A stretch of DNA of 64,000 bases from an uncultured Opitutaceae bacterium (GTDB lineage Bacteria > Verrucomicrobiota > Verrucomicrobiia > Opitutales > Opitutaceae). A model generated the notes under the pieces. That model had not been told where the DNA came from. It did no database searches and saw nothing but the letters and a program-made list of their open reading frames with translations. This document shows, piece after piece, positions 1 through 64,000 of the stretch (position 1 is its first letter; each line of letters opens with the position of its first letter). A program made the translations under genes and the position numbers. The stretch lies in NCBI GenBank assembly GCA_937902925.1, contig CALFNN010000011.1:1-64000 (forward strand), given 5' to 3'.

Positions 1-50
1 TCGCCGCCCCGACGATATCGAACCGTGCGGCCCAACCCCATCGCTTCAAC

Positions 51-2123
51 GTGAACCCAAGACATTTCCTCCTTGCGCGGCTGGCACTGGTGGTCTGCGC
101 CGCCCGCGTGACGGCCGGCGCCGCCGAACTCGCGACCAGCGCCTGGGTCCATTCCGGTGCCGACGGCCGGCTCGTCTACCAGACGACGCCCGCCGGCGAC
201 CGCATCATGGACTTCTCCCATGCCGGCTACATGGGCGGCGGTGTGGCGCTCCCGGATGTCCCGGTTCGGGTGACGGTCCGTCCCTCCCGCGGCGCGGACG
301 ACACCGCAGCAATCCAAGCGGCCATCGACCAGGTCGCCGCCTTGCCGTTGCGCGACGGCTTTCGCGGCGCCGTCCTCCTGGCGCCGGGCACGTTCACGTG
401 CGCCACGCCGATCGTGCTTTCGGCGGACGGCGTGGTATTGCGCGGCAGCGGCGCGTCGGGTGAATCGGCGAGCACCATCAAGCTTTCCGGCAAGCCGCAC
501 CTCGCCATCAACGTCCACGCTCCCGGTGGTCGCCGGGGCCAGGGCGTGGCCGGGCGGAACGATGCTGGCGGCGTTCAAACTCCCGTCTCGGATGCATATG
601 TCCCGTCAGGCGCAATCTCCCTTGCGGTCGCGGACGCCGCCGGTTTCGCGGTCGGCGACACGATTGCGATTCAGAAACCCGTCACGGCCGCCTGGGTGAA
701 GTTCATGCACATGGACGACCTCACGCGTGACGGCAAACCGCAGACGTGGATTCGCGCCGGCACGACTCTCGCCACGGAACGCCGGATCGTGGCGATCGCC
801 GCCAAGACGCTGACGCTCGACGTGCCGCTCTCGGATTCTTTCGACGCTCGCTACCTGAATCCTCCCGGCACTGTCGTCGTTAAGATACCTCCACTCATCC
901 TCGTCAAGCAGGTCGGCATCGAGCACCTCCACATCGAGTCGCCGCTGCAGGAAATCAGCCACACGGAACCGCACTTCACCGCGCTTCGAATCATGGGCGA
1001 GGACTGCTGGGCGTGCGATGTCGCGATCGACGAGACGATGAACAGCGTCGCCACCTCCGGCCGGCGCATCACGCTTGAGCGCGTTTCCGTTCACCGCCAA
1101 GCCAAGCATCAGGGCGCATCGAAACCGGCGGAGTTCGCTCCCGATGCCGGCCAAGTCCTGCTCGACCGCTGTTCGGTGACCGCCGACAACGTGTGGTTCA
1201 TCGCGACCGGCGCAGGTCAGGCCGGCCCGATCGTGATTCTCAACTGCGATTTTCACGGCGCCAGCCGCTCCGAGGCCCATCAACGGTGGTCGACGGGCAT
1301 GCTCTACGACAACTGCCGCGCCCCGGACGGCGGCATCGAGATGCGCAACCGCGGCTCGATGGGCTCGGGCCACGGCTGGCCGATGGCGTGGGGTGTCATC
1401 TGGAACTGCGTCGCGCAGGATTACCTCGTGCAGAATCCGCCGGGCGCCGTGAACTGGGTGATCGGCAGCATCGGCCGCAGCGAGGCGTCGCCGCGGCCGT
1501 TTGGCACCGGACCGAATCTTCCCGAAGGCATCTTCGATTCTCCCAACCACCCCGTCGCGCCCCAGAGTCTTTACCTCGCGCAACTCGCCGAGCGACTCGG
1601 ACCCCAGGCGCTGAAAAACATCGGCTACGGATCGACCCGCGTCGACAGCGCGCTCGACAAACCCGCCGGACCGCGGAACCGGCCTGGTTCCCCGGCGGCA
1701 TCGAACGCCGATGCCATGCTCGGCCCCGACCTCGCGATCGACCGCCCCGTTCTCACCAGCAACCGCCGCGGCGATCGCCGCGACTTCGCCGGCTGGCAGG
1801 CGCTCGACGGCAACGATCAAACCTGCTGGGCCACCGACGACGGCGTCGTTCCCGCCACGCTGGAATTGGACACAGAGGGGGCCGTGGAAATAAACACCAT
1901 CGCGATCGGGGAAGTCACGGGCACCGCCGGTCAGGTGAAACGCTACAAAGTGGAGGGGTTCGTGGACAGCGCCTGGAAGGTTCTCGCCGAGGGCGGCACG
2001 ATCGGTGAGCGCAGGGTGCTGCGTTTCCCAACGCTCACAGTCTGGAAGGCGCGGTTGACGATCCTGCAGGCCGAACCCTACGCCGCGATCCGCACCTTTG
2101 GACTTTTTCTCGCAAAAAATTAA
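51..2123 (+). CDS. secreted right-handed beta-helix (pectate-lyase-fold) protein with C-terminal discoidin-like domain
   Basis: A GTG start gives a signal peptide (hydrophobic residues about 6-24, ending near A-A). Residues about 70-150 carry the DDTAAIQAAID pattern that opens pectate-lyase-superfamily beta-helices in bacterial exoenzymes, and hydrophobic coil repeats continue to about residue 500. The last 130 residues (from about 560) look like an F5/8 type C (discoidin) sugar-binding domain: W-Q-A-L-D-G-N-D-Q-T-C-W-A-T. The protein is probably exported and binds or cleaves a polysaccharide; lyase against hydrolase activity cannot be decided. The frame is open to the window's left edge, so an upstream start is possible, but the signal peptide favours this one. 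No strong ribosome-binding site is visible. Confidence 0.75.
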   Translation: MNPRHFLLARLALVVCAARVTAGAAELATSAWVHSGADGRLVYQTTPAGDRIMDFSHAGYMGGGVALPDVPVRVTVRPSRGADDTAAIQAAIDQVAALPLRDGFRGAVLLAPGTFTCATPIVLSADGVVLRGSGASGESASTIKLSGKPHLAINVHAPGGRRGQGVAGRNDAGGVQTPVSDAYVPSGAISLAVADAAGFAVGDTIAIQKPVTAAWVKFMHMDDLTRDGKPQTWIRAGTTLATERRIVAIAAKTLTLDVPLSDSFDARYLNPPGTVVVKIPPLILVKQVGIEHLHIESPLQEISHTEPHFTALRIMGEDCWACDVAIDETMNSVATSGRRITLERVSVHRQAKHQGASKPAEFAPDAGQVLLDRCSVTADNVWFIATGAGQAGPIVILNCDFHGASRSEAHQRWSTGMLYDNCRAPDGGIEMRNRGSMGSGHGWPMAWGVIWNCVAQDYLVQNPPGAVNWVIGSIGRSEASPRPFGTGPNLPEGIFDSPNHPVAPQSLYLAQLAERLGPQALKNIGYGSTRVDSALDKPAGPRNRPGSPAASNADAMLGPDLAIDRPVLTSNRRGDRRDFAGWQALDGNDQTCWATDDGVVPATLELDTEGAVEINTIAIGEVTGTAGQVKRYKVEGFVDSAWKVLAEGGTIGERRVLRFPTLTVWKARLTILQAEPYAAIRTFGLFLAKN

Positions 2124-2153
2124 CCCCAGTTGCCCGATGCGAATGCTCTCAAG

Positions 2154-2232
2154 GGAGAACGGACCTCCCGGTCCGTTTCAGGAACTTGCCTCCCACTCGG
2201 GACAAGCGAACGGACCGAGAGGTCCGTCCTCC
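2154..2232. repeat. paired palindromic hairpins (REP-like intergenic element)
   Basis: Two 7-bp stems share the same arm ACGGACC/GGTCCGT: 2159-2165 with 2170-2176, and 2210-2216 with 2221-2227. The flanking GGAG and CTCC also pair across the whole element, so it could fold as two hairpins or one cruciform. It lies between the convergent beta-helix gene and the hybrid kinase gene, where it might act as a bidirectional terminator. No coding potential is seen. Confidence 0.6.
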
Positions 2233-2357
2233 TGCAATGCGTAAAAGCTCAGGGCGATTGGTCTAACTGGTCGCCGGCACCGCGCCCGGCGAATCCGGCC
2301 GGCAACGTTTCGCGGTCCGGAAACCCCGGTCGGAGCGAAATCGCTTCCTCGCCCGGG

Positions 2358-4325
<1,968 letters not shown>

Positions 4326-4380
4326 GGAGGGGAAGGATTGGAACTGCCCCCGCTTTATCCGTGGAATAAATCGCGCGCCA

Positions 4381-5280
4381 CTATTTTCCAACCGGCGTTA
4401 TCCGCCCCGGGCCACGCCGCCGGTTCAAACGGCCCGCGGCGCACCCCCCGACGAAACCCAGCGCCAGCCCCGCCATGAATCCGGTGAGATGGGCCAGCAC
4501 GTCAACCTGCAACCCGCCCGCTGCGCCCGCGCCATACAGTGCGAGCACGGTGAGTCCGGCGGCCAGCGGCACGAACATCGCCCGCCAGCGATGCGGATGA
4601 TCGGCACGCTCGACCACGCGGATCGCGCGTCCCGTCAACAGTCCGAGCCCCGCAAAAACCGCCGTGGATGCACCAATCGACTGGTAGGGCCCCGGATAGT
4701 TCAACCCCGCCACGGCGACGTTGCCGGCGAACGACGCGAGCGCGAGCAACAGCCAGCCCCGGCGCAGGCCAATCGTCGAAACGACGGCGGAAAACACGAG
4801 CAGTCCGCCCAACAGGTTCGAGGCGAGATGCCCGACGTCCGCATGCAGGAAAAGCGCCGTGGCCGGCCGCCACCATTCGCCGCGGTCAAAGATCGCCTGC
4901 GTGTCCAGCGCCCCGGCCGCGGTGCTCCCCGGCCAGCGGCCCTGCACCCCAAACACCTCCACGACGAGGACCCCCCACATCAGCGGGGTGATGAATTCCG
5001 TTCTTCCCGCCGGGAGATCGCCGCCGATCGGCTGCGGCGGCCAGCCGACGCTCTCCCGGTCGAATCGCGCCAGTTGTTCGCGTGCGACCGGAAGTGCCGC
5101 CGGCTCCACCAACAATCGATGACCACCGTCGGACGGCATCAACCAATACGGCCGGCCCATCGCGAGCACCACCAATCCGTGGGCGAAACCGTCCGTGGCC
5201 GTGCGATAGAACCCCGCCTCGACGAGATCCTCGGGGATTCGCTCGTCGGTCGTTTCCAGGGACGTTTCCGGCGCTGACAT
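4381..5280 (-). CDS. rhomboid-family intramembrane serine protease
   Basis: 299 aa from the ATG at 5280; an upstream TTG at 5331 is less likely. The first 95 residues form a soluble domain, followed by about six membrane segments. The rhomboid signature is complete: H146-x4-H151-x3-N155 in TM2, the nucleophile S205 in G-A-S-T, and the general base H264 in D-V-L-A-H-L-T-G. It is expected to cleave membrane proteins within the bilayer. The gene precedes the hybrid kinase on the same strand with a 55-nt gap, so the two are probably co-transcribed, but a functional link is not shown. Confidence 0.88.
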   Translation of the reverse strand: MSAPETSLETTDERIPEDLVEAGFYRTATDGFAHGLVVLAMGRPYWLMPSDGGHRLLVEPAALPVAREQLARFDRESVGWPPQPIGGDLPAGRTEFITPLMWGVLVVEVFGVQGRWPGSTAAGALDTQAIFDRGEWWRPATALFLHADVGHLASNLLGGLLVFSAVVSTIGLRRGWLLLALASFAGNVAVAGLNYPGPYQSIGASTAVFAGLGLLTGRAIRVVERADHPHRWRAMFVPLAAGLTVLALYGAGAAGGLQVDVLAHLTGFMAGLALGFVGGCAAGRLNRRRGPGRITPVGK

Positions 5281-5480
5281 CGGGTGGAAGCGTAACCACT
5301 CCCACGTGCGATGCCACCAAGTTGTTTCCAACCCGGATTCGCCGCCGCCGTGCGCATCGCATCGATTTCTAAAAAATTGGCCGCATCTTCGGACCGCATC
5401 CTGCGTCGTTCCCGGGAGTAACCGGCAACGCCTGCTTCCGCCGATGGTGGTCGCGCGTGCCCTCTCACCCCTCGATTCCC

Positions 5481-6494
5481 ATGCGCACGCTGCTCGCTTT
5501 CGCCCTCGCTCTCGTTTCGTTGCAAGTCTGCGCCGCCGCCGATCCGTCAGCCGGGGGCACGCCCGGGGTTGAGCCCGCGACGGCGGCGGCGCCCTTTGCC
5601 TCCCTCACTCTCACGCCCGCGCAGATCAACGGCGCCTCGCGGTTTTTCACGATCGACGGCAAAACGCCCACGCTGCTGGCCGCTCCTCCGGCTCGGCTCG
5701 AGGACGTGCAAGTCCTCCGGCTCTGGCCCGATCAGGCGCCGCTGCAGCAGGGCGACAACCCCGCCACGGATATTCCCACGCTGACGGTGTTTTTGCCACC
5801 CACCGGCCGGGCAAACGGGGCCGCGATGGTGATTTTTCCGGGCGGCGCCTACTCGCACCTTTCCCCGCGCGAGGGTCTGCCCGCCGCGCAATGGCTCGCC
5901 TCCAACGGCATCACCGCGTTCGTGTTGAAATATCGCCTGGGGATGAAATACCACCACCCGGCCGAGCTGGACGACGCCCAGCGTTCGATCCGCTACGTCC
6001 GCGCCAACGCTCCGGCGTGGGGTCTCGATCCCCATCGCGTCGGCATCATCGGTTTCTCCGCCGGCGGTCACCTTGCCAGCGCCGCTGCAACGCATTTCGA
6101 CGCCGGCAATCCGCAATCCACCGACCCCATCGAACGCGCGAGCTGCCGCCCCGATCTTCACATTCTACTGTATCCCGTGGTCACTCTGGCCGACGAAGCG
6201 CTGGTTCACAAACCATCCCGCACCTGGCTCGTCGGCGACCACCCTGCCCCGGAGCTCTTGGAATTTCTCAGCAGCGACCGCCAGGTCACGAAGGACACCC
6301 CGCCCGCTTTCGTCGTGCATTCCACCGGCGACACCACGGTCCCGGTGGCGAATTCGGACCACTATGTCGCTGCGCTCGAAGCGAACAATATTCCGTTCGT
6401 TTATCTTCGCGCGCCAATCGGCAAACATGGCTTCGGCATCACCGACGACTGGTCCGGCCCGGCCATGGCGTGGCTGCACATCCACAAGTTCTGA
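5481..6494 (+). CDS. secreted alpha/beta-hydrolase (acetyl/xylan-esterase-like)
   Basis: 337 aa. The ATG at 5481 gives a clean signal peptide (MRTLLAFALALVSLQVCAAA); the GTG at 5457 would only lengthen it. Oxyanion-hole motif F-P-G-G-A-Y is at 119-124, nucleophile elbow G-F-S-A-G at 191-195 (S193), acid D284 in S-T-G-D-T-T-V-P, and H316 in K-H-G-F-G. This fits the family of small esterases that deacetylate hemicellulose or pectin. It is divergent from the rhomboid gene across 200 bp and lies upstream of the GH36-like gene on the same strand, so it probably belongs to the same polysaccharide locus. The exact ester substrate is unknown. Confidence 0.82.
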   Translation: MRTLLAFALALVSLQVCAAADPSAGGTPGVEPATAAAPFASLTLTPAQINGASRFFTIDGKTPTLLAAPPARLEDVQVLRLWPDQAPLQQGDNPATDIPTLTVFLPPTGRANGAAMVIFPGGAYSHLSPREGLPAAQWLASNGITAFVLKYRLGMKYHHPAELDDAQRSIRYVRANAPAWGLDPHRVGIIGFSAGGHLASAAATHFDAGNPQSTDPIERASCRPDLHILLYPVVTLADEALVHKPSRTWLVGDHPAPELLEFLSSDRQVTKDTPPAFVVHSTGDTTVPVANSDHYVAALEANNIPFVYLRAPIGKHGFGITDDWSGPAMAWLHIHKF

Positions 6495-6731
6495 TTCATC
6501 GGGACCGGGCGCGGCGCAACGCCCGCCGGAAGGCTGACACAGGCCCTCACGGGCGTAGTGAGGTCTCGCACCCGCCGTTGCTCATGGAGAACCACTCAGA
6601 CGCGCTTGGGCAACGATTTTGTCCCGGCGGATTCTTTTGCCCCATAAAGTCCCGAGGTTCAGCGGCAAGCCCGGTGGCAGCCTGGGCGCCGCGAAACTCC
6701 ACCCCGGCGGGCGCGTCACGGCGAGCACACC

Positions 6732-9218
6732 ATGTATGCACTTCGCGCGCCGTATGCAGCCGCAATTCTCCTCGCCCTCGCGTCGACCCACCGCGTTTCG
6801 GGCGCCGACTCTCCGATCACATTGGCCGCCCCATCGGGGGCGGCGCTGACGTTTGCCGAGACCGACCGGGGTTGGCGCTGGACCGCGCTGATGGCCCCGA
6901 ACGCTCCCGATCGCGGCTGGTCGCTCACCGACGACGACCTCGGAGTCGTCGCGGACAACGGCGAGGATAGTCTGGCCGCGGGTTGGACTCTCGTCGACAA
7001 CGCGCCGGACCAAATCACGTTTGAACAAGAGGCCGGCGGTGCCGGCCTTCGTTTCCGGCGCATCTACTCGTTCGGCGCCGCGACGAATGCGGTCCGGATC
7101 GAAACCCAGGTGCAAAGCAGCGCGGGCGACCGCGTGCTCCAGCAGGTCGAGCTTCTCCGGCTGCACGTCGCGGACGAATCGTTTCATGAGACCGGCGCGG
7201 CACCGTCGTCGTTTCCGCTGTTCGGCAATCAGCTCTTTGTCGGCCTCGAGCACGTGTCCGGTGAAGCCCGCGCCGACGGCGACACCGCGAGTCTCGCCCA
7301 ATCGCCCTGGCTGAAAGTCGGCGAAGCCTGGCAGTCGATCGCCACCGTGGTCGTGGGTTGGCCGCTTCCCGGCGCGAGCGCGCTGCTCCCCGGCGAATCT
7401 CCCGTCCGGCAGGCATTTCTCCAGTATCTCGACACTGTCCGGATCAAGCCGGACCATATCGAACTGCACACGAACACCTGGTGGACTCTGCCATTGCCGT
7501 TTTCCGAATCGGATGTGCTGAAAGACATCGAGGCCCTCCGCCAGGGTTTCGCCGTGGAGACCGGGATGTTCTTCGATTCCTATGCGCTCGATCTCGGGTG
7601 GTCGAATCCCCACAGCGTCTGGCGCGCGGACCCGAAACGGTTCCCCTACGAATTTCACACCATCGCCGACCGGCTGGGGGCCCTCGGCTGCAGCCTTGGC
7701 CTGTGGATTTCTCCCGGCAGCGGCTATCCCCCGGGCCTCGACAACGCGTGGCTGAAAGCGCAGGGCTACGAACTCACCCCCTTCCCTGGCTCGCCACCCG
7801 AAGTCGCCTGCTTTGCCCTCGGCGGTCGCTACCAGCAGGCCGTCAAGGCCAGCATTCTCGACTACGCCACCCGCTACCCGCTCGGTCACGTCAAACTGGA
7901 TTTCATGCTTCACGAATGCGACGACCCGGCACACGGCCACCCGACGGGCACAGCCTCGTCCTACGCGATCGACGCCGGGCTCGCCGACATTCTCGACAGC
8001 CTGCGCGCCGTGAACCCGCGTATGGCGCTCGAGCCGTTGGTCTGCGGCTACCCGCCGAGCCCCTGGTGGATCATGCATACGCCGTTCGTGCTCGGCCCGC
8101 ATGGCGACGACGTTCCCTACGGACGCGTGCCCAGTCCGGAGTGGATCGAATCGCTCATCACCGCGCGCGACATCGCCTATCGCTCCCGTCAGGAAGAATG
8201 GATCATGCCGACGTCGGCGCTCGAAACCTTCGACATCGTCGTGCAGACGCCCGGTGCTTTCGAAAACATGGCCGTGATGGCCGTGGGGCGCGGCCGGTGG
8301 TTCATCTCCACCTATCTCAAGCCCAGCCTGATGGCGCCGGCCGACTGGGATTTTCTCGCCGGGCTCGTGCGTTGGGAGCGCGCCAACCAGCAATTTCTCG
8401 GCAACGCCCGGATGTTCGGCGGCAAGCCGGAGGATCGCGCGCCCTACGGCTACGTGTTCCACAACGCGGACAAGGATATCTATTGCGTGCGGAATCCGTG
8501 GATCGAGGAACGCACGATCCAGTTGCCTGCCTTCGCCGACGCCGTCGACGTTCGCGACCTTCGGATGATTTACCCCCGCCGCACCACCCTGTCCCGGATG
8601 AAACCCGGCGTGGACGGTCCCGTGCTCACGCTGGCGCCCTACGAGACCGTCATGCTGGAGACCGTTCCCATCGGGGTCCGCAGCCGCGCGCGCGCGCCGC
8701 AACCCGCCGCGTTGCCAACCGCACAACTCAGCTCCGCGACCAGCGCGCCGCGGCCCGTCGTCCCGACCAAGGCACAATACTACAAGGAAATCGGCGCCCT
8801 CCACTACGTCTGGGACGGCTCGGTCGACGTCGCCAACCTGGCCGAGGCGCAGTTGTGCATTCTCGTCGAGGGCGCGCCGCCGGTGAGCGGAGCCGCCTGC
8901 AAGCTGACGCTGGCGGGGCGGGATACCGCGACCGCCCGGATCACCAGCGAGGGCCAGTTCGGCGCCGCGCTCGACCCCTCGCCGGAGCACTGGACGTGGT
9001 TCACCGCGCCGGTGGCCGCGGGGAACTCGTCGTTTCACCTCGACCTCAATGTCCCGCTGGAGACCGCCTCGATCGGAGTTTATCTCCGGGGGATGGCACC
9101 GGCCCGCAACGATCCGGAACCGAGAAGCCCGGCCGTTTTTCCCGTCTACCATCCCGATCAACGCGCCACCTCGCAAACAGTGTTGCCGCTCACGGTCTTC
9201 ACATCGCTGCCCCAATAG
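6732..9218 (+). CDS. secreted GH36/alpha-galactosidase-superfamily glycoside hydrolase with C-terminal beta-sandwich
   Basis: 828 aa with a signal peptide (cleavage near V-S-G-A-D). Residues about 40-260 form an N-terminal beta-sandwich. A TIM barrel follows: strand motifs G-M-F-F-D-S-Y, L-G-L-W-I-S-P-G-S-G-Y and H-V-K-L-D-F-M, where D390 sits at the place of the clan-D nucleophile (K-x-D). A further region (about 670-828) resembles the NPCBM-like carbohydrate-binding module of some alpha-galactosidases. The acid/base residue could not be assigned, so the exact activity (alpha-galactosidase, alpha-N-acetylgalactosaminidase or other) is open. The 237-bp gap upstream holds a 6-bp hairpin and nothing else recognised. 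Confidence 0.75.
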   Translation: MYALRAPYAAAILLALASTHRVSGADSPITLAAPSGAALTFAETDRGWRWTALMAPNAPDRGWSLTDDDLGVVADNGEDSLAAGWTLVDNAPDQITFEQEAGGAGLRFRRIYSFGAATNAVRIETQVQSSAGDRVLQQVELLRLHVADESFHETGAAPSSFPLFGNQLFVGLEHVSGEARADGDTASLAQSPWLKVGEAWQSIATVVVGWPLPGASALLPGESPVRQAFLQYLDTVRIKPDHIELHTNTWWTLPLPFSESDVLKDIEALRQGFAVETGMFFDSYALDLGWSNPHSVWRADPKRFPYEFHTIADRLGALGCSLGLWISPGSGYPPGLDNAWLKAQGYELTPFPGSPPEVACFALGGRYQQAVKASILDYATRYPLGHVKLDFMLHECDDPAHGHPTGTASSYAIDAGLADILDSLRAVNPRMALEPLVCGYPPSPWWIMHTPFVLGPHGDDVPYGRVPSPEWIESLITARDIAYRSRQEEWIMPTSALETFDIVVQTPGAFENMAVMAVGRGRWFISTYLKPSLMAPADWDFLAGLVRWERANQQFLGNARMFGGKPEDRAPYGYVFHNADKDIYCVRNPWIEERTIQLPAFADAVDVRDLRMIYPRRTTLSRMKPGVDGPVLTLAPYETVMLETVPIGVRSRARAPQPAALPTAQLSSATSAPRPVVPTKAQYYKEIGALHYVWDGSVDVANLAEAQLCILVEGAPPVSGAACKLTLAGRDTATARITSEGQFGAALDPSPEHWTWFTAPVAAGNSSFHLDLNVPLETASIGVYLRGMAPARNDPEPRSPAVFPVYHPDQRATSQTVLPLTVFTSLPQ

Positions 9219-9532
9219 GTGTTGGGCCTCCGGCTCCGGTCCGTTGGGGCCGAGCGGAGGCGGGGATCCCGCCGGGGCTCCGCCGCGGCGGCCTTGGCAA
9301 GGCATGCGTGGAAGCCGACAAGGCGTGCGGAGAGCGCCCTGTCCAGGGATGCTACGCTTGTTCCACAGCCAACCGATGGCCTGTCGAGCATCGGCGCCTT
9401 TCTTGTTGCATGTGGCAGCGTCTTCGTGGCGCGGGATGATAGCCCCGCTGAGGTTCGATCCCTCGGCTGCCACCAACAACTTTGACCCGCGCCGTGCGTC
9501 CGGCGGGCCGCGGGCCAACTCTCGAAATCATC
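9219..9532. other. 314-bp gene-free interval with a tRNA-like fold
   Basis: No convincing gene is seen: the open frames here are Arg/Ala/Ser-rich and lack a recognisable domain. The interval holds a compact tRNA-like structure at 9412-9475, listed separately. The block ends just before the SemiSWEET-like gene, whose promoter should lie here, but no clear -35/-10 pair was found. Confidence 0.5.
9412..9475 (+). other. tRNA-like minihelix: acceptor-like stem, T-arm-like hairpin and CCA
   Basis: TGGCAGC at 9413-9419 pairs perfectly with GCTGCCA at 9466-9472, and G9412 can pair with C9473. Directly inside the 3' arm is a T-arm-like hairpin, TGAGG-TTCGATC-CCTCG (9449-9465), which carries the invariant TTCRANY loop pattern. 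A second hairpin, GCGGG with CCCGC, fills the middle (9431-9448). CCA follows at 9473-9475. At about 60 nt it is too short for a normal tRNA, with no D-arm or 7-nt anticodon loop of usual form. It may be a tRNA relic, a tRNA-mimicking RNA or a repeat; expression is not known. Confidence 0.35.
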
Positions 9533-9829
9533 ATGAGCGTCACCCAACTCGCGGGCCTGCTGCCCGCCATCGTCTTTCCCGCCGCGACCCTCGTGCAACT
9601 CGCGCGCATGATCCGGGCCCGCTCCGCCGAGGGCGTGAGCATTGCCACGTGGCTGCTGTTCGGTTTCGCCAATCTCGGGATCTACGTCTACGCGGAACGC
9701 TATGCCGAATGGCAGGCGATCCTCGGCATGCTGCTGACCGCGGTGCTCGACTTTGTCATCGTCGGCCTGGCGCTGCTCCGGTATCGCAAGCGCGAAATCG
9801 CACCGTCCCACCGGACTGTCGTCGCGTAA
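9533..9829 (+). CDS. SemiSWEET / PQ-loop-like small membrane transporter
   Basis: 98 aa, the usual SemiSWEET length (85-100 aa). Three membrane segments occupy about 5-24, 37-52 and 60-83. The first ends with L-V-Q-L-A-R-M-I-R-A-R-S-A-E-G-V-S, which matches the family's L-P-Q-x-x-K-x-x-K-x-K-S-x-E-G-I-S except that the PQ proline is Val. SemiSWEETs work as homodimers and move sugars along their gradient. Its place right after a GH36-like enzyme fits sugar uptake, though substrate is inferred. The ATG at 9533 is preferred to one 51 nt upstream because it begins just before the first helix. Confidence 0.7.
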   Translation: MSVTQLAGLLPAIVFPAATLVQLARMIRARSAEGVSIATWLLFGFANLGIYVYAERYAEWQAILGMLLTAVLDFVIVGLALLRYRKREIAPSHRTVVA

Positions 9830-9872
9830 CCGCGGAAAGTCGGAGCCGGAGCCAGGCAGTGCGGCGCACCAC

Positions 9873-10661
9873 CTAGCGTCCGCCGGGCGCCAACCCGCGC
9901 TCGCTCGCCTTCGCGAACGCCAGCGTCCGCGCGAACTCCGCGCTCGCCGCGTGCGGATGCGCGGCGAGTTTTTCAAGCGCCTGCGTGCGGTTGAGGCCGT
10001 CGCGATAGAGGATGCGATGGATCTGCTTCACGCGTTCGAGCTGTTCGGCGGTGAAGCCGTTGCGCTCGAGGCCGACCTTGTTGACCGCCCGCACTTCCGC
10101 CGGCGTGCCGTCGGCGATGAAGAAGGGTGGCAGGTCGTGCACGAGCTTCGCCGTCGCCGAGAGCATCGCGTAGGCACCGAGCCGGCAAAACTGGTGAATG
10201 CCGCCGTAACCGCCGATGACGACGTGGTCCTCGACGATCACGTGCCCGGCGAGCACCGCGCCGTTGCTCATCACGATATGGTCGCCGAGCACGCAATCGT
10301 GCGCCACGTGGCAGGTGGCCAGCAGCACGTTGCCGGAGCCGATCCGCGTGACATCGCCATCGCCCGTCGCGCAGTGCACGGAAACATATTCGCGAAACAC
10401 ATTGCGGTCGCCGATGCGCAGACCGGGTTTGCCGCCCTTGAATTTCAGGTCCTGCGTCTTGCCCCCGATGCAGGCATAGGGGAACACTTCGCAGCGTTCG
10501 CCCAGCACCGTGTCTCCCTCGACGGAGGCGTGATGGTGCAGTCGGGTGCCCGCGCCGAGCGTCACGCCATCGCCCACATAGGCGTAGGCGCCAATCTCGA
10601 CCTCCCCGCCGAGCTGCGCGCCCGGTTCGACCACGGCGGAAGGATGGATCTTCGCGGCCAT
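9873..10661 (-). CDS. lpxA: acyl-ACP--UDP-N-acetylglucosamine O-acyltransferase
   Basis: 262 aa, the standard LpxA length. LpxA moves a 3-hydroxyacyl chain from ACP to the 3-OH of UDP-GlcNAc, the first step of lipid A synthesis in the cytoplasm. The N-terminal two thirds are left-handed beta-helix hexapeptides starting I-H-P-S-A-V-V, and the catalytic-His region A-T-C-H-V-A-H-D is present, followed by the helical C-terminus. The start ATG at 10661 is 4 nt after the lpxC-fabZ stop, so the two are translationally close and surely one operon. Confidence 0.96.
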   Translation of the reverse strand: MAAKIHPSAVVEPGAQLGGEVEIGAYAYVGDGVTLGAGTRLHHHASVEGDTVLGERCEVFPYACIGGKTQDLKFKGGKPGLRIGDRNVFREYVSVHCATGDGDVTRIGSGNVLLATCHVAHDCVLGDHIVMSNGAVLAGHVIVEDHVVIGGYGGIHQFCRLGAYAMLSATAKLVHDLPPFFIADGTPAEVRAVNKVGLERNGFTAEQLERVKQIHRILYRDGLNRTQALEKLAAHPHAASAEFARTLAFAKASERGLAPGGR

Positions 10662-10665
10662 GCGG

Positions 10666-12003
10666 TTACTCGATGTCGGCGCTGTCGACGATGGCGAACA
10701 TGAGTTCCGCACTCGAGGTTACCTCCCCGTTGACCGTGCATTGCGTCTCGGCGACGCCAATCTTGTTGCCGCGATTTTTGGTGAGCTTCGCAGTGATCGT
10801 GAGCTGGTCGCCGGGACGGACGGCCTTGCGAAACTTGGCCTTGTCGCAGCTCATGAAGAGCGCGGTTTTACCCTCGGCGGAGATTTTGCGGAGCATGAGG
10901 ACACCGGCCGTCTGCGCCATCGCCTCGATCTGCAGCACGCCGGGCATCACCGGATTGCCGGGATAATGTCCCTGGAAAAACGGCTCGTTGATCGTGACGT
11001 TCTTCAACGCGACCACCGTGTCGTCCTTCACCTCGAGCACCCGATCGATCATCAGGAACGGATAACGGTGGGGCAGCGTGTCGAGCACGCGGCGGATATC
11101 CAGGCTGGTCTCCGTCGCGAGCACGACCGCGGGACCCACGGGTTTTTCCTTTTTCTTCGCCCCGCCCTTCCGGCGTTCCTCCAGCTTCGCGAACAGCACC
11201 TTGGTGAGTTCGGCGTTGATCGCATGCCCGGGACGCGTGGCGACGATGTGCGCCTTGAGCGGCAGGCCGAGCAGCAGCACGTCGCCAATGATATCGAGCA
11301 TCTTGTGGCGCACGAACTCGTCCTTGAAGCGCAACGGCTCCTTCGAGATGATCTTGTCGCCGCGGATGAGAATCGCGGAGTCGAGCGACCCGCCGCGGAT
11401 CTTGCCGAGTTTCAGGAGCTCTTCGATATCCTCGTAGATTGTGAACGTCCGCGCCGCGGCAATCTGCGACTGGTAGGTCTCGGGATCGATGGTCAGCGAG
11501 AGGTGCTGGGTGTGGACTCCGCGGTCGTCGGCCGACGTGCAGGAGATCTTGAACTCGTCGCACGGCAGGGCGATGACGGACGAGTTCCCGCGCGTGACCG
11601 ACACCGGCCCGTCCAGTTCGAAGTATTCGCGCTCGCGGTCCTGCTCCATGGGTTCTCCCTGCAGGATCATGTTTACGAACGGTCGGGCCGAGCCATCCAT
11701 GATCGGCGGCTCCGATGCATCCATCTCGATAATGACGTTGTCGACCCCGCAGCCATGGAGCGCGCTCAACACATGCTCGATCGTCTGGATCTTCGCATGC
11801 CCGGACTGGATGGTCGTCGCGCGAACCAGGTTGGTGACCTGGTCGACCCGCGGACGCAGCTCCGGGCTGCCATGCAAGTCGGTGCGCCTGAACACGACTC
11901 CGTGATCCGCCGGCGCGGGCTTCATGGTCAGCGTGACCGCATCGCCGCTGTGCAGCCCGCTGCCCTTGATGGAGACTTCCCGAGCGAGGGTGCGTTGTTT
12001 CAT
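10666..12003 (-). CDS. lpxC-fabZ: bifunctional UDP-3-O-acyl-GlcNAc deacetylase / 3-hydroxyacyl-ACP dehydratase
   Basis: 445 aa fusion. LpxC (1-272) makes the committed lipid A step: zinc ligands H77 (in I-E-H-V), H233 and D237 (in H-K-M-L-D), with catalytic E76 and H260. A charged linker (273-292, K/E/R/G-rich) leads to FabZ (about 293-445), with the hot-dog catalytic H346 in [10 protein letters not shown] and E360 in Q-I-E-A-M-A-Q. FabZ dehydrates hydroxyacyl-ACP, the same pool that feeds LpxA. This fusion is known in Bacteroidetes and related phyla. The ATG at 12003 is chosen because LpxC begins with K-Q-R-T-L; upstream in-frame sequence is not conserved-looking. Confidence 0.96.
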
Positions 12004-12105
12004 TGGGTTGGCGGAGTCTCGGAAACACGCCCCGCGGAGCGCAAGCGCGGAAGATGGCCGGCCGGTTTGGGCGGAGGCGAATTTGCGCACGGCACGGGCG
12101 CGGCC

Positions 12106-12134
12106 TTGACACTCGCGCCGTCGCTTCCCCAAGC
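12106..12134 (+). promoter_or_regulatory. candidate sigma-70 promoter for efp
   Basis: A perfect -35 hexamer TTGACA sits at 12106-12111, and the region 17 nt later (CAAGCT) is a weak -10. It is about 50 nt upstream of the efp start in the divergent lpxC/efp interval. Only the -35 box is strong. Confidence 0.35.
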
Positions 12135-12181
12135 TGAACCCTTTCTCGACTCGAAACCTCCTCTGTAAAGAACCCTCCGTC

Positions 12182-12739
12182 ATGCCCGCAGCCAACGATA
12201 TCCGCAAAGGCCAAGTCATCAAATTCAACGGCGAGCCGCACCTCGTCATGGAGACGCAGCATCGCACTCCCGGCAACCTCCGCGCCTTTGTGCAGGTGAA
12301 GATGCGCAATCTGCGCTACGGCAAGGCGCTCGACCAGCGTTTCGCCTCGACCGATACGATCGAGGTGTTGCCGACGGACAAGCGCTCGCTCGAGTTCAGC
12401 TACGCGGACCGCGACTCCTTCGCGTTTATCGATCCCAACACCTTCGACCAGATCGAGCTCAGCGCCGAACTCCTCGGCGACACCAAGAACTACCTCACCG
12501 CGGGCGGCAAAGTCGACGTGCTCTTTGTCGATGAAAAGCCGCTCACCATCGAGCTGCCCTCGACCGTGGCGCTGAAGGTCGTCGAATCCGCCGATGGCAT
12601 CAAGGGTGACACGGCCAGCAACGTGCAGAAACCCGCCAAGCTCGAAACCGGCCTGACCGTGAACGTGCCGCTCTTCATCAAGGAGGGCGAAATCATCAAG
12701 ATCAGCACCGCCGACGGCAGCTACCTCGGCCGCGTTTAA
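12182..12739 (+). CDS. efp: translation elongation factor P
   Basis: 185 aa, standard length. EF-P enters stalled ribosomes and helps make peptide bonds at polyproline stretches. All three domains are visible: N-terminal KOW-like (1-62), OB domain (about 65-125) and C-terminal OB domain with the family signature [17 protein letters not shown] near 145-165. The domain I loop reads R28-T-P-G-N32-L-R-A-F, so Asn replaces the Lys (KPGKG type) or Arg (SGRN type) that is modified in other bacteria. This implies no lysylation or rhamnosylation at that position; see findings. Confidence 0.96.
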
Positions 12740-12777
12740 GCCGGACCGGAATTCCGTCCGCAAATAAATGCCCGCGG

Positions 12778-12798
12778 CCCGCGAACCGCGGGTTTTTT
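12778..12798 (+). terminator. intrinsic terminator of efp
   Basis: Perfect 6-bp stem CCCGCG-AAC-CGCGGG followed by six T (12793-12798), 39 nt after the efp stop. Confidence 0.85.
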
Positions 12799-12857
12799 GT
12801 CGGCCGGCGGCGCGCTTCGGATTGAATTGTGCGCACCCCGATGGCTTGATGACCGGG

Positions 12858-14000
12858 ATGAAATTGCTGCCCCGCCCCCTCGCCCTGCTCCTTGGCCTCG
12901 CCGCCGCCGCCCGCGCCGCGACCGCCGATCAAGCCAACAAGTATGATTTCGGGCCATGGCCCGCGGGCGCGTCGCCGCAGGAAATCGGCCATCGCATCGC
13001 GGAGAATCTGATCGCCCGGCCGCACATGCTGATCAGCGGCGAGGCCAATCGCGTGGTGCACTACGCGGAGGTCTGCACCTGGTATGGCAGCCTCGCCTTC
13101 GCGAAACTTGCCGCCGAGCAGGAGCTCACCGCGAAGCTCGTCGCCCGATTCGATCCCCTGTTCGACGCCGACGCCAAATTGATTCCCCATCCGATCAACG
13201 TCGACCACGCCGTGTTCGGCGCCGTGCCGTTCGAGCTGTTCATCCAGACGAAGGACGCGCGTTACCTGAAGATCGGCCAGGACCTCGCCGACCAGCAATG
13301 GGAGCCGCCCGCGGGCGACCCGGCGACGTTCAACCCCCAGATGCGCGACAACCTCGCGGCCGGCCTCAGCCGGCACACGCGGTTCTGGATCGATGACATG
13401 TATATGATCACGATTCTCCAGACGCAGGCCTATCGTGCGACCGGCAACAAGGTCTATCTCGACCGCGCCGCGCGCGAGGCCGTCGCCTATCTCGCCAAGC
13501 TCCAGCAACCCAACGGCCTGTTTTATCACGCCGCCAACGCGCCGTTTTTCTGGGGGCGCGGCGACGGCTGGTTCGCCGCCGGGATGTCCGAATTACTCAC
13601 GTCACTTCCCTCCGATCACCCGGATCGCGCCCGCATCCTTGCCGGCTACCAGCACATGATGGCGACGCTGCTCGCGCATCAGGACGCCGACGGCATGTGG
13701 CACCAACTGGTGGACGACGCCGGGTCCTGGCCCGAAACCTCCGGAACCGGGATGTTCACGTTCGCGTTTATCACCGGCGTGAAACAGGGCTGGCTCGAGC
13801 CGAAGACCTACGGGCCGGCGGCCCGCAAGGCCTGGCTAAAGCTGATCACGTATCTCAATCCCGACGGCAACATCCGTGAAGTTTGCGCCGGCACCGGAGC
13901 GGGCAACACCCGCCAATACTATCTCGACCGTCCACGCCTCGTCGGCGACTTTCACGGGCAGGCTCCCGTCGTCTGGTGCGCTGCGGCGCTGCTTCGCTAG
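12858..14000 (+). CDS. secreted GH88/GH105 unsaturated rhamnogalacturonyl hydrolase-like protein
   Basis: 380 aa with a signal peptide (M-K-L-L-P-R-P-L-A-L to A-R-A-A). The (alpha/alpha)6-barrel family motif W-I-D-D-M-Y-M has its candidate catalytic Asp at 179/180 (compare D143 of YteR), and W-G-R-G-D-G-W-F-A-A-G-M near 224 is the substrate-binding motif. The C-terminus shows R-Q-Y-Y typical of the family. Such enzymes remove unsaturated uronic acid from pectin or rhamnogalacturonan fragments made by lyases, which fits the beta-helix and pectinesterase genes in this window. ATG 12849 is an alternative start. Its stop overlaps the convergent neighbour's stop by 3 nt. Confidence 0.88.
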   Translation: MKLLPRPLALLLGLAAAARAATADQANKYDFGPWPAGASPQEIGHRIAENLIARPHMLISGEANRVVHYAEVCTWYGSLAFAKLAAEQELTAKLVARFDPLFDADAKLIPHPINVDHAVFGAVPFELFIQTKDARYLKIGQDLADQQWEPPAGDPATFNPQMRDNLAAGLSRHTRFWIDDMYMITILQTQAYRATGNKVYLDRAAREAVAYLAKLQQPNGLFYHAANAPFFWGRGDGWFAAGMSELLTSLPSDHPDRARILAGYQHMMATLLAHQDADGMWHQLVDDAGSWPETSGTGMFTFAFITGVKQGWLEPKTYGPAARKAWLKLITYLNPDGNIREVCAGTGAGNTRQYYLDRPRLVGDFHGQAPVVWCAAALLR

Positions 14001-15532
14001 GTCGCGGCGCGGTCGGCCGAAACCACGGGTTCCACGGCCGTCTCTTTCAGAAGCTCGCTGCGCGCAGCCGGCGGGAGTGCGTTGAGCTTCTCCAAAAACA
14101 GGTCCCCCGAAAGCAATGTGAAATGCTTCTCTTCCGCGAAGTCGCGCGCCTCGACGTTGAATTTGCCAGTGGTCACGACATAACCGCGACGGATCTCCGC
14201 AGCCGTCAGCGCCTCGAACAAGTCCTGCAGCGGCTTCACGGGAATCAGCGTCGGCGGGCGGGCATGGCACTGCACGCCGGCAAACGGCTTGGGCTCACCC
14301 TTCCAGAAGATCTTGATATGGATCGCCGCATCGGCGCCCGCGTTGGCGAGCTCGGCCACCACGCCGGTCTTGGTGTAATACGATGCCACCAGCCGTTCGA
14401 AGCGCGCGGCATCGAGCTTGGCCAGCATGTCCGCGGTGAAGGTCGCCCCGGTGTCGGCCGCGGGCGCACTGAAGGGCGTGTTCGACACCGTCGTGGCGTC
14501 CAATTCCGCCCGGCGCTGCGACCGGCGCCAGAAAAGAACGACAACACAACCGAGAGCAACCGCCGCCAGGACGTAGGTCTGGGCCGAGATTACCGATAAA
14601 GCCTGCTGCGTGGCATTGTCGCGATGCCGTCGGATCAGGAGTCGCGAGGCCAGGGATATCGTCGGCCGCGGCGCCTCGGCCGGTTCGGTGGGTGCTGCGG
14701 ATTCAGTGGTGGTCGCCTCGCCAGTCGCCGCTGCTTCCACCGCGGTCGGCGACGATTTTGCCTCACCGGTCGCCGTCTCAGCCGGAGGCGCCGGTTGATC
14801 ACGGGCAACGGCAGTCGGCTCCTTCGCGACTGGAGCCGGAGCCTCCGGGGTCGTCGCCTTTGCGGACTCAGTCGCGGTCATCACCGCAGTTGCAACTGGA
14901 CCGGCTGTGGTCGCGTCGGCCATCGGCGCGGTCGCCGCCGCCGCCGCTGCCGGCACCGGTCGGGGGGTTGGAGCGGTCTGCGTGACGGGGCGCACTGCCG
15001 CTTGCGCCGGCTTCGTCGCGCCCGCCGGTGGGCGGCGGATGATTCTGATTTCCAGCGCCGGCTCCGCCTCGCGCACCGGTTTCGGTGCCGCGCCAGCTGG
15101 GTTGGCGCCATCGGCTGCCTTCGCCGGCGAGGTTCCGTCCGTCACCGCGGCCGGCGCCGGGGTTTCGGTCGAGGCCGCCGGAGTCGTGGAGGCTGTGGAC
15201 GGAGACGCCGCCGCGTCACCCGGCTTCGCAAGTGCCGCGGGCGCCTCCGCGGAGCGCGGGGGCGGAGGAGGAGGCTCGTCGGCCAGTTCCTCGTTTTCCA
15301 CGACGACATCGTAGCGCAACGTCACTTTCCAATGGGAGAAAAACAAAACCTCGCGCGGCCCGGCCTTCAGCTGGCTTTTCGGCTCGCCCAACCGATCCAC
15401 CACCTGTTCGCGAGTGGCGCCCACCGGCGGTGGCGTTGGCAGCGGCTTCGGCTCCGCAGACAGCGGCACCGCAAGTGCCAAAGTAAGCGCGAGGCCGGCC
15501 GCCCTTAAAGTGTCGACAAGCGAGCGAGGCAT
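13997..15532 (-). CDS. membrane protein with BamE/SmpA-like N-terminus and degenerate Mrr-type nuclease domain
   Basis: 511 aa. Signal peptide (10-27), then a short region (38-75) G-A-T-R-E-Q-V-V-D-R-L-G-E-P like SmpA/BamE repeats. Residues about 85-315 are a low-complexity Ala/Pro/Thr/Glu linker. One membrane helix (about 318-335) is followed by a restriction-endonuclease-like domain (about 365-480): F-E-R-L-V-A-S-Y-Y-T-K-T-G, G-A-D401, then G-V-Q421-C-H423, and R-R-G-Y-V-V-T-T-G. In active Mrr-type enzymes the last motif is Q-x-K; here His replaces Lys, so nuclease activity is doubtful. Starts with ATG at 15532; a TTG lies 9 nt upstream. Function unknown. Confidence 0.7.
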   Translation of the reverse strand: MPRSLVDTLRAAGLALTLALAVPLSAEPKPLPTPPPVGATREQVVDRLGEPKSQLKAGPREVLFFSHWKVTLRYDVVVENEELADEPPPPPPRSAEAPAALAKPGDAAASPSTASTTPAASTETPAPAAVTDGTSPAKAADGANPAGAAPKPVREAEPALEIRIIRRPPAGATKPAQAAVRPVTQTAPTPRPVPAAAAAATAPMADATTAGPVATAVMTATESAKATTPEAPAPVAKEPTAVARDQPAPPAETATGEAKSSPTAVEAAATGEATTTESAAPTEPAEAPRPTISLASRLLIRRHRDNATQQALSVISAQTYVLAAVALGCVVVLFWRRSQRRAELDATTVSNTPFSAPAADTGATFTADMLAKLDAARFERLVASYYTKTGVVAELANAGADAAIHIKIFWKGEPKPFAGVQCHARPPTLIPVKPLQDLFEALTAAEIRRGYVVTTGKFNVEARDFAEEKHFTLLSGDLFLEKLNALPPAARSELLKETAVEPVVSADRAAT

Positions 15533-15611
15533 GGCGGGCAAATTGTGTGCATGGACAACGACGGCACAGCAATAACGGACTTAAGCCGATTCGCACGCAT
15601 CGCCCGTCCGG

Positions 15612-16850
15612 CTAGACGACCCGCGCCCAAAGCACCTTGAGGTAACGGCTTTCGAGACAATTGGAGAACACAGGGTGATCGGGACCCGGACCGGTCCGGT
15701 CGAAGAATTGAAGACGGCGCTGGAGGCGATGGGCGGCCTTGATCACGTGCGCCTCGAAGTCCTCGAGCGAAAGCAGACCGGAGCACGAGCAGGTCACAAA
15801 TACCCCGCCGGATTTCACCAACGAAATCGCGAGAAGGTTGAGATCCTCGTATTTCTGCCGCCCCTCCCAATTTCCGTGGTCGTCGCGCGTGAAAATGAAT
15901 TTCGGCGGATCGAGCACGACCAAGTCCCATTTCTCGGCGTTTTGCTGCATCTGACGCGCGTAGGCAAACGCATCGGCATGGACGAACTTCAGCCGCGCCT
16001 GATTGAGGTTCGCGTTGCGCTTCGCCTGCGCCAGCGCGACCTCGTCGAGATCGACGCTCGTGACTTCGTCGGCGCCGCCGGCCACCTTCGCATTGAGCGA
16101 AAATCCGCCCGTGTAACTGCAAAGATCGAGCACCCGGGCGCCTTTCGCGAAGCGCGCGATCGCCTTGCGGTTCTCGCGTTGATCGCAAAAAAAGCCCGTC
16201 TTGTGCCCCTCGGTGAAATCCACCTCGTAACGGATTCCATGCTCGCGAATCTTTACCACGCGCGGCGCCACGGCGTTGGTTTCGTTGAACGTCGACGGCT
16301 TGATGCCCTCGAGGCTCCCGAGATCGTGATCGACGTGGACCCGGGCGAACTTCGTGCCGGCGAGTTCATGCAACAACGGCAGCCAGCCCGGCAGCCGCTG
16401 GGCGATGCCGAGGGAGTAGACTTCGCACAACAAGGTGTCGCCGTAGCGGTCGATGGTGAGCCCGCTGAGTCCGTCGCCATCGGAGTTGATCAGCCGGTAG
16501 GCGTCCGTCGTCTCGTCGAGCTTGAAGAGCTCGCGCCGCAGGGCGACGGCGCGGCGCAACGCCGCCTCGAAGTAACTCTCGCGCACCGGCTCGGTCGAAT
16601 GGCAGACGACCCGCAGCGGGATCTTCGCCCGCGGATTGAAGAGCCCGCCCCCGGCGAGGTTGCCGTTCTTGTCGTAGACGGTGACGAAGTCGCCCGGCCG
16701 CGCGTCGGAGGAAACCTGGCCCAGCAACCGCGGAAAGATCGCAGGAGCAAACGTGAAATACTTGAGCTGCGCCCAAGGCTTCGGCCAGGCCGCCCGGTTG
16801 ACCGCCGGCGGCGGTGGTTTTTCAGCGGCTGGGGGGTCGTCGTCGGCCAT
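15612..16850 (-). CDS. class I SAM-dependent rRNA methyltransferase, RlmI-like
   Basis: 412 aa. The N-terminus (about 30-90) is a PUA-like RNA-binding domain with G-D-F-V-T-V-Y-D-K-N-G-N-L-A-G-G-G. The middle has N-S-D-G-D-G-L-S-G-L-T-I-D-R-Y-G, typical of the RlmI/RlmK family. The C-terminal Rossmann fold shows K-T-G-F-F-C-D-Q-R-E-N-R, motif I V-L-D-L-C-S-Y-T-G-G-F, and the target motif L-D-P-P-K-F. Family members make m5C in 23S rRNA; the exact base cannot be told from the sequence. It is separate from its neighbours by 79 bp and 96 bp. Confidence 0.9.
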   Translation of the reverse strand: MADDDPPAAEKPPPPAVNRAAWPKPWAQLKYFTFAPAIFPRLLGQVSSDARPGDFVTVYDKNGNLAGGGLFNPRAKIPLRVVCHSTEPVRESYFEAALRRAVALRRELFKLDETTDAYRLINSDGDGLSGLTIDRYGDTLLCEVYSLGIAQRLPGWLPLLHELAGTKFARVHVDHDLGSLEGIKPSTFNETNAVAPRVVKIREHGIRYEVDFTEGHKTGFFCDQRENRKAIARFAKGARVLDLCSYTGGFSLNAKVAGGADEVTSVDLDEVALAQAKRNANLNQARLKFVHADAFAYARQMQQNAEKWDLVVLDPPKFIFTRDDHGNWEGRQKYEDLNLLAISLVKSGGVFVTCSCSGLLSLEDFEAHVIKAAHRLQRRLQFFDRTGPGPDHPVFSNCLESRYLKVLWARVV

Positions 16851-16896
16851 GAGGCTTCACGAATGGACGCAATCGCGCGAAGGACGGGAAATCGAA

Positions 16897-16926
16897 GAAG
16901 GCCGGCCGATCGAGCGGCCGGCCTTC
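16897..16926. terminator. strong hairpin downstream of the phosphorylase gene
   Basis: Perfect 12-bp stem GAAGGCCGGCCG / CGGCCGGCCTTC with a 6-nt loop. It is 20 bp beyond the stop of the phosphorylase gene on the minus strand and upstream of the methyltransferase gene. A run of T is lacking, so termination is likely but not certain. Confidence 0.5.
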
Positions 16927-16946
16927 GGCAACCGGTGGCGATGACC

Positions 16947-18293
16947 TTACGCGACGCGCTCGACGATGAGCGGCGGGGGCGTGGGGCGCTTCGGCGCGAG
17001 GCGGTAGGCGTTCTTGAAGTATTCAAGCGCCTGCTCGAGCTTCGCCTCGTCGTTGTAGTGAATCATCATGAGCGGCTCGCCCTGCTTGACCTGGGTGCCG
17101 ACCTTCTTGATTTCGGAAACGCCGACCGAGTGGTCGATCTTGTCGTGGGCCTGCTCCTTGCCGGCGCCGAGGAGATGCACGCCGCGGGCGATCATCGCCG
17201 CATTGATGGTATGCACATAGCCACGCTTCGGGGCCGGCAGTTTGCGAATGTGGCGCGCCTGCGGGAATTTCTCCGGGTGGTCGATGAACGTCGTGTCGCC
17301 GCCCTGCGCGCGAACCAGATCCTTGAATTTTTCCAGGGCCGATCCGTCGGTGAGATGCCGTTGCACGGTCTGTTTCGCGGAAAGGGTGGAGCCCGCAACG
17401 CCCGCGAGCCGGACGATTTCCATCCCGAGCTTGAGGACGAGTTCTTTCATGTCCTCGGGGCCCTCGCCCTTGAGGAGCTTGATGGCTTCCTTCACCTCGA
17501 GCGACGTGCCGACGGTGTCGCCGAGCGGCTGGTTCATGTCGGTCACCAGCGCGACGCAGCGGCGTTTCATGGAACGTCCAACCCGGGTCATGGAACGGGC
17601 CAACTGCTTGGCCTGCTCGAGATCCTTGATGAAGGAGCCATTGCCCCACTTCACATCGATGACGAGGCCTTCGGAACCTTCCGCAAGTTTCTTGGAGAGG
17701 ACGCTGCCGGTGATGAGCGGCAGGCTCGGGATGGTGCCGGTCTCCTTCCGCAGCTCGTAAAACCGTGCATCCGCGGGCGCGAGGTCCGCCGTTTGTGCCA
17801 CGATCGCGCCGCCAATCCGCGCGAGCTGGGCGGCAAAGTGCTCGTTCGTCTGATGGCTTTTGAAGCCCGGGACCGCCGCCAGCTTTTCCAGCGTGTTGAT
17901 GATGTAGTCGTGCTCGACGCCACACATCATCGGGACAACCACTCCGCTGGCCATCGCGAGCGGCACCAGCACGAGTGCCGTCTTGTCGCCCACGCCGCCC
18001 GTCGAGTATTTATCGATCTTCGGCTTCGCAATGTGCGACAAATCGATGACCTCGCCGGAAAGCATCATTTCTTCCGTCAGATCGGCGGTCTCCTGCGCCG
18101 ACATCCCGGAGAAGTAAATCGCCATGGCGAGCGCCGCGAGCTGGTGCTGCGGCATTTCGCCATCAAGCGTGCTGTCAATGATGTAGCGGATTTCCTCCTG
18201 GGTGAATTCACCGCCGTCGCGCTTCTTTTCGATGAGAAATTCGAACGTAGGTTTGATGAAACGCCGGGTCGGGATGTTTCGTTTGCTGGTCAT
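16947..18293 (-). CDS. thymidine/pyrimidine-nucleoside phosphorylase homologue with altered active site
   Basis: 448 aa from the ATG at 18293, standard for this family. The fold is clear: helical N-terminal domain (8-75), K-Y-S-T-G-G-V-G-D-K at 95-104, A-P-A-D at 172-175, S197 and K201 in G-S-V-L-S-K-K, L-V-I-D-V-K near 210-215, and the C-terminal alpha/beta domain. Aligned with E. coli DeoA at a constant offset of 11, R171, S186 and K190 are kept (R182, S197, K201) but the catalytic H85 is Tyr96, and the S-G-R-G-L-G-H-T-G-G-T loop is C-G-V-E-H-D-Y-I-I-N-T (124-134). It may act on another nucleoside, so no symbol is given. Confidence 0.82.
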   Translation of the reverse strand: MTSKRNIPTRRFIKPTFEFLIEKKRDGGEFTQEEIRYIIDSTLDGEMPQHQLAALAMAIYFSGMSAQETADLTEEMMLSGEVIDLSHIAKPKIDKYSTGGVGDKTALVLVPLAMASGVVVPMMCGVEHDYIINTLEKLAAVPGFKSHQTNEHFAAQLARIGGAIVAQTADLAPADARFYELRKETGTIPSLPLITGSVLSKKLAEGSEGLVIDVKWGNGSFIKDLEQAKQLARSMTRVGRSMKRRCVALVTDMNQPLGDTVGTSLEVKEAIKLLKGEGPEDMKELVLKLGMEIVRLAGVAGSTLSAKQTVQRHLTDGSALEKFKDLVRAQGGDTTFIDHPEKFPQARHIRKLPAPKRGYVHTINAAMIARGVHLLGAGKEQAHDKIDHSVGVSEIKKVGTQVKQGEPLMMIHYNDEAKLEQALEYFKNAYRLAPKRPTPPPLIVERVA

Positions 18294-18455
18294 GAGCGAG
18301 TGATGTGTGAAGAGAACCCGGGGCATGGCCCGCGGGCGGAAAAGTTTGCCATCCAATGGACTTCCCTGCGGAAGTCGAGCCAAAAGCGGCGCTCACCCGA
18401 TCAGAAACCGGGGGCTTATCCCTAGATAACTATCGAGCTGACCAGCCTGTCCCGC

Positions 18456-19658
18456 CTATTTTATCTTCGCCCCGTCCGCAACCCACGCGGCGATTACAGC
18501 ACGTTCATAGTCGGTTATTTGCGTTACATTTCCGAGAGGCATAATCCGGGTGACGACGACCTGCTGGTAGAGGCGCTGGGCGTTCAGCATGATCGCATCT
18601 GGCGTGTAGAGCAGGACGCCAGCAGGAGGTTGGGCAATCCCGGTAAACGTCGGCGATGGCGAATGGCAGGTCACGCATCGCTGCCCGATGATCGCGCGCA
18701 CTTGGTCGAACGTCACCGGCCCGTTGACCTTGGGCAACGGCGCGAGGTGCGGCGTCGTCCACCACGCCACGATTCCCAGCAGCACCGCCCCGATTGCCGG
18801 ATAACGCCATTCCAGCACGCCCTTGTGGCGGCGATTGAAGAAATGCCGGATCGACACCGCCGCCGCCGAAAACAACGCGAGCACCGCCCAAGCCTGCTTG
18901 TGGCTGTAGGTCGACGCATAGTGATTGCTGATCATGATGAACAGCACCGGCAGCACGAAATAGTTGTTATGCACGCTGCGCTGTTTCCCCCGCTGGCCGT
19001 AGATTGGATCGGGCAGCCGTCCCGCCCGCATCGCCTCGACCATCTTCCGCTGACCCGGGATGATCACCATCGCGACGTTCGCCACCATGATCGTGCCAAT
19101 CGAGGCGCCGATGTGGATGAACGCCGCCCGTCCGCCAAGCGTCCGACCCAATTCCCATGCGAGCAAAGTCATCAGCCCGAACACCACGACGCCAAGGAGC
19201 GGATCGTTCTTGCCCAGCGGCGACCGGCATAACCCATCATAGACTATCCACGAACCGACCATGCTCGCCGCCCCGATGCCAACCGCCTGCCAAGTGGTCA
19301 GCACCGCAATCGTCGGGTCGACCATCATGGTTTGCGCGTGCAACCAGTAGACGAGGACCAGCAGCGCCGTGCCCGACATCCACGTCGCGTAAGCCTCCCA
19401 CTTGAACCAATGCAGCTTGTCCGGCAGCGCCGCCGGTGCGACGGCATATTTCTGCGGATTGTAGAACCCGCCGCCGTGCACTGCCCACAGTTCGCCGGCG
19501 ACGCCCTTCCGGGCCGCGTCGGAGCCGGTCGGCGGTGGATCGAGGCTGTTGTCGAGCCAGATGAAGTAGAATGACGACCCGATCCACGCAATGCCGGCGA
19601 TGACGTGGAGCCACCGGACCAGCATGCCGAGAAATTCGAGAAGGTGGGCGTCCATCAT
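18456..19658 (-). CDS. membrane urate hydroxylase (PuuD-type) with C-terminal cytochrome c
   Basis: 400 aa. The start M-M-D-A-H-L-L-E-F-L matches how PuuD proteins begin, so ATG 19658 is used. About eight membrane segments fill residues 10-300, with W-L-H-V-I-A-G-I-A-W-I-G-S-S-F-Y-F-I-W-L-D in the first and N-H-Y-A-S-T-Y-S-H in a later one. The C-terminus is a cytochrome c domain: C328-x-x-C-H332 and a likely axial Met373 in R-I-M-P-L-G-N-V-T. The family oxidises urate to 5-hydroxyisourate and passes electrons through the cytochrome. No other purine-degradation gene is nearby; the phosphorylase homologue lies directly downstream on the same strand, with a 162-bp gap. Confidence 0.85.
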   Translation of the reverse strand: MMDAHLLEFLGMLVRWLHVIAGIAWIGSSFYFIWLDNSLDPPPTGSDAARKGVAGELWAVHGGGFYNPQKYAVAPAALPDKLHWFKWEAYATWMSGTALLVLVYWLHAQTMMVDPTIAVLTTWQAVGIGAASMVGSWIVYDGLCRSPLGKNDPLLGVVVFGLMTLLAWELGRTLGGRAAFIHIGASIGTIMVANVAMVIIPGQRKMVEAMRAGRLPDPIYGQRGKQRSVHNNYFVLPVLFIMISNHYASTYSHKQAWAVLALFSAAAVSIRHFFNRRHKGVLEWRYPAIGAVLLGIVAWWTTPHLAPLPKVNGPVTFDQVRAIIGQRCVTCHSPSPTFTGIAQPPAGVLLYTPDAIMLNAQRLYQQVVVTRIMPLGNVTQITDYERAVIAAWVADGAKIK

Positions 19659-19817
19659 TCGTGATAAAGCGGGCGCGATGCCAACCATGGCGGACATGCG
19701 CCGCAAGCCTGTAGGCGCCACGCCCCCGTCCGTCGTCCGGTGCCGCCACCCGTCGCCCAACGCACCCGGCCCGACAAAAGCTTGCGCCGCACGTGCGCGT
19801 CCCCGTTTCCTCGCGTG

Positions 19818-21578
19818 ATGCCCGTCTCGTTCAACCTCGTCGAGGATCTCGACGCCGCCCTCAAGGCCGCCGCCCTCGCGGCTGGATTGGACGATGCCGC
19901 CGCCTTCGTCCCGGAGGTCCGCACCGCCGATCCGCGCCATGGCGACTTTCAGGCCAACGGCGTCCTCGGTTACGCCAAGGCACGAAAGCTCAACCCCCGG
20001 ACCACCGCTGAAAAGCTCCTTGCCGCCCTCCCCGCCTCCGTCCGGGAACTTTGCGACGTGGCGATCGCCGGTCCCGGTTTCATCAATTTCGCCCTCAAGC
20101 CCACCGCGCTCCTCGCCTGGCTTGAGGCCCACGACTCGGTGGAGCATCTACGCGCCGGCGCCGCCGCCGCGCACGCCGGCCAGACGTGGGTCGTCGATTA
20201 TTCCTCGCCGAACACCGCGAAGCAGATGCACGTCGGACATCTTCGGTCCGCCGTCATCGGCGAAGCCATCTGCCGGATGCTCGAGTTCACGGGCGCCCGG
20301 GTGATTCGCGACAACCACCTCGGCGATTGGGGCACCCAGTTCGGCAAACTTATCTACGGTTACAAGCGCTGGGCCGACCCGAAGGCCCTTGCCACCGAGC
20401 CGATCGAGGAACTGGAGCGACTCTACAAGCTGGGCAACGACGCCACGCCCGATGGCTCGCCCGAGCTCGACGAGGCGCGTCGCGAACTCGTGAAACTCCA
20501 GGCCGGCGACCCGGAGAATGTCGCCCTGTGGCAGAAATTTTCCGACGTCAGCCTCGCCGCTTTCGCGGAAATCTACGACCGCCTCGGGATCAAGTTCGAC
20601 CATCACCTCGGCGAAAGCTTCTACCGCGACAAGGTCGACCGCATCTATCGCGAACTCACCGACGCCGGGCTCGCCGAGACGAGCGAAGGCGCGCTGGTGG
20701 TCTTCCATCCCGAGCATCCGCGCTTCAAAACCCAGCCGTTTCTCATGCGCAAGGCCGACGGCGCGAGCAACTATGCGTCGACCGACCTCGCGACCGCGCT
20801 CTACCGCGCCGAACACTTCCGTGCCGATGGCATCGTCGTCGTCACGGACTTCCGCCAGGCCGACCATTTCGAACAGTTGTTTCTCACGGTGAAAAAGTGG
20901 TTCGCCGTGAAAGGCTACCGGCTGCCCGAGCTGCACCACGTGACATTCGGCGCCGTGACTGGCGAGGATGGCAAGGCCCTCAAGACGCGCAGCGGCGACG
21001 TGATCAAACTCAAGGCACTGCTCGACGAGGCCGTGGAGCGATCCTACGCGATCGTCTCGGAAAAAAGCCCCGAACTCCCCGAGGCCGGGCGTCGCGAGAT
21101 TTCCCGCGTCGTCGGTGTCGGCGCGATCCAATACGCCGACCTCTCGCAGAACCGGAGCAGCAACTATGTCTTCTCGTGGGACAAGATGCTCGCACTCGAC
21201 GGCAACACCGCCCCCTACCTCCTCTACGCCGTGGCGCGGATCCACTCGATCTTCCGCAAGGCCGGGGTCTCGCCCGGCGATTCCGCAAAAGCGAAAGTCG
21301 CCACGCCGCCCGAGACGCCGGCTGAGATCGCGCTCGCGCGCAAATTGGTGAAGTTTCCCGACGCCATCCGCCTCGCGATGGAGACCCTGCGCCCGCACTT
21401 TCTCTCGCTCTACCTGTTCGAACTCGCCGGCGACTACAGCACCTTCAACACCGCCGACAAAGTCCTCGTCGACGATCCGGTCGTCCGCGCCCGCCGCCTG
21501 CTGCTGTGCGCCCGTGCGCTGCTCGTCCTCGAAACCGGCCTCCACCTGCTCGGCTTGCGCACCTTGCAGCGCCTGTGA
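19818..21578 (+). CDS. argS: arginyl-tRNA synthetase
   Basis: 586 aa. N-terminal Arg_tRNA_synt_N domain (1-95), then the catalytic core with the HIGH-type motif S-P-N-T-A-K-Q-M-H-V-G-H-L-R-S-A (HVGH), D-N-H-L-G-D-W-G-T-Q-F-G, and in place of KMSKS the usual bacterial variant K-T-R-S-G-D. The C-terminal DALR anticodon domain ends L-L-G-L-R-T-L-Q-R. It charges tRNA-Arg. The ATG at 19818 is chosen because upstream residues are Arg/Pro-rich and unlike the family. It is divergent from the urate hydroxylase gene. Confidence 0.96.
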   Translation: MPVSFNLVEDLDAALKAAALAAGLDDAAAFVPEVRTADPRHGDFQANGVLGYAKARKLNPRTTAEKLLAALPASVRELCDVAIAGPGFINFALKPTALLAWLEAHDSVEHLRAGAAAAHAGQTWVVDYSSPNTAKQMHVGHLRSAVIGEAICRMLEFTGARVIRDNHLGDWGTQFGKLIYGYKRWADPKALATEPIEELERLYKLGNDATPDGSPELDEARRELVKLQAGDPENVALWQKFSDVSLAAFAEIYDRLGIKFDHHLGESFYRDKVDRIYRELTDAGLAETSEGALVVFHPEHPRFKTQPFLMRKADGASNYASTDLATALYRAEHFRADGIVVVTDFRQADHFEQLFLTVKKWFAVKGYRLPELHHVTFGAVTGEDGKALKTRSGDVIKLKALLDEAVERSYAIVSEKSPELPEAGRREISRVVGVGAIQYADLSQNRSSNYVFSWDKMLALDGNTAPYLLYAVARIHSIFRKAGVSPGDSAKAKVATPPETPAEIALARKLVKFPDAIRLAMETLRPHFLSLYLFELAGDYSTFNTADKVLVDDPVVRARRLLLCARALLVLETGLHLLGLRTLQRL

Positions 21579-21678
21579 AGCGCCGGTTCAGCCCTCCCGG
21601 CTTCTCCTTCGCCGACCCGCGGCGCTTCGCGGCCAAATCGCGCTTGCCGCTCACCCGCCCCCCGCTCAGCCTCCGCCG

Positions 21679-22428
21679 ATGGCCACGCAGGAAATCTACC
21701 TCCGCAACGAGACCGAAACCGAGGCTCGCGGCCCTTACACCGCCCAGCAGGTCGCCGACCTCGTCGAGGCCGGCCAGGTCACCCCCGAGACCCTCGTTTA
21801 CGACGCGACCACGGAGCAATGGGTCGCGCTCAGCGCCAACCCCGAACTGATGGCGCTCGCCTTCCCCGAAAAAAAGAAACTCGTCCTCAAGGCGAAGGAA
21901 ATCAAAACGCTCAACAAGCCCGACGAGAACGCCAAGTCGATCACCGTCGATGACATGCTCGCCGCCGCCGAGGGCCGCACCGGCGATACCGCCGACAAGA
22001 AGGACCCGACCATCGCGATGGCGCGTGCCGCCAAGATCGGCATGTGGTGTGCCGTCATCGCGCTCATTGCGGCCGCCGCGGGCGAGATCCTGCCGGGAAC
22101 CGATGCGCTGATGTCCATGGATCCGGCCAAAATCCTCGCCCAGCCTCTCGTGGTTCTGGGCGCGATCGACGTTGTCCTCGCCGTGCTCTTGGGGCTCGGC
22201 ATGACCAGCCTTTATCCCGTCGTCCGTTTCCGTGCCGCACTCGGCCTCGGGCTGCTCGGGTTCATGTTCTATGCGCAGGGTCTCAGCATGCCGCTGCTCG
22301 AGGCGGTCGCGGGCTCGGCGGGCCTCTACCTTTGCACGGTTCTGGTGAGTCTGCTGCCGGTGCTCATCGCCGCCGCCGCCGGCATTCTCGGCATGGGTGG
22401 ACTGGCCTGGACCTTGATTTCGCAATAG
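21679..22428 (+). CDS. GYF_2 (DUF4339)-domain membrane protein
   Basis: 249 aa. Residues 1-65 are a GYF_2 domain: Y-L-R-N-E-T-E-T-E-A-R-G-P-Y-T-A-Q-Q-V-A-D-L-V-E-A-G-Q, then W-V-A-L-S-A-N-P-E. A charged linker (75-120) is followed by four hydrophobic helices from about 121 to the end. GYF_2 proteins are common in this phylum and probably bind protein partners; no catalytic function is evident. It ends 3 nt before the GTG start of the next gene, so the two are translationally coupled. Confidence 0.75.
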   Translation: MATQEIYLRNETETEARGPYTAQQVADLVEAGQVTPETLVYDATTEQWVALSANPELMALAFPEKKKLVLKAKEIKTLNKPDENAKSITVDDMLAAAEGRTGDTADKKDPTIAMARAAKIGMWCAVIALIAAAAGEILPGTDALMSMDPAKILAQPLVVLGAIDVVLAVLLGLGMTSLYPVVRFRAALGLGLLGFMFYAQGLSMPLLEAVAGSAGLYLCTVLVSLLPVLIAAAAGILGMGGLAWTLISQ

Positions 22429-22431
22429 CTC

Positions 22432-23949
22432 GTGGCGCCTTCCGGCCAACCACACTCGGCGTCCGCGGCGCGGTCCGGCGCGCTGGCGGCCAGGATTGCC
22501 CACGTCTGGCGCAAGGAAATCTGGCAGGTCAACTATCTCACCGATCGCTCGCCGCGCGGCTGGTTCTACGCCACCCTGCGCGTCGTCTCGATCACCTCGA
22601 CCGTCTTCTCGGAAACCAAGGTCGCCGCCCGGGCCGCCGCCCTGAGTTTTAGTTCGCTCCTCGGCCTCGGTCCGCTGATCGCACTCGCCGTTCTCATCGG
22701 CGGATTCGTGCTCGGCAGCAACAGCGATCCCGACCTCGTCGCGAACAAGCTCGGCGCCATCCTCGAGCGCGTCGCGCCCCAGTTGCGCCAGCTCGACTCG
22801 CTCTCCGCGCAGGGTCACCAGCCCGGCGCAGCCGTCAGTCCGGATGTCGTGAGCCTCATCAACGGCATCATCGTTGGCGCCCGCTCCGGTTCCGCCGGGG
22901 TCTTCGGCGCCCTCTCGCTCATTCTCATCGTGCTGCTGCTGTTCAAGTCCGTGGAAGACGCGTTCAACGACATCTGGGGCATCCGCCTCGGCCGCTCCCT
23001 GCTGATGCGCGTCGTGTTCTATTGGACGATTCTCACGCTCGGCGCCGTGCTTTTCTTCGCCGCGGTCGCGCTGGTCGGCGCCGGCGCCGCCGTGAATATC
23101 TTCAAGGAGTCGTTCGCGAAAGTCCCCGGCGGCGCCGAGCTTTTCGCGGTGCTACGGTGGTCGCTGCCGGCGTTTTCCGTCACGCTGCTGGTCGGGATGC
23201 TCGCGCTCGTTTATCGCGTCGTGCCCAACACCAAGGTCTTCTGGCGCGCCGCGTTCGCCGGCGCGCTCGCGGTGGCGACGCTCCTCCTGCTGAACAATTT
23301 TGTCGCGCTCCTCTACGTGCGCCGCGTCGTTCTCGAGCGCAGCCTCTATGGCTCGCTCGGCATTCTCCCGGTGCTCATGCTCGGCCTCTACGTGTTTTGG
23401 CTCGAGGTGCTGATCGGCGGCGTCATCAGCTACGCGGTCCAGAACGTCCATTTCCGCAACAGCCAGGCCGCGTGGAGCCAGCTTACGGAGGCGATGCGCG
23501 AACGTCTCTCGCTGGTGGTGTTGCTGACCATTGGCCGGCGCTTCCACGCGTGCCTGCCGCCGGTCACGGCGCCGCAGCTCGGCGACCTCCTCAAGGTGCC
23601 GACCCAGATCATCAACGAATGCCTCAACCGCCTCGTCGTGATGCAACTCGTCACCCCGCTTCGCCCGGCGGACAACACGCCGGCCACTGACTTTTGTTTT
23701 CAGCCCGCCCGCCCGCTGAGCCGGATCACGCTGCTCGAGTTCAAGAACCTCGACGACAACTACGGCCAGGATCCCGTTGGCCAGACCTTCGAGCGCATCG
23801 ACCCCATCCTCCGCCACTACGACGACGCCCTCGCCTGTCTTGGCGAGCAGGCATTTCTCCGGAAAAGCCTCGAGGAACTCTTCGCCGAACACGATTTCGA
23901 CGAATCCCGCCCGCCGTTCGCGCTCGGCGAACGGCGCACGGCGAAATGA
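22432..23949 (+). CDS. YihY/BrkB-family membrane protein with C-terminal winged-helix-like region
   Basis: 505 aa with a GTG start 3 nt after the previous stop. About six membrane segments lie between 55 and 345 in the YihY/BrkB pattern, with F-S-E-T-K-V-A-A-R-A-A-A-L-S-F-S-S-L-L-G-L-G-P at the first and V-E-D-A-F-N-D-I-W-G-I between helices. The last 160 residues are soluble and resemble a winged-helix domain. The family was once called ribonuclease BN, but that activity belongs to another protein; its true function is unclear, possibly transport or envelope upkeep. Confidence 0.82.
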   Translation: MAPSGQPHSASAARSGALAARIAHVWRKEIWQVNYLTDRSPRGWFYATLRVVSITSTVFSETKVAARAAALSFSSLLGLGPLIALAVLIGGFVLGSNSDPDLVANKLGAILERVAPQLRQLDSLSAQGHQPGAAVSPDVVSLINGIIVGARSGSAGVFGALSLILIVLLLFKSVEDAFNDIWGIRLGRSLLMRVVFYWTILTLGAVLFFAAVALVGAGAAVNIFKESFAKVPGGAELFAVLRWSLPAFSVTLLVGMLALVYRVVPNTKVFWRAAFAGALAVATLLLLNNFVALLYVRRVVLERSLYGSLGILPVLMLGLYVFWLEVLIGGVISYAVQNVHFRNSQAAWSQLTEAMRERLSLVVLLTIGRRFHACLPPVTAPQLGDLLKVPTQIINECLNRLVVMQLVTPLRPADNTPATDFCFQPARPLSRITLLEFKNLDDNYGQDPVGQTFERIDPILRHYDDALACLGEQAFLRKSLEELFAEHDFDESRPPFALGERRTAK

Positions 23950-24063
23950 CCGTTGCCCCGCCCGCCCGGCGCGACTTTTTCCGGCGTTTGCCACCCTCGA
24001 TTCACCGCGCACTTCGCCCTTGCCACGCGCCTTGCCTGACCTAGGGTCCGACGTTTTCCCCCC

Positions 24064-25743
24064 ATGATTTCCTGGATTCAGCGCTACTTCCAACATCACT
24101 TTCGAATCATCTTCGGCGTGATGCTGCTCATCATGGTCCTGCCCCTGATCTGGGTCTTCAATCCCTCCTCCGGCCTGGGCCGCGCCGAGCGCCGCGTGAT
24201 CGACCGCCCGTTCTTCGGCTACAACCTCAATCTGCAGGAAGACCAGCAACGCCTCATGGGCGACGCCGGCCTGAGCGCCAACCTCCAGCTCGGCAGCTTT
24301 GGCGGACTCGATTCCGACCAGATCCAGAATTATGCGTTTCAGCGCGCCGCCTCGCTTTATCTGGCCGACGAATGGCACATCCCCGCGAGTTCCCCGGCCG
24401 AGATCGCGGACATGATCAAGACCCTCCGGATCTTCGCGGGCCAGGACGGCCAGTTTGACCCCAAGGCCTATGCGACTTTTCGGGACAACCTCCGGACCTC
24501 GCGCAACGGCATCACCGAAGCCGATATCGCGCGCGTGATCGCCGGCGATATTCGTGCGAAGAAGGTCCAGGACCTGCTCGCCGGCCCCGGCTATGTGTTG
24601 CCCGGCGATGTCAAAACCCAACTCGCCCGCGCCGATACTTCCTGGACGCTCGCCACCGCCACCGCCGACTACAAGAGCTTCAACCCTTCGATCGCTCCGA
24701 GCGAGGCCGACCTCGCCAAATATTTCGAGGAAAATTCCTTTCGCTACGAAATTCCGCCGCGCGTCGTCGCGAGCTATATCGATTTTCCGGCGCTGAATTA
24801 TCTGCCGGCCGTGACCGTCACGGACGCCGAGGTGCGGGCCGATTACGACGCCAATCCCACCCGTTTCCCCAAACCCGCCACCGACGCCAAAACGCCGGCC
24901 CCGGCCAAGCCCAACCCCGACGCCGATTTCGCCGCCGTGCGTCCCCAGGTCGAAACCGCGCTCCGCCTCGAGCGTGCGCAGCGCCTCGCCGTGAAGGCGG
25001 CGAGCGATGCCGCCCTCGCCCTCTACGAGGGAAAAATTACCCCGGGTGCGGCGCTCGACTCGTTCCTCGTCACGCACAAACTCGCGCTGAAGTCCCTCGC
25101 GCCGTTCACCCACGAGGCCGGCCCCGCCGAACTCGGCGGTTCGCAGGACATCGCGACCGAGGCGTTCAAGCTCGGGCCCGATTCCGGCCGCTTTATTTCC
25201 GAGGCGCTCAGCAGCCCGACCGGCGCCGTGATTCTCGTCTGGAAGGAACTCCAGGCGACCCGCAAACCGCCGCTCACCGAGGTGCATGACAAGGTGGCCG
25301 CCGACTATGCCGAAAACGAAAAGCGCAAGCGGTTCGTCGAGCTCGGCAAGACCATCAAGGCGCAGATCGAATCCCGCCTGAAGGCCGGCGACGCGTTCGA
25401 CAAGGCCGTGGCCGCGGCCGCCGGGACCAGCGGCATTAAAATCGAGGCCAAGACCCTCGCGGCGTTCACCCTCCGGAACCGTCCCTCGGATGTCGATTAC
25501 TCGCTCCTTGGCTCGCTCGACCGCCTCGCGAAGGGTGAACTCTCCGACATGAACATTGCCGCGGACAAGGGCGTGTTCGTCTACGCCGTCGACAAGCAGA
25601 CGCCCGACCTGAGCGAGTCCAATCCCCAATTTGTGACGACCCGCAACCAGCTCGCCAGCTACGCCTCCCGCCTCGGCGGCAACGCGTATCTTGCCGAGTT
25701 GGTTGAGACTGAGCTCAAGAAATCCGAGCCGAAGATGGAATAA
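24064..25743 (+). CDS. membrane-anchored PpiD/SurA-like periplasmic folding protein, no clear isomerase domain
   Basis: 559 aa. An N-terminal membrane helix (13-33) anchors the protein, as in PpiD. A SurA_N-type region follows: Y-A-F-Q-R-A-A-S-L-Y-L-A-D-E-W-H and D-G-Q-F-D-P-K-A-Y (about 95-145). In the middle and C-terminal half I see helical, Lys/Glu/Ala-rich segments and no convincing parvulin signature, so chaperone activity is more likely than prolyl isomerase activity. It probably helps outer-membrane or secreted proteins fold, which fits a genome with so many exported enzymes. The preceding gene ends 114 bp upstream. Confidence 0.75.
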   Translation: MISWIQRYFQHHFRIIFGVMLLIMVLPLIWVFNPSSGLGRAERRVIDRPFFGYNLNLQEDQQRLMGDAGLSANLQLGSFGGLDSDQIQNYAFQRAASLYLADEWHIPASSPAEIADMIKTLRIFAGQDGQFDPKAYATFRDNLRTSRNGITEADIARVIAGDIRAKKVQDLLAGPGYVLPGDVKTQLARADTSWTLATATADYKSFNPSIAPSEADLAKYFEENSFRYEIPPRVVASYIDFPALNYLPAVTVTDAEVRADYDANPTRFPKPATDAKTPAPAKPNPDADFAAVRPQVETALRLERAQRLAVKAASDAALALYEGKITPGAALDSFLVTHKLALKSLAPFTHEAGPAELGGSQDIATEAFKLGPDSGRFISEALSSPTGAVILVWKELQATRKPPLTEVHDKVAADYAENEKRKRFVELGKTIKAQIESRLKAGDAFDKAVAAAAGTSGIKIEAKTLAAFTLRNRPSDVDYSLLGSLDRLAKGELSDMNIAADKGVFVYAVDKQTPDLSESNPQFVTTRNQLASYASRLGGNAYLAELVETELKKSEPKME

Positions 25744-25846
25744 CGTGCGCCGCCGGTCCGCGCTATTCACCACTGAACCCGCCGGACCCGCCACTCACGC
25801 AAGGCGGCTTCAATTGCCGGCGCGACCGGAGCATTACTGAGGCCTC

Positions 25847-26095
25847 ATGCCGCTTCGCGTCTACGCCCCGCTCGCTCCGCCGTGCCGCCTGTGTGGCGAC
25901 GGGTTCGAACATCGGGCCGCGGCGGGCGCTCCCGACCTCGCCGCCTGTCCCACCTGCGGTCAGCCTGTGCGCCGGCGGCCGGTCCAGCCGGTAAATTCAC
26001 CGCAACTTTCCGCGCCCCTTTCCGTCTCGCGCGCCAGACGGTCGGGCTTCACCGTGCTGAAACGCACCTCCGGTGGTGAGTTTGAAAAACAGTAA
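25847..26095 (+). CDS. small FmdB-type zinc-ribbon protein
   Basis: 82 aa. Two Cys pairs, C-x-x-C-G (18-21) and C-x-x-C-G (36-39), form a likely zinc ribbon as in FmdB-type putative regulators. The C-terminus S-G-F-T-V-L-K-R-T-S-G-G-E-F-E-K-Q is positively charged. Function unknown. It precedes the TolC-family gene by 67 bp. Confidence 0.75.
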   Translation: MPLRVYAPLAPPCRLCGDGFEHRAAAGAPDLAACPTCGQPVRRRPVQPVNSPQLSAPLSVSRARRSGFTVLKRTSGGEFEKQ

Positions 26096-26162
26096 CTTTC
26101 GAACCCTGCTCGTGTTCTTCCCGACAAATCCCTTTCCTCCGCTTCCTCCACTTTATTTCGTC

Positions 26163-27668
26163 ATGTCACGTCCCTCCGCCCGCGCCCTCCTCCTCACCTT
26201 CAGTCTCGCCGCCATCCTCCTGGGCCCCGTTGCCGGGCGGGCTCAAGACACCACCCCGGGCACGCCGCTGACCCTGGAGGAGTGCATCGCCCGGGCGATG
26301 CAGAAGAATTTCGACCTGCAGATCCAGGCCTACTCGACGGACGCGGCGAAGGAATCGCTGGTCGTCGCCAATACCGATTTCGACCCGACGATCACCGCGT
26401 CGCTCAACCGCTCGCTCTCGCAGGCCGCCTCGACCACGAGCAGACTCGACGGGACGGCGGCGACCGGCCCGCGCTCGGACAACACCACGACCCGCCTCGG
26501 CATCAGCCAGAAACTGGCGCAGACCAATGCCACCGTCGGCCTCACCACGAACCTGACCCGCAGCGCCACCAACTCGCTGAATTCCCTGATCAATCCGAAT
26601 TTTGGCGACACGCTCACCGCCACGGTCAGCCAGCCGCTCCTCAAGAACTTCGGCAGCGCCGTCGCCCGCGCCAACGTCGAACGCACCAAGCTCGGCGTCG
26701 GCATCGCCAATCTCGGCTACAAGAGCCGCGTGCTCACCGTGCTCCGCGACACGGAGAACGCCTACAACAATCTCGTCTCGGCCCGCGAAACCGTTCGCAT
26801 CCGCCAGCTCTCCCTCGACCTCGCGCAAAAGCTCTACGACGAAAACGTCGCCCGCCGGAACACCGGTGTCCTCACGGATCTCGACGTCCTCAGCGCCGAG
26901 GTCGGCGTCGCCAACGCCCGCCGCGCCGTCGTCCAGGCCGACCAGGGCGTGCGCACCGCCGAGGACTCGCTCCTGACCCTCATCAACGCCGACGACTTCA
27001 ACAAGCGTCCCGGCCCCGTCAACTTCCCCGAATACAAGGACCCCGCGCCGTCGTTCGACGTTTCCTACAAGCTCGCGCGCGACTCCTACCCCGATTACCT
27101 TTCCGCGGTCGAGTCGATCAAGCAGCTCGAAATCGATGCCGCCACGGCTCGCAAGAACCGGCTCCCGTCCCTGAACCTCGACGGCTCGCTCGGCTACAAC
27201 GCGACCGATCGTTCCTACAGTGACGTCGTCGGCGCCCTTCCCAACCACCACGGCAACAACTGGAGCCTTGGCCTGACCTATACCATGCCGTGGGGCATGC
27301 GGGCGGACAATTCCCGCTACCGCACGGCACTCATCAGCCTGAACTCTCAGAAAGCCCGGCTGGCCCAGCTCGATCAAAGTCTCCTCGTCCAGGTTCGGGC
27401 CGCCATCGACTCCGTCCAGACCAACCGGGTCAGCGTCGAGATCGCCAGCAAGGCCACCGAGCTTAGCGAAAAGCAATACGAGCTCCAGAAAGCCCGCTTC
27501 GACGCCGGTCTTTCCACCAGCCGTCTCGTGCTTCAAGCGCAGGACGATCTCGAGACCGCCCGTCTCGCCGAACTCACTGCGAAGGTCACCCTGCGCACGT
27601 CGGTCGCCGAGCTCCACCGGCTCGAAGGCACGTCCATCGCCCGGTTCAAGGTTCAGATTCCCGAGTAA
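26163..27668 (+). CDS. TolC-family outer membrane efflux protein
   Basis: 501 aa with a signal peptide (cleavage near G-R-A-Q-D). Two OEP repeats are visible, each with a strand pair and a long coiled-coil helix: the first begins L-T-L-E-E-C-I-A-R-A-M-Q-K-N-F-D-L and the second near 300 with S-Y-K-L-A-R-D-S-Y-P-D-Y-L. The protein would form a trimeric outer-membrane channel for a tripartite efflux pump or type I secretion. No inner-membrane pump or adaptor gene is adjacent, so its partner is unknown. The ATG at 26163 is the one that starts the signal peptide. Confidence 0.9.
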   Translation: MSRPSARALLLTFSLAAILLGPVAGRAQDTTPGTPLTLEECIARAMQKNFDLQIQAYSTDAAKESLVVANTDFDPTITASLNRSLSQAASTTSRLDGTAATGPRSDNTTTRLGISQKLAQTNATVGLTTNLTRSATNSLNSLINPNFGDTLTATVSQPLLKNFGSAVARANVERTKLGVGIANLGYKSRVLTVLRDTENAYNNLVSARETVRIRQLSLDLAQKLYDENVARRNTGVLTDLDVLSAEVGVANARRAVVQADQGVRTAEDSLLTLINADDFNKRPGPVNFPEYKDPAPSFDVSYKLARDSYPDYLSAVESIKQLEIDAATARKNRLPSLNLDGSLGYNATDRSYSDVVGALPNHHGNNWSLGLTYTMPWGMRADNSRYRTALISLNSQKARLAQLDQSLLVQVRAAIDSVQTNRVSVEIASKATELSEKQYELQKARFDAGLSTSRLVLQAQDDLETARLAELTAKVTLRTSVAELHRLEGTSIARFKVQIPE

Positions 27669-27772
27669 GCGGGCGCCGCCAGCGGCGACGGCCGGCGGGG
27701 CGCCGGCAGCCTGGGGATCAAGCGCGATAGCGCAGGCTCGCGTCGTCGCACGGCCGCGTCTTCCCTCGCCCG

Positions 27773-28351
27773 ATGCCGACCTCGCTCGTCGTCCGCCTTG
27801 TCTTCTGGCTCTGGTTCGCCGCCGCCGTGCTTGCGGGGCATCAGCTCGTGTTGCAGCGCCTGCCGCCACCGGCGGTCCCGGGCCTCGTCCTCGGCCTGAC
27901 GGCGCTCCTCCTCTTCGCTTACTTCCGCCTCGCCCCCATCCGGGCCTGGGTCGATGCGTTGGATCTTCGGTCCCTGGTCTTCCTCCACGTCTCCCGCTTC
28001 GTCGGCGTCTATTTTCTTGTGCTCTATCGGCGCGGCGAACTGCCCTACTCTTTCGCCGTGCCCGGTGGCTTGGGCGACATCACGGTGGCCGCCTTCGCGC
28101 TCCCGCTGGTCTTCGCGCCTTTTGCCGCGGCGCGCCGCCAGCGCCTGATCTCCATCTGGAACATTGTCGGTCTGGTCGATATCTTGAGCGTCGTGGCCAC
28201 CGCCGCCCGCCTCAATCTCTCCAGCCCGGTGCAACTGCGGGCCCTCACCCATCTGCCGCTCAGCCTGCTGCCCACCCTGTTGGTGCCGCTCATCGTCGCC
28301 AGCCACGTCGTGATCTTCACGCGCCTTGCGCGCGACCGCGCGGCGGCTTGA
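27773..28351 (+). CDS. six-helix integral membrane protein of unknown function
   Basis: 192 aa with about six hydrophobic helices. The loop S-R-F-V-G-V-Y-F-L-V-L-Y-R-R-G-E-L-P-Y-S-F-A-V-P-G-G-L-G-D-I (about 89-118, broken here by hyphens) is the most distinctive part and recurs in membrane proteins of unknown function. There is no signal peptide or known domain. It lies 104 bp after the TolC-family gene on the same strand. Confidence 0.65.
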   Translation: MPTSLVVRLVFWLWFAAAVLAGHQLVLQRLPPPAVPGLVLGLTALLLFAYFRLAPIRAWVDALDLRSLVFLHVSRFVGVYFLVLYRRGELPYSFAVPGGLGDITVAAFALPLVFAPFAAARRQRLISIWNIVGLVDILSVVATAARLNLSSPVQLRALTHLPLSLLPTLLVPLIVASHVVIFTRLARDRAAA

Positions 28352-28375
28352 AAGCCCTCGTCTCCGCCTCCAAGG

Positions 28376-28969
28376 TTGTCGCTGCCGGTGAATTATTCCG
28401 CCTCTCGTTCCGTCGTCCCGCCCCTGTCGCGTCGCCCGCTTCTTCCCGCGGGCGCGTCGGGCGCCAGAGGAGGCGGCCGGCGTTTCCGGAGCCAGGCCGG
28501 TTTCTCCCTCCTCGAGCTTTCGGTCGTGGTGTTTGTCATCAGCATCACTGCCGCGCTTGCGGTGCCCGCGCTCAAGCGGGTCAATCTCGAGGCCCGGTCA
28601 ACCGTCGTCGCCAATGATTTCCGGGTCTTCGCCGGCGCGTTTCAGGCCTACGCGCACGACCACGGCGACTGGCCGTCGGGCGACAGCGGCCCCGGCGAGT
28701 TCCCGCCCGACATGGCCGGTTACATCGGTCAGACCAACTGGACGCGCGTGACTCCGATCGGAGGACGATACTCGTGGGAGCCCAACAGCCTTCAACAGGG
28801 TGAACGCTTCCGGGCCGTGATCGTGATCACCTCCGTCGGCGACGACAAGGTCACCACCGACCGGCGGCAGCTCGAGGAACTCGACCGGCGGGTCGACGAT
28901 GGCAACCTCGACACCGGCAACTTCCGTCTGGGCTACCGCAACTACCCCATCTTCGTCCTCGAACACTAA
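28376..28969 (+). CDS. type IV pilin-like protein with prepilin N-methylation motif
   Basis: 197 aa. The prepilin motif Q-A-G|F-S-L-L-E-L-S is followed by a hydrophobic helix (to about residue 66), then a globular domain with D-H-G-D-W-P-S-G, common in verrucomicrobial pseudopilin-like proteins. The leader before the cut is about 42 residues (Arg/Pro/Ser-rich), much longer than the usual 6-20. Only TTG (28376) or GTG (28388) can serve as start; no ATG lies upstream in frame. The protein may be part of a type II secretion or pilus system whose other genes are elsewhere. Confidence 0.75.
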   Translation: MSLPVNYSASRSVVPPLSRRPLLPAGASGARGGGRRFRSQAGFSLLELSVVVFVISITAALAVPALKRVNLEARSTVVANDFRVFAGAFQAYAHDHGDWPSGDSGPGEFPPDMAGYIGQTNWTRVTPIGGRYSWEPNSLQQGERFRAVIVITSVGDDKVTTDRRQLEELDRRVDDGNLDTGNFRLGYRNYPIFVLEH

Positions 28970-28991
28970 GCCGCTTCCGGCCCGCCCCGCC

Positions 28992-29747
28992 ATGTTCCTC
29001 GTCACCACCGTCAACCTCGCGCCCGACACCCGGCGGGCCGCGGCCGATCAAGGCACCACCGACTTGGGGGAACTTTCGCCGGACGAATTCGCCGCGCTCC
29101 TCGAGCGGCTTCGCACCATCGACCCGGTGCAAAATCATGAGTGCGATCCCCACGTCATCGTCGTCGCCCGCGCCGGCAAGTTTGTCGTCCGCACCAGCCA
29201 GGGCCGCCTCCTGCTCTACAACGCGCGCGACAACACCATCCCGTATGCCGAACTGTCGCCCGGGGAAATCGTCGCTCACCTCGATCGGTCGATTTCCACC
29301 GCCACGCCTTTCAGCGCCCCGGCCGCCGTGCCGCCCGCACCCGTCAGCACGCCCAGCCGCGGGATCGCGGTCGCCATTCTCGTCGCCGGTCTCGCGCTCA
29401 ACGGCTACACGCTCTACTCCGTCTTCTACACCGAGAGCGTGAACCAGCCGCCCGCCGTCACGCTGCTCACCGACGCCACCGAACGCGCCGCCCGCCTGCA
29501 CGATGCCGTCGGCACCTTCGCCACCGGCAACCAGCCGGGCGACCGCGCGATCGAGATCACCGCGGACGGCCGGATCCGGTTCATCGAGCTCGGAAATCAC
29601 AGTCCCACCGGCGACACGACCGACACGTTTCGCATCGGCCGCCACGATCACAAACTCTGCCTCGCCACCGCGGAGAGCGGCGTGGTGGATGTCCTCAACA
29701 TCGACAGTCTCGTTTACTTTCGGGATACCTACCACCGCACCAAGTGA
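28992..29747 (+). CDS. single-pass membrane protein of unknown function
   Basis: 251 aa. Residues 1-95 are soluble (start M-F-L-V-T-T-V-N-L), with L-S-P-D-E-F-A-A-L-L and an R-T-S-Q-G-R-L-L-L-Y segment. A membrane helix lies near 118-138, and the rest is a beta-rich domain with I-T-A-D-G-R-I-R-F-I-E-L. No known family is recognised. It follows the pilin-like gene by 22 bp, so they are probably one operon. It is convergent with miaA, with 21 bp between. Confidence 0.65.
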   Translation: MFLVTTVNLAPDTRRAAADQGTTDLGELSPDEFAALLERLRTIDPVQNHECDPHVIVVARAGKFVVRTSQGRLLLYNARDNTIPYAELSPGEIVAHLDRSISTATPFSAPAAVPPAPVSTPSRGIAVAILVAGLALNGYTLYSVFYTESVNQPPAVTLLTDATERAARLHDAVGTFATGNQPGDRAIEITADGRIRFIELGNHSPTGDTTDTFRIGRHDHKLCLATAESGVVDVLNIDSLVYFRDTYHRTK

Positions 29748-29768
29748 CGGACGCTTTTTCTCGCCACG

Positions 29769-30674
29769 CTACGGCAGAAACAGATCCCCCGCCCCGCGCA
29801 GGGACTCCGCTGCCACCGTGCGATGTTCCGGCAACTGCGTGCGAAACCAGGTGCGCTGCTTCTTCACGAGCGCGCGGGTGTTCTTCGCAATCTCGACCGC
29901 CAGTTTTTCCTCCGCCAATCCACCCGCCAGCATCGCCCGCACCTCGCGATAGCCGATCGCCATCGCCGCGCTCGGGTTCTCCTCCCATCCTGCCGCCTGC
30001 AGCCGCCGCACTTCGTCGACCAATCCCTCGCGCAGCATCGCCGCCACGCGGGCCTCGATCCGTCGCTCCAGTTCCGCCGGCGACCGCTCGATCACCGTCA
30101 GTTCGACGCGCCACCCGGCGTATGGCGCCGGCCGCCGCGCGAAATCCGCCGCCAGGTCTGCCAGCGTTCTTTCCGACGCCAGGCACCGCTCCAGCGCTCG
30201 CGCCACCCGTCGCGGGTTCGCGGTGTCGAGCGCGCCCAGTCCACCGGGATTCAGCCCGCGCAGCCGCGCCACTGCCTCCTCTAGCTTCAGACCGCGCACC
30301 TCGTCGCGCAATGACTCCGGCACGACCACTTCGTCGGCCACCGGCGCAAAAAAACTCTTCAGGTAAAACCCGCTCCCGCCCGTCACGAGCACCCGGCGGC
30401 CCCGCGCGCCGATTTCCTCCACCGCCGCCCGCGCCCGGGTCACATAGTGCGTCACATCCATCCGCCCGGTCACGCCGCAGATATCGATGAGATGATGCGG
30501 CACCCGCGCGCGCTCCGCCGCGGTCGGCTTGGCGGTGCCGATGTCCATGCCGCGGTAGAACAGCAGCGAGTCGCACGACACGATCTCGGCGCCGTTCGCT
30601 TCCGCCCAGCGCAACGCCCACTCCGTTTTCCCGACGGCGGTCGGCCCCGTGAGCACGTGCAGGACTGGCTTCAT
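29769..30674 (-). CDS. miaA: tRNA dimethylallyltransferase
   Basis: 301 aa. The P-loop G-P-T-A-V-G-K-T-E is at 9-17, followed by S-C-D-S-L-L-F-Y-R-G-M-D-I-G-T-A-K-P (the DSxQxYxxMDIGTAKP family motif) and G-G-S-G-F-Y-L-K-S-F-F. It transfers a dimethylallyl group to A37 of tRNAs that read U-starting codons. It stands alone on the minus strand between convergent and divergent neighbours. Confidence 0.95.
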   Translation of the reverse strand: MKPVLHVLTGPTAVGKTEWALRWAEANGAEIVSCDSLLFYRGMDIGTAKPTAAERARVPHHLIDICGVTGRMDVTHYVTRARAAVEEIGARGRRVLVTGGSGFYLKSFFAPVADEVVVPESLRDEVRGLKLEEAVARLRGLNPGGLGALDTANPRRVARALERCLASERTLADLAADFARRPAPYAGWRVELTVIERSPAELERRIEARVAAMLREGLVDEVRRLQAAGWEENPSAAMAIGYREVRAMLAGGLAEEKLAVEIAKNTRALVKKQRTWFRTQLPEHRTVAAESLRGAGDLFLP

Positions 30675-30773
30675 TCGCCTGCAGCGAAGACCTTCCGTCG
30701 CGGTGGCGCGAGCGAGGATTGGGTCATTTTAACCGTGCGCCGTGGCCCCCGTCCGTGAATATGACCCTCCGGT

Positions 30774-31661
30774 TTGAAAACCCGCTTCATCGTCAACCCC
30801 CGGTCCGGGCGAAACCGCGCGAAGTCGTATGCCGCCATCGCCTTCGCCTCCCGTCACGGCCACTCCGTTGCGTTGACGGCTCGCGCCGGGCACGCCACCG
30901 AGCTCGCCCAGCGCGCGCTCGCCGACGGTTGCGAACGGGTCGTCGCGGTCGGCGGCGACGGCACGCTCAACGAAATCGCCCGCGTCCTCGTCGGCACCGC
31001 CGTGACTCTCGCCCTCGTGCCATGCGGCTCGGGCAACGGCCTCGCCCGCCACCTCGGCATCTACGGATCGCGCCAACACGTTTTCCACATCCTCGCCACC
31101 GGCGAGCCGCGGCTCGTCGACACCGGACTGGCCGACGGCCGCCCGTTTTTCACGGCGGCGGGACTGGGATTCGAGGCCGAGATTTCCGCGCGCTTCAACC
31201 GGTCGGCCAGCCGCGGCTTTCTCCGCTACGTCGCCATCAGCGCCCGTGCATTTCGCGAATGGCAGGCCGAAGAATGCGTCATCACGCACGCCTCGGGGAG
31301 CGACCGCGTGCGCGTCTTCACCCTCGCGGTCGCCAACGCCAGTCAATACGGCAACAATGCCCGCATCGCCCCGCACGCGCGGGTCGACGATGGCTTGCTC
31401 GATCTCTGCGTCGTGCCGCCAGTCACCGCTTGGAATGCCCTGCCGCTGCTGGGCCGGTTGTTCACCGCCGGGCTGGCCGGCGCGCGCCAAGTCACGCACC
31501 GGCAGTTCGACCGCTTTGTCGTGGAGCGGTCCGCCGCCGGGCTGATTCACACCGACGGCGAGGTGCACGCCGCGGGCGCCCGCGTGGAGTTTGCGATTCG
31601 TCCCGCCAGTCTCCGCATCCTCGCGCCGCCCGTCGCGGCGGCCACGGCTACACCTCGTTGA
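30774..31661 (+). CDS. diacylglycerol-kinase-family lipid kinase
   Basis: 295 aa with a TTG start (no in-frame ATG fits). Domain: N-P-R-S-G-R-N at 8-14, the kinase signature G-G-D-G-T-L-N-E near 60-67, and P-C-G-S-G-N-G-L-A-R at about 83-92. The C-terminal beta-sandwich shows H-T-D-G-E. It phosphorylates diacylglycerol or a related lipid such as sphinganine; the exact substrate is not clear. It is divergent from miaA over 99 bp and overlaps the convergent GGDEF gene by 14 bp at the stop ends. Confidence 0.88.
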   Translation: MKTRFIVNPRSGRNRAKSYAAIAFASRHGHSVALTARAGHATELAQRALADGCERVVAVGGDGTLNEIARVLVGTAVTLALVPCGSGNGLARHLGIYGSRQHVFHILATGEPRLVDTGLADGRPFFTAAGLGFEAEISARFNRSASRGFLRYVAISARAFREWQAEECVITHASGSDRVRVFTLAVANASQYGNNARIAPHARVDDGLLDLCVVPPVTAWNALPLLGRLFTAGLAGARQVTHRQFDRFVVERSAAGLIHTDGEVHAAGARVEFAIRPASLRILAPPVAAATATPR

Positions 31662-32550
31662 ACGGCACCGCCCGGTTCCGGCCGCGCGCCTTCGCCGCAT
31701 AGAGCGCCTTGTCGGCGGCGTTCAGCAGGGCCGGACCGAATTTGGCGTCGACGGGAAGTTCCGCCGCGCCGGCGCTGACGGTCACGTTCAGCGCGATCGT
31801 GTCGCCGACGAGCACGGGATCCTTCTCGACGGCCCGGCAGACCCGGCGGGCCACGTCGAGCGCGCCTTTCCGATCCGTCTGCACGAGCACGAGCGCCAGT
31901 TCTTCGCCGCCAAAACGCATCGCACGGTCCACGGTGCGCAGTTCCGCCGCCACGCGGCGCGAAACTTCCCGCAGCACGGCATCCCCCACCGGGTGACCGT
32001 GCGTGTCGTTCACCCGCTTGAAGTGATCGATGTCCACCATCACGAGCGCGAGCGACTGGCCGAACCGGCGCGCCCGTTCCTCCTCCTCGGTGAGGATGCG
32101 TTCGAACTCGCGGCGGTTCAACAGTCCGGTCAACTGGTCGCGCGTCGCCATCCGCCGCAGCGCGTCGAGCGTCTCGCCCAGCTTGAGCGCATACCGCAAC
32201 GACCGCTCGATCATCCGCGGCGTGATCTCGCCCTTGACGAGATAGTCGAGCGCACCCGCGTTCATGGCCTCGATGTCGATGCGCTCCGCGGATTCGGCGG
32301 TCAGGAACACGATCGGCGTGCGACAACCCCGGGCCACGGCCTCGCGAATCAGTTCCAGCCCGTTGCGTTCCCCCAATTGATAATCGAGCAGGCAGGCGGC
32401 ATGCGTGCCGAAAAGCAGCTTATCGAGCCCGTCCTCGTAGGTCGCCGCCCACTCGAGCGTATAGCGGTCGGCGTGGAAATTCTTGAAATGCGCCTGGACG
32501 AGCCGGAACTGCATCCGGTCGTCGTCGATCAGCAGGATTTGGCGCGGCAT
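31648..32550 (-). CDS. response regulator with GGDEF diguanylate cyclase domain
   Basis: 300 aa. Receiver domain 3-125 with I-D-D-D at the acidic pocket, phospho-acceptor Asp in L-L-D-Y-Q-L-G, and the K-G-E region. The GGDEF domain follows: signature F-G-G-E-E-L (GGEEL, active-type), and an inhibitory-site motif R-T-V-D five residues before it, so c-di-GMP feedback is likely. The ATG at 32550 is preferred to a GTG 18 nt upstream. The partner kinase is not adjacent; it lies directly downstream of trpA on the same strand (48-bp gap). Confidence 0.9.
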   Translation of the reverse strand: MPRQILLIDDDRMQFRLVQAHFKNFHADRYTLEWAATYEDGLDKLLFGTHAACLLDYQLGERNGLELIREAVARGCRTPIVFLTAESAERIDIEAMNAGALDYLVKGEITPRMIERSLRYALKLGETLDALRRMATRDQLTGLLNRREFERILTEEEERARRFGQSLALVMVDIDHFKRVNDTHGHPVGDAVLREVSRRVAAELRTVDRAMRFGGEELALVLVQTDRKGALDVARRVCRAVEKDPVLVGDTIALNVTVSAGAAELPVDAKFGPALLNAADKALYAAKARGRNRAVPFNEV

Positions 32551-32598
32551 GTGGGAAAAAGAGAGCACGCGGCCCCGTGGCGGCCCGCAAGGCGAATC

Positions 32599-33402
32599 TC
32601 ACTTTCTGCCCGTTCCGGCTGCCAAATCCGCCGCGCGCGCCGCGAGCGTCGGCGCGATCCTGGCGCGGTCGCCCAGGTTGTCGCGGATCCCGTTCACGAG
32701 CGCGCTGCCAACGACCACCCCGTCGGCGTGGGCCGCCACCTGCGTTACCTGCGCCCGGGAGCCGATGCCGAAGCCGACCGCCACCGGCAGTTGCGTGTGC
32801 GCGCGGATCCGGGCAAGTGCCTCCGGGATATTCCCCGCCACCTGATCGCGCACCCCCGTCACGCCCTCGCGCGAAACATAATAAATGAAACCGGTGGTGA
32901 CCGCCGCGATCTTCCCGATCCGCGCGTCCGGTGTCGTCGGGGCAATGATGAAAACCGTGTCGACGCCGTGCGCCCGGCAGGCCGCCGTCACCTCACCCGC
33001 CTCTTCCGGCGGCAGGTCGAGCGTCAGGATGCCGTCGACCCCCGCCACCTTGGCCGCGCGCACGTAGGCGTCCACCCCGTTGGCGAAAACGAGGTTGTAG
33101 TAAGTGTAGAAGATGATCGGCGCGTCGCTGCCTTCGCGCAACCGGCGCGCCAGCTCGAAGACTCGCGCCGCCGTCATGCCGCTCTCGAGCGCCCGCTGGG
33201 CCGCCAGCTGGTTCGTGAGGCCGTCCGCCAGCGGATCGGAAAACGGCACGCCAAGCTCAAGGATGTCCACGCCGTTGGCCAGCAGCGCCCGGCAGGCCGC
33301 CAGCGACGTGTCGAAGTCCGGATCGCCCGCGCAAAGATAGGCGATGAAGGCGGCGCGGTTTTGCGCGCGGGCGCGGGCGAAGGCGGCGGCGAGACGTGAC
33401 AT
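32599..33402 (-). CDS. trpA: tryptophan synthase alpha subunit
   Basis: 267 aa, standard length. TrpA releases indole from indole-3-glycerol phosphate for TrpB. Motifs: A-Y-L-C-A-G-D-P-D near 21-29, catalytic Glu in L-E-L-G-V-P-F-S-D-P-L-A-D-G (about 45-58), Asp in G-I-L-T-L-D-L-P-P-E-E, and G-F-G-I-G near 205. trpB and other trp genes are not in the window, so the pathway is split or extends elsewhere. The ATG at 33402 gives the typical N-terminus. Confidence 0.95.
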   Translation of the reverse strand: MSRLAAAFARARAQNRAAFIAYLCAGDPDFDTSLAACRALLANGVDILELGVPFSDPLADGLTNQLAAQRALESGMTAARVFELARRLREGSDAPIIFYTYYNLVFANGVDAYVRAAKVAGVDGILTLDLPPEEAGEVTAACRAHGVDTVFIIAPTTPDARIGKIAAVTTGFIYYVSREGVTGVRDQVAGNIPEALARIRAHTQLPVAVGFGIGSRAQVTQVAAHADGVVVGSALVNGIRDNLGDRARIAPTLAARAADLAAGTGRK

Positions 33403-33609
33403 GCGAGTGGCAAGAACTGCCAAGCGAAGGGGCCGAGTGGCGAGTGAAAAGTCGCCGGGCTGGCGCAATTCCCGCCTACTGTGCCGGCGGAATCCGCCCG
33501 GCGACCGCTGGCCGGCGGATCCTCCGGCATCCATCGCATTTGGGGGATACTTTTCGCCCCTCCGTTCGTCCTTCGGCCAGAATCCAGCTTTTCACCCCCG
33601 GGCCAGATT

Positions 33610-36018
33610 ATGAAAACGTGTCTTCGCCATTTCGTGTTTTCCACCGCACTCCTGTCGGCCGCGACGCCGACCACGCACGCCCAGGATAACGGCAACGGTG
33701 GCGAGCCCATCCGCCCGTCGATCAATGTCGCCTCCCTGACCTACGACTACCTCGTCGATGGCGCGCTCTCGCGGGACGATTCCGTCAACAAGCGCTTCAA
33801 AACGCTCCAGGCCGCCTATGCCGCCGCTCCCGCCGGCACCGCCGGCAGGCCCACCGTCATCGGCATCAAGCCAGGGGTCTACGCCATCACGGGCACGTCG
33901 AGCACCCCCGGTCTCGAGATCAGCAAGAACTACATCACGTTCCTCGGCCTCACCAACAACCGCCGCGCCGTCGTCCTCGCCGATAATCGCGGCAACAAGG
34001 AGGGCGGCGGCAACGATACCGTCGCCTACAACGGCTACGTTCTCGTCGTCAACGCCACCGGCTTCACGCTCCAGAACCTCACGGTCCTCAACTACTGCAA
34101 CAACGACTACGAATATCCCGGCGACTCCTCGAAGAATCTCTCGAAACGCTCGCCGGTCGTCACGCAGGCCGTCGCGGCCGATTTGTCCGGCGACAAGCAC
34201 GCCTACATCAACGTCGCGTTCCTGAGCCGCCTCGACACCATCTTCCTCAAAACCACGCGCTCCTATTTCAAGGACGTCTACATCGAGGGCACCAACGACT
34301 TCATCGGCGGCGGCACGATCAGTGTCTGGGAGGACTGTGTCATCGATTTCCCGGAGGGTTCCGGACTGCCGTTTGCGACCAACATCGCGTTCATCAACTC
34401 GAAGTTCACCGCCGCGCGCGGCTTCGCGATGTATAAGGGCAATGGCAACCGCCCGGTCGCCCTCATCAACTGCGTCGTGCCAGCCAACACTCCCGCGGCG
34501 CCGCTCGGATGGATGCGCGGCGAAGCTCCATCGCGCCCGAACTACTACTCGCTCACCTATCGCCTCCACGATCCGAGCGGGAAGCCAGTCGTGATCTGGG
34601 ACGGCTCCTCGGGTCCCCACACGCTCGAATACACCCGCGAACTCTCCGCCCAGGAGGTGCTCGCCTACAATCCCTGGAATCTCCTCCGCGCCACGCCCAC
34701 GGGCGCAGCCGACGACTGGGACCCGGCGGGCGTCCGCGAAAAATACGAGGCGGCCGGTCAAGGCAGCTTGATCTACCGCATGGCACTCACGAATCCCAAT
34801 CCCTCGATTCGCGCGGGCGCCGAGGGCACCACGATCGGAGCGACGGTTTCGCCGAAGCGCGCTCCGGACCAGACCATCAAATGGTCGTCGCCTTCGAGCG
34901 CCGTTTTTCTCCGCCCGGCCGCCGGTGGCAGCGTGACCGTCACGGGCAATCCCAAGATCGACCGGCCGCAATACGTTCCAGTCACGGCCACTGCCGCCAA
35001 CGGCTACTGCGCTACGGCATGGGTGTTCGTCGAACCCCCTTACACGAATCCGCCCGAGCTGATCGGTGGCCTGAAACTGAATCCACCTGCCAACGGCACC
35101 GTCACCGTCGACTACCGCCTCGCGCTCGATGGGCGCACGGATCAATCGCTCATCACTTGGTCCGTCAGCGACGATGCGACCCGTCGCAACGCGCGTCCCG
35201 TCGCTGTCAACCGCGGCGACGAACCGTTGAAAACCTACGTGTTGACCCCCGGGGATGTCGGCAAATACCTGAAAGTCTCGATTCAGCCGAAACACAATCG
35301 CAGCGACCCGGGCCCCGAAGTTTCCTTCGTTTCACCCCAAGCCATCGCCGCCGCCGATCTCGCGTCGACGACCGTCTCGCCCGATTTCCGCAGTTTCGTC
35401 ACCGACACGAACGTCACCTACGTCGGCGACCGCTGGACCGTGCTGGGCATGTGGACCTCGGAGCATGGACCCGATTTCGTCAACGGCTACGGCGTCCGTG
35501 TCGGTTCGCAGGGCGCCTCGCTGCTCTACAACAAATCCGGCGAGGTCGGTGACATGCAGGTCGACGTCGTGCTGACACCGGAAAAGGGCGACGGCAAAGG
35601 CTTCGGCAGCCCCGGCACCGGCGGCAACGGCGATCGCGACCAGAAATGCGACATCTACATCAAATACGACCCGCTCACGAGAAACGGCTACTCGCTGCGC
35701 TTCTGGCGCGCCGTCGACCAGGAGAACAAATGCGTGTTTCAGCTTTTCCGGATCGTCAACGGAGCCGGAAGTCCCGTCAGCAACCGCAAGGTGGTTTCCG
35801 GCACGGTGAAACCCAACATGCACTTCTCCGTCAAGGTCGTCGGCGACAAACTGAGCGCCCGCGTCCACAATGACCGCGACAGCGAGGCGGTGACTCTCGA
35901 GGAGACCGTCACGCCGACCCGTTTCGGCGGCACCGGCCTCTACTGGTCCGGCACCACGCACGCCGGCAACAGCGCCGTCTGCAGCCAGTTCAAGATTACC
36001 TACCTTGGTCGCGACTGA
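33610..36018 (+). CDS. secreted multidomain pectinesterase-like protein (CE8)
   Basis: 802 aa from the ATG at 33610 with a signal peptide (ending T-T-H-A-Q). Residues about 55-370 are a right-handed beta-helix of the pectin methylesterase family: F-K-T-L-Q-A-A-Y opening, G-N-D-T-V-A-Y near 133, the F-L-S-R-L-D-T-I strand carrying the acid/base Asp, and G-T-N-D-F-I-G-G with the nucleophile Asp. The usual Gln before the first Asp is Leu. After it come Ig-like repeats (about 400-570) and a C-terminal concanavalin-like region (about 585-802). It would demethylate pectin outside the cell, helping lyases and the GH105-type hydrolase. Confidence 0.85.
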   Translation: MKTCLRHFVFSTALLSAATPTTHAQDNGNGGEPIRPSINVASLTYDYLVDGALSRDDSVNKRFKTLQAAYAAAPAGTAGRPTVIGIKPGVYAITGTSSTPGLEISKNYITFLGLTNNRRAVVLADNRGNKEGGGNDTVAYNGYVLVVNATGFTLQNLTVLNYCNNDYEYPGDSSKNLSKRSPVVTQAVAADLSGDKHAYINVAFLSRLDTIFLKTTRSYFKDVYIEGTNDFIGGGTISVWEDCVIDFPEGSGLPFATNIAFINSKFTAARGFAMYKGNGNRPVALINCVVPANTPAAPLGWMRGEAPSRPNYYSLTYRLHDPSGKPVVIWDGSSGPHTLEYTRELSAQEVLAYNPWNLLRATPTGAADDWDPAGVREKYEAAGQGSLIYRMALTNPNPSIRAGAEGTTIGATVSPKRAPDQTIKWSSPSSAVFLRPAAGGSVTVTGNPKIDRPQYVPVTATAANGYCATAWVFVEPPYTNPPELIGGLKLNPPANGTVTVDYRLALDGRTDQSLITWSVSDDATRRNARPVAVNRGDEPLKTYVLTPGDVGKYLKVSIQPKHNRSDPGPEVSFVSPQAIAAADLASTTVSPDFRSFVTDTNVTYVGDRWTVLGMWTSEHGPDFVNGYGVRVGSQGASLLYNKSGEVGDMQVDVVLTPEKGDGKGFGSPGTGGNGDRDQKCDIYIKYDPLTRNGYSLRFWRAVDQENKCVFQLFRIVNGAGSPVSNRKVVSGTVKPNMHFSVKVVGDKLSARVHNDRDSEAVTLEETVTPTRFGGTGLYWSGTTHAGNSAVCSQFKITYLGRD

Positions 36019-36041
36019 CACTGGGCCCTTCGCCATCAAAA

Positions 36042-36119
36042 TGGGGCGGCCAACGGGACTCGAACCCGCGACCCCAAGATTCACAATCTTGTGCTCTAAC
36101 CAACTGAGCTATGACCGCC
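36042..36119 (-). tRNA. tRNA-His(GTG)
   Basis: Full cloverleaf on the minus strand. Acceptor stem of 7 bp plus the His-specific G-1 (36119) pairing with discriminator C73 (36045). D-arm A-G-C-T-C-A-G-T-T-G-G-T-T-A-G-A-G-C; anticodon stem CAAGA/TCTTG with loop TTGTGAA, anticodon GTG; T-arm GCGGG-TTCGAGT-CCCGT. The CCA end is encoded at 36042-36044. It lies between two plus-strand genes. Confidence 0.97.
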
Positions 36120-36314
36120 GTAAAATGAGGAACGCGGAATCTCACGAGCACCCTCCGGCCTGTCAATCCCAGTCTCCACCCGGAGCCTTGCACCCGTTTC
36201 CCGGCACGCCGCGAGCCGCCGTTCAGCCCTTGGCCTGGATAAAATCCGATGGCCATCGGCAAAACGATGAAGACACTTCGAAACCGTGCGCGGGCGGAAA
36301 CCGCGCCCCAAAAA

Positions 36315-39300
36315 ATGAAACTCATTCCCCGCCGTGAATTTCTTCGCATCGGTGGCGCCGTCGGCTCCGGCGTGCTTCTTGGCTTTCGCGGCGGCTTTGG
36401 CGCCGAGTCCGCGGCCGCTCGTGGCACCCTCGCCGCCGCAGGCGGCGACGGCGTGACCCCGGTGCCCGACACGGGCTGGCGGATGTGGCGGGATCTCGAG
36501 GCACCGTGGAAGGACGACCGCATTTTTCTCCCGGGCGACGTCACGCTCGGCGAACTGCCATCCCGTCCGCCGACCGGCGGTTGGACGGCACTCGGCAGCG
36601 CCGCCGGCCGGGAGGTCACGCTGCCGGCGACGGTCGAGCAATTTTACTGGGGCGAGACCGGCTTCCGGCCCTACAAGGACGAATACCGGTTCGAGACCGC
36701 GGACGACCAGGTGAAAAACGGCGCCTACTATGGCGTGTCGTGGTGGTGGCGCTCGCTCGACATTCCGTCCGCGTGGATCGGGCGGCGGGTATTACTCCAT
36801 GTTCGCGGCGCCCGGCAGCGGGCGGAGGTGTTCCTCAATCGCCAGCTCGTCGGCTATTCGATCATGGAGGAACTGCCCTTCGCGTGCGATCTCACGACCG
36901 CCGCCCGCGCCGGCGACAACGAACTGTCCATCCGCATCACCAATCCCGGCGGCCGCCTCGACTGGCGCGATGGCAGCCGACTGAGCTGGGCGGGGCTCGA
37001 ATTTCAGAAAAGTCATGGCTTCGGCGGACTCGATCGCGGCCTGACCTTGAGCGTGCATGGTCCCGTCCGCGTCGCTGACGCGTGGGTGCTCAACACCCCG
37101 GAGCCGCGCACGGTCACGGCGCACGCGGAAATCGAAAACCACTCCGGCGAGGCCCGCGCCGGCACCGTCCGTTTCGCCGTGATCGATCCTGCCAACGGCC
37201 GGGAACTCGCGGGCACGGAGGTGCCGCTGGACTTGTCCGCCAACGCCACGGCTCCTTGCTCGGCGCAACTCACCGCCACCGCCGCCGAACTGTGGGACTT
37301 GGCGACGCCGCGGCTCTACCGTTTGCAGACGACGTGGAAACCGACCCAGCGCGACGGCGAGAGCGACACGAAGGAGACCGAGTTTGGCTTCCGCTGGTTC
37401 GCCGCCGAAGGCATCGGCCACGATGCCATTTTCCGGTTGAACGGCCGCCGCATCCGCCTCTACACGTCGATCTCGTGGGGCTACTGGGCGCTGAACGGAC
37501 TTTTTCCCACGCCGGAACTCGCCGAAAAAGAAGTGCAGGCAGCGAAGGCGTTCAACCTGAATTGCCTGAACTTTCACCGCAACCTCGCGAAGGAAGAGGT
37601 CCTGCAACTCCAGGACCGCGCCGGGCTGCTCCGCTGCCTCGAGCCCGGCGGCGGCTCGCAGGCCATCGCCGGCAGAAACCGGCCCGCGGGATTTTCCGAA
37701 CATTACATGCGGGAGAAAATCGTCCGCATGATCCGCGCGTTTCGGAGTCACCCGTCCGTCGTCCACTACATCGTCCAGAACGAGGGCACGATCGATCCCG
37801 CGAACCCGGCGCTGCTCGAGCTGTTCGCCACGATGCGCGCCGAGGATCCCAGCCGGTCGATCGTCGGCTCCGATGGATTTGTGATGCGCAGTCCACAGGC
37901 TTGGGAGGAGGCCTACGGCACGGACGTTCATCGCTCGACGCGGCCGGCGACCGTCGCAGGCGGCGCCGCGGGCTGGTGGGTCGATCACAGCGGGCGCGCG
38001 ACCGATATCTGGCAGGACGCCTGTTATGTTTCGCCGGCCGATTTTTTCTACAGCTCGCCCGTTCGCGGCGAGATCGTCGAATGGGGCGAGATGAAGGGAC
38101 CGGCGTCGTCGGACGACCATGTCGCCGTGCTCGAACAGATCCGCCGGCACGGCGGCACGAGCTACGACCGTCTCGACCACGAGGAAATCCTTGCCGCCTA
38201 CGACGCCTTCCTCGACCGCTGGGGTTTTCGCCGGGCGTTTCCGTCGGCGAGCGATCTCTTCCGCTCCATCGGCCGGCGCGCTTACGAATCGTGGGGCCAG
38301 TTCATGGAGAACGTCCGGATCAGCGACGAGACCGACATGGCTGTGATCAGCGGCTGGGAGTCGACGGCGATGGAGAACCACTCCGGGCTGGTCGATAATT
38401 TCCGCGACTTCAAATCGGACCCGCGCGCCATCGGCGAGTGCCTCACTCCGCTGCGCCCCGTCGCGAAGCAACGCCAGCTCGTGACCGGCACCGGCGAACG
38501 CGCGGTGTTCGATATCTATCTGCTGAACGACACCAATCAACCGGCCGGCGGCGAGCTGCGCTTCACGCTCGTCGATCCGGATGGGCGCGTCGCACAGGAG
38601 GAGCGTTTTCCGGCGCCGGCGTTTGAAAAGGACCGGTTGTCCTATCTTGTCCACGAGGCGCTGACGACCTCCCCGCTCACGAAACCGGGACGCTGGCGCT
38701 CGCGGCTTGAACTCGCAGGCGCGCCCGCCGTGACGCACGAGCGTGAAATCCTCGTCGTTGCTCCACCGCCGGCCATGACCAAACCCGTGACGATCGCCCT
38801 GGCCGACGTGGCGGATGCGGTCGCCGATTTGTTAAAGGGACTGCCGTCCGTGACGGTGATTCCATTCGAGCCGGCGACGCCGTGCGACGTGATCGTCTTC
38901 AGCGGCCGGGCGGACCCGCCCGCGAGAGGCGGCGGCACGACCGCCGATGGCGCCGAAGTGGTGCGGGCCGCGGCGCGGGAAGCCGGCCTGCCGGAATCGG
39001 TGCTGGCGGCGGTCCGGGCGGGAACTCCCCTGCTCGCGTTGCCCTCGAATGACGGCCACGCGCAGGCCGTGGCCCGCCAGCTCGCCGACGCCGGCGCGTT
39101 TCGCTTCGACGGCATGGTGGGACCCTCGCGCGCCTCGTGGATGGGCGCCTGGTATTTCGTCCGCGAGCATCCGCTTTACGACGGCCTGCCGGTCAACCAG
39201 GCGCTCGGCCTGCACTATCAGGTGAAGAGCAGCGGCGGCAATGGCTGGCGGCTCGAAGGCAGGGACGTCGAGATCGTCGCCGGCTATGGGCGCGATCACG

Positions 39301-39434
39301 ATCGGAATCTCGGCGCGGGCACCGTCGTCGCGAAGCTCGGCAAAACTCCGATCGTGCTGCACCAGATTCTCGGCATGCATCCGGCGCTGCTCCGACGTTT
39401 CCTGGGAAATGCGGTGCGGCACCTGACAGCGTAA
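36315..39434 (+). CDS. GH2-family glycoside hydrolase (beta-galactosidase/glucuronidase-like) with Tat signal
   Basis: 1039 aa. The ATG at 36315 puts a Tat-type signal at the start (P-R-R-E-F-L-R-I-G-G then a hydrophobic run); ATG 36249 would add 22 residues. Residues about 90-260 are the GH2 sugar-binding jelly roll (W-W-R-S-L-D-I-P), about 265-370 the immunoglobulin-like domain, and about 375-640 the TIM barrel. Candidate acid/base E490 lies in V-Q-N-E-G and nucleophile E589 in V-E-W-G-E-M. About 400 C-terminal residues are beta-rich, without an assigned domain. Substrate unknown; a plant or algal polysaccharide side chain is likely from context. Confidence 0.85.
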   Translation: MKLIPRREFLRIGGAVGSGVLLGFRGGFGAESAAARGTLAAAGGDGVTPVPDTGWRMWRDLEAPWKDDRIFLPGDVTLGELPSRPPTGGWTALGSAAGREVTLPATVEQFYWGETGFRPYKDEYRFETADDQVKNGAYYGVSWWWRSLDIPSAWIGRRVLLHVRGARQRAEVFLNRQLVGYSIMEELPFACDLTTAARAGDNELSIRITNPGGRLDWRDGSRLSWAGLEFQKSHGFGGLDRGLTLSVHGPVRVADAWVLNTPEPRTVTAHAEIENHSGEARAGTVRFAVIDPANGRELAGTEVPLDLSANATAPCSAQLTATAAELWDLATPRLYRLQTTWKPTQRDGESDTKETEFGFRWFAAEGIGHDAIFRLNGRRIRLYTSISWGYWALNGLFPTPELAEKEVQAAKAFNLNCLNFHRNLAKEEVLQLQDRAGLLRCLEPGGGSQAIAGRNRPAGFSEHYMREKIVRMIRAFRSHPSVVHYIVQNEGTIDPANPALLELFATMRAEDPSRSIVGSDGFVMRSPQAWEEAYGTDVHRSTRPATVAGGAAGWWVDHSGRATDIWQDACYVSPADFFYSSPVRGEIVEWGEMKGPASSDDHVAVLEQIRRHGGTSYDRLDHEEILAAYDAFLDRWGFRRAFPSASDLFRSIGRRAYESWGQFMENVRISDETDMAVISGWESTAMENHSGLVDNFRDFKSDPRAIGECLTPLRPVAKQRQLVTGTGERAVFDIYLLNDTNQPAGGELRFTLVDPDGRVAQEERFPAPAFEKDRLSYLVHEALTTSPLTKPGRWRSRLELAGAPAVTHEREILVVAPPPAMTKPVTIALADVADAVADLLKGLPSVTVIPFEPATPCDVIVFSGRADPPARGGGTTADGAEVVRAAAREAGLPESVLAAVRAGTPLLALPSNDGHAQAVARQLADAGAFRFDGMVGPSRASWMGAWYFVREHPLYDGLPVNQALGLHYQVKSSGGNGWRLEGRDVEIVAGYGRDHDRNLGAGTVVAKLGKTPIVLHQILGMHPALLRRFLGNAVRHLTA

Positions 39435-39476
39435 GGACGCAGTCTCGCAATTTTCGGACACCCACGCAGCAGCCGC

Positions 39477-39551
39477 GGTAGGGCCCGACCTCCGGGCGGA
39501 CCGGGCGCAAGCGAACATCCTCACGGCCCGCCACGGAGGTCGGGCCCTACC
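39477..39551. repeat. REP-like inverted repeat
   Basis: Perfect 18-bp arms, GGTAGGGCCCGACCTCCG at 39477-39494 and its reverse complement at 39534-39551, separated by 39 bp. It fills the interval between the convergent GH2-like and ABC permease genes. It may act as a bidirectional terminator or be a mobile palindromic repeat. Confidence 0.7.
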
Positions 39552-39583
39552 CTCGCAGCCTGGAATGCATCGATCGAAATCGC

Positions 39584-40558
39584 TCAGTCCCGCCGGCCCT
39601 GGCGCAATTTGTCGAGGAACACGGCGCCGACGATGATCCCGCCGGTCACGATTTCCTGAACCCAGTTGGCCATGCCCAGCTTGGTGCAGCCGTTCGCCAC
39701 CACGCTCATGATGAACGCGCCGATAAGGCTGCCGAGCACCGTCCCCTGCCCGCCGCTCAAACTCGCCCCGCCGATCACGACCGCGGCGATCACGTTGAGC
39801 TCGAGCCCGACCGCCGTTGTCGGATCGCCGCCCGTCAGGTAGGCGAACTGCAGCACTGCCGCCACGCCGCCAAACAGGCCGCCGATGACATAAATCAAAA
39901 TCTTCTGCCGCTCGATCGGCACGCCGCACAGCCGCGCCGTCTGCTCGTTCGACCCGATGGCGAACACGTGCCGGCCAAACCGCGTGTAGCGCAACATCAG
40001 CGCGACCAGCACCGCGAGCGCGAGCGTCAACCACACGCCGATCGGCAGCGACCCGTGCTCGCCGAGACGCATGAGTTGGTTGAGCCAGGTGTCGTCCGGA
40101 TAAATCGGCTGCTCGCTTGCCAGCCCCTTGGCCGCGCCGCGCAGCGCCCCCATCAAGCCAAGCGTCACGATGAACGGCGTCAGCCCGAGGCGAGTCACGA
40201 GCAAGCCCGTGACCAGGCCGCACAACCCGCCCGTCCCGATGCCGCCGAGCGCCGCGAGCAGCGGGGGGAGATGCTGTTGGAGCAGCAGCGCGATGGCGAC
40301 CGTCCCCAACGCCACGGTCGAGCCGACGGAGAGATCGATGCCGCCGGCGATGATGACGACGGTCATCCCGATCGCCCCGGCGCCGATCACGGCCGTCTGC
40401 TGGAGCATGATCGCGAAATTGTCGGCGGTGACGAAGGTCCGCCACCGCAGCGCGGCGAACAACGCGCAGGCGCAGAAAAGCCCGATGGCCGGGCCAAAGG
40501 CGGCGAGCACGCGACGGAAACGCGCGGCGGCGGAGGAGGCGTTCGAGGTTGCGGCCAT
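39584..40558 (-). CDS. ribose-type sugar ABC transporter permease
   Basis: 324 aa with 8-10 membrane helices in the RbsC/BPD_transp_2 pattern. Family motifs I-I-A-G-G-I-D-L-S-V-G-S-T-V-A-L and S-L-S-G-G-Q-G-T-V-L-G-S-L-I-G-A are visible, plus the G-S-N-E-Q-T-A-R-L-C-G-V-P ATPase-coupling loop. It forms the membrane channel for the ATPase and binding protein encoded just upstream. It is the last gene of the operon, 6 nt after the ATPase. Confidence 0.92.
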   Translation of the reverse strand: MAATSNASSAAARFRRVLAAFGPAIGLFCACALFAALRWRTFVTADNFAIMLQQTAVIGAGAIGMTVVIIAGGIDLSVGSTVALGTVAIALLLQQHLPPLLAALGGIGTGGLCGLVTGLLVTRLGLTPFIVTLGLMGALRGAAKGLASEQPIYPDDTWLNQLMRLGEHGSLPIGVWLTLALAVLVALMLRYTRFGRHVFAIGSNEQTARLCGVPIERQKILIYVIGGLFGGVAAVLQFAYLTGGDPTTAVGLELNVIAAVVIGGASLSGGQGTVLGSLIGAFIMSVVANGCTKLGMANWVQEIVTGGIIVGAVFLDKLRQGRRD

Positions 40559-40564
40559 GGAAAA

Positions 40565-42070
40565 TCAGGCGGCGCGGGCCGGCGTCGTGGCGGTGGCCGC
40601 CAGCATGATCTTGTGCTCGTCCCACTCGGCCACGGGCCGCGCCGGTCCGAGCACGCCGCGGCACATCACGGCGATCCGGTCGCACAGGCCGAGCAGTTCG
40701 GGGAGATAACTGCTCACCACGAGCACCGCCTTGCCCGAGCAGGCGAGTTCGTCGATGACGCGGTAGATCGTCTGCTTCGCCCCGACGTCGACTCCCCGGG
40801 TCGGCTCGTCGAGGAGGAGGACGTCGACCTCGTGGTGCAGCAGGCGCGCGACCGCGACTTTCTGCTGGTTGCCGCCCGAGAGCTCCCGGATCGCCTGCAA
40901 CGGATGCGCGCAGCGCACGCCGAGTTTCTCGATCCAGCGCGCGGAGTCCGCCGCCTGCCGGGCCGGAGTCACGAACGCCGGCAACCGCGTGAGCGTGAGG
41001 TTGTCGGCGATGCTCAGCGCGAGCGCCAGACCCTCGATCTTCCGATCCTCGCTGACCAGGCCGACCCCCTGCCGCCACCGCCGCGCCGGCGTGGCCGCGC
41101 CGCTGAATGCCGCGACGCGCACGCGGCCGTCCACCACCGGATCGAGGCCGAAGATCGCGCGGAGCAGTTCCGTTCGCCCCGCCCCCACGAGCCCCGCGAG
41201 CCCGAGCACTTCCCCCCGCCGCAACTCGAGGGAGGCGGCGGTTGGTTTCCGCGGCCCCGCGACATTCTCGACCGCCAGCAGCCGCTCGCCCGGCTGGCGG
41301 GGCGAACGCGTGTAAAGTTCGCTCACGCTCCGCCCGACCATGAGTCGCGCGATTTCGTCGGGCGTCGCGTCCGCCGTGCGGCCACCGCCCACGCTCGCGC
41401 CATCGCGGAGAACGGTGAAGCGGTCGCTGATCTCCTTCACCTCCTCGAGAAAATGCGAGATGTAGATCACCGAGCGGCCCTGCGACCGCAGCCGGCGGAC
41501 GAGGCCGAAAAGTTTCTCCGTGTCCGCCAGCGTCAGGCTGCTGGTCGGCTCGTCGAGGACCAGCACGCGGCAGCCGAGCGCGATGGCGCGGGCGATTTCG
41601 AGGAGTTGTTGCTCGGCGATGGAGAGATCGCCGGCGGGGCCGTCGAGCGCGATATCCGGCCGGCCGAGTTCGGTCAGCGCGTCATGCGCGAGGCGGCGCG
41701 CTTCCCGGAGGTCGACCAGCGGCCCGCGCATGGGCTCCGCGCCGAGTGTGATGTTCTCCGTCACCGTCAGGTGCGGCGCGATCGCCAGCTCCTGGTGCAC
41801 CATGACGATCCCGGCCTGCCGGGCGTCGAGCGGTCGCACCGGCCGGTAGAACTCGCCGTCGATCTGCATCGTGCCGGCATCGGGCGCGTAGACGCCCGCG
41901 AGCACCTTCATCAGCGTGCTCTTGCCCGCGCCGTTTTCGCCGACCAGCGCGTGCACCTCGCCGGCCCCGACCGCCAGGCTCACGCCGTCCAGCGCGACGG
42001 TGGCGCCAAAGGATTTTCGCACCCCCTCGAGCTGCAGCCGGGGCGGGATGGAATCGGGGCGGGACGGCAT
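40565..42070 (-). CDS. sugar ABC transporter ATP-binding protein, RbsA-type (two ATPase domains)
   Basis: 501 aa. Domain 1 (about 1-235) has Walker A G-E-N-G-A-G-K-S-T, signature L-S-I-A-E-Q-Q and Walker B V-L-V-L-D-E-P-T. Domain 2 (about 250-495) has a degenerate Walker A G-L-V-G-A-G-R-T-E, signature L-S-G-G-N-Q-Q-K and Walker B L-L-L-D-E-P-T-R. This tandem layout, with the second domain's Walker A altered, is normal for RbsA/MglA/XylG. It powers uptake through the permease 6 nt downstream. Confidence 0.94.
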   Translation of the reverse strand: MPSRPDSIPPRLQLEGVRKSFGATVALDGVSLAVGAGEVHALVGENGAGKSTLMKVLAGVYAPDAGTMQIDGEFYRPVRPLDARQAGIVMVHQELAIAPHLTVTENITLGAEPMRGPLVDLREARRLAHDALTELGRPDIALDGPAGDLSIAEQQLLEIARAIALGCRVLVLDEPTSSLTLADTEKLFGLVRRLRSQGRSVIYISHFLEEVKEISDRFTVLRDGASVGGGRTADATPDEIARLMVGRSVSELYTRSPRQPGERLLAVENVAGPRKPTAASLELRRGEVLGLAGLVGAGRTELLRAIFGLDPVVDGRVRVAAFSGAATPARRWRQGVGLVSEDRKIEGLALALSIADNLTLTRLPAFVTPARQAADSARWIEKLGVRCAHPLQAIRELSGGNQQKVAVARLLHHEVDVLLLDEPTRGVDVGAKQTIYRVIDELACSGKAVLVVSSYLPELLGLCDRIAVMCRGVLGPARPVAEWDEHKIMLAATATTPARAA

Positions 42071-42091
42071 CCGGGGCGACGGGGCGCGGGA

Positions 42092-43015
42092 TTATTTCCC
42101 CGCGGCCGGCATGTTCTCCTTCGTCACGAGTTCGCAGCCCGTGTCGATCCGCGGGTCGACCTTCTCGCCGTGCAACTGCTTCACCGCCGTGACCACGCCA
42201 AGGTAGCCCATGCGCTTCGGGTTCTGCGCCACGAGCGCCTGCACGTCGCCGCGGGAGAGCGCGGCCAGCAGGAAATCGGAGGTGTCGAAGCCGACGAATT
42301 TTTTCTTCCCGGCGAGTCCCGTCTGCCGCATCGCGAGGAGCATGCCCTGCGTGGTCGACTCGTTGGGGCAGAAAATGCCGTCGGCCTCGCGAATCTTGTC
42401 GATCAGGTTCATCGCGGCGTCCTGCGCGGTGGAGACCTCGGCGCCGCCGTAGCGATTGTCGACCGTCACCGTGATGCCGGGGTTCTTTTTCATCACATCC
42501 AGAAATCCCGCCTCGCGCTCGGCAGTGCTCGCGGAGCCCGCCGAATACCGGAGGAGGACGACCTTGCCCTTGCCGCCCAGCAGGCGCACGAGTTCCTCGC
42601 CCCCGATCTCGCCGCCGTGGTGGTTGTCGGTCGCGACAAAGCTCGCGAAATCCTTCCCCGCCTCGCCCTTCAGGCCGGAGTCGATGATCACGACCGGGAT
42701 TTTGCGGGCCGCCGCAGCCTGCACCGGCGTGCGCAGGGCCGTGTCGTCGAGCGGCGCGAGCACGATGGCCGAGATGCCGGAGGAAACGAATTGCTGGACA
42801 ATGCCGATCTGCTGGGCGCGGTCGTTTTCGGTCAGCGGGCCTTTCCAGACGATGTCGACGTTGAGCTCCGCGCCCGCCTGAAGCGCGCCGGCCTCGACGC
42901 TCTTCCAATAGCTGTGCGTCGTTCCCTTGGGAATGACGGCGATCTTCGGTTTTTCGGCGGCGACCAAGGTCGAGCCAACCACGGCAACGGTGAGGGCGAG
43001 GAGGAGTTTTTTCAT
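42092..43015 (-). CDS. sugar ABC transporter periplasmic substrate-binding protein (RbsB-like)
   Basis: 307 aa from the ATG at 43015, which starts the signal peptide M-K-K-L-L-L-A-L-T-V-A-V-V-G. It belongs to the Peripla_BP_4 fold: I-A-V-I-P-K-G-T-T-H-S-Y-W-K-S-V at the first lobe, I-V-L-A-P-L-D-D-T-A-L, and C-P-N-E-S-T-T-Q-G near 225. Binds a monosaccharide for the ATPase and permease genes downstream. The fucosidase lies upstream on the same strand, so fucose or a related sugar is a reasonable but unproven ligand. Confidence 0.92.
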   Translation of the reverse strand: MKKLLLALTVAVVGSTLVAAEKPKIAVIPKGTTHSYWKSVEAGALQAGAELNVDIVWKGPLTENDRAQQIGIVQQFVSSGISAIVLAPLDDTALRTPVQAAAARKIPVVIIDSGLKGEAGKDFASFVATDNHHGGEIGGEELVRLLGGKGKVVLLRYSAGSASTAEREAGFLDVMKKNPGITVTVDNRYGGAEVSTAQDAAMNLIDKIREADGIFCPNESTTQGMLLAMRQTGLAGKKKFVGFDTSDFLLAALSRGDVQALVAQNPKRMGYLGVVTAVKQLHGEKVDPRIDTGCELVTKENMPAAGK

Positions 43016-43106
43016 GAGGGAACCGAAGAAAGACAGCCGCATCTCCGCAAGGTGCTGCGGACGGGGCGAGCCAAGGGACTCTGATGCTACAGGCAACCGC
43101 CCACGT

Positions 43107-43145
43107 CGAGAATGGATAATCTCGTCAACGACATGACCATTCTCG
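43107..43145. promoter_or_regulatory. candidate operator palindrome upstream of the ABC transporter
   Basis: Perfect 9-bp arms CGAGAATGG (43107-43115) and CCATTCTCG (43137-43145), 21 bp apart, lie in the 143-bp gap between the fucosidase stop and the binding-protein start. A regulator-binding site or a terminator between the two units is possible; no T-run follows. Confidence 0.4.
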
Positions 43146-43158
43146 GCCCGGAAGCGCC

Positions 43159-44619
43159 TCAGTGCCCCACCGCATCACCGGCAATCTCGACCACCGCGAC
43201 CGCGCCCATCGTGTCGTTGATGAAACGCGACACGACCAGACTGCGCGAGCCATCCTCCCGGGTTTTCACCTCGAGCGGCGTCTTCTGCGGATCGCCGAGC
43301 AGGTAGGCGGTCTTGATCGCATTCTTGAATGCGGGCAGGTTGAAATAAGCGTCATTGGAACTTCCCACCCGCTCGGTCAGGTGGAAGATCGTGAAGTAGA
43401 GTTTTCCCGGCTTGGTCGTGCAGCGCCAGTCGGTTCGTGGGAGGAATGGCGCCTTGCCGCCGCGATCCCGCAGTTTCGCCGCGTAGTCGCCGAACTCGTC
43501 GCCGAACGGCGAGCGGCCGGCGCCGTAAACCGCCTCGCCGTTCACCTTGAGCCAGCGGCCGACGCTCCGGAGATTGTTCTGGCTGCCCTGCGGGATGATG
43601 CCGGTGGGCATCGGGCCGACGTTGAGCAGGTAGTTGCCGCCCTTGCTCGCGATGTCGACCAGCTTGAAAATGATTTCGCCGGGCGACTTCCAGTTCGTGT
43701 CGTCCTTCCGGAAGCCCCACGTCTGGTTGATCGTCGCCGGCACTTCCCAGTCGCCGTCCTTGCCTTCCGGCGGAATCGCGTTGTCGCCCGTCGACTGGTA
43801 GTCGCCACCGGAGCCGCCGGGCAGCAGGCGGCCATCGATGAGTGTGTTCGGCTGCAGCGAACGGACGGCGTCGATGAACACCTGGCCGCGCTCGCGGGTC
43901 ATTTCCTGCGGCGTGTCGAACCACATCAGGCAGACCGGCCCGTAGTTCGACAGCAGTTCCTTCACCTGCGGCACGGCCTTCTCGCGGATGTAGCGGTCAT
44001 AGGCGCCGCTCTTGCTCTTCTCGCCGTTCGACGGGAAGTCCCAGTTGTTGCCCATGCCGCCCGGCTCGTGCCAGTCCTGCGACTGCGAATAATAAAACCC
44101 GAACGGCATGTGGTGCCGCGCGCACGCCTCGGAGAGTTCCTTGATCGGGTCGCGATGAAACGGCGTCGCGTCGTAGATGTTGTAGGGCGACACTTTCGAG
44201 TGATACATCGCGAAGCCGTCGTGGTGCTTCGACGTGATCACGATGTATTTCATCCCCGCGTCCTCCGCCATCTGCACCCACGCCTCGGCGTCGAAGTAGA
44301 TCGGGTTGAAACCGCCGGCGAGCTTCGCGTATTCGGTCACCGGGATCTGCATCCGGTTCATGACCCACTCGCCGATGCCGGGCGAACGCTCGCCTTTCCA
44401 GTCGCCGGCCGGGATCGAGTAGAGCCCCCAGTGGATGAAGAGCCCGAACTTTGCCTGCCGGAACCACTGGACTCGCGCCTCGCGCGCCGCCGGCGACTCG
44501 AGGTCCGCGGCGGAAGGGGCGGCCGGCGGCTGCGCGGCGAGACTTGCGCCGAGGGCGAATCCGGCGAGGGCGACGAGGAGGAGGCGAAACGAATGAAACG
44601 GGGAGGCGTGTTTGATCAT
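43159..44619 (-). CDS. secreted alpha-L-fucosidase (GH29)
   Basis: 486 aa from the ATG at 44619 with a signal peptide (ending L-A-A-Q). GH29 hallmarks: K-F-G-L-F-I-H-W-G-L-Y-S (57-68), T-S-K-H-H-D-G-F-A-M-Y (129-139), R-D-P-I-K-E-L near 156-162, and the nucleophile D235 in L-M-W-F-D-T-P. It releases terminal L-fucose from polysaccharides or glycoproteins in the periplasm. Same strand as the sugar ABC transporter; likely linked in function. Upstream is the nested hairpin region shared with the divergent YdcF-like gene. Confidence 0.92.
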   Translation of the reverse strand: MIKHASPFHSFRLLLVALAGFALGASLAAQPPAAPSAADLESPAAREARVQWFRQAKFGLFIHWGLYSIPAGDWKGERSPGIGEWVMNRMQIPVTEYAKLAGGFNPIYFDAEAWVQMAEDAGMKYIVITSKHHDGFAMYHSKVSPYNIYDATPFHRDPIKELSEACARHHMPFGFYYSQSQDWHEPGGMGNNWDFPSNGEKSKSGAYDRYIREKAVPQVKELLSNYGPVCLMWFDTPQEMTRERGQVFIDAVRSLQPNTLIDGRLLPGGSGGDYQSTGDNAIPPEGKDGDWEVPATINQTWGFRKDDTNWKSPGEIIFKLVDIASKGGNYLLNVGPMPTGIIPQGSQNNLRSVGRWLKVNGEAVYGAGRSPFGDEFGDYAAKLRDRGGKAPFLPRTDWRCTTKPGKLYFTIFHLTERVGSSNDAYFNLPAFKNAIKTAYLLGDPQKTPLEVKTREDGSRSLVVSRFINDTMGAVAVVEIAGDAVGH

Positions 44620-44742
44620 GGACGAAGCGCTGCGGGGTTGAATGCGTTGCGGTCGCGGGCCGAGGAGCGAAAGCGAACGTCGCGGACGCGGCAACGAAAA
44701 GTCGGGTGTTGCTTACATGGTTAAGTGTCGGGCGACTGCCCG

Positions 44743-44805
44743 CGCTTTTCGCGTGCGAGCGCCACCGGTGGCCACGCTCGCGGCGCCGCGGGTCCGCGAA
44801 AAGCG
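44743..44805. repeat. nested inverted-repeat stem-loop
   Basis: Outer arms CGCTTTTCGCG (44743-44753) and CGCGAAAAGCG (44795-44805), inner arms GCGAGCG (44755-44761) and CGCTCGC (44775-44781), and a central palindrome CCACCGGTGG (44762-44771). It sits in the divergent interval between the fucosidase and the YdcF-like gene. It could be a repeat element or a double regulator site. Confidence 0.5.
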
Positions 44806-44844
44806 AGGCTCGCCTCGCGCCCGGCGTCCCGTTTGCGTCGCACC

Positions 44845-45642
44845 GTGTTTTTCTGGCTGAAAAAATTCCTGGGCTTCTGGCTGATGCCGCTGCCGTTCTG
44901 CCTGATCCTGCTGCTCGTCGGCCTCGGCCTCACGCGGCTCCGGGCCGGCCGCCACGCGCGGCTCGGCCGCGGACTCGCGCTCGCGGGCCTCGGGCTGCTG
45001 CTCCTTTTCAGCAACAAATACGTGAGCATCTGGCTCGTCCATCCGATCGAGGCGCGCTATCCGGCGATTCCCGAATTGCAGGCCGGCAGACCACCGCCGC
45101 CCGCGCTCGCCGCCTGCCGGTTTGTCGTCGTGCTCGGCGGCGGCAACGGCAACAGCGCGGGTCTCTCCGCCACGAATCAGCTCTCGACGAGCGCACTCGC
45201 CCGCATCACCGAGGCCGTCCGCCTGCTGCGCGTTTTGCCCGACGCCCGGCTGGTCGTGAGCGGCCCCGCCGACGCCGCCAACCACCCGAGCCATGCCACG
45301 ATGCTCGCGCGCGCCGCGGAGTCGCTCGGCGTGGCGCCCGACCGCATCGCCTACATCGACCAGGCGCGCGACACCGAGGACGAGTCGCACGCCGTCGCCC
45401 GGATCGCCGGCCCGGCGCCGTTCGCGCTTGTGACCTCGGCGTGGCACATGCCGCGGGCGATGGCGTTGTTTCACCACGCGGGCCTCGCGCCCCTGGCCTG
45501 CCCGGCGGATTTCACCGCGCACACCGGCGACAATTTCCAGTGGCCCGACCTGTTCTGGGATCTGCCCTCGCTTGAGCGCAGCACGTGGGCCGTGCGGGAA
45601 CGCCTCGGCTACCTCTGGATCTGGCTGCGCGGAAAAACCTGA
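44845..45642 (+). CDS. YdcF/ElyC-family membrane protein (DUF218)
   Basis: 265 aa from the GTG at 44845 (a TTG lies 12 nt upstream). Two N-terminal membrane helices (about 10-28 and 38-55) precede a DUF218 domain: F-V-V-V-L-G-G-G-N-G-N near 93-103, A-R-L-V-V-S-G-P-A-D-A-A, and T-S-A-W-H-M-P-R-A-M-A-L-F. This matches ElyC/SanA/YdcF proteins, of which ElyC affects envelope integrity. It may be co-transcribed with the downstream DUF47 and PiT genes, though a 57-bp gap holds a possible separate promoter. Confidence 0.85.
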   Translation: MFFWLKKFLGFWLMPLPFCLILLLVGLGLTRLRAGRHARLGRGLALAGLGLLLLFSNKYVSIWLVHPIEARYPAIPELQAGRPPPPALAACRFVVVLGGGNGNSAGLSATNQLSTSALARITEAVRLLRVLPDARLVVSGPADAANHPSHATMLARAAESLGVAPDRIAYIDQARDTEDESHAVARIAGPAPFALVTSAWHMPRAMALFHHAGLAPLACPADFTAHTGDNFQWPDLFWDLPSLERSTWAVRERLGYLWIWLRGKT

Positions 45643-45655
45643 GCGCGGACGGAAA

Positions 45656-45678
45656 TTTGTTTCGCAATCGTAACATTC
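45656..45678 (+). promoter_or_regulatory. weak candidate Pho box upstream of the DUF47/PiT genes
   Basis: Two half-sites, TTGTTTC and TCGTAAC, are 11 bp apart in the short gap before the DUF47 gene, resembling the units upstream of the porin gene. Only two units and one is a poor match. Confidence 0.25.
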
Positions 45679-45699
45679 GCCGCTAACCCAAGCGGCACC

Positions 45700-46341
45700 A
45701 TGCTTTCGCTTAAGAAACTCCTCGGCAAGGACGACAAGTTCTTCGATCTGCTCGAAGCCGGTGCGGAGGAGGCCAAGACCAGCGTCGATCTCTTTTCGCG
45801 TTATCTCAAGACCCTCGCCGCGGGCGGCGCGCCTTCCGGCCCGCTCGACGAGTTCATCACGACGCGCCGCAAGGAAAAGCGGATCCGTCACACGATGACC
45901 GAGGAGCTGAGCAAGACCTTTGTCACCCCGCTCGAACGCGAGGACATCGAGGCGCTGTCGTTCGCGCTCTATCGCATCCCGAAGCAGGTCGAGAAAATCG
46001 TCGAGCGGCTCTCCATTTACCCGGGCCGCGTGCCGAACGCGGCGTTCCAACGCCAGGCCGAGCTCATGTTGCAGGCGGCCGAGGCCGTCGTGTTCATGGT
46101 GAAGCAGCTCCGCGGCGGCACGCACATCGAGAAAATCCGCGAGGCCAACGACCGGCTGCAATACGCCGAGGGCGAGGCGGACAAGGTCATGCTCGGCCTG
46201 CTCAAGGATCTTTACCACGGACCCTACGACGCCAAGGAACTCGTCATCCTCCAGGAGCTCTTCGAGATGGTCGAGCAGGCCGTGGACCGCTGCCGCAACG
46301 CCGGCAACATCGTCGTCCAAATCGTCCTGAAGCATTCCTGA
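45700..46341 (+). CDS. DUF47-family (PhoU-like) PiT accessory protein
   Basis: 213 aa, all-helical with no membrane segment. The pattern L-G-K-D-D-K-F-F-D-L-L-E-A-G-A-E-E-A at 9-26 is typical of DUF47 proteins, which are encoded next to PiT phosphate transporters and are thought to regulate them. It lies 18 bp before the PiT gene and surely in one operon with it. Confidence 0.92.
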   Translation: MLSLKKLLGKDDKFFDLLEAGAEEAKTSVDLFSRYLKTLAAGGAPSGPLDEFITTRRKEKRIRHTMTEELSKTFVTPLEREDIEALSFALYRIPKQVEKIVERLSIYPGRVPNAAFQRQAELMLQAAEAVVFMVKQLRGGTHIEKIREANDRLQYAEGEADKVMLGLLKDLYHGPYDAKELVILQELFEMVEQAVDRCRNAGNIVVQIVLKHS

Positions 46342-46359
46342 ACCGCGCCATCCCGCGTC

Positions 46360-47427
46360 ATGACGCTGTTCCTGCTCGTTCTGCTGGCCGCGCTCGTCTT
46401 CGAATACATCAACGGGTTTCACGACACGGCCAACGCCATCGCCACCGTCGTCTCGACGAAGGTGCTCACGCCGCGCCAGGCGATCGTGTGGGCCGCCGGC
46501 TGGAACCTTGCCGGGGCGCTCGCCGGCACCGCCGTCGCGCAGACGATCAGCAGCGGCCTGGTCAACGCCTCCGCGGTCACGATGCTCACCGTGCTGAGCG
46601 CGCTGCTCGGCGCCATCATGTGGAATCTTTTCACCTGGTGGCTCGGGCTGCCGTCGAGTTCGAGCCACGCCCTCGTCGGCGGCCTGTGCGGCGCCGCGCT
46701 CGCGACCGCGCACGGCGACTGGAGCGTGCTCATCTGGTCCGTCACCAACGCGAAGGGCGCGCACGCCGGCCTCTGGCCGAAGGTCGTGCTGCCGATGTTC
46801 AGCTCGCCGCTCTTCGGTTTCGTGGGTGGCGCGTTGTTGATGGGCTTGCTCACGATCGTTCTGCGCAAGGTGACGCCGCGGATGGTGAACCTCATCTTCG
46901 GTAAGGCGCAGTTGCTGAGCGCCGGCTGGATGGGCTTCGGCCACGGCTCGAACGATGCCCAGAAAACGATGGGCATCATCACGCTCGCGCTCTTCACCGG
47001 CACGACGTCGGGCGCGTTCGACAATCTGCCCGGGTGGGCGTCGTTCCTGCGTGTCACCGAGTTCAAGGGCATCCCGCTCTGGGTCATCGTCACCTGCGCG
47101 CTGACCATGGCCGCCGGCACCGCGGCGGGCGGCTGGCGGATCATCCGGACGATGGGCCACAAGATGGTGAAGCTTCAGCCCGTGCACGGCTTCGCCGCCG
47201 AGACCACGGCCGCGACGATCCTCTACGTCACCGCATCGCTCGGCGTGCCCGTTTCGACGACCCATGTCATCTCCACTTCGATCATGGGCGTCGGCGCGAC
47301 CAAGCGACTGAGCGCGGTGAAATGGGGCGTCGTCGAGCGCATCATCTGGGCATGGGTGCTCACCCTCCCCGTCACCGGCCTGCTCGGCTATATGCTGGAG
47401 CGCCTGCTCACCGGCGTGTCCGGGTAG
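46360..47427 (+). CDS. PiT-family inorganic phosphate transporter
   Basis: 355 aa, about ten membrane helices. Both PiT repeat signatures are present: F-H-D-T-A-N-A-I-A-T-V-V-S-T near 20-33 and G-H-G-S-N-D-A-Q-K-T-M-G near 195-206. A PSSSH-type motif, L-P-S-S-S-S-H-A-L-V-G-G, follows the first repeat and a V-S-T-T-H segment lies near 305. It takes up phosphate with protons or sodium at low affinity, complementing the high-affinity Pst system encoded nearby on the other strand. Confidence 0.94.
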   Translation: MTLFLLVLLAALVFEYINGFHDTANAIATVVSTKVLTPRQAIVWAAGWNLAGALAGTAVAQTISSGLVNASAVTMLTVLSALLGAIMWNLFTWWLGLPSSSSHALVGGLCGAALATAHGDWSVLIWSVTNAKGAHAGLWPKVVLPMFSSPLFGFVGGALLMGLLTIVLRKVTPRMVNLIFGKAQLLSAGWMGFGHGSNDAQKTMGIITLALFTGTTSGAFDNLPGWASFLRVTEFKGIPLWVIVTCALTMAAGTAAGGWRIIRTMGHKMVKLQPVHGFAAETTAATILYVTASLGVPVSTTHVISTSIMGVGATKRLSAVKWGVVERIIWAWVLTLPVTGLLGYMLERLLTGVSG

Positions 47428-47637
47428 CGTTCCCTTGCTTCGGGGCGCGACGAAATGTCTGCCAACCGCGAGGGCTCGCGTCCGAAAAAATAGCTTGGTC
47501 GCGCCCGCCCGATCCCGCCACGCGGGATTTGAATTGTAACCCCGGCCCGCTTTGCTCGCATGAGCCGGTGGCGACGACGGCCGCATCGTCGCGTCCCCGC
47601 TACCCCGTCAAACTTCAATCCGCGCCCCGCTTTCACC

Positions 47638-49215
47638 ATGACCGATGTCCGTGGATCGCCCGCCGGCACTCGTCGGCGGGCTATTGTGCTCTGGTTCGCC
47701 GCCGCCGCCGGCCTGGCGACGATCCGCGCGCAGTCATCCCTCGGCCCGGCCGGTCCACTCGAAAACGATCCGGATTTCTCGGGCGGCCGGTCGGAAGCAC
47801 GACCGACCTTCATCTTCTTTCCACCCCTGCCCCCGCCGCTGGACCGTCCTGTATCGCACGTTGCCCAGGCGCTGCCGCCGCGGCTGGCCCCGCCACCAGA
47901 ACTCGCCGCCTACGTCGACGAGCCGTTCTATCCGCCGCTCAGCGTCCGGCTCAGCCATCGCGACCTGACCGACGCCCTCCGCGGGCGGCTGAGCGCCTAT
48001 GTTGCCGCGCGGGCTACCCTGCGCGAGGAATTGGAGACTGAACTCGCCCGCACCCGCGAGGCCGATCCCGCCCTCCGCCGTCAGGCCCTCGAGACACTCG
48101 CCCGCCGGCAGGCCGCGCGCCTTGCCACCCTGGAGCAGACCGCGGATAAACTTCGCGGCGACCTCATCACCGGTGACTACGACTGGGGTGCGTTTCGCGA
48201 ATGGCACCTCGGGGAGCACGGCCTCCGGGCCGATTCGCCCCTCGAGCTTGCCCAGGTCATGCGGGGCTACGCCTTTTATCAAAACGGCTTCTCACCCGCG
48301 CAACGCCGGCTGCTGCGGGAAATCGCCCTCGAGCTCGCCATGGCGGCCGAAAGCACCGCGGCCGCCACCGCGGCGCAGCCGTTTCTTTTTTTTCCTCCGG
48401 AGCCGGCCCGGGTGTTGTTGCCCGACGACCTGCCCGGCGACCTCGCCGCCAAGGTGGCGGCCTACCAGACGAAGCGATCCACGCTGAAGAAAGAACTCTT
48501 CGATGCGGTCAGCACCGAGGACGGCCGGAGCTTTGCGTTCATTCGTAGCGGACGGTTCCGGACGCTGGCCGACCAGCAGGCCGCGGGGTTCGTCGCGCTC
48601 GAGTCGCTGGCCGAGGATATCCGGCGCGGCCTCGCGTTGCTGCCACCGGCACCGCATCCCGGCGACCGTTCGCCCTTGCCGCCGATCCTGACCGCCCGCG
48701 TCACCGCGTTGGTGGAGAATCGCAACGCCCTGCAGAAGGACGCGACGACCAGGATCGAGGCGGTCCGTCACCGTGGCGGCGTGGGTATCACCTACTCCTT
48801 CGACTCCTCGGGGCTCAAGTTCACCGTCTCCCCGGGCCGGCAGTTTCGCGGCCGGCCGGCACCGGACGCGGCCAGGATGGTCGAGGCGGCCGAAACCGAC
48901 CTGACTGCAATCGCCGCCGACTACGACCGCCGGTATGTCGAATTGATCAACGAGACCGACGACGTCCGCCGGGCCATCGGCGACACCACGGGCAACACGA
49001 CTCCGTCCGTCATCGATGCGACCCTCGCCGCCACGGTGCGCTACGCGATGTTGCAGACCAGCGAGGATGCGAATCGCGAATACCGCACCGCCGTCTTCGA
49101 CCCGGGCCTGTCGCCCGAGCAGCGGCGCCTGCTCATGGGCAGCGTGATGGAACATCTCGACCTGCCGCTCAATCGGGGCGAACTCCAGCCGAGCATCCGC
49201 TCGGCCTCCTGGTAA
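47638..49215 (+). CDS. exported internally repeated protein of unknown function
   Basis: 525 aa with a signal-peptide-like start (hydrophobic 15-28, ending I-R-A-Q). Three helical copies share L-x3-L-x3-(L/V)-x2-(Y/L)-x3-R-x2-L-(R/K/Q)-(E/K): 109-136, 265-292 and 347-374. Two F-x-F-F-P-P-x-P blocks (58-65 and 249-256) and two S-P-x-Q-R-R-L-L blocks (219-226 and near 494) also repeat. Mostly Glu/Arg/Ala-rich helices; no enzyme motif is seen. It lies between the PiT gene (210 bp upstream) and the convergent phoR, so a phosphate or envelope role is only a guess from position. Confidence 0.7.
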   Translation: MTDVRGSPAGTRRRAIVLWFAAAAGLATIRAQSSLGPAGPLENDPDFSGGRSEARPTFIFFPPLPPPLDRPVSHVAQALPPRLAPPPELAAYVDEPFYPPLSVRLSHRDLTDALRGRLSAYVAARATLREELETELARTREADPALRRQALETLARRQAARLATLEQTADKLRGDLITGDYDWGAFREWHLGEHGLRADSPLELAQVMRGYAFYQNGFSPAQRRLLREIALELAMAAESTAAATAAQPFLFFPPEPARVLLPDDLPGDLAAKVAAYQTKRSTLKKELFDAVSTEDGRSFAFIRSGRFRTLADQQAAGFVALESLAEDIRRGLALLPPAPHPGDRSPLPPILTARVTALVENRNALQKDATTRIEAVRHRGGVGITYSFDSSGLKFTVSPGRQFRGRPAPDAARMVEAAETDLTAIAADYDRRYVELINETDDVRRAIGDTTGNTTPSVIDATLAATVRYAMLQTSEDANREYRTAVFDPGLSPEQRRLLMGSVMEHLDLPLNRGELQPSIRSASW

Positions 49216-49241
49216 CGCGGCCCCGGGGCGTTCGGCCGGAG

Positions 49242-50420
49242 TCAACCGGCCGGCAGCGTGATGAAAAACTCGGCCCCCGCGCCCGGCGAGCTCTCGACCC
49301 GCACCTCGCCGCCGTGCGCCTGGATGACGTTCTTCACGATCGCGAGGCCGAGGCCCGTGCCGCCCTGTTCCCGCGAGCGCGCCTTGTCGACCCGGTAGAA
49401 CCGCTCGAAAATCCTCGCCTTCGCCTCGGCCGGGATGCCGGGCCCGTCGTCGCGCAGGATCAGCTCGACGCGCCCGCCGTCGAGCGACCGGCCGTTGACC
49501 ACCACGTGCCCCTCGGCCCGGCCGTATTTGATCGCGTTGTCCACGAGGTTCGCGAGCACCTGGCGCAACCGCTCCGGATCGGCCTTGGCCGCGAGACCGG
49601 TGGGCACCGAGTTGTCGAGCCGCACGCCGCGCGCGCGCGCCACGATGGCGAAATCGTCGAGGACATCCTGCACCGACGCCCGCAGCGGCACCGGCTCCAA
49701 ATGCAGCTCGACCCGGTCGGAGTCGAGCCGCGCCAGCAGCAGCAGGTCGTCGATCAGCAGCGTCAGCCGGTTGGCATGCTTGTCGATGATCTCGAGGAAG
49801 CGCGACGCCACCGCCGGATCGTTCTTCCCGCCGTCCATGAGCGTCTCCGCCGCGCTCTTGATCAGCGACAGCGGCGTCCGCAACTCGTGACTGACATTGG
49901 CAACGAACTCCTGCCGCACGGCCTCGAGCTGCCGCAGCCGCGTGAGGTCGTGAAACACGAGGATCGCGCCGTCGCGCGCCCCGTCGGCGGCGCGCAGCGC
50001 CAGGGCGTTGATCTGGAGATATCGCGTGGCCGAGACGCCATCCAGCCGGAGTTCGTGGCTCAACACCTCCGGCTCGGTGTCGAGCCGGGTCACCAGCGCC
50101 GCCACCTCGTGATGCCGCGTCGCCTCGAGCATCGTGCGGCCCGTCGCCGGCGGCGTGAACCCGAACAGGTCGCCCGCCGCGCGATTCGCCAGGCGGATGC
50201 GGCCGGTGGGGTCGACGACGATCACGCCCTCCACCATCCGGTCGAACAGGGCGGCGGTGCGCTGCACCTGGGCGCGGACCTCGGCCTCCCGCTGGAGCCG
50301 CTGGTCGGCCAGCTCCCGCGCGTGGCGTTCGCCCACGGCGCGGTATTGCGCGCGAAACGACCACGCCATCAATCCCGCGACCGCAAGGAGGACGAGCAGG
50401 AAGAGTTCGAGCACGTTCAT
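49242..50420 (-). CDS. phoR: phosphate-sensing histidine kinase PhoR
   Basis: 392 aa from the ATG at 50420. One N-terminal membrane helix (3-20) with no large periplasmic loop, then a PAS domain (about 60-165; V-I-V-V-D-P-T-G-R-I-R-L-A-N), HisKA with F-V-A-N-V-S-H-E-L-R-T-P-L, and HATPase_c with L-V-D-N-A-I-K-Y, D-D-G-P-G-I-P and G-T-G-L-G-L-A-I. This is the PhoR/WalK-type layout. The last gene of the pst-pho cluster, it would sense Pi status through PstSCAB-PhoU and phosphorylate PhoB. The short gap to phoB (64 bp) holds no promoter I can see. Confidence 0.9.
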   Translation of the reverse strand: MNVLELFLLVLLAVAGLMAWSFRAQYRAVGERHARELADQRLQREAEVRAQVQRTAALFDRMVEGVIVVDPTGRIRLANRAAGDLFGFTPPATGRTMLEATRHHEVAALVTRLDTEPEVLSHELRLDGVSATRYLQINALALRAADGARDGAILVFHDLTRLRQLEAVRQEFVANVSHELRTPLSLIKSAAETLMDGGKNDPAVASRFLEIIDKHANRLTLLIDDLLLLARLDSDRVELHLEPVPLRASVQDVLDDFAIVARARGVRLDNSVPTGLAAKADPERLRQVLANLVDNAIKYGRAEGHVVVNGRSLDGGRVELILRDDGPGIPAEAKARIFERFYRVDKARSREQGGTGLGLAIVKNVIQAHGGEVRVESSPGAGAEFFITLPAG

Positions 50421-50484
50421 GCGGATGCGACTGCCGGGCCAGTCTTGCCCAACCCGCCGGTGGTGCAAGCCGCGCACCCCGCCA

Positions 50485-51174
50485 TCATGGCGTGTCCGCC
50501 GTGAAGCGATAGCCGACGCCCCGGATCGTCTCGAGGAAACGGGCCGCGTCGCCCAGCTTCTCGCGCAGCCGGCGCATGTGCGTGTCCACCGTGCGGCTGT
50601 CGATCGGGTTTTCGTAGCCCCAGACATCCTGGAGGAGGCGTTCCCGCGTCTGAACGCGCCCCCGGCGGCGGGCAAGGAGCTCGAGCAGGTTGAATTCGGT
50701 CGCCGTGAGCGTGATGGGCTGGCCGTCGATCGTCACCTCGTGGCGCGGCACGTCGATCTCGAGCTCGCCGAAACGGACGTGGGCCACGGTCTCGTCGGCC
50801 GTCTTCGCGCGGGCCAGGAGTTTCTTGATGCGCAGGACCAGCTCGCGCGGGCTGAAGGGTTTGGTGACGTAGTCATCGGCCCCCAGCTCGAGGCCGAGCA
50901 CCCGGTCCATCTCCGCGGCGCGCGCCGTTAGCATGAGAATGGGGATCATCGAGGTCGCGGCATCGCGCCGGAGAATCTTGCACACCTCGAGGCCGTCGAC
51001 CTCGGGCAGCATCAGATCGAGGACGATCAGCGCCGGCCGTTCGTCGCGCGCGACTCCAATGGCGCGGGCGCCATCCTTGGCGAAGATCGGCGCGTAGCCC
51101 GCTTCCTTCAGTTTGAAGCCGAGCACCTCGAGGGCATCGGGCTCGTCGTCGACGACCAGGATCTTAGGTTTCAT
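50485..51174 (-). CDS. phoB: phosphate regulon response regulator PhoB
   Basis: 229 aa. Receiver 1-120 with D9/D10 and phospho-acceptor D53 in I-V-L-D-L-M-L-P, T-A-R and K-P-F; OmpR-type winged helix 135-225 ending R-G-V-G-Y-R-F. It overlaps phoU by 11 nt and would bind the Pho-box repeats upstream of the porin gene. Confidence 0.94.
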   Translation of the reverse strand: MKPKILVVDDEPDALEVLGFKLKEAGYAPIFAKDGARAIGVARDERPALIVLDLMLPEVDGLEVCKILRRDAATSMIPILMLTARAAEMDRVLGLELGADDYVTKPFSPRELVLRIKKLLARAKTADETVAHVRFGELEIDVPRHEVTIDGQPITLTATEFNLLELLARRRGRVQTRERLLQDVWGYENPIDSRTVDTHMRRLREKLGDAARFLETIRGVGYRFTADTP

Positions 51175-51829
51175 TCGGTGTCTGCCCGGCGTGGCGGATA
51201 TCCTTTGCCTCGTAGAGGTAAACGACCTCCTCGGCGACGTTGGTGGCGTGATCGGCGATTCGTTCGAGGCTTTTCGAGATGACCATGAGGTGCAGGCAGC
51301 GGGAGATCGTCGTCGGGCGCTCGACCATGTAGCTCGACAGTTCGCGATGCAGCTGGCGGTTCAGGTCGTCCACGTCCTTGTCGCGCGGCACGACGGCGCG
51401 GGCCTTCTCCGGTTCGCGGTTGATGAATGCGCCGATGGCGTCGCGCAGCATCTCCAGCGACATCGCCGCCATGCGGGGCAGGTCGACGTAGGGTTTGAGC
51501 TGCGGCTCGGTGTTCAGGTCGATCGCCCGCCGGGAGATGGTGACCGCCTCGTCGCCCACGCGCTCGAGATTCTGGGAGATTTTCATCGCCACCGTGATGA
51601 GGCGGAGGTCGGTGGCCAGCGGCGCCTTCGTGAGCAACTGCAAGGACGTGTCGTCGATCTCGATTTCGAACTGGTCGAGGACGTTGTCGTCGTCCTGCAC
51701 CTGGCGGGCCAGGTCGTCGTTGCGCTCCACCAGGGCCCGCATCGCGCGGGTGACGGCGGACTCCGCCCGGCTGGCCATCGCGAGGAGGCTTTCCTTGAGC
51801 TTGGTGAGTTCGGTGTCGTAGTGGGTCAT
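51164..51829 (-). CDS. phoU: phosphate signalling protein PhoU
   Basis: 221 aa with two PhoU three-helix repeats (about 15-105 and 120-210). E/D-x3-D metal motifs are visible, such as L-E-R-V-G-D-E-A and L-E-R-I-A-D-H-A-T-N. PhoU joins PstSCAB to PhoR and keeps the regulon off when phosphate is plentiful. The gene begins 13 bp after pstB and overlaps phoB. Confidence 0.95.
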   Translation of the reverse strand: MTHYDTELTKLKESLLAMASRAESAVTRAMRALVERNDDLARQVQDDDNVLDQFEIEIDDTSLQLLTKAPLATDLRLITVAMKISQNLERVGDEAVTISRRAIDLNTEPQLKPYVDLPRMAAMSLEMLRDAIGAFINREPEKARAVVPRDKDVDDLNRQLHRELSSYMVERPTTISRCLHLMVISKSLERIADHATNVAEEVVYLYEAKDIRHAGQTPNET

Positions 51830-51842
51830 GGCGGGGGGCGGC

Positions 51843-52697
51843 TCAACCGAAGCGTCCGGAGACGTAGGCCTCCGTCTGCGGGTTGGCGGGGTTCGTGAAG
51901 ATTTCGCGGGTGGCGGCGTATTCGATCAGCTTGCCCATGTAGAAAAACGCCGTCCGGTCCGAGCACCGTGCCGCCTGCTGCATGTTGTGCGTCACGATGA
52001 CGACCGTGAAGCGCTCGCGCAGCAACTGGATGAGTTCCTCGATCTTGGCGGTCGCGATGGGATCGAGCGCCGAGCACGGCTCGTCCATGAGCAGGACCTC
52101 GGGTTGCACCGCCAGGGCCCGCGCGATGCACAACCGCTGCTGCTGGCCGCCGGAAAGACTCGTGCCCGGACGGTTCAACACGTCCTTCACCTCGTCCCAC
52201 AGCGCGGACATGCGCAGCGATTCCTCGAGACGTTCCTGCAGGAAGGCGCGGTCGCGCACGCCGTTGAGCCGCAGGCCGACGAGGACGTTCTCCTCGATCG
52301 ACATGGTCGGAAACGGATTGGACTTCTGGAACACCATGCCGACCCGCCGGCGCACGTAGGCCGGGTCGATGCCGGACGCGTAGAGGTCGTCGCCGAAAAG
52401 CCGCAGCGAACCGACGATGCGGGTGCCCGGCGTCAGCTCATGCATGCGGTTGAGCGCGCGCAGGCAGGTGGATTTGCCGCAGCCGCTCGGCCCGATGATG
52501 GCCGTGACCTGGCGCGCGGGGATGCGAATGGACACGTCATACAACGCCTGCCGCGAGCCATACCAGAGCGAGAAACCCTGGATGTCGAAGGCGGGCAGGT
52601 CATCGACCGGGACGGCGGGCGGCGGCTTGCTGGCCGGCGCGGACGGACGAACGGTGGAGGCGGAGGAGGACACGGGAAGGGGGGCGGTTTGGACCAT
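51843..52697 (-). CDS. pstB: phosphate ABC transporter ATP-binding protein
   Basis: 284 aa from the ATG at 52697. After a Ser/Pro-rich N-terminal extension (1-35) come Walker [11 protein letters not shown]-loop V-F-Q-K-S-N-P-F-P, signature L-S-G-G-Q-Q-Q-R and Walker B L-L-M-D-E-P. Ends with F-T-N-P[14 protein letters not shown] as is usual for PstB. ATP hydrolysis drives phosphate import through PstCA. Confidence 0.96.
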
Positions 52698-52710
52698 GAA
52701 GCGGGAGGAA

Positions 52711-53586
52711 TCAGGAAGCGGCGGATTTGCCGCGCGAAAGGACGCGCACAAAAATATTCAGCCCGAGGATGAGCAGCATGAGCACCAACGCCCCCGCCCA
52801 GGCCTGGCGGTGCCAGTCGTCGTAGGGCGAGATCGAATAGGAGAAAATCTGCAAGGGCAGGGCCGCGATGGGCTGTCCGAGATTGCGGTTCCAAAAACTG
52901 TTGCCCAGCGCGGTGAACAGGAGCGGCGCCGTCTCGCCGGCGACGCGAGCCAGCGCCACGAGCACGCCGGTGACGATGCCCTTGAGGGCGGTCTTGACGA
53001 CAATGACCGTGATGATTTTCCACCGCGCGATGCCGAGCGCGAGCCCCGCCTCGCGGTAGCTCTGCGGCACGAGGATGAGCACTTCCTCCGTCGTCCGCAT
53101 CACGAGTGGCACCATCATCAGGCCGAGGGCGACACCGCCGGCGTAGGCCGAGAACGTCTTGAACGGGATGACGAGCAGCGCGTAGACGACCATGCCCCAG
53201 ACGATCGAGGGCACGCCGTTCAGCACGTCGGCGGCGAACCGGATCCAGTTGTTCACGCGGTCGGAGCCGTATTCGGACAGATAGACGCCGCCCATCACGC
53301 CGATCGGCACGCCAATCAGCGCCGCCATGCCCAGCAGTTCCAATGTTCCGACAATGGCGTTCGCCATCCCTCCGCCGACTTCACCGGTCGGCTTGGGTAA
53401 CTGGGTAAAAAAGTTCCAGTCCAGCGCCGAGGCGCCCTCGCGCAGGAGGAAATAGATGACGAGAAACAACGGGGCCATCACGACGACCGCGCACGCGCCC
53501 ATCAGCATCGTCATGCCGCGGCTGGCCCAGCGGCGCCGAAGCGCAAGGCCGGGACTGGGCAGGCAATTGATCGCGGCGGCGTTCAT
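52711..53586 (-). CDS. pstA: phosphate ABC transporter permease PstA
   Basis: 291 aa, six membrane helices. The ATPase-coupling loop [13 protein letters not shown] and the PstA-type [12 protein letters not shown] segment are present. Forms the channel with PstC; its start lies 4 bp after the pstC stop. Confidence 0.95.
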
Positions 53587-53589
53587 CAG

Positions 53590-54561
53590 TTACATGACTT
53601 TCCCCGAGCCGGGACCGGCGAGCGTCCGCAGCATCAGCTGGGCGATCGCATTGATGACGATGGTCAGGGCCACCAGCACGAGACCGAGTTCGAAGAGGGC
53701 GCTGAGATAAACATCGGTAGTGGCCTCGGTGAACTCGTTGGCCACGACACTGGCGAGGGTGTAGCCGGGCGCGAACAAGGAAGCGCTGATGTCGGGTCGA
53801 TTGCCGATCACCATCGTGACCGCCATTGTTTCCCCGAGCGCCCGCCCGAGCCCGAGCACCGCCGCGCCGAAGAGGCCCCGACGCGCATAACTGAGGACGG
53901 CGATGCGAATGACTTCCCAGTGGGTCGCCCCGAGCGCATAGGCGGCCTCGCGTTGGAGGTTCGGCACGGAACGCAGAATCTCCCGCGAGACCGACGTGAT
54001 GATCGGCAGGATCATGATGGCCACCACGACGCCGGCCGCCAGCATGCTGGGGCCGTAGATCGGGCCCTTGAACAGCGGCAGGAAGCCAAGCGTGTGCTTG
54101 AACCATTGAAACACATGGTCGCGCAGCCACGGCACGAGCACGAACACGCCCCACAACCCGAAGATCACGCTCGGCACCGCCGCGAGCATCTCGATCACCG
54201 TGATGACGGGCTGGCGCATCCGCACCGGTGCCATCTCGGTCAAAAAGAGCGCGGTCGCCACCCCGAGCGGCACCGCGATGAGCAGGGCGATCACCGACGA
54301 AACGAGCGTGCCGAAGATGAACGGCAGCGCGCCGTATTTGTCGGTCACCGGATTCCAGTCCGAGCTGCCCAAAAAACCGACGCCGAATTTTTTCACCGCC
54401 AGCGCCGCGCCGGCATACAATTCCCATCCAACGAGCACGATCAGCGCCACGATGCTGAGCGCCGCCAGCAACGCCAGCCACCGGAACGACCGGTCGGGCC
54501 AGCGGGGCGACACCGGCAGGATGCCGGCGCCGGGTGTGGTGGGGCGCGGAAGCGGGCTCAT
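53590..54561 (-). CDS. pstC: phosphate ABC transporter permease PstC
   Basis: 323 aa, six membrane helices. E-M-L-A-A-V-P-S-V-I-F-G-L-W-G and the EAA loop E-A-A-Y-A-L-G-A-T-H-W-E-V are clear. A longer N-terminal loop than PstA (P-x-x-D-K-Y-G region) is typical for PstC. The hairpin in front of the start codon may lower its translation or transcription relative to pstS. Confidence 0.95.
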   Translation of the reverse strand: MSPLPRPTTPGAGILPVSPRWPDRSFRWLALLAALSIVALIVLVGWELYAGAALAVKKFGVGFLGSSDWNPVTDKYGALPFIFGTLVSSVIALLIAVPLGVATALFLTEMAPVRMRQPVITVIEMLAAVPSVIFGLWGVFVLVPWLRDHVFQWFKHTLGFLPLFKGPIYGPSMLAAGVVVAIMILPIITSVSREILRSVPNLQREAAYALGATHWEVIRIAVLSYARRGLFGAAVLGLGRALGETMAVTMVIGNRPDISASLFAPGYTLASVVANEFTEATTDVYLSALFELGLVLVALTIVINAIAQLMLRTLAGPGSGKVM

Positions 54562-54571
54562 CGGCGAAAAA

Positions 54572-54597
54572 GGAGGGTGCGGACTGCCGCACCCTCC
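54572..54597 (-). terminator. attenuator-like hairpin between pstS and pstC
   Basis: Perfect 11-bp stem GGAGGGTGCGG / CCGCACCCTCC with a 4-nt loop; on the minus strand it is followed by TTTTT. It begins 36 nt upstream of the pstC ATG and ends 11 nt before it, downstream of pstS. It should end part of the transcripts and favour pstS product over pstCAB. Confidence 0.75.
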
Positions 54598-54633
54598 GCT
54601 GCTAAAAACATCACGGCAAGGGTGAAGTCGGGC

Positions 54634-55638
54634 TTAGTATTTGATTTCACCGATCCGCTTGAGGACGCGCGCCTGCACGTTCTCCGGCAGTGGCGCGTAA
54701 TCGAGCGACGAGGCCATCTTTTCGCCATCGGTATAAGCCCATTTGAGAAACTCGACGAGTTTCTTGCCCTTCGCGGCATCCTTCTGCTGGGCGTAGACCA
54801 GCAGCCAGGTCGTGCCCGCGATGGGATACGCCTCAGGCCCGGGCGGGTTGACCATCGAGAAGCGGAAGTCATCGGGAATCTTCGCCGTCGCGAGCGCGGC
54901 GGTGACCGAATCAATCGAAGGCGAGATATAATTGCCCGACGAGTTTTTCATATCGGCGTAGGGCAGCTTGTTCTGCTTGGCGTAAGCCAGTTCGATATAA
55001 CCCATCGCGCCCGGGGCCTGCTTGATCTGGCCGGAAACGCCTTCGTTACCCTTGCCGCCGAGGCCGACAGGCCACTCGACCGAGGTATTTTTGCCGACCT
55101 TCGAAGCCCACTCCGGACTAACGGAGCTTAGATAGTCCGTGAAGATGTAGGTCGTGCCGCTGCCGTCGGAGCGGTGCACGACAATGATGTCCTGATTGGG
55201 CAGACTCACACCCTTGTTCTGGCCCGCGATGCGGGGATCGTTCCAATTCGTGATCTTGCCGAGAAAAACGTCGGCAACCGTCGGGCCGTCGAGCTTCAGC
55301 TTCGGATTGCCGGGAAGGTTGTAGCTGATCACGTCCGCGCCGGCGACCGTCGGAATATGCCAGAGGGCCCGCGGCGCCTTGGCGAGGTTCTCGTCGGACA
55401 TCGGACCATCGGACGCGCCGAAATCCACGGTCTCGGAAAGAATCTGCTTCTGGCCGCCGCCGGAGCCGATCGACTGGTAGTTGAACCGGACACTGGGATC
55501 CACTTTCGCATACTCGTTGAACCACTTCGAATAAATCGGAAACGGAAACGTGGCGCCGGCGCCGTTGATCAGCATCTGGGCCGAGGCGATGGTCGCGGTG
55601 AAGGCCGCGAGTCCGAGGAGGAGGAGGAGTTTTTTCAT
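54634..55638 (-). CDS. pstS: phosphate ABC transporter substrate-binding protein
   Basis: 334 aa with a signal peptide (ending A-S-A-Q). Phosphate-site motifs I-N-G-A-G-A-T-F-P-F-P near 24-34, G-S-G-G-G, D-F-G-A-S-D-G-P and R-S-D-G-S-G-T-T are present. Binds phosphate in the periplasm for PstCAB. It follows the porin by 29 bp and is the second gene of the operon. Confidence 0.96.
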   Translation of the reverse strand: MKKLLLLLGLAAFTATIASAQMLINGAGATFPFPIYSKWFNEYAKVDPSVRFNYQSIGSGGGQKQILSETVDFGASDGPMSDENLAKAPRALWHIPTVAGADVISYNLPGNPKLKLDGPTVADVFLGKITNWNDPRIAGQNKGVSLPNQDIIVVHRSDGSGTTYIFTDYLSSVSPEWASKVGKNTSVEWPVGLGGKGNEGVSGQIKQAPGAMGYIELAYAKQNKLPYADMKNSSGNYISPSIDSVTAALATAKIPDDFRFSMVNPPGPEAYPIAGTTWLLVYAQQKDAAKGKKLVEFLKWAYTDGEKMASSLDYAPLPENVQARVLKRIGEIKY

Positions 55639-55667
55639 GATGATTTAGGGAGTTGGAGGTGGATGAC

Positions 55668-56903
55668 TTAAAAGTTGATCTGCATCTGGCTGCGGACGCC
55701 GTCGCTGGTCGCCTTGGCGGCGCCACCGGTCACGGTGTCCTTGGTCTCGGCGTGGATGTAGCCGAGTTGGAGTTTGGTGTCGTTCCCGTGCCAGTAATAG
55801 TTACCGCCAACGAACCACTCCGACAGTTTGTCCATCGTGCCGCCGGAAGGCGCCGAGCGCACGCCGTCGCCAAGGTCGACGCCGCGGCCGTCCGAATCGA
55901 TGTAGCTGTAACGCAGGACGCCCTCGAGATTGCCGATCCGGTAGCAGGGCATCAGATAATAGCCCCACGAATCCGCGTCGCGGGTCGCGGACGCGCCGTG
56001 GTCGTTCTGGCTCCACATATATTCACCGCGCAGGAACAGCCCGCCGCTCTGCAACTCGCCATAGACGCCGTAGACCGTGAGATCGTCGCCGGCGCCGACC
56101 ACCTTGCCGCCCTGATCGGGCAGGACGCCGATCGACGCGCCGATCCGGTAGTTGCCGCCGTCGAACTTGTCCGCGTAACCGAGGTTGCCCCAGTAGGCCA
56201 AGGTGTTGGACCCCTTGTTGCCCGCGCTGGCCACGCCCGTGAAGGATTCGTCGCGCTCGGGGTCGGTGACCGCGAAGTTGTAGAAGACGCCGTTCTGCGT
56301 GCCGCCGGCGTAGACACCGACGCGATAACTGCCGGCGCCCAGACGCCGGCCGTTGTTGCTCTCGACAAAATACCGCGTCGTCGGCGAGCGCTCGATCGCC
56401 CGGATGTCGGAGCTGGTGTAGAACTCGTCCCAAACAAACGGCACCTTTTTGAGCCCGACATCGATCGCGAGGGCGTCGCTTTGTTTCCACGTGACGAACG
56501 CCGCATCGAACGTCGAGCCCGCGAAGTCGTAATTGAAGGTGCCCGACCAGTTGTCGGTCAGGTCGGCCTTGAAGCCCCAGTAGATCCGGCGAAGGAAGAA
56601 GTGATTCGTGTCCGGGGGCTGGGCGGCGGCGCCGTTGATATCGGTGCCGAGGCCGGCATATTGAATCTGGAGCCGCCCGGAAACCGTGAGCTTTTTCAAG
56701 GCCTTGATCCCGGAGGTGGACACGTCCTGCGCCACCTGGGCGTTCTTGACCTCGTTGCTGATCTGCACCGCTTCGTCGGTGGTAAGGATGCCCTTCTTGA
56801 CCAGGGCATCGATGAGGGCCTTGCTGTCTTGTGCGAAGACACCTCCGGCCGTGAGGGTGGCGCCAGCGAGCAGCGCGACACATTTGGATTTCAGGTTAAG
56901 CAT
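55668..56903 (-). CDS. phosphate-selective porin O/P-type outer-membrane protein
   Basis: 411 aa. Signal peptide (ending V-F-A-Q), then a short helical, coiled-coil-like N-terminal region (about 25-60; L-V-K-K-G-I-L-T-T-D-E-A-V-Q) as in other OprO/P-like proteins. The rest is a porin barrel of alternating strands: V-S-G-R-L-Q-I-Q-Y-A-G, R-R-I-Y-W-G-F-K-A and aromatic girdles, ending with Phe (M-Q-I-N-F). It would let phosphate or polyphosphate across the outer membrane. The first gene of the pst-pho cluster and directly behind a Pho-box-like array. Confidence 0.9.
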   Translation of the reverse strand: MLNLKSKCVALLAGATLTAGGVFAQDSKALIDALVKKGILTTDEAVQISNEVKNAQVAQDVSTSGIKALKKLTVSGRLQIQYAGLGTDINGAAAQPPDTNHFFLRRIYWGFKADLTDNWSGTFNYDFAGSTFDAAFVTWKQSDALAIDVGLKKVPFVWDEFYTSSDIRAIERSPTTRYFVESNNGRRLGAGSYRVGVYAGGTQNGVFYNFAVTDPERDESFTGVASAGNKGSNTLAYWGNLGYADKFDGGNYRIGASIGVLPDQGGKVVGAGDDLTVYGVYGELQSGGLFLRGEYMWSQNDHGASATRDADSWGYYLMPCYRIGNLEGVLRYSYIDSDGRGVDLGDGVRSAPSGGTMDKLSEWFVGGNYYWHGNDTKLQLGYIHAETKDTVTGGAAKATSDGVRSQMQINF

Positions 56904-56959
56904 GGTAGTTGCGTTTTTGTGGTATGGATCTGAACCGGGCCGCATAGTGGTGCCGGATT

Positions 56960-56988
56960 GTTACGAACAGATGACGGTCGCGTTACAA
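56960..56988 (-). promoter_or_regulatory. Pho-box-like array of three 11-bp-spaced repeats
   Basis: On the minus strand TTGTAAC (56982-56988), CCGTCAT (56971-56977) and TCGTAAC (56960-56966) are spaced exactly 11 bp, the spacing of PhoB half-sites (CTGTCAT-like plus 4 bp). The array is 57 bp upstream of the porin start, with a possible -10 TATGCG about 14 bp after it. It probably controls porin-pstSCAB-phoUBR. Confidence 0.7.
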
Positions 56989-57075
56989 ACGGGCAAAAGC
57001 GCCCCAAGGCGGGATGTCGCGTCGCGGAATCCCCGCGGGCTTGCGGCCTGTGGCCCTGAAGCCGACTCTGGTTCC

Positions 57076-60000
57076 CTACGGTCCCGGAGATGTCTCGCTG
57101 GAATCTCCGCCGCCGTAACCCAGAACCTCCACCGTAATGAGCGACGGGATCAGCTCCGGCTGCGCCTGCCCCTGCGCCTGCCGGGCGGCCTCGGCCGCCG
57201 CGCTGCTGGCCGCGGCGCCCGCTGACGACGCGACTGCCGCGAGACTGCCCACACTCGCCGCCACCGGCGCCGGCGTGCCGACGCTCGCGCCACTCACCTG
57301 GATATTGGCGGCATTCACGACTTGCAGCGCGGAGATGTTCAGGTTGCCCGACACGCGGATGCCCGCATCGCCGGCGTCGATGGTGCCCACCGGTGCAACC
57401 AAATCGACGTCGCCCGGTTTCACGCCGGCGACCGTCGCCAGCACGCCGATGCCGCCACCCGTGGCGAGTCCGGCGAGGTCGGTTTTGACGTCGGCGCTCT
57501 GCGGATCGATCAACACGCGGGTCGGCGGCGCGGACTGGATGGTCTTGGACGATGCCCCGGCCGCGATGTTGCCCTGGGACGACCAGATGACCTCGTCGCC
57601 GCCGCGCAACGTAAAGATGCGCGAGGTGCCCACGATCACGCTGTCCCGGGTGAAGATCGAAATGTTGCCGCCATCCTCGGTCAGGATGCCCTGGTCGACC
57701 GGCTGGCTGCCGGCGACGTCAAAGCCCACGGTGAGCAATCCGCCCGGCGCAAGCAGGCTGATGTCGCCGCCGCTGGCCGTCTTGATTTCACGCGACGTGA
57801 GCGAGATGTCGCCCGTCCACTTGTCGCCGGGGAACAGCGTCGCGATCGCCGCATAACCGTTGTCGTAGTTGCGGAAGCCGGGACTCGACGGCACGCCGTG
57901 ATCGCGACCCGCATCGCGCAGCACGAGGTGGAATATATCGAGGGCCAGCGCATCGCGCCGCTCGGCCGGCAACCGGCTGAAGGCTGTCCACACCTCCCCG
58001 TTGCTCCCGCCCTCGAAGCCGAGCAGCGCTCCGAGCTCGGGCAGGTAGCGGTCCGCCTGCGCGCCGGCGGTTGCCGGATCGAGGAACTTCGCGATGAAGT
58101 CCGCGAAATCGAGCTGGCTGGCAGCGAGGCTCGATGACACGCCGATTCCCGCCGCGGCGATCACGCTCGCCCCGCCGAACGGCAGGTTCGGGTTGCGACC
58201 GTTGCCAATGCTGGTGATCCCGACTGCCGTGCCATCGCCGGCTCCGGGGCCGACGCCCAGATCGAAGTTGCGCCCGGCGAGGACCTCAAGGGTGCCCGGC
58301 CCGCTGATCTGGATGTCGCCCGCGGTCGGGTTGCCGGTCGCGGGGCCCGGGAGCGTCGAGCTGCTGGCCAGCAATTCGTTGCGGGCGGCTTGGGCGGCCA
58401 CCCGCAGCGGCGAATTCAGATCGTAAGCGACGAGATCGCGGCCGGCGGCGACAACGCTCACGTCGTCCGCGCGGTTGTTCTGGAGATAGAGGGCGATGTC
58501 GGTGATGTCGCGGCCGGCGGTCACCCGCGCCGCTTTCGCCGAGAAAAACGTGAGCCCGGAAATGCTGCCGCCCACGGCGTAGAGCCGGGCCGGAGTGAGG
58601 TCGGCGAGATGCAGCGGACCGGCCGCATGCAGCGCCTGCTTGGTCTGGCTGACGCCGAAGATGCCCGCCGTCGAACCGGACTCGTCGAACAGGCCGTTCA
58701 GCGAATCCAGCAGATCGATCGGGGTGACGGTCGGCGCGAGCGCCGCGACCGACGACAAGGACAGCGGCGAAAGGGCGCCCGGAATCCGGCGCGGGTCGGC
58801 ATCCGACAGGATGATCTCGCTCGAACCCCACAGGCTGTCGCCGTTGGTCGGATTGACGCCGTTGACCTGCAGGCCGTTGATCGACTTCGCCGCGGCGAAC
58901 TCGATCGTGCCCTGCGCCGACGGCGACAACGTGAGACGGCCCACCGCGTTGAGGTCGCCGGAAAACGCGGTGGCGCGAAGCGTCGCCGGCATCAGCGCGT
59001 CCGCGGTGAAGAACGGCGTGATATCCGTCTCGAGCAGGCGCAGCCACGGCTGCGAATACGAGGAGAACGTCTGGTGGTGCGCCGGGTCGTAGAGCTGCAC
59101 GTTTTGCAGCCACGCCGAGAGCGAGCCGTCGCCGCCGTCGGTGCTGTCCCGCAGCGTCAGCGTGCCGGTGAGCGAGGAGACGTTGACCGCATCGGTCGCG
59201 GCGTAGGTCGAAAAATACGTTTTCTCGAACGGGTTGTTGTTCACGCCCTGCGGCAGCAGGAACGGATTGGCCACCGGCCCGAGCAGCAGGTCGCCGCGCG
59301 CGCTGACATCGAAGCCGCCCTTGCCAAGGAACAGCGTCGTCGGCAGCCACGTCGTGGGATCGGGAGCGATCCGCTGGTTGTCGAACGCAATGACGTCCGA
59401 CTGCTTGAGGGCCGCACGCGTGCTGTTGGTATGAATGCTTCCCCCCGCCGACAGCGTGCCGTGACCGCGCTCGACATAGTAAACGCCGCCATCGATATCC
59501 GCACCCGCCCGCACAACGAGATCCCCGCCGCCGAGCTCGAGGAGTTTCGACGCGTCGGGCGCGCCCGCGGGCGCACGGGCATTGGTCGGCACCACGGCGT
59601 CGACATTCGACACGTTGTGACCGGCGAGCAGCGTCACGTTGCCCCCGCCGAGCGCGCCCACGCCCTCGAAGAAATTGCTGAAGTCCACCCACCACGAGGT
59701 CGACGCGATCTCCCCGCCGGCATGCGTCGCGCCGAACTGCCCGGTCGCCGGGTCGATGTCGCCCCGGCGGTAAAGCCAGTTGTCCGGCAGCTCCCTCGAC
59801 GAGTCGGCAATCAGCGTGGTGAACGAATCGTCCAGCCGCTCGTGGACGATGTCGTGCTGCGCCATGATGCTCACGTTGCCGCCCGCCAGGCTGTATTGCG
59901 CCGGATAAATCGGATCCTGGGTCGGGCCGAGTTTGCTGTTGCGCACCGGCTCCGCGAGATTCGGCAGGTCGAAATTCGCCAGCGCGGCGGCCTGGGTGCC

Positions 60001-63000
60001 GGCGGTGTAAATCGTCGCGAGCGGATTCAGCAACTGCACATCGCGGGCCGCGGCGATGTCGATGTCGCCCGTCCCCGTGCGGATCGTCTGATAATAGTTC
60101 GGGATGATGTTTTGCCGGAGATTGGACGTGCTGTTCGGGCTGTTCGGGTTGCTCGGCAGCGTGATCGGCGGTGCGTTGCGACCGAGGACCAGCGAGCCGG
60201 AGCCCGCGGCAAGACCCGCCGCCGGTTTGACGCGGCGGAAATCGGCGGCGGTAAAATCCGCGCCGGCCACGAGGCGATACGACCACGACTGGCTGCCGGG
60301 CGCGAGCAGCGGCATGTCCCACAGCCCGTAGCTCGACACGCCGCCAAACCCGTCGCTCAACGAGCCGATCGACGCGACGCGCGTCTTCGGGTCGAAACTG
60401 TAGTCGAAGTTCAGATTGCCCGCCGCGCGCAGGGTGAGCACGCCGGGCTCGGCCTGCCCCGGGCCGAACCGGAACGTCGAAAGATCCCACGCGTCGGCGA
60501 GCGTGAGATCGCCGAAGGGATTGACGATCTCCGCACCGGGCCGCACGTGCACGGCCGGCGCGAGGCCCGCGTTGTTCGCCAGCAGCCGGCTGGAAATCGC
60601 GGCGGAGCTGCCGGCGAAGGCCGTGCCGTCGGCCATCACTTCATCCTCGACCGCGCCGGTGATGAGCGCCTCCCCGGGCGTCCCGAGATCGAAAACCTTG
60701 AAGCCTTCCACCACGACCCCGGACGCACCCACGATGCTGCCGTTGAGCGGCGCGATCTGGACGTCGGTGCTCGTGGGATTCTGCGGCGCACGCAAATGGA
60801 GCGTGCCCGTGACGTCGCCCAGGGCCGCGCTGCCCGCCGAATTGCTCGCGACCGAAAGATCGATCGTCGCGCCGGTCTGCACATCGATCGTCCCGCCGGC
60901 GTTGCCGCGAGTCTCGAGCGAGACGGCGCCGCCCTTGCCCGCATCGTTGAAATCCTGCGCCGCGACCGTGAGCCGCGCGCCGGCCTGCAGGGTCACATTG
61001 CCACCCGCCGCGAGGGCAATGGTGCCGCCTTGCGCACCCGAGGCGTCGATCACGCCGCCCGCCGTGACCGTGATGCTGCCCTGGTCGGCGGAGAGGTTGA
61101 ACATCTGCGCGGTGGCCAACCCGTCGACCAGGGCGTCGCCCGCGCGAACGCGCATCGAGCGCGAGAGCGTGAAGCCGCCGGCGTTGAGCGACGTGTTCAA
61201 CGCATTCAGGCTTCCGCCGGCCACGCGGCCGACATCGAGCGAAAACGCCCCGCCCTGCCCCAGCAAGGTTGCCGCGGTCGTGAACTCGCCGGCCGGTGCC
61301 GACACGGAGACCGCCCCGGCCTTGGCGTCACCCGACAGCGCCGCCACCGTGAGCGTGCTGCCGGCCGCGAGGTTCACGGAACCGCCATCCGCGGTGAGCG
61401 AGAGCTGTCCGCCATCGGTGTATTTCGTGAGGTCATAGAACGTTTGGGCGGTGCCGCCCACGTCGAGGCGGCTGCCGCTGGCAATCGACAGATCGCCCCC
61501 CGTCGCATGCAAGGTGAGCGCTCCACTCGGCAGCACGATGTTGTCGGCGGCCAAAATGTTGGCGCCGGCGAGCGTCAGGCTCGCACCCAGGCCCGGGGTC
61601 ACCGTTGTCGCCGAGGAGGCCCCCGCGAGCGTGAGCGTCCCACCGGCCGTGACCGCCTGGCTCGAGGCCGTCGCGCCGGTGATCAACGGCGCCGTCACGG
61701 CCAGGTTGCCCTGCACCGCGAGTCCGCCGGTCTTTTGTCCGAGCACGCCACCGGTCGCGCTGATCGCCACGCCCGCGAACTGGTCGATGGCCAGTTGATT
61801 GGCCCCAAGCTGCACCGTGCCGGCGTGGAAGGTCAGCGAACCGCCGGTCGCACCAGCCGCACCCGGCACGCTGCCCCCCGCGAAGTTGTCGAGGAGGATA
61901 TTCCGGGCGGCGAAACTGACCGCGCCTCCACCCGTGTTGAACCCGCGGATCTCGCCCGCATGCAACGCGAGGCTGGCGAGCGTGGGTTGTCCGCCGTCAT
62001 CGAGGGCGCCGATTGCCCCCGTTCCGTAGATGTCGATCGACGAATAGCTCAGCAACGAGAGCGATTGGGCGCTCTGCAATCCCAGCAACGCCGCGCCGGA
62101 GAGCGCCAGCCCGCTCGACACCGGCACGCTGCCGGCAGTCGCAAGCTCCAGCGTGATTTGTCCGCTGTCGAGCGCGATGGCGTTCCCGCCGATCGTCGCG
62201 CTCGCACTGAGGGTCGTCGAATGCGTCGAGTCGAGCGTGACGCCCGCGCCGGTGATCCGCGCGCCCGCGCCGATGGTCATCGCCGGCACCGCCGACGCAT
62301 CCACGCCGTTGCGAACCAGCTGGGCCGCCGGGTCGGCCGTCACGCGCAGGAGCGCGCCGTCTCCGCTGCCCGCCGTCGCCGCGTTGCCGAGCACCAGCGT
62401 GTCCGCCGGCGCGACGAGCGTCCCCGTCTGGCTGACCACGGCGCCCGGCGCGAGCGTGAGCGATTGGTTGGCGGCAAGGATAATCTCGGTGCCGGCGAGC
62501 AGCGAACCGGCGTTGTTCACCGTGACATTGTTGGTCTGCACCGCGATCACCGTGCCCTGGCCGGTCGTCGTGCGCTCGCCGCCGACGAGCAGGCTCTCGG
62601 CGCCGAACGAGGTCAGCTCCGACGCATTCAGTCCGAGCGAACCGGCCGGTGCCGTCACTCCCGCGCCGGTGATGAAAATGTCCACGGGACTGCTGATGTC
62701 GACCAGGCCGCCGCGGCCGCCCATGGGCGCCTGCGCCGCGACGGCACCCTGCAGGGTCATCGCCTTGGTCGCGGCCAGCACGAGCTGGCCCGAATCGACC
62801 GGCAGCCGCGGCACCACCGCATCGTGCGCCATCGCGCCCGCGCTGAGAAACGCGTTGGCCAGCGAATCGTCGTATTCCGCCCGGGCGCGCACCACCGACT
62901 GCGGCGCAATTTCGAACGTGGATGCCAGCGGGGTGACGGTGCGGGCGGCGTTGAGGTCGTTGAAACGATAACCTGCCACGACGCTCGATCCATCCGGCAG

Positions 63001-64000
63001 CGTCTGCGCTCCACCCGGTGGCACGCCCGCCTTGGGTGTGACGAGAAACGCGCCCGGCAGCAGCGCATAACGCGCCGGCAGCAACGTGTAGAAACCGGCC
63101 GGCAGACCCGCGACACCGTTCAGGTAAATACGATCCCCGACCGCGAGCGTCGGGTTCACGTAGCCGGCGTCACCGCCGAGATTCGTGTTGAGGGCCGTCG
63201 GGTTGAACGGCGCGAACGGCGCGTAATCCGCCTGATAGCCCGGAATCACCGCGAAGCCGGCGGAGGAAGCGAGGACGTCATTCGTGCCACCGACGCCCGA
63301 GACCCACCGATAGGCGTAAAGATCGCCGCCGCCACGCAGGTCGACCGTCGAGCCGGTCTGCTCGGTCACGCTTTCCGCCGAGATGTGCACGGTCTTTTCC
63401 GGCGCACCGGTCACCGTGATGTCGGTGCTCGTGGGATCGATCCACGAGGTGCCGTTGAGATTCGTGCCATAGGGAATCGTGGTCACGTTGCCCGTCACCG
63501 GGTCGATCGCCGACACCGAGGTGACGCTGCCGGACGCCAGCGTGACTTGGTGCGTGACGGGAACACTCAGGTTCGAAACCAGATCCCTCGGCGCCGTGCC
63601 TGTGCCATCCCAGCCCAGGTTGATCGCGCCCACCGGCGCGCGCAGCACGCCGCCCTGGGTGATCGTCGACGCATAAAGGTTCAGCTCACCACCCGCGGAC
63701 AGCGGCAACGGCCGGATGCCGGACCCGGCGATCGTGATCGAGCCGGGCCGCGTGACACCGCCCGAGACAAAATCTTCAGCCGCAAGGGTGAAGCTCACCG
63801 CACTCGGCGGGTAGATCGCGCCCGCGCGCAGCGTCAGGTCGCCCACCATGTCGAACGTGCCGTCGCCGCGGATGTCGCCGTTGTCGGCCGCCAGCGTGGC
63901 CTTGCCGATGTTCTGGAGCGAGAGGCTGCCGACATCGATCAGAGTCGCCGCGACGCTGAGACTGCCCGCGCCAAAAGTCGGCGGGGCGTAGAACGGCTGG
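57076..64000 (-). CDS. giant filamentous-haemagglutinin-like exported protein (DUF3739 type), 5' end beyond window
   Basis: About 2308 residues are visible; the frame is open to position 64000, so the N-terminus (signal and probably the two-partner-secretion domain) lies outside. The body is a long beta-helix of Gly/Ala/Thr/Leu-rich repeats such as G-x-L-x-L-x-A. Towards the C-terminus comes the I-S-G-P-G-T-L-E-V-L-A-G-R-N-F-D-L-G block and G-N-G-R-N-P-N-L-P-F-G-G-A-S-V, typical of the DUF3739 region of FhaB-like proteins. No C-terminal autotransporter barrel is seen. It is expected to be a secreted adhesin or surface fibre whose transporter gene is elsewhere. Confidence 0.85.
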   Translation of the reverse strand, partial: QPFYAPPTFGAGSLSVAATLIDVGSLSLQNIGKATLAADNGDIRGDGTFDMVGDLTLRAGAIYPPSAVSFTLAAEDFVSGGVTRPGSITIAGSGIRPLPLSAGGELNLYASTITQGGVLRAPVGAINLGWDGTGTAPRDLVSNLSVPVTHQVTLASGSVTSVSAIDPVTGNVTTIPYGTNLNGTSWIDPTSTDITVTGAPEKTVHISAESVTEQTGSTVDLRGGGDLYAYRWVSGVGGTNDVLASSAGFAVIPGYQADYAPFAPFNPTALNTNLGGDAGYVNPTLAVGDRIYLNGVAGLPAGFYTLLPARYALLPGAFLVTPKAGVPPGGAQTLPDGSSVVAGYRFNDLNAARTVTPLASTFEIAPQSVVRARAEYDDSLANAFLSAGAMAHDAVVPRLPVDSGQLVLAATKAMTLQGAVAAQAPMGGRGGLVDISSPVDIFITGAGVTAPAGSLGLNASELTSFGAESLLVGGERTTTGQGTVIAVQTNNVTVNNAGSLLAGTEIILAANQSLTLAPGAVVSQTGTLVAPADTLVLGNAATAGSGDGALLRVTADPAAQLVRNGVDASAVPAMTIGAGARITGAGVTLDSTHSTTLSASATIGGNAIALDSGQITLELATAGSVPVSSGLALSGAALLGLQSAQSLSLLSYSSIDIYGTGAIGALDDGGQPTLASLALHAGEIRGFNTGGGAVSFAARNILLDNFAGGSVPGAAGATGGSLTFHAGTVQLGANQLAIDQFAGVAISATGGVLGQKTGGLAVQGNLAVTAPLITGATASSQAVTAGGTLTLAGASSATTVTPGLGASLTLAGANILAADNIVLPSGALTLHATGGDLSIASGSRLDVGGTAQTFYDLTKYTDGGQLSLTADGGSVNLAAGSTLTVAALSGDAKAGAVSVSAPAGEFTTAATLLGQGGAFSLDVGRVAGGSLNALNTSLNAGGFTLSRSMRVRAGDALVDGLATAQMFNLSADQGSITVTAGGVIDASGAQGGTIALAAGGNVTLQAGARLTVAAQDFNDAGKGGAVSLETRGNAGGTIDVQTGATIDLSVASNSAGSAALGDVTGTLHLRAPQNPTSTDVQIAPLNGSIVGASGVVVEGFKVFDLGTPGEALITGAVEDEVMADGTAFAGSSAAISSRLLANNAGLAPAVHVRPGAEIVNPFGDLTLADAWDLSTFRFGPGQAEPGVLTLRAAGNLNFDYSFDPKTRVASIGSLSDGFGGVSSYGLWDMPLLAPGSQSWSYRLVAGADFTAADFRRVKPAAGLAAGSGSLVLGRNAPPITLPSNPNSPNSTSNLRQNIIPNYYQTIRTGTGDIDIAAARDVQLLNPLATIYTAGTQAAALANFDLPNLAEPVRNSKLGPTQDPIYPAQYSLAGGNVSIMAQHDIVHERLDDSFTTLIADSSRELPDNWLYRRGDIDPATGQFGATHAGGEIASTSWWVDFSNFFEGVGALGGGNVTLLAGHNVSNVDAVVPTNARAPAGAPDASKLLELGGGDLVVRAGADIDGGVYYVERGHGTLSAGGSIHTNSTRAALKQSDVIAFDNQRIAPDPTTWLPTTLFLGKGGFDVSARGDLLLGPVANPFLLPQGVNNNPFEKTYFSTYAATDAVNVSSLTGTLTLRDSTDGGDGSLSAWLQNVQLYDPAHHQTFSSYSQPWLRLLETDITPFFTADALMPATLRATAFSGDLNAVGRLTLSPSAQGTIEFAAAKSINGLQVNGVNPTNGDSLWGSSEIILSDADPRRIPGALSPLSLSSVAALAPTVTPIDLLDSLNGLFDESGSTAGIFGVSQTKQALHAAGPLHLADLTPARLYAVGGSISGLTFFSAKAARVTAGRDITDIALYLQNNRADDVSVVAAGRDLVAYDLNSPLRVAAQAARNELLASSSTLPGPATGNPTAGDIQISGPGTLEVLAGRNFDLGVGPGAGDGTAVGITSIGNGRNPNLPFGGASVIAAAGIGVSSSLAASQLDFADFIAKFLDPATAGAQADRYLPELGALLGFEGGSNGEVWTAFSRLPAERRDALALDIFHLVLRDAGRDHGVPSSPGFRNYDNGYAAIATLFPGDKWTGDISLTSREIKTASGGDISLLAPGGLLTVGFDVAGSQPVDQGILTEDGGNISIFTRDSVIVGTSRIFTLRGGDEVIWSSQGNIAAGASSKTIQSAPPTRVLIDPQSADVKTDLAGLATGGGIGVLATVAGVKPGDVDLVAPVGTIDAGDAGIRVSGNLNISALQVVNAANIQVSGASVGTPAPVAASVGSLAAVASSAGAAASSAAAEAARQAQGQAQPELIPSLITVEVLGYGGGDSSETSPGP

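Follow-up and report, generated by a model that had tools for sequence, protein, structure and literature searches.

A probable Pho box upstream of a porin-pst-pho gene run in an uncultured Opitutaceae bacterium and its recurrence in the family

The window, a 64,000-nucleotide stretch of DNA from an uncultured Opitutaceae bacterium, carries three short half-sites at 11-bp steps upstream of a porin gene that heads a run of pst and pho genes. Judged by sequence comparison, the array is very likely a Pho box of several half-sites that forms a phosphate-starvation promoter and is read by the PhoB-like regulator of the run. At least two units repeated every 11 nt, a fixed short distance to the -10 hexamer, and phosphate-uptake and phosphate-saving genes downstream were found together. 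The Pho-box character had been proposed by a sequence-only reading of this DNA and gains support from the recurrence of the array before the porin in many genera and before other phosphate and lipid genes, and from a -10 at the distance known from phoA and pstS.

The promoter array and the gene run in the window

The promoter elements, all on the minus strand, are:

56993..56998 (-): distal block TTTTGC, one 11-bp step further out than half-site 1 and probably a degenerate fourth half-site
56982..56986 (-): half-site 1, GTAAC, read from the sequence
56971..56975 (-): half-site 2, GTCAT, read from the sequence
56960..56964 (-): half-site 3 (promoter-proximal), GTAAC followed by AA, read from the sequence
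56944..56949 (-): CACTAT, the predicted -10 hexamer, whose first base lies 15 nt beyond the G of half-site 3
56935..56939 (-): predicted transcription start region, deduced from the -10

Read on the minus strand, the triple is GTAAC-6-GTCAT-6-GTAAC (56960-56986), with units starting exactly 11 bp apart and a distance of 56 bases to the porin start (56903). The three GTMAY-type units at exact 11-bp spacing described by the sequence-only reading are thus present at these positions. The span given there is correct for the three half-sites but omits the conserved block at 56993-56998 and the -10 at 56944-56949. As read from the alignment, the zone where a -35 would lie appears to be occupied by half-sites. 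Linkers between the 11-bp-step units are loose in the site alignments. The longest porin reading frame begins with an ATG at 56945, overlapping the predicted -10; automatic annotation may set the porin start 14 codons too early.

The genes behind the promoter are:

55668..56903 (-): porin, Porin_O_P family (PF07396, E 3e-19)
54634..55638 (-): pstS (TIGR00975, 407.4 bits, above the curated NCBIfam cut-off of 205)
53590..54561 (-): pstC-like permease (PF00528 and position in the run)
52711..53586 (-): pstA-like permease (PF00528 and position in the run)
51843..52751 (-), start approximate: pstB-like ATPase (PF00005 and position in the run)
51164..51829 (-): phoU (TIGR02135, 203.8 bits, above the curated NCBIfam cut-off of 130.25)
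50485..51174 (-): PhoB-like response regulator, presumed reader of the array (PF00072 and PF00486)
49242..50420 (-), start inferred: PhoR/PnpS-like histidine kinase (HisKA, HATPase_c, PAS)

Open reading frames and domain matches, all on the minus strand, confirm the context claimed earlier, an array upstream of the porin heading a pst-pho cluster. The top NCBIfam matches of the kinase, PnpS and TIGR02966, lie below or differ from their cut-offs. Only one of the eight genes, the porin, is preceded by such an array within 200 bp (score 29.1 vs at most 2.9, the pstB and phoR starts being approximate), so that one promoter may serve all eight. A very long reading frame of more than 2,250 amino acids (57076-63999, minus strand) is still open at the edge of the window; it stops upstream of the array, to which it is unlinked. 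A 974-residue piece of it matches DUF3739 of the filamentous-haemagglutinin type.

The pattern GTMAY-N6-GTMAY-N6-GTMAY matched once in the window and in none of 100 dinucleotide-preserving shuffles. The density of GTMAY units predicts about 0.0017 triples in the window at one spacing, and no GTMAY triple occurred there at the other equal spacings from 6 to 30 bp. The 6.0-Mb genome contains two matches, the backward-read control none. Each unit has five bases only, which would favor a chance origin from short words in GC-rich intergenic DNA. Against this origin stand the shuffles, the low expectation and the presence of the same array across genera of the family, amid poorly conserved flanks; it is extremely improbable.

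The spacing had been likened to that of PhoB sites elsewhere, and the Pho box of Escherichia coli (phoA, pstS) indeed shares 11-bp direct half-sites and a GTCA core. Four units at 11-bp steps can be read from the printed pstS sequence. The -10 of phoA and pstS also starts 15 nt after the G of the last half-site (TATAGT and TATTTT, respectively, in strain K-12). At phoB the hexamer at this distance is CGCATT, which is not -10-like; one of the three promoters compared is off the rule. A PHO box has been defined as at least two 11-nt direct repeat units, each with about seven conserved and four less conserved bases (PMC4415409). Multi-unit Pho boxes at 11-bp steps are already known in several phyla (PMC4415409, PMC1906773). 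The literature search, with most subscription journals outside its reach, found no published Pho box in this lineage.

Conservation of the site within the family

A porin search in 38 genomes, comprising the window's own genome and relatives, gave matches in 25, some covering the N-terminal part only. With each locus scored at its best place in up to 1.5 kb upstream, 15 of 28 loci match the pattern at 15 or all 16 of its 16 positions, and these 15 belong to the same family; the remaining 13 reach 10 to 14 of 16. Model R1 was built on the 15 porin sites, aligned without gaps. Applied to 61 family genomes, it gave 41 hits at E<1e-3 in 38 genomes, where about 0.06 were expected, and 26 of them lie outside the training set. 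At E<=1 a match was present in 53 genomes and none in eight. Following genes were determined for 38 of the 41 strong hits (the other three lie in G070, G064 and G059): 33 are porin or porin-like, some resembling the window porin in the N-terminal part only, one is a PstS, one belongs to a glycosyltransferase operon, one is an MFS protein and two are unassigned. In genome G062 a strong Pho-type site stands 34 bp ahead of an MFS transporter of unknown substrate (L071:507-1709).

The 15 porin sites had been selected irrespective of the -10; among them, position 2 of the hexamer is A in all 15 and position 6 is T in 14. Among 39 sites, the window's own included, A occurs in 39 and T in 35. These two are the best-kept bases of -10 hexamers. 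They also fit the type TAN3T, which E. coli Pho promoters carry at a fixed short distance from the box (PMC1906773). Strict spacing between pho box and core promoter is backed by structural models (PMC10294691). The 39 sites were placed by core-pattern fit, so that the invariance of the core is partly built in; one genome contributes two nearly identical sites (L048, L067), and some of the sites share a genus. Most of them stem from R1, which covers the -10 and leaves out the distal block, so that the block is unselected. Its T at -10 and C at -7 are each present in 38 of 39 sites. Glycosyltransferase-operon sites have the T in 22 of 24 and the C in 20 of 24 (30 loci less L094, L100, L110, L115, L118 and L119). 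In these sites the half-site score shows no peak at -11, even though T and C are conserved, and the offsets +16, +25 and +35 likewise exceed z 4 in the 39 sites; the block is therefore a probable degenerate fourth half-site only. Outside the core, upstream of -19 and downstream of +52, all columns of the 39 sites remain at or below about 0.35 bits.

The family consensus consists of (T/C)GT(C/A)AC, CG(T/C)CA(C/T) and (C/T)GTAACA at 11-bp steps, with the upstream T..C block and a -10 whose second base is A and whose sixth is T. The single consensus proposed earlier, (T/C)(T/C)GT(A/C)A(C/T), is upheld by the comparative tests; the family consensus differs from it slightly and adds the block and the -10. 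The half-site (T/C)GT(C/A)AC corresponds to CTGTCAT in E. coli (PMC4415409). In contrast to the E. coli box, half-site 3 is nearly always GTAACA and the outermost unit keeps only a T and a C. Cyanobacterial SphR boxes share the 11-bp steps but have the consensus CTTAACCT (PMC1906773). The PHO box of Streptomyces PhoP likewise consists of 11-nt direct repeat units, variable in number and arrangement, with GTTCACC as a different core (PMC4415409).

Lipid operon and scans of genome, class and phylum

An operon in the window's genome (G000:C11:88046-92164; L087:4046-8164) encodes a GT4 glycosyltransferase as its first gene (C11:88046-89197), an MGDG-synthase-family protein, a diacylglycerol kinase and a calcineurin-like phosphoesterase. 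The last is presumably PlcP-like, a label taken from operon context and recall; its top NCBIfam match, below threshold, is UDP-2,3-diacylglucosamine diphosphatase. As an independent test, the half-site blocks of the 15 porin sites were applied to 30 glycosyltransferase-operon upstreams, the 30 best of the matches obtained as loci. The mean best score was 15.4 at 11/11 spacing; none of 80 other spacing pairs went beyond 5.3, the opposite strand gave 0.8 and shuffles -7.0. The 99th percentile of shuffles is surpassed by 27 of the 30 upstreams. PlcP and glycosyltransferases are reported to take part in lipid remodelling when phosphorus is deficient, and PlcP gene clusters with putative Pho boxes have been described (PMC4796936).

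Model R2 comprises 55 sites. Chosen glycosyltransferase sites are among them, so that E-values for sites of this kind in the genomes concerned lack independence. In the window's genome it ranks the window site first (E 1.7e-10), followed by the lipid operon, whose site is not in the model (8.2e-4), a site upstream of dnaA (0.0065) and one at a TonB-dependent receptor (0.02). Eleven further hits, at E 0.25 or worse, were taken as chance and not as regulon members. At the receptor (G000:C53:19594-19647; L196:2646-4985) the Pho-type site is followed, at the distance of the -10, by the hexamer CACGGT. Two related receptors in other genomes (71% and 45% identical; genomes G071 and G021) also carry a site at the start, which raised the credit for its membership. 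The predicted regulon of this genome comprises porin-pstSCAB-phoU-phoBR and the lipid operon; by its site, the TonB receptor probably belongs to it as well.

R1 hits at E<=0.01 were obtained in 42 of 188 class genomes, with about two chance hits expected. Outside the family there were 34 hits, of which the 17 returned as loci were examined. Twelve precede porin, pst-like, phoU, phytase-like or MGDG-synthase genes: four porins, one PstC-like, one PstB-like and one PstS-like protein (Pfam domain), two PhoU-phosphatase fusions, and three others, namely a PhoU_div match below cut-off, an MGDG synthase and a phytase-like protein. The other five comprise one TonB plug protein, one prepilin-like protein, two near-identical weakly transposase-like sequences and one hit without a gene. 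R2 reached E<=0.001 in 25 of 288 phylum genomes: 20 in the family, four elsewhere in the class and one outside it. The last, G358, was rejected as support; the site starts within a few bases of a long reading frame of sensor type. These scans ran with stricter filters, at the cost of weak matches.

In two proteins elsewhere in the class (L131:396-1487, L138:391-1482) PhoU is fused to a phosphotyrosine-phosphatase domain of the low-molecular-weight type; each has a Pho box directly before it. Short receiver-only response regulators with Pho-like arrays at the start were seen at L188, L191 and L192 (G442, G053 and G178, respectively), G442 and G178 belonging to the same genus.

The regulator, arrays before dnaA and competing readings

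Among 94 NCBIfam models at E<=0.001, TIGR02154 (PhoB) is the best for the regulator at 50485-51174. Its score of 241.7 bits lies under the curated cut-off of 296.2, and the protein is therefore called PhoB-like. By alignment it is 45% identical to E. coli PhoB, with a nearly identical recognition helix (RTVDTHMRRLR vs RTVDVHIRRLR in E. coli). The DNA-contact residues of E. coli PhoB, R193, T194, H198, R200, R201, R203, T217 and R219, are all identical. Four residues of PhoB reported to touch the polymerase are W184, G185, V190 and D192 (PMC3348028); in the window regulator W and G are kept, V190 is replaced by I and D192 by S. The top PDB match of the regulator is MtrA. Of its full-length protein matches, the one with the highest identity (59%) comes from a Verrucomicrobia bacterium.

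The second exact match of the triple in the genome, C103:24381, lies before dnaA, within the following array:

G000:C103:24376-24415 (-): own-genome dnaA array (L031)

Its treatment as a chance match was dropped when comparison of dnaA upstreams showed recurring arrays, and it is listed separately from the Pho regulon. In 14 of 25 family genomes a triple array of the GT(C/A)AC type is present on the same strand, 421-525 bp ahead of the point where the DnaA match starts (threshold above the 99.9th percentile of shuffles; 25 of 30 loci, L197-L226, with enough upstream DNA). On the opposite strand four loci pass the same threshold. The mean score peaks at 11/11 spacing (11.7) vs at most 5.3 in 48 other pairs. 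The dnaA array is not due to chance. These arrays are without the -10 of the Pho promoter and without the distal block. An origin of replication at the own-genome dnaA was considered and weakened, with no sign change of GC skew at dnaA in the first 160 kb of the 385-kb contig.

MtrA belongs to the same regulator family and binds GTCAC repeats at the replication origin of mycobacteria; direct GTCAC repeats with a same-family reader are the likeness to the dnaA arrays (PMC2945938, PMC4285127). MtrA boxes differ in consisting of a 9-bp word that occurs twice, in lying scattered among DnaA boxes, and in belonging to another phylum and to non-phosphate genes (PMC2945938, PMC4285127). As an analogy, the parallel may be suggestive and proves nothing here. 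That PhoB or a close paralogue also docks about 420-525 bp upstream of dnaA, linking synthesis of the replication initiator to nutrient signalling, is a doubtful proposal.

Some observations count against the Pho-box reading. Strong hits occur in only 38 of the 61 family genomes, and eight of the 61 lack any hit at E<=1. E. coli phoB departs from the 15-nt distance. The sub-cut-off score of the regulator and its changed V190 and D192 may also weigh against PhoB function. Similar arrays before dnaA mean that half-sites alone are no proof of phosphate control. The reader could be a different member of the OmpR/PhoB family that prefers the same half-sites, such as an MtrA-like regulator. The repeated GTCACAgcg-like words of MtrA boxes (PMC4285127), the PDB match and the arrays before dnaA and at receiver-only regulators in three genomes point that way. 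The strongest sites across the class, however, precede porin, pst-like, phoU and lipid genes, the PhoB-like gene sits within the run that the array controls, and the dnaA arrays lack both -10 and distal block; another reader is improbable. An operator for repression instead of activation of the porin operon is less probable still. Phosphate shortage normally induces pst genes, and the array stands upstream of the -10 at the distance of two activated E. coli promoters, both of which argue against repression. A repressive role would be in line with the dual action of E. coli PhoB (PMC10294691).

Under the favored reading as a Pho box, scarce phosphate would lead the PhoR-like kinase to phosphorylate the PhoB-like regulator encoded at the end of the run. 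The regulator would bind the half-sites head to tail and hold RNA polymerase with the main sigma factor on the weak -10. Transcription would then proceed from near 56937 through porin-pstSCAB-phoU-phoB-phoR, yielding an outer-membrane channel, a high-affinity pump and additional regulator and kinase. The operon for glycolipid and PlcP-like lipid remodelling would be under the same switch, as probably would the TonB receptor.

The work supplies a comparatively tested Pho-box matrix for this lineage, in which the distance from Pho box to -10 equals that of two E. coli promoters. If dnaA were indeed included, production of the replication initiator would be tied to nutrient signalling, as with MtrA in mycobacteria. 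The phosphate regulon of many little-studied bacteria becomes predictable from sequence, and phosphate shortage is predicted to be tied to the replacement of membrane lipids in these bacteria.
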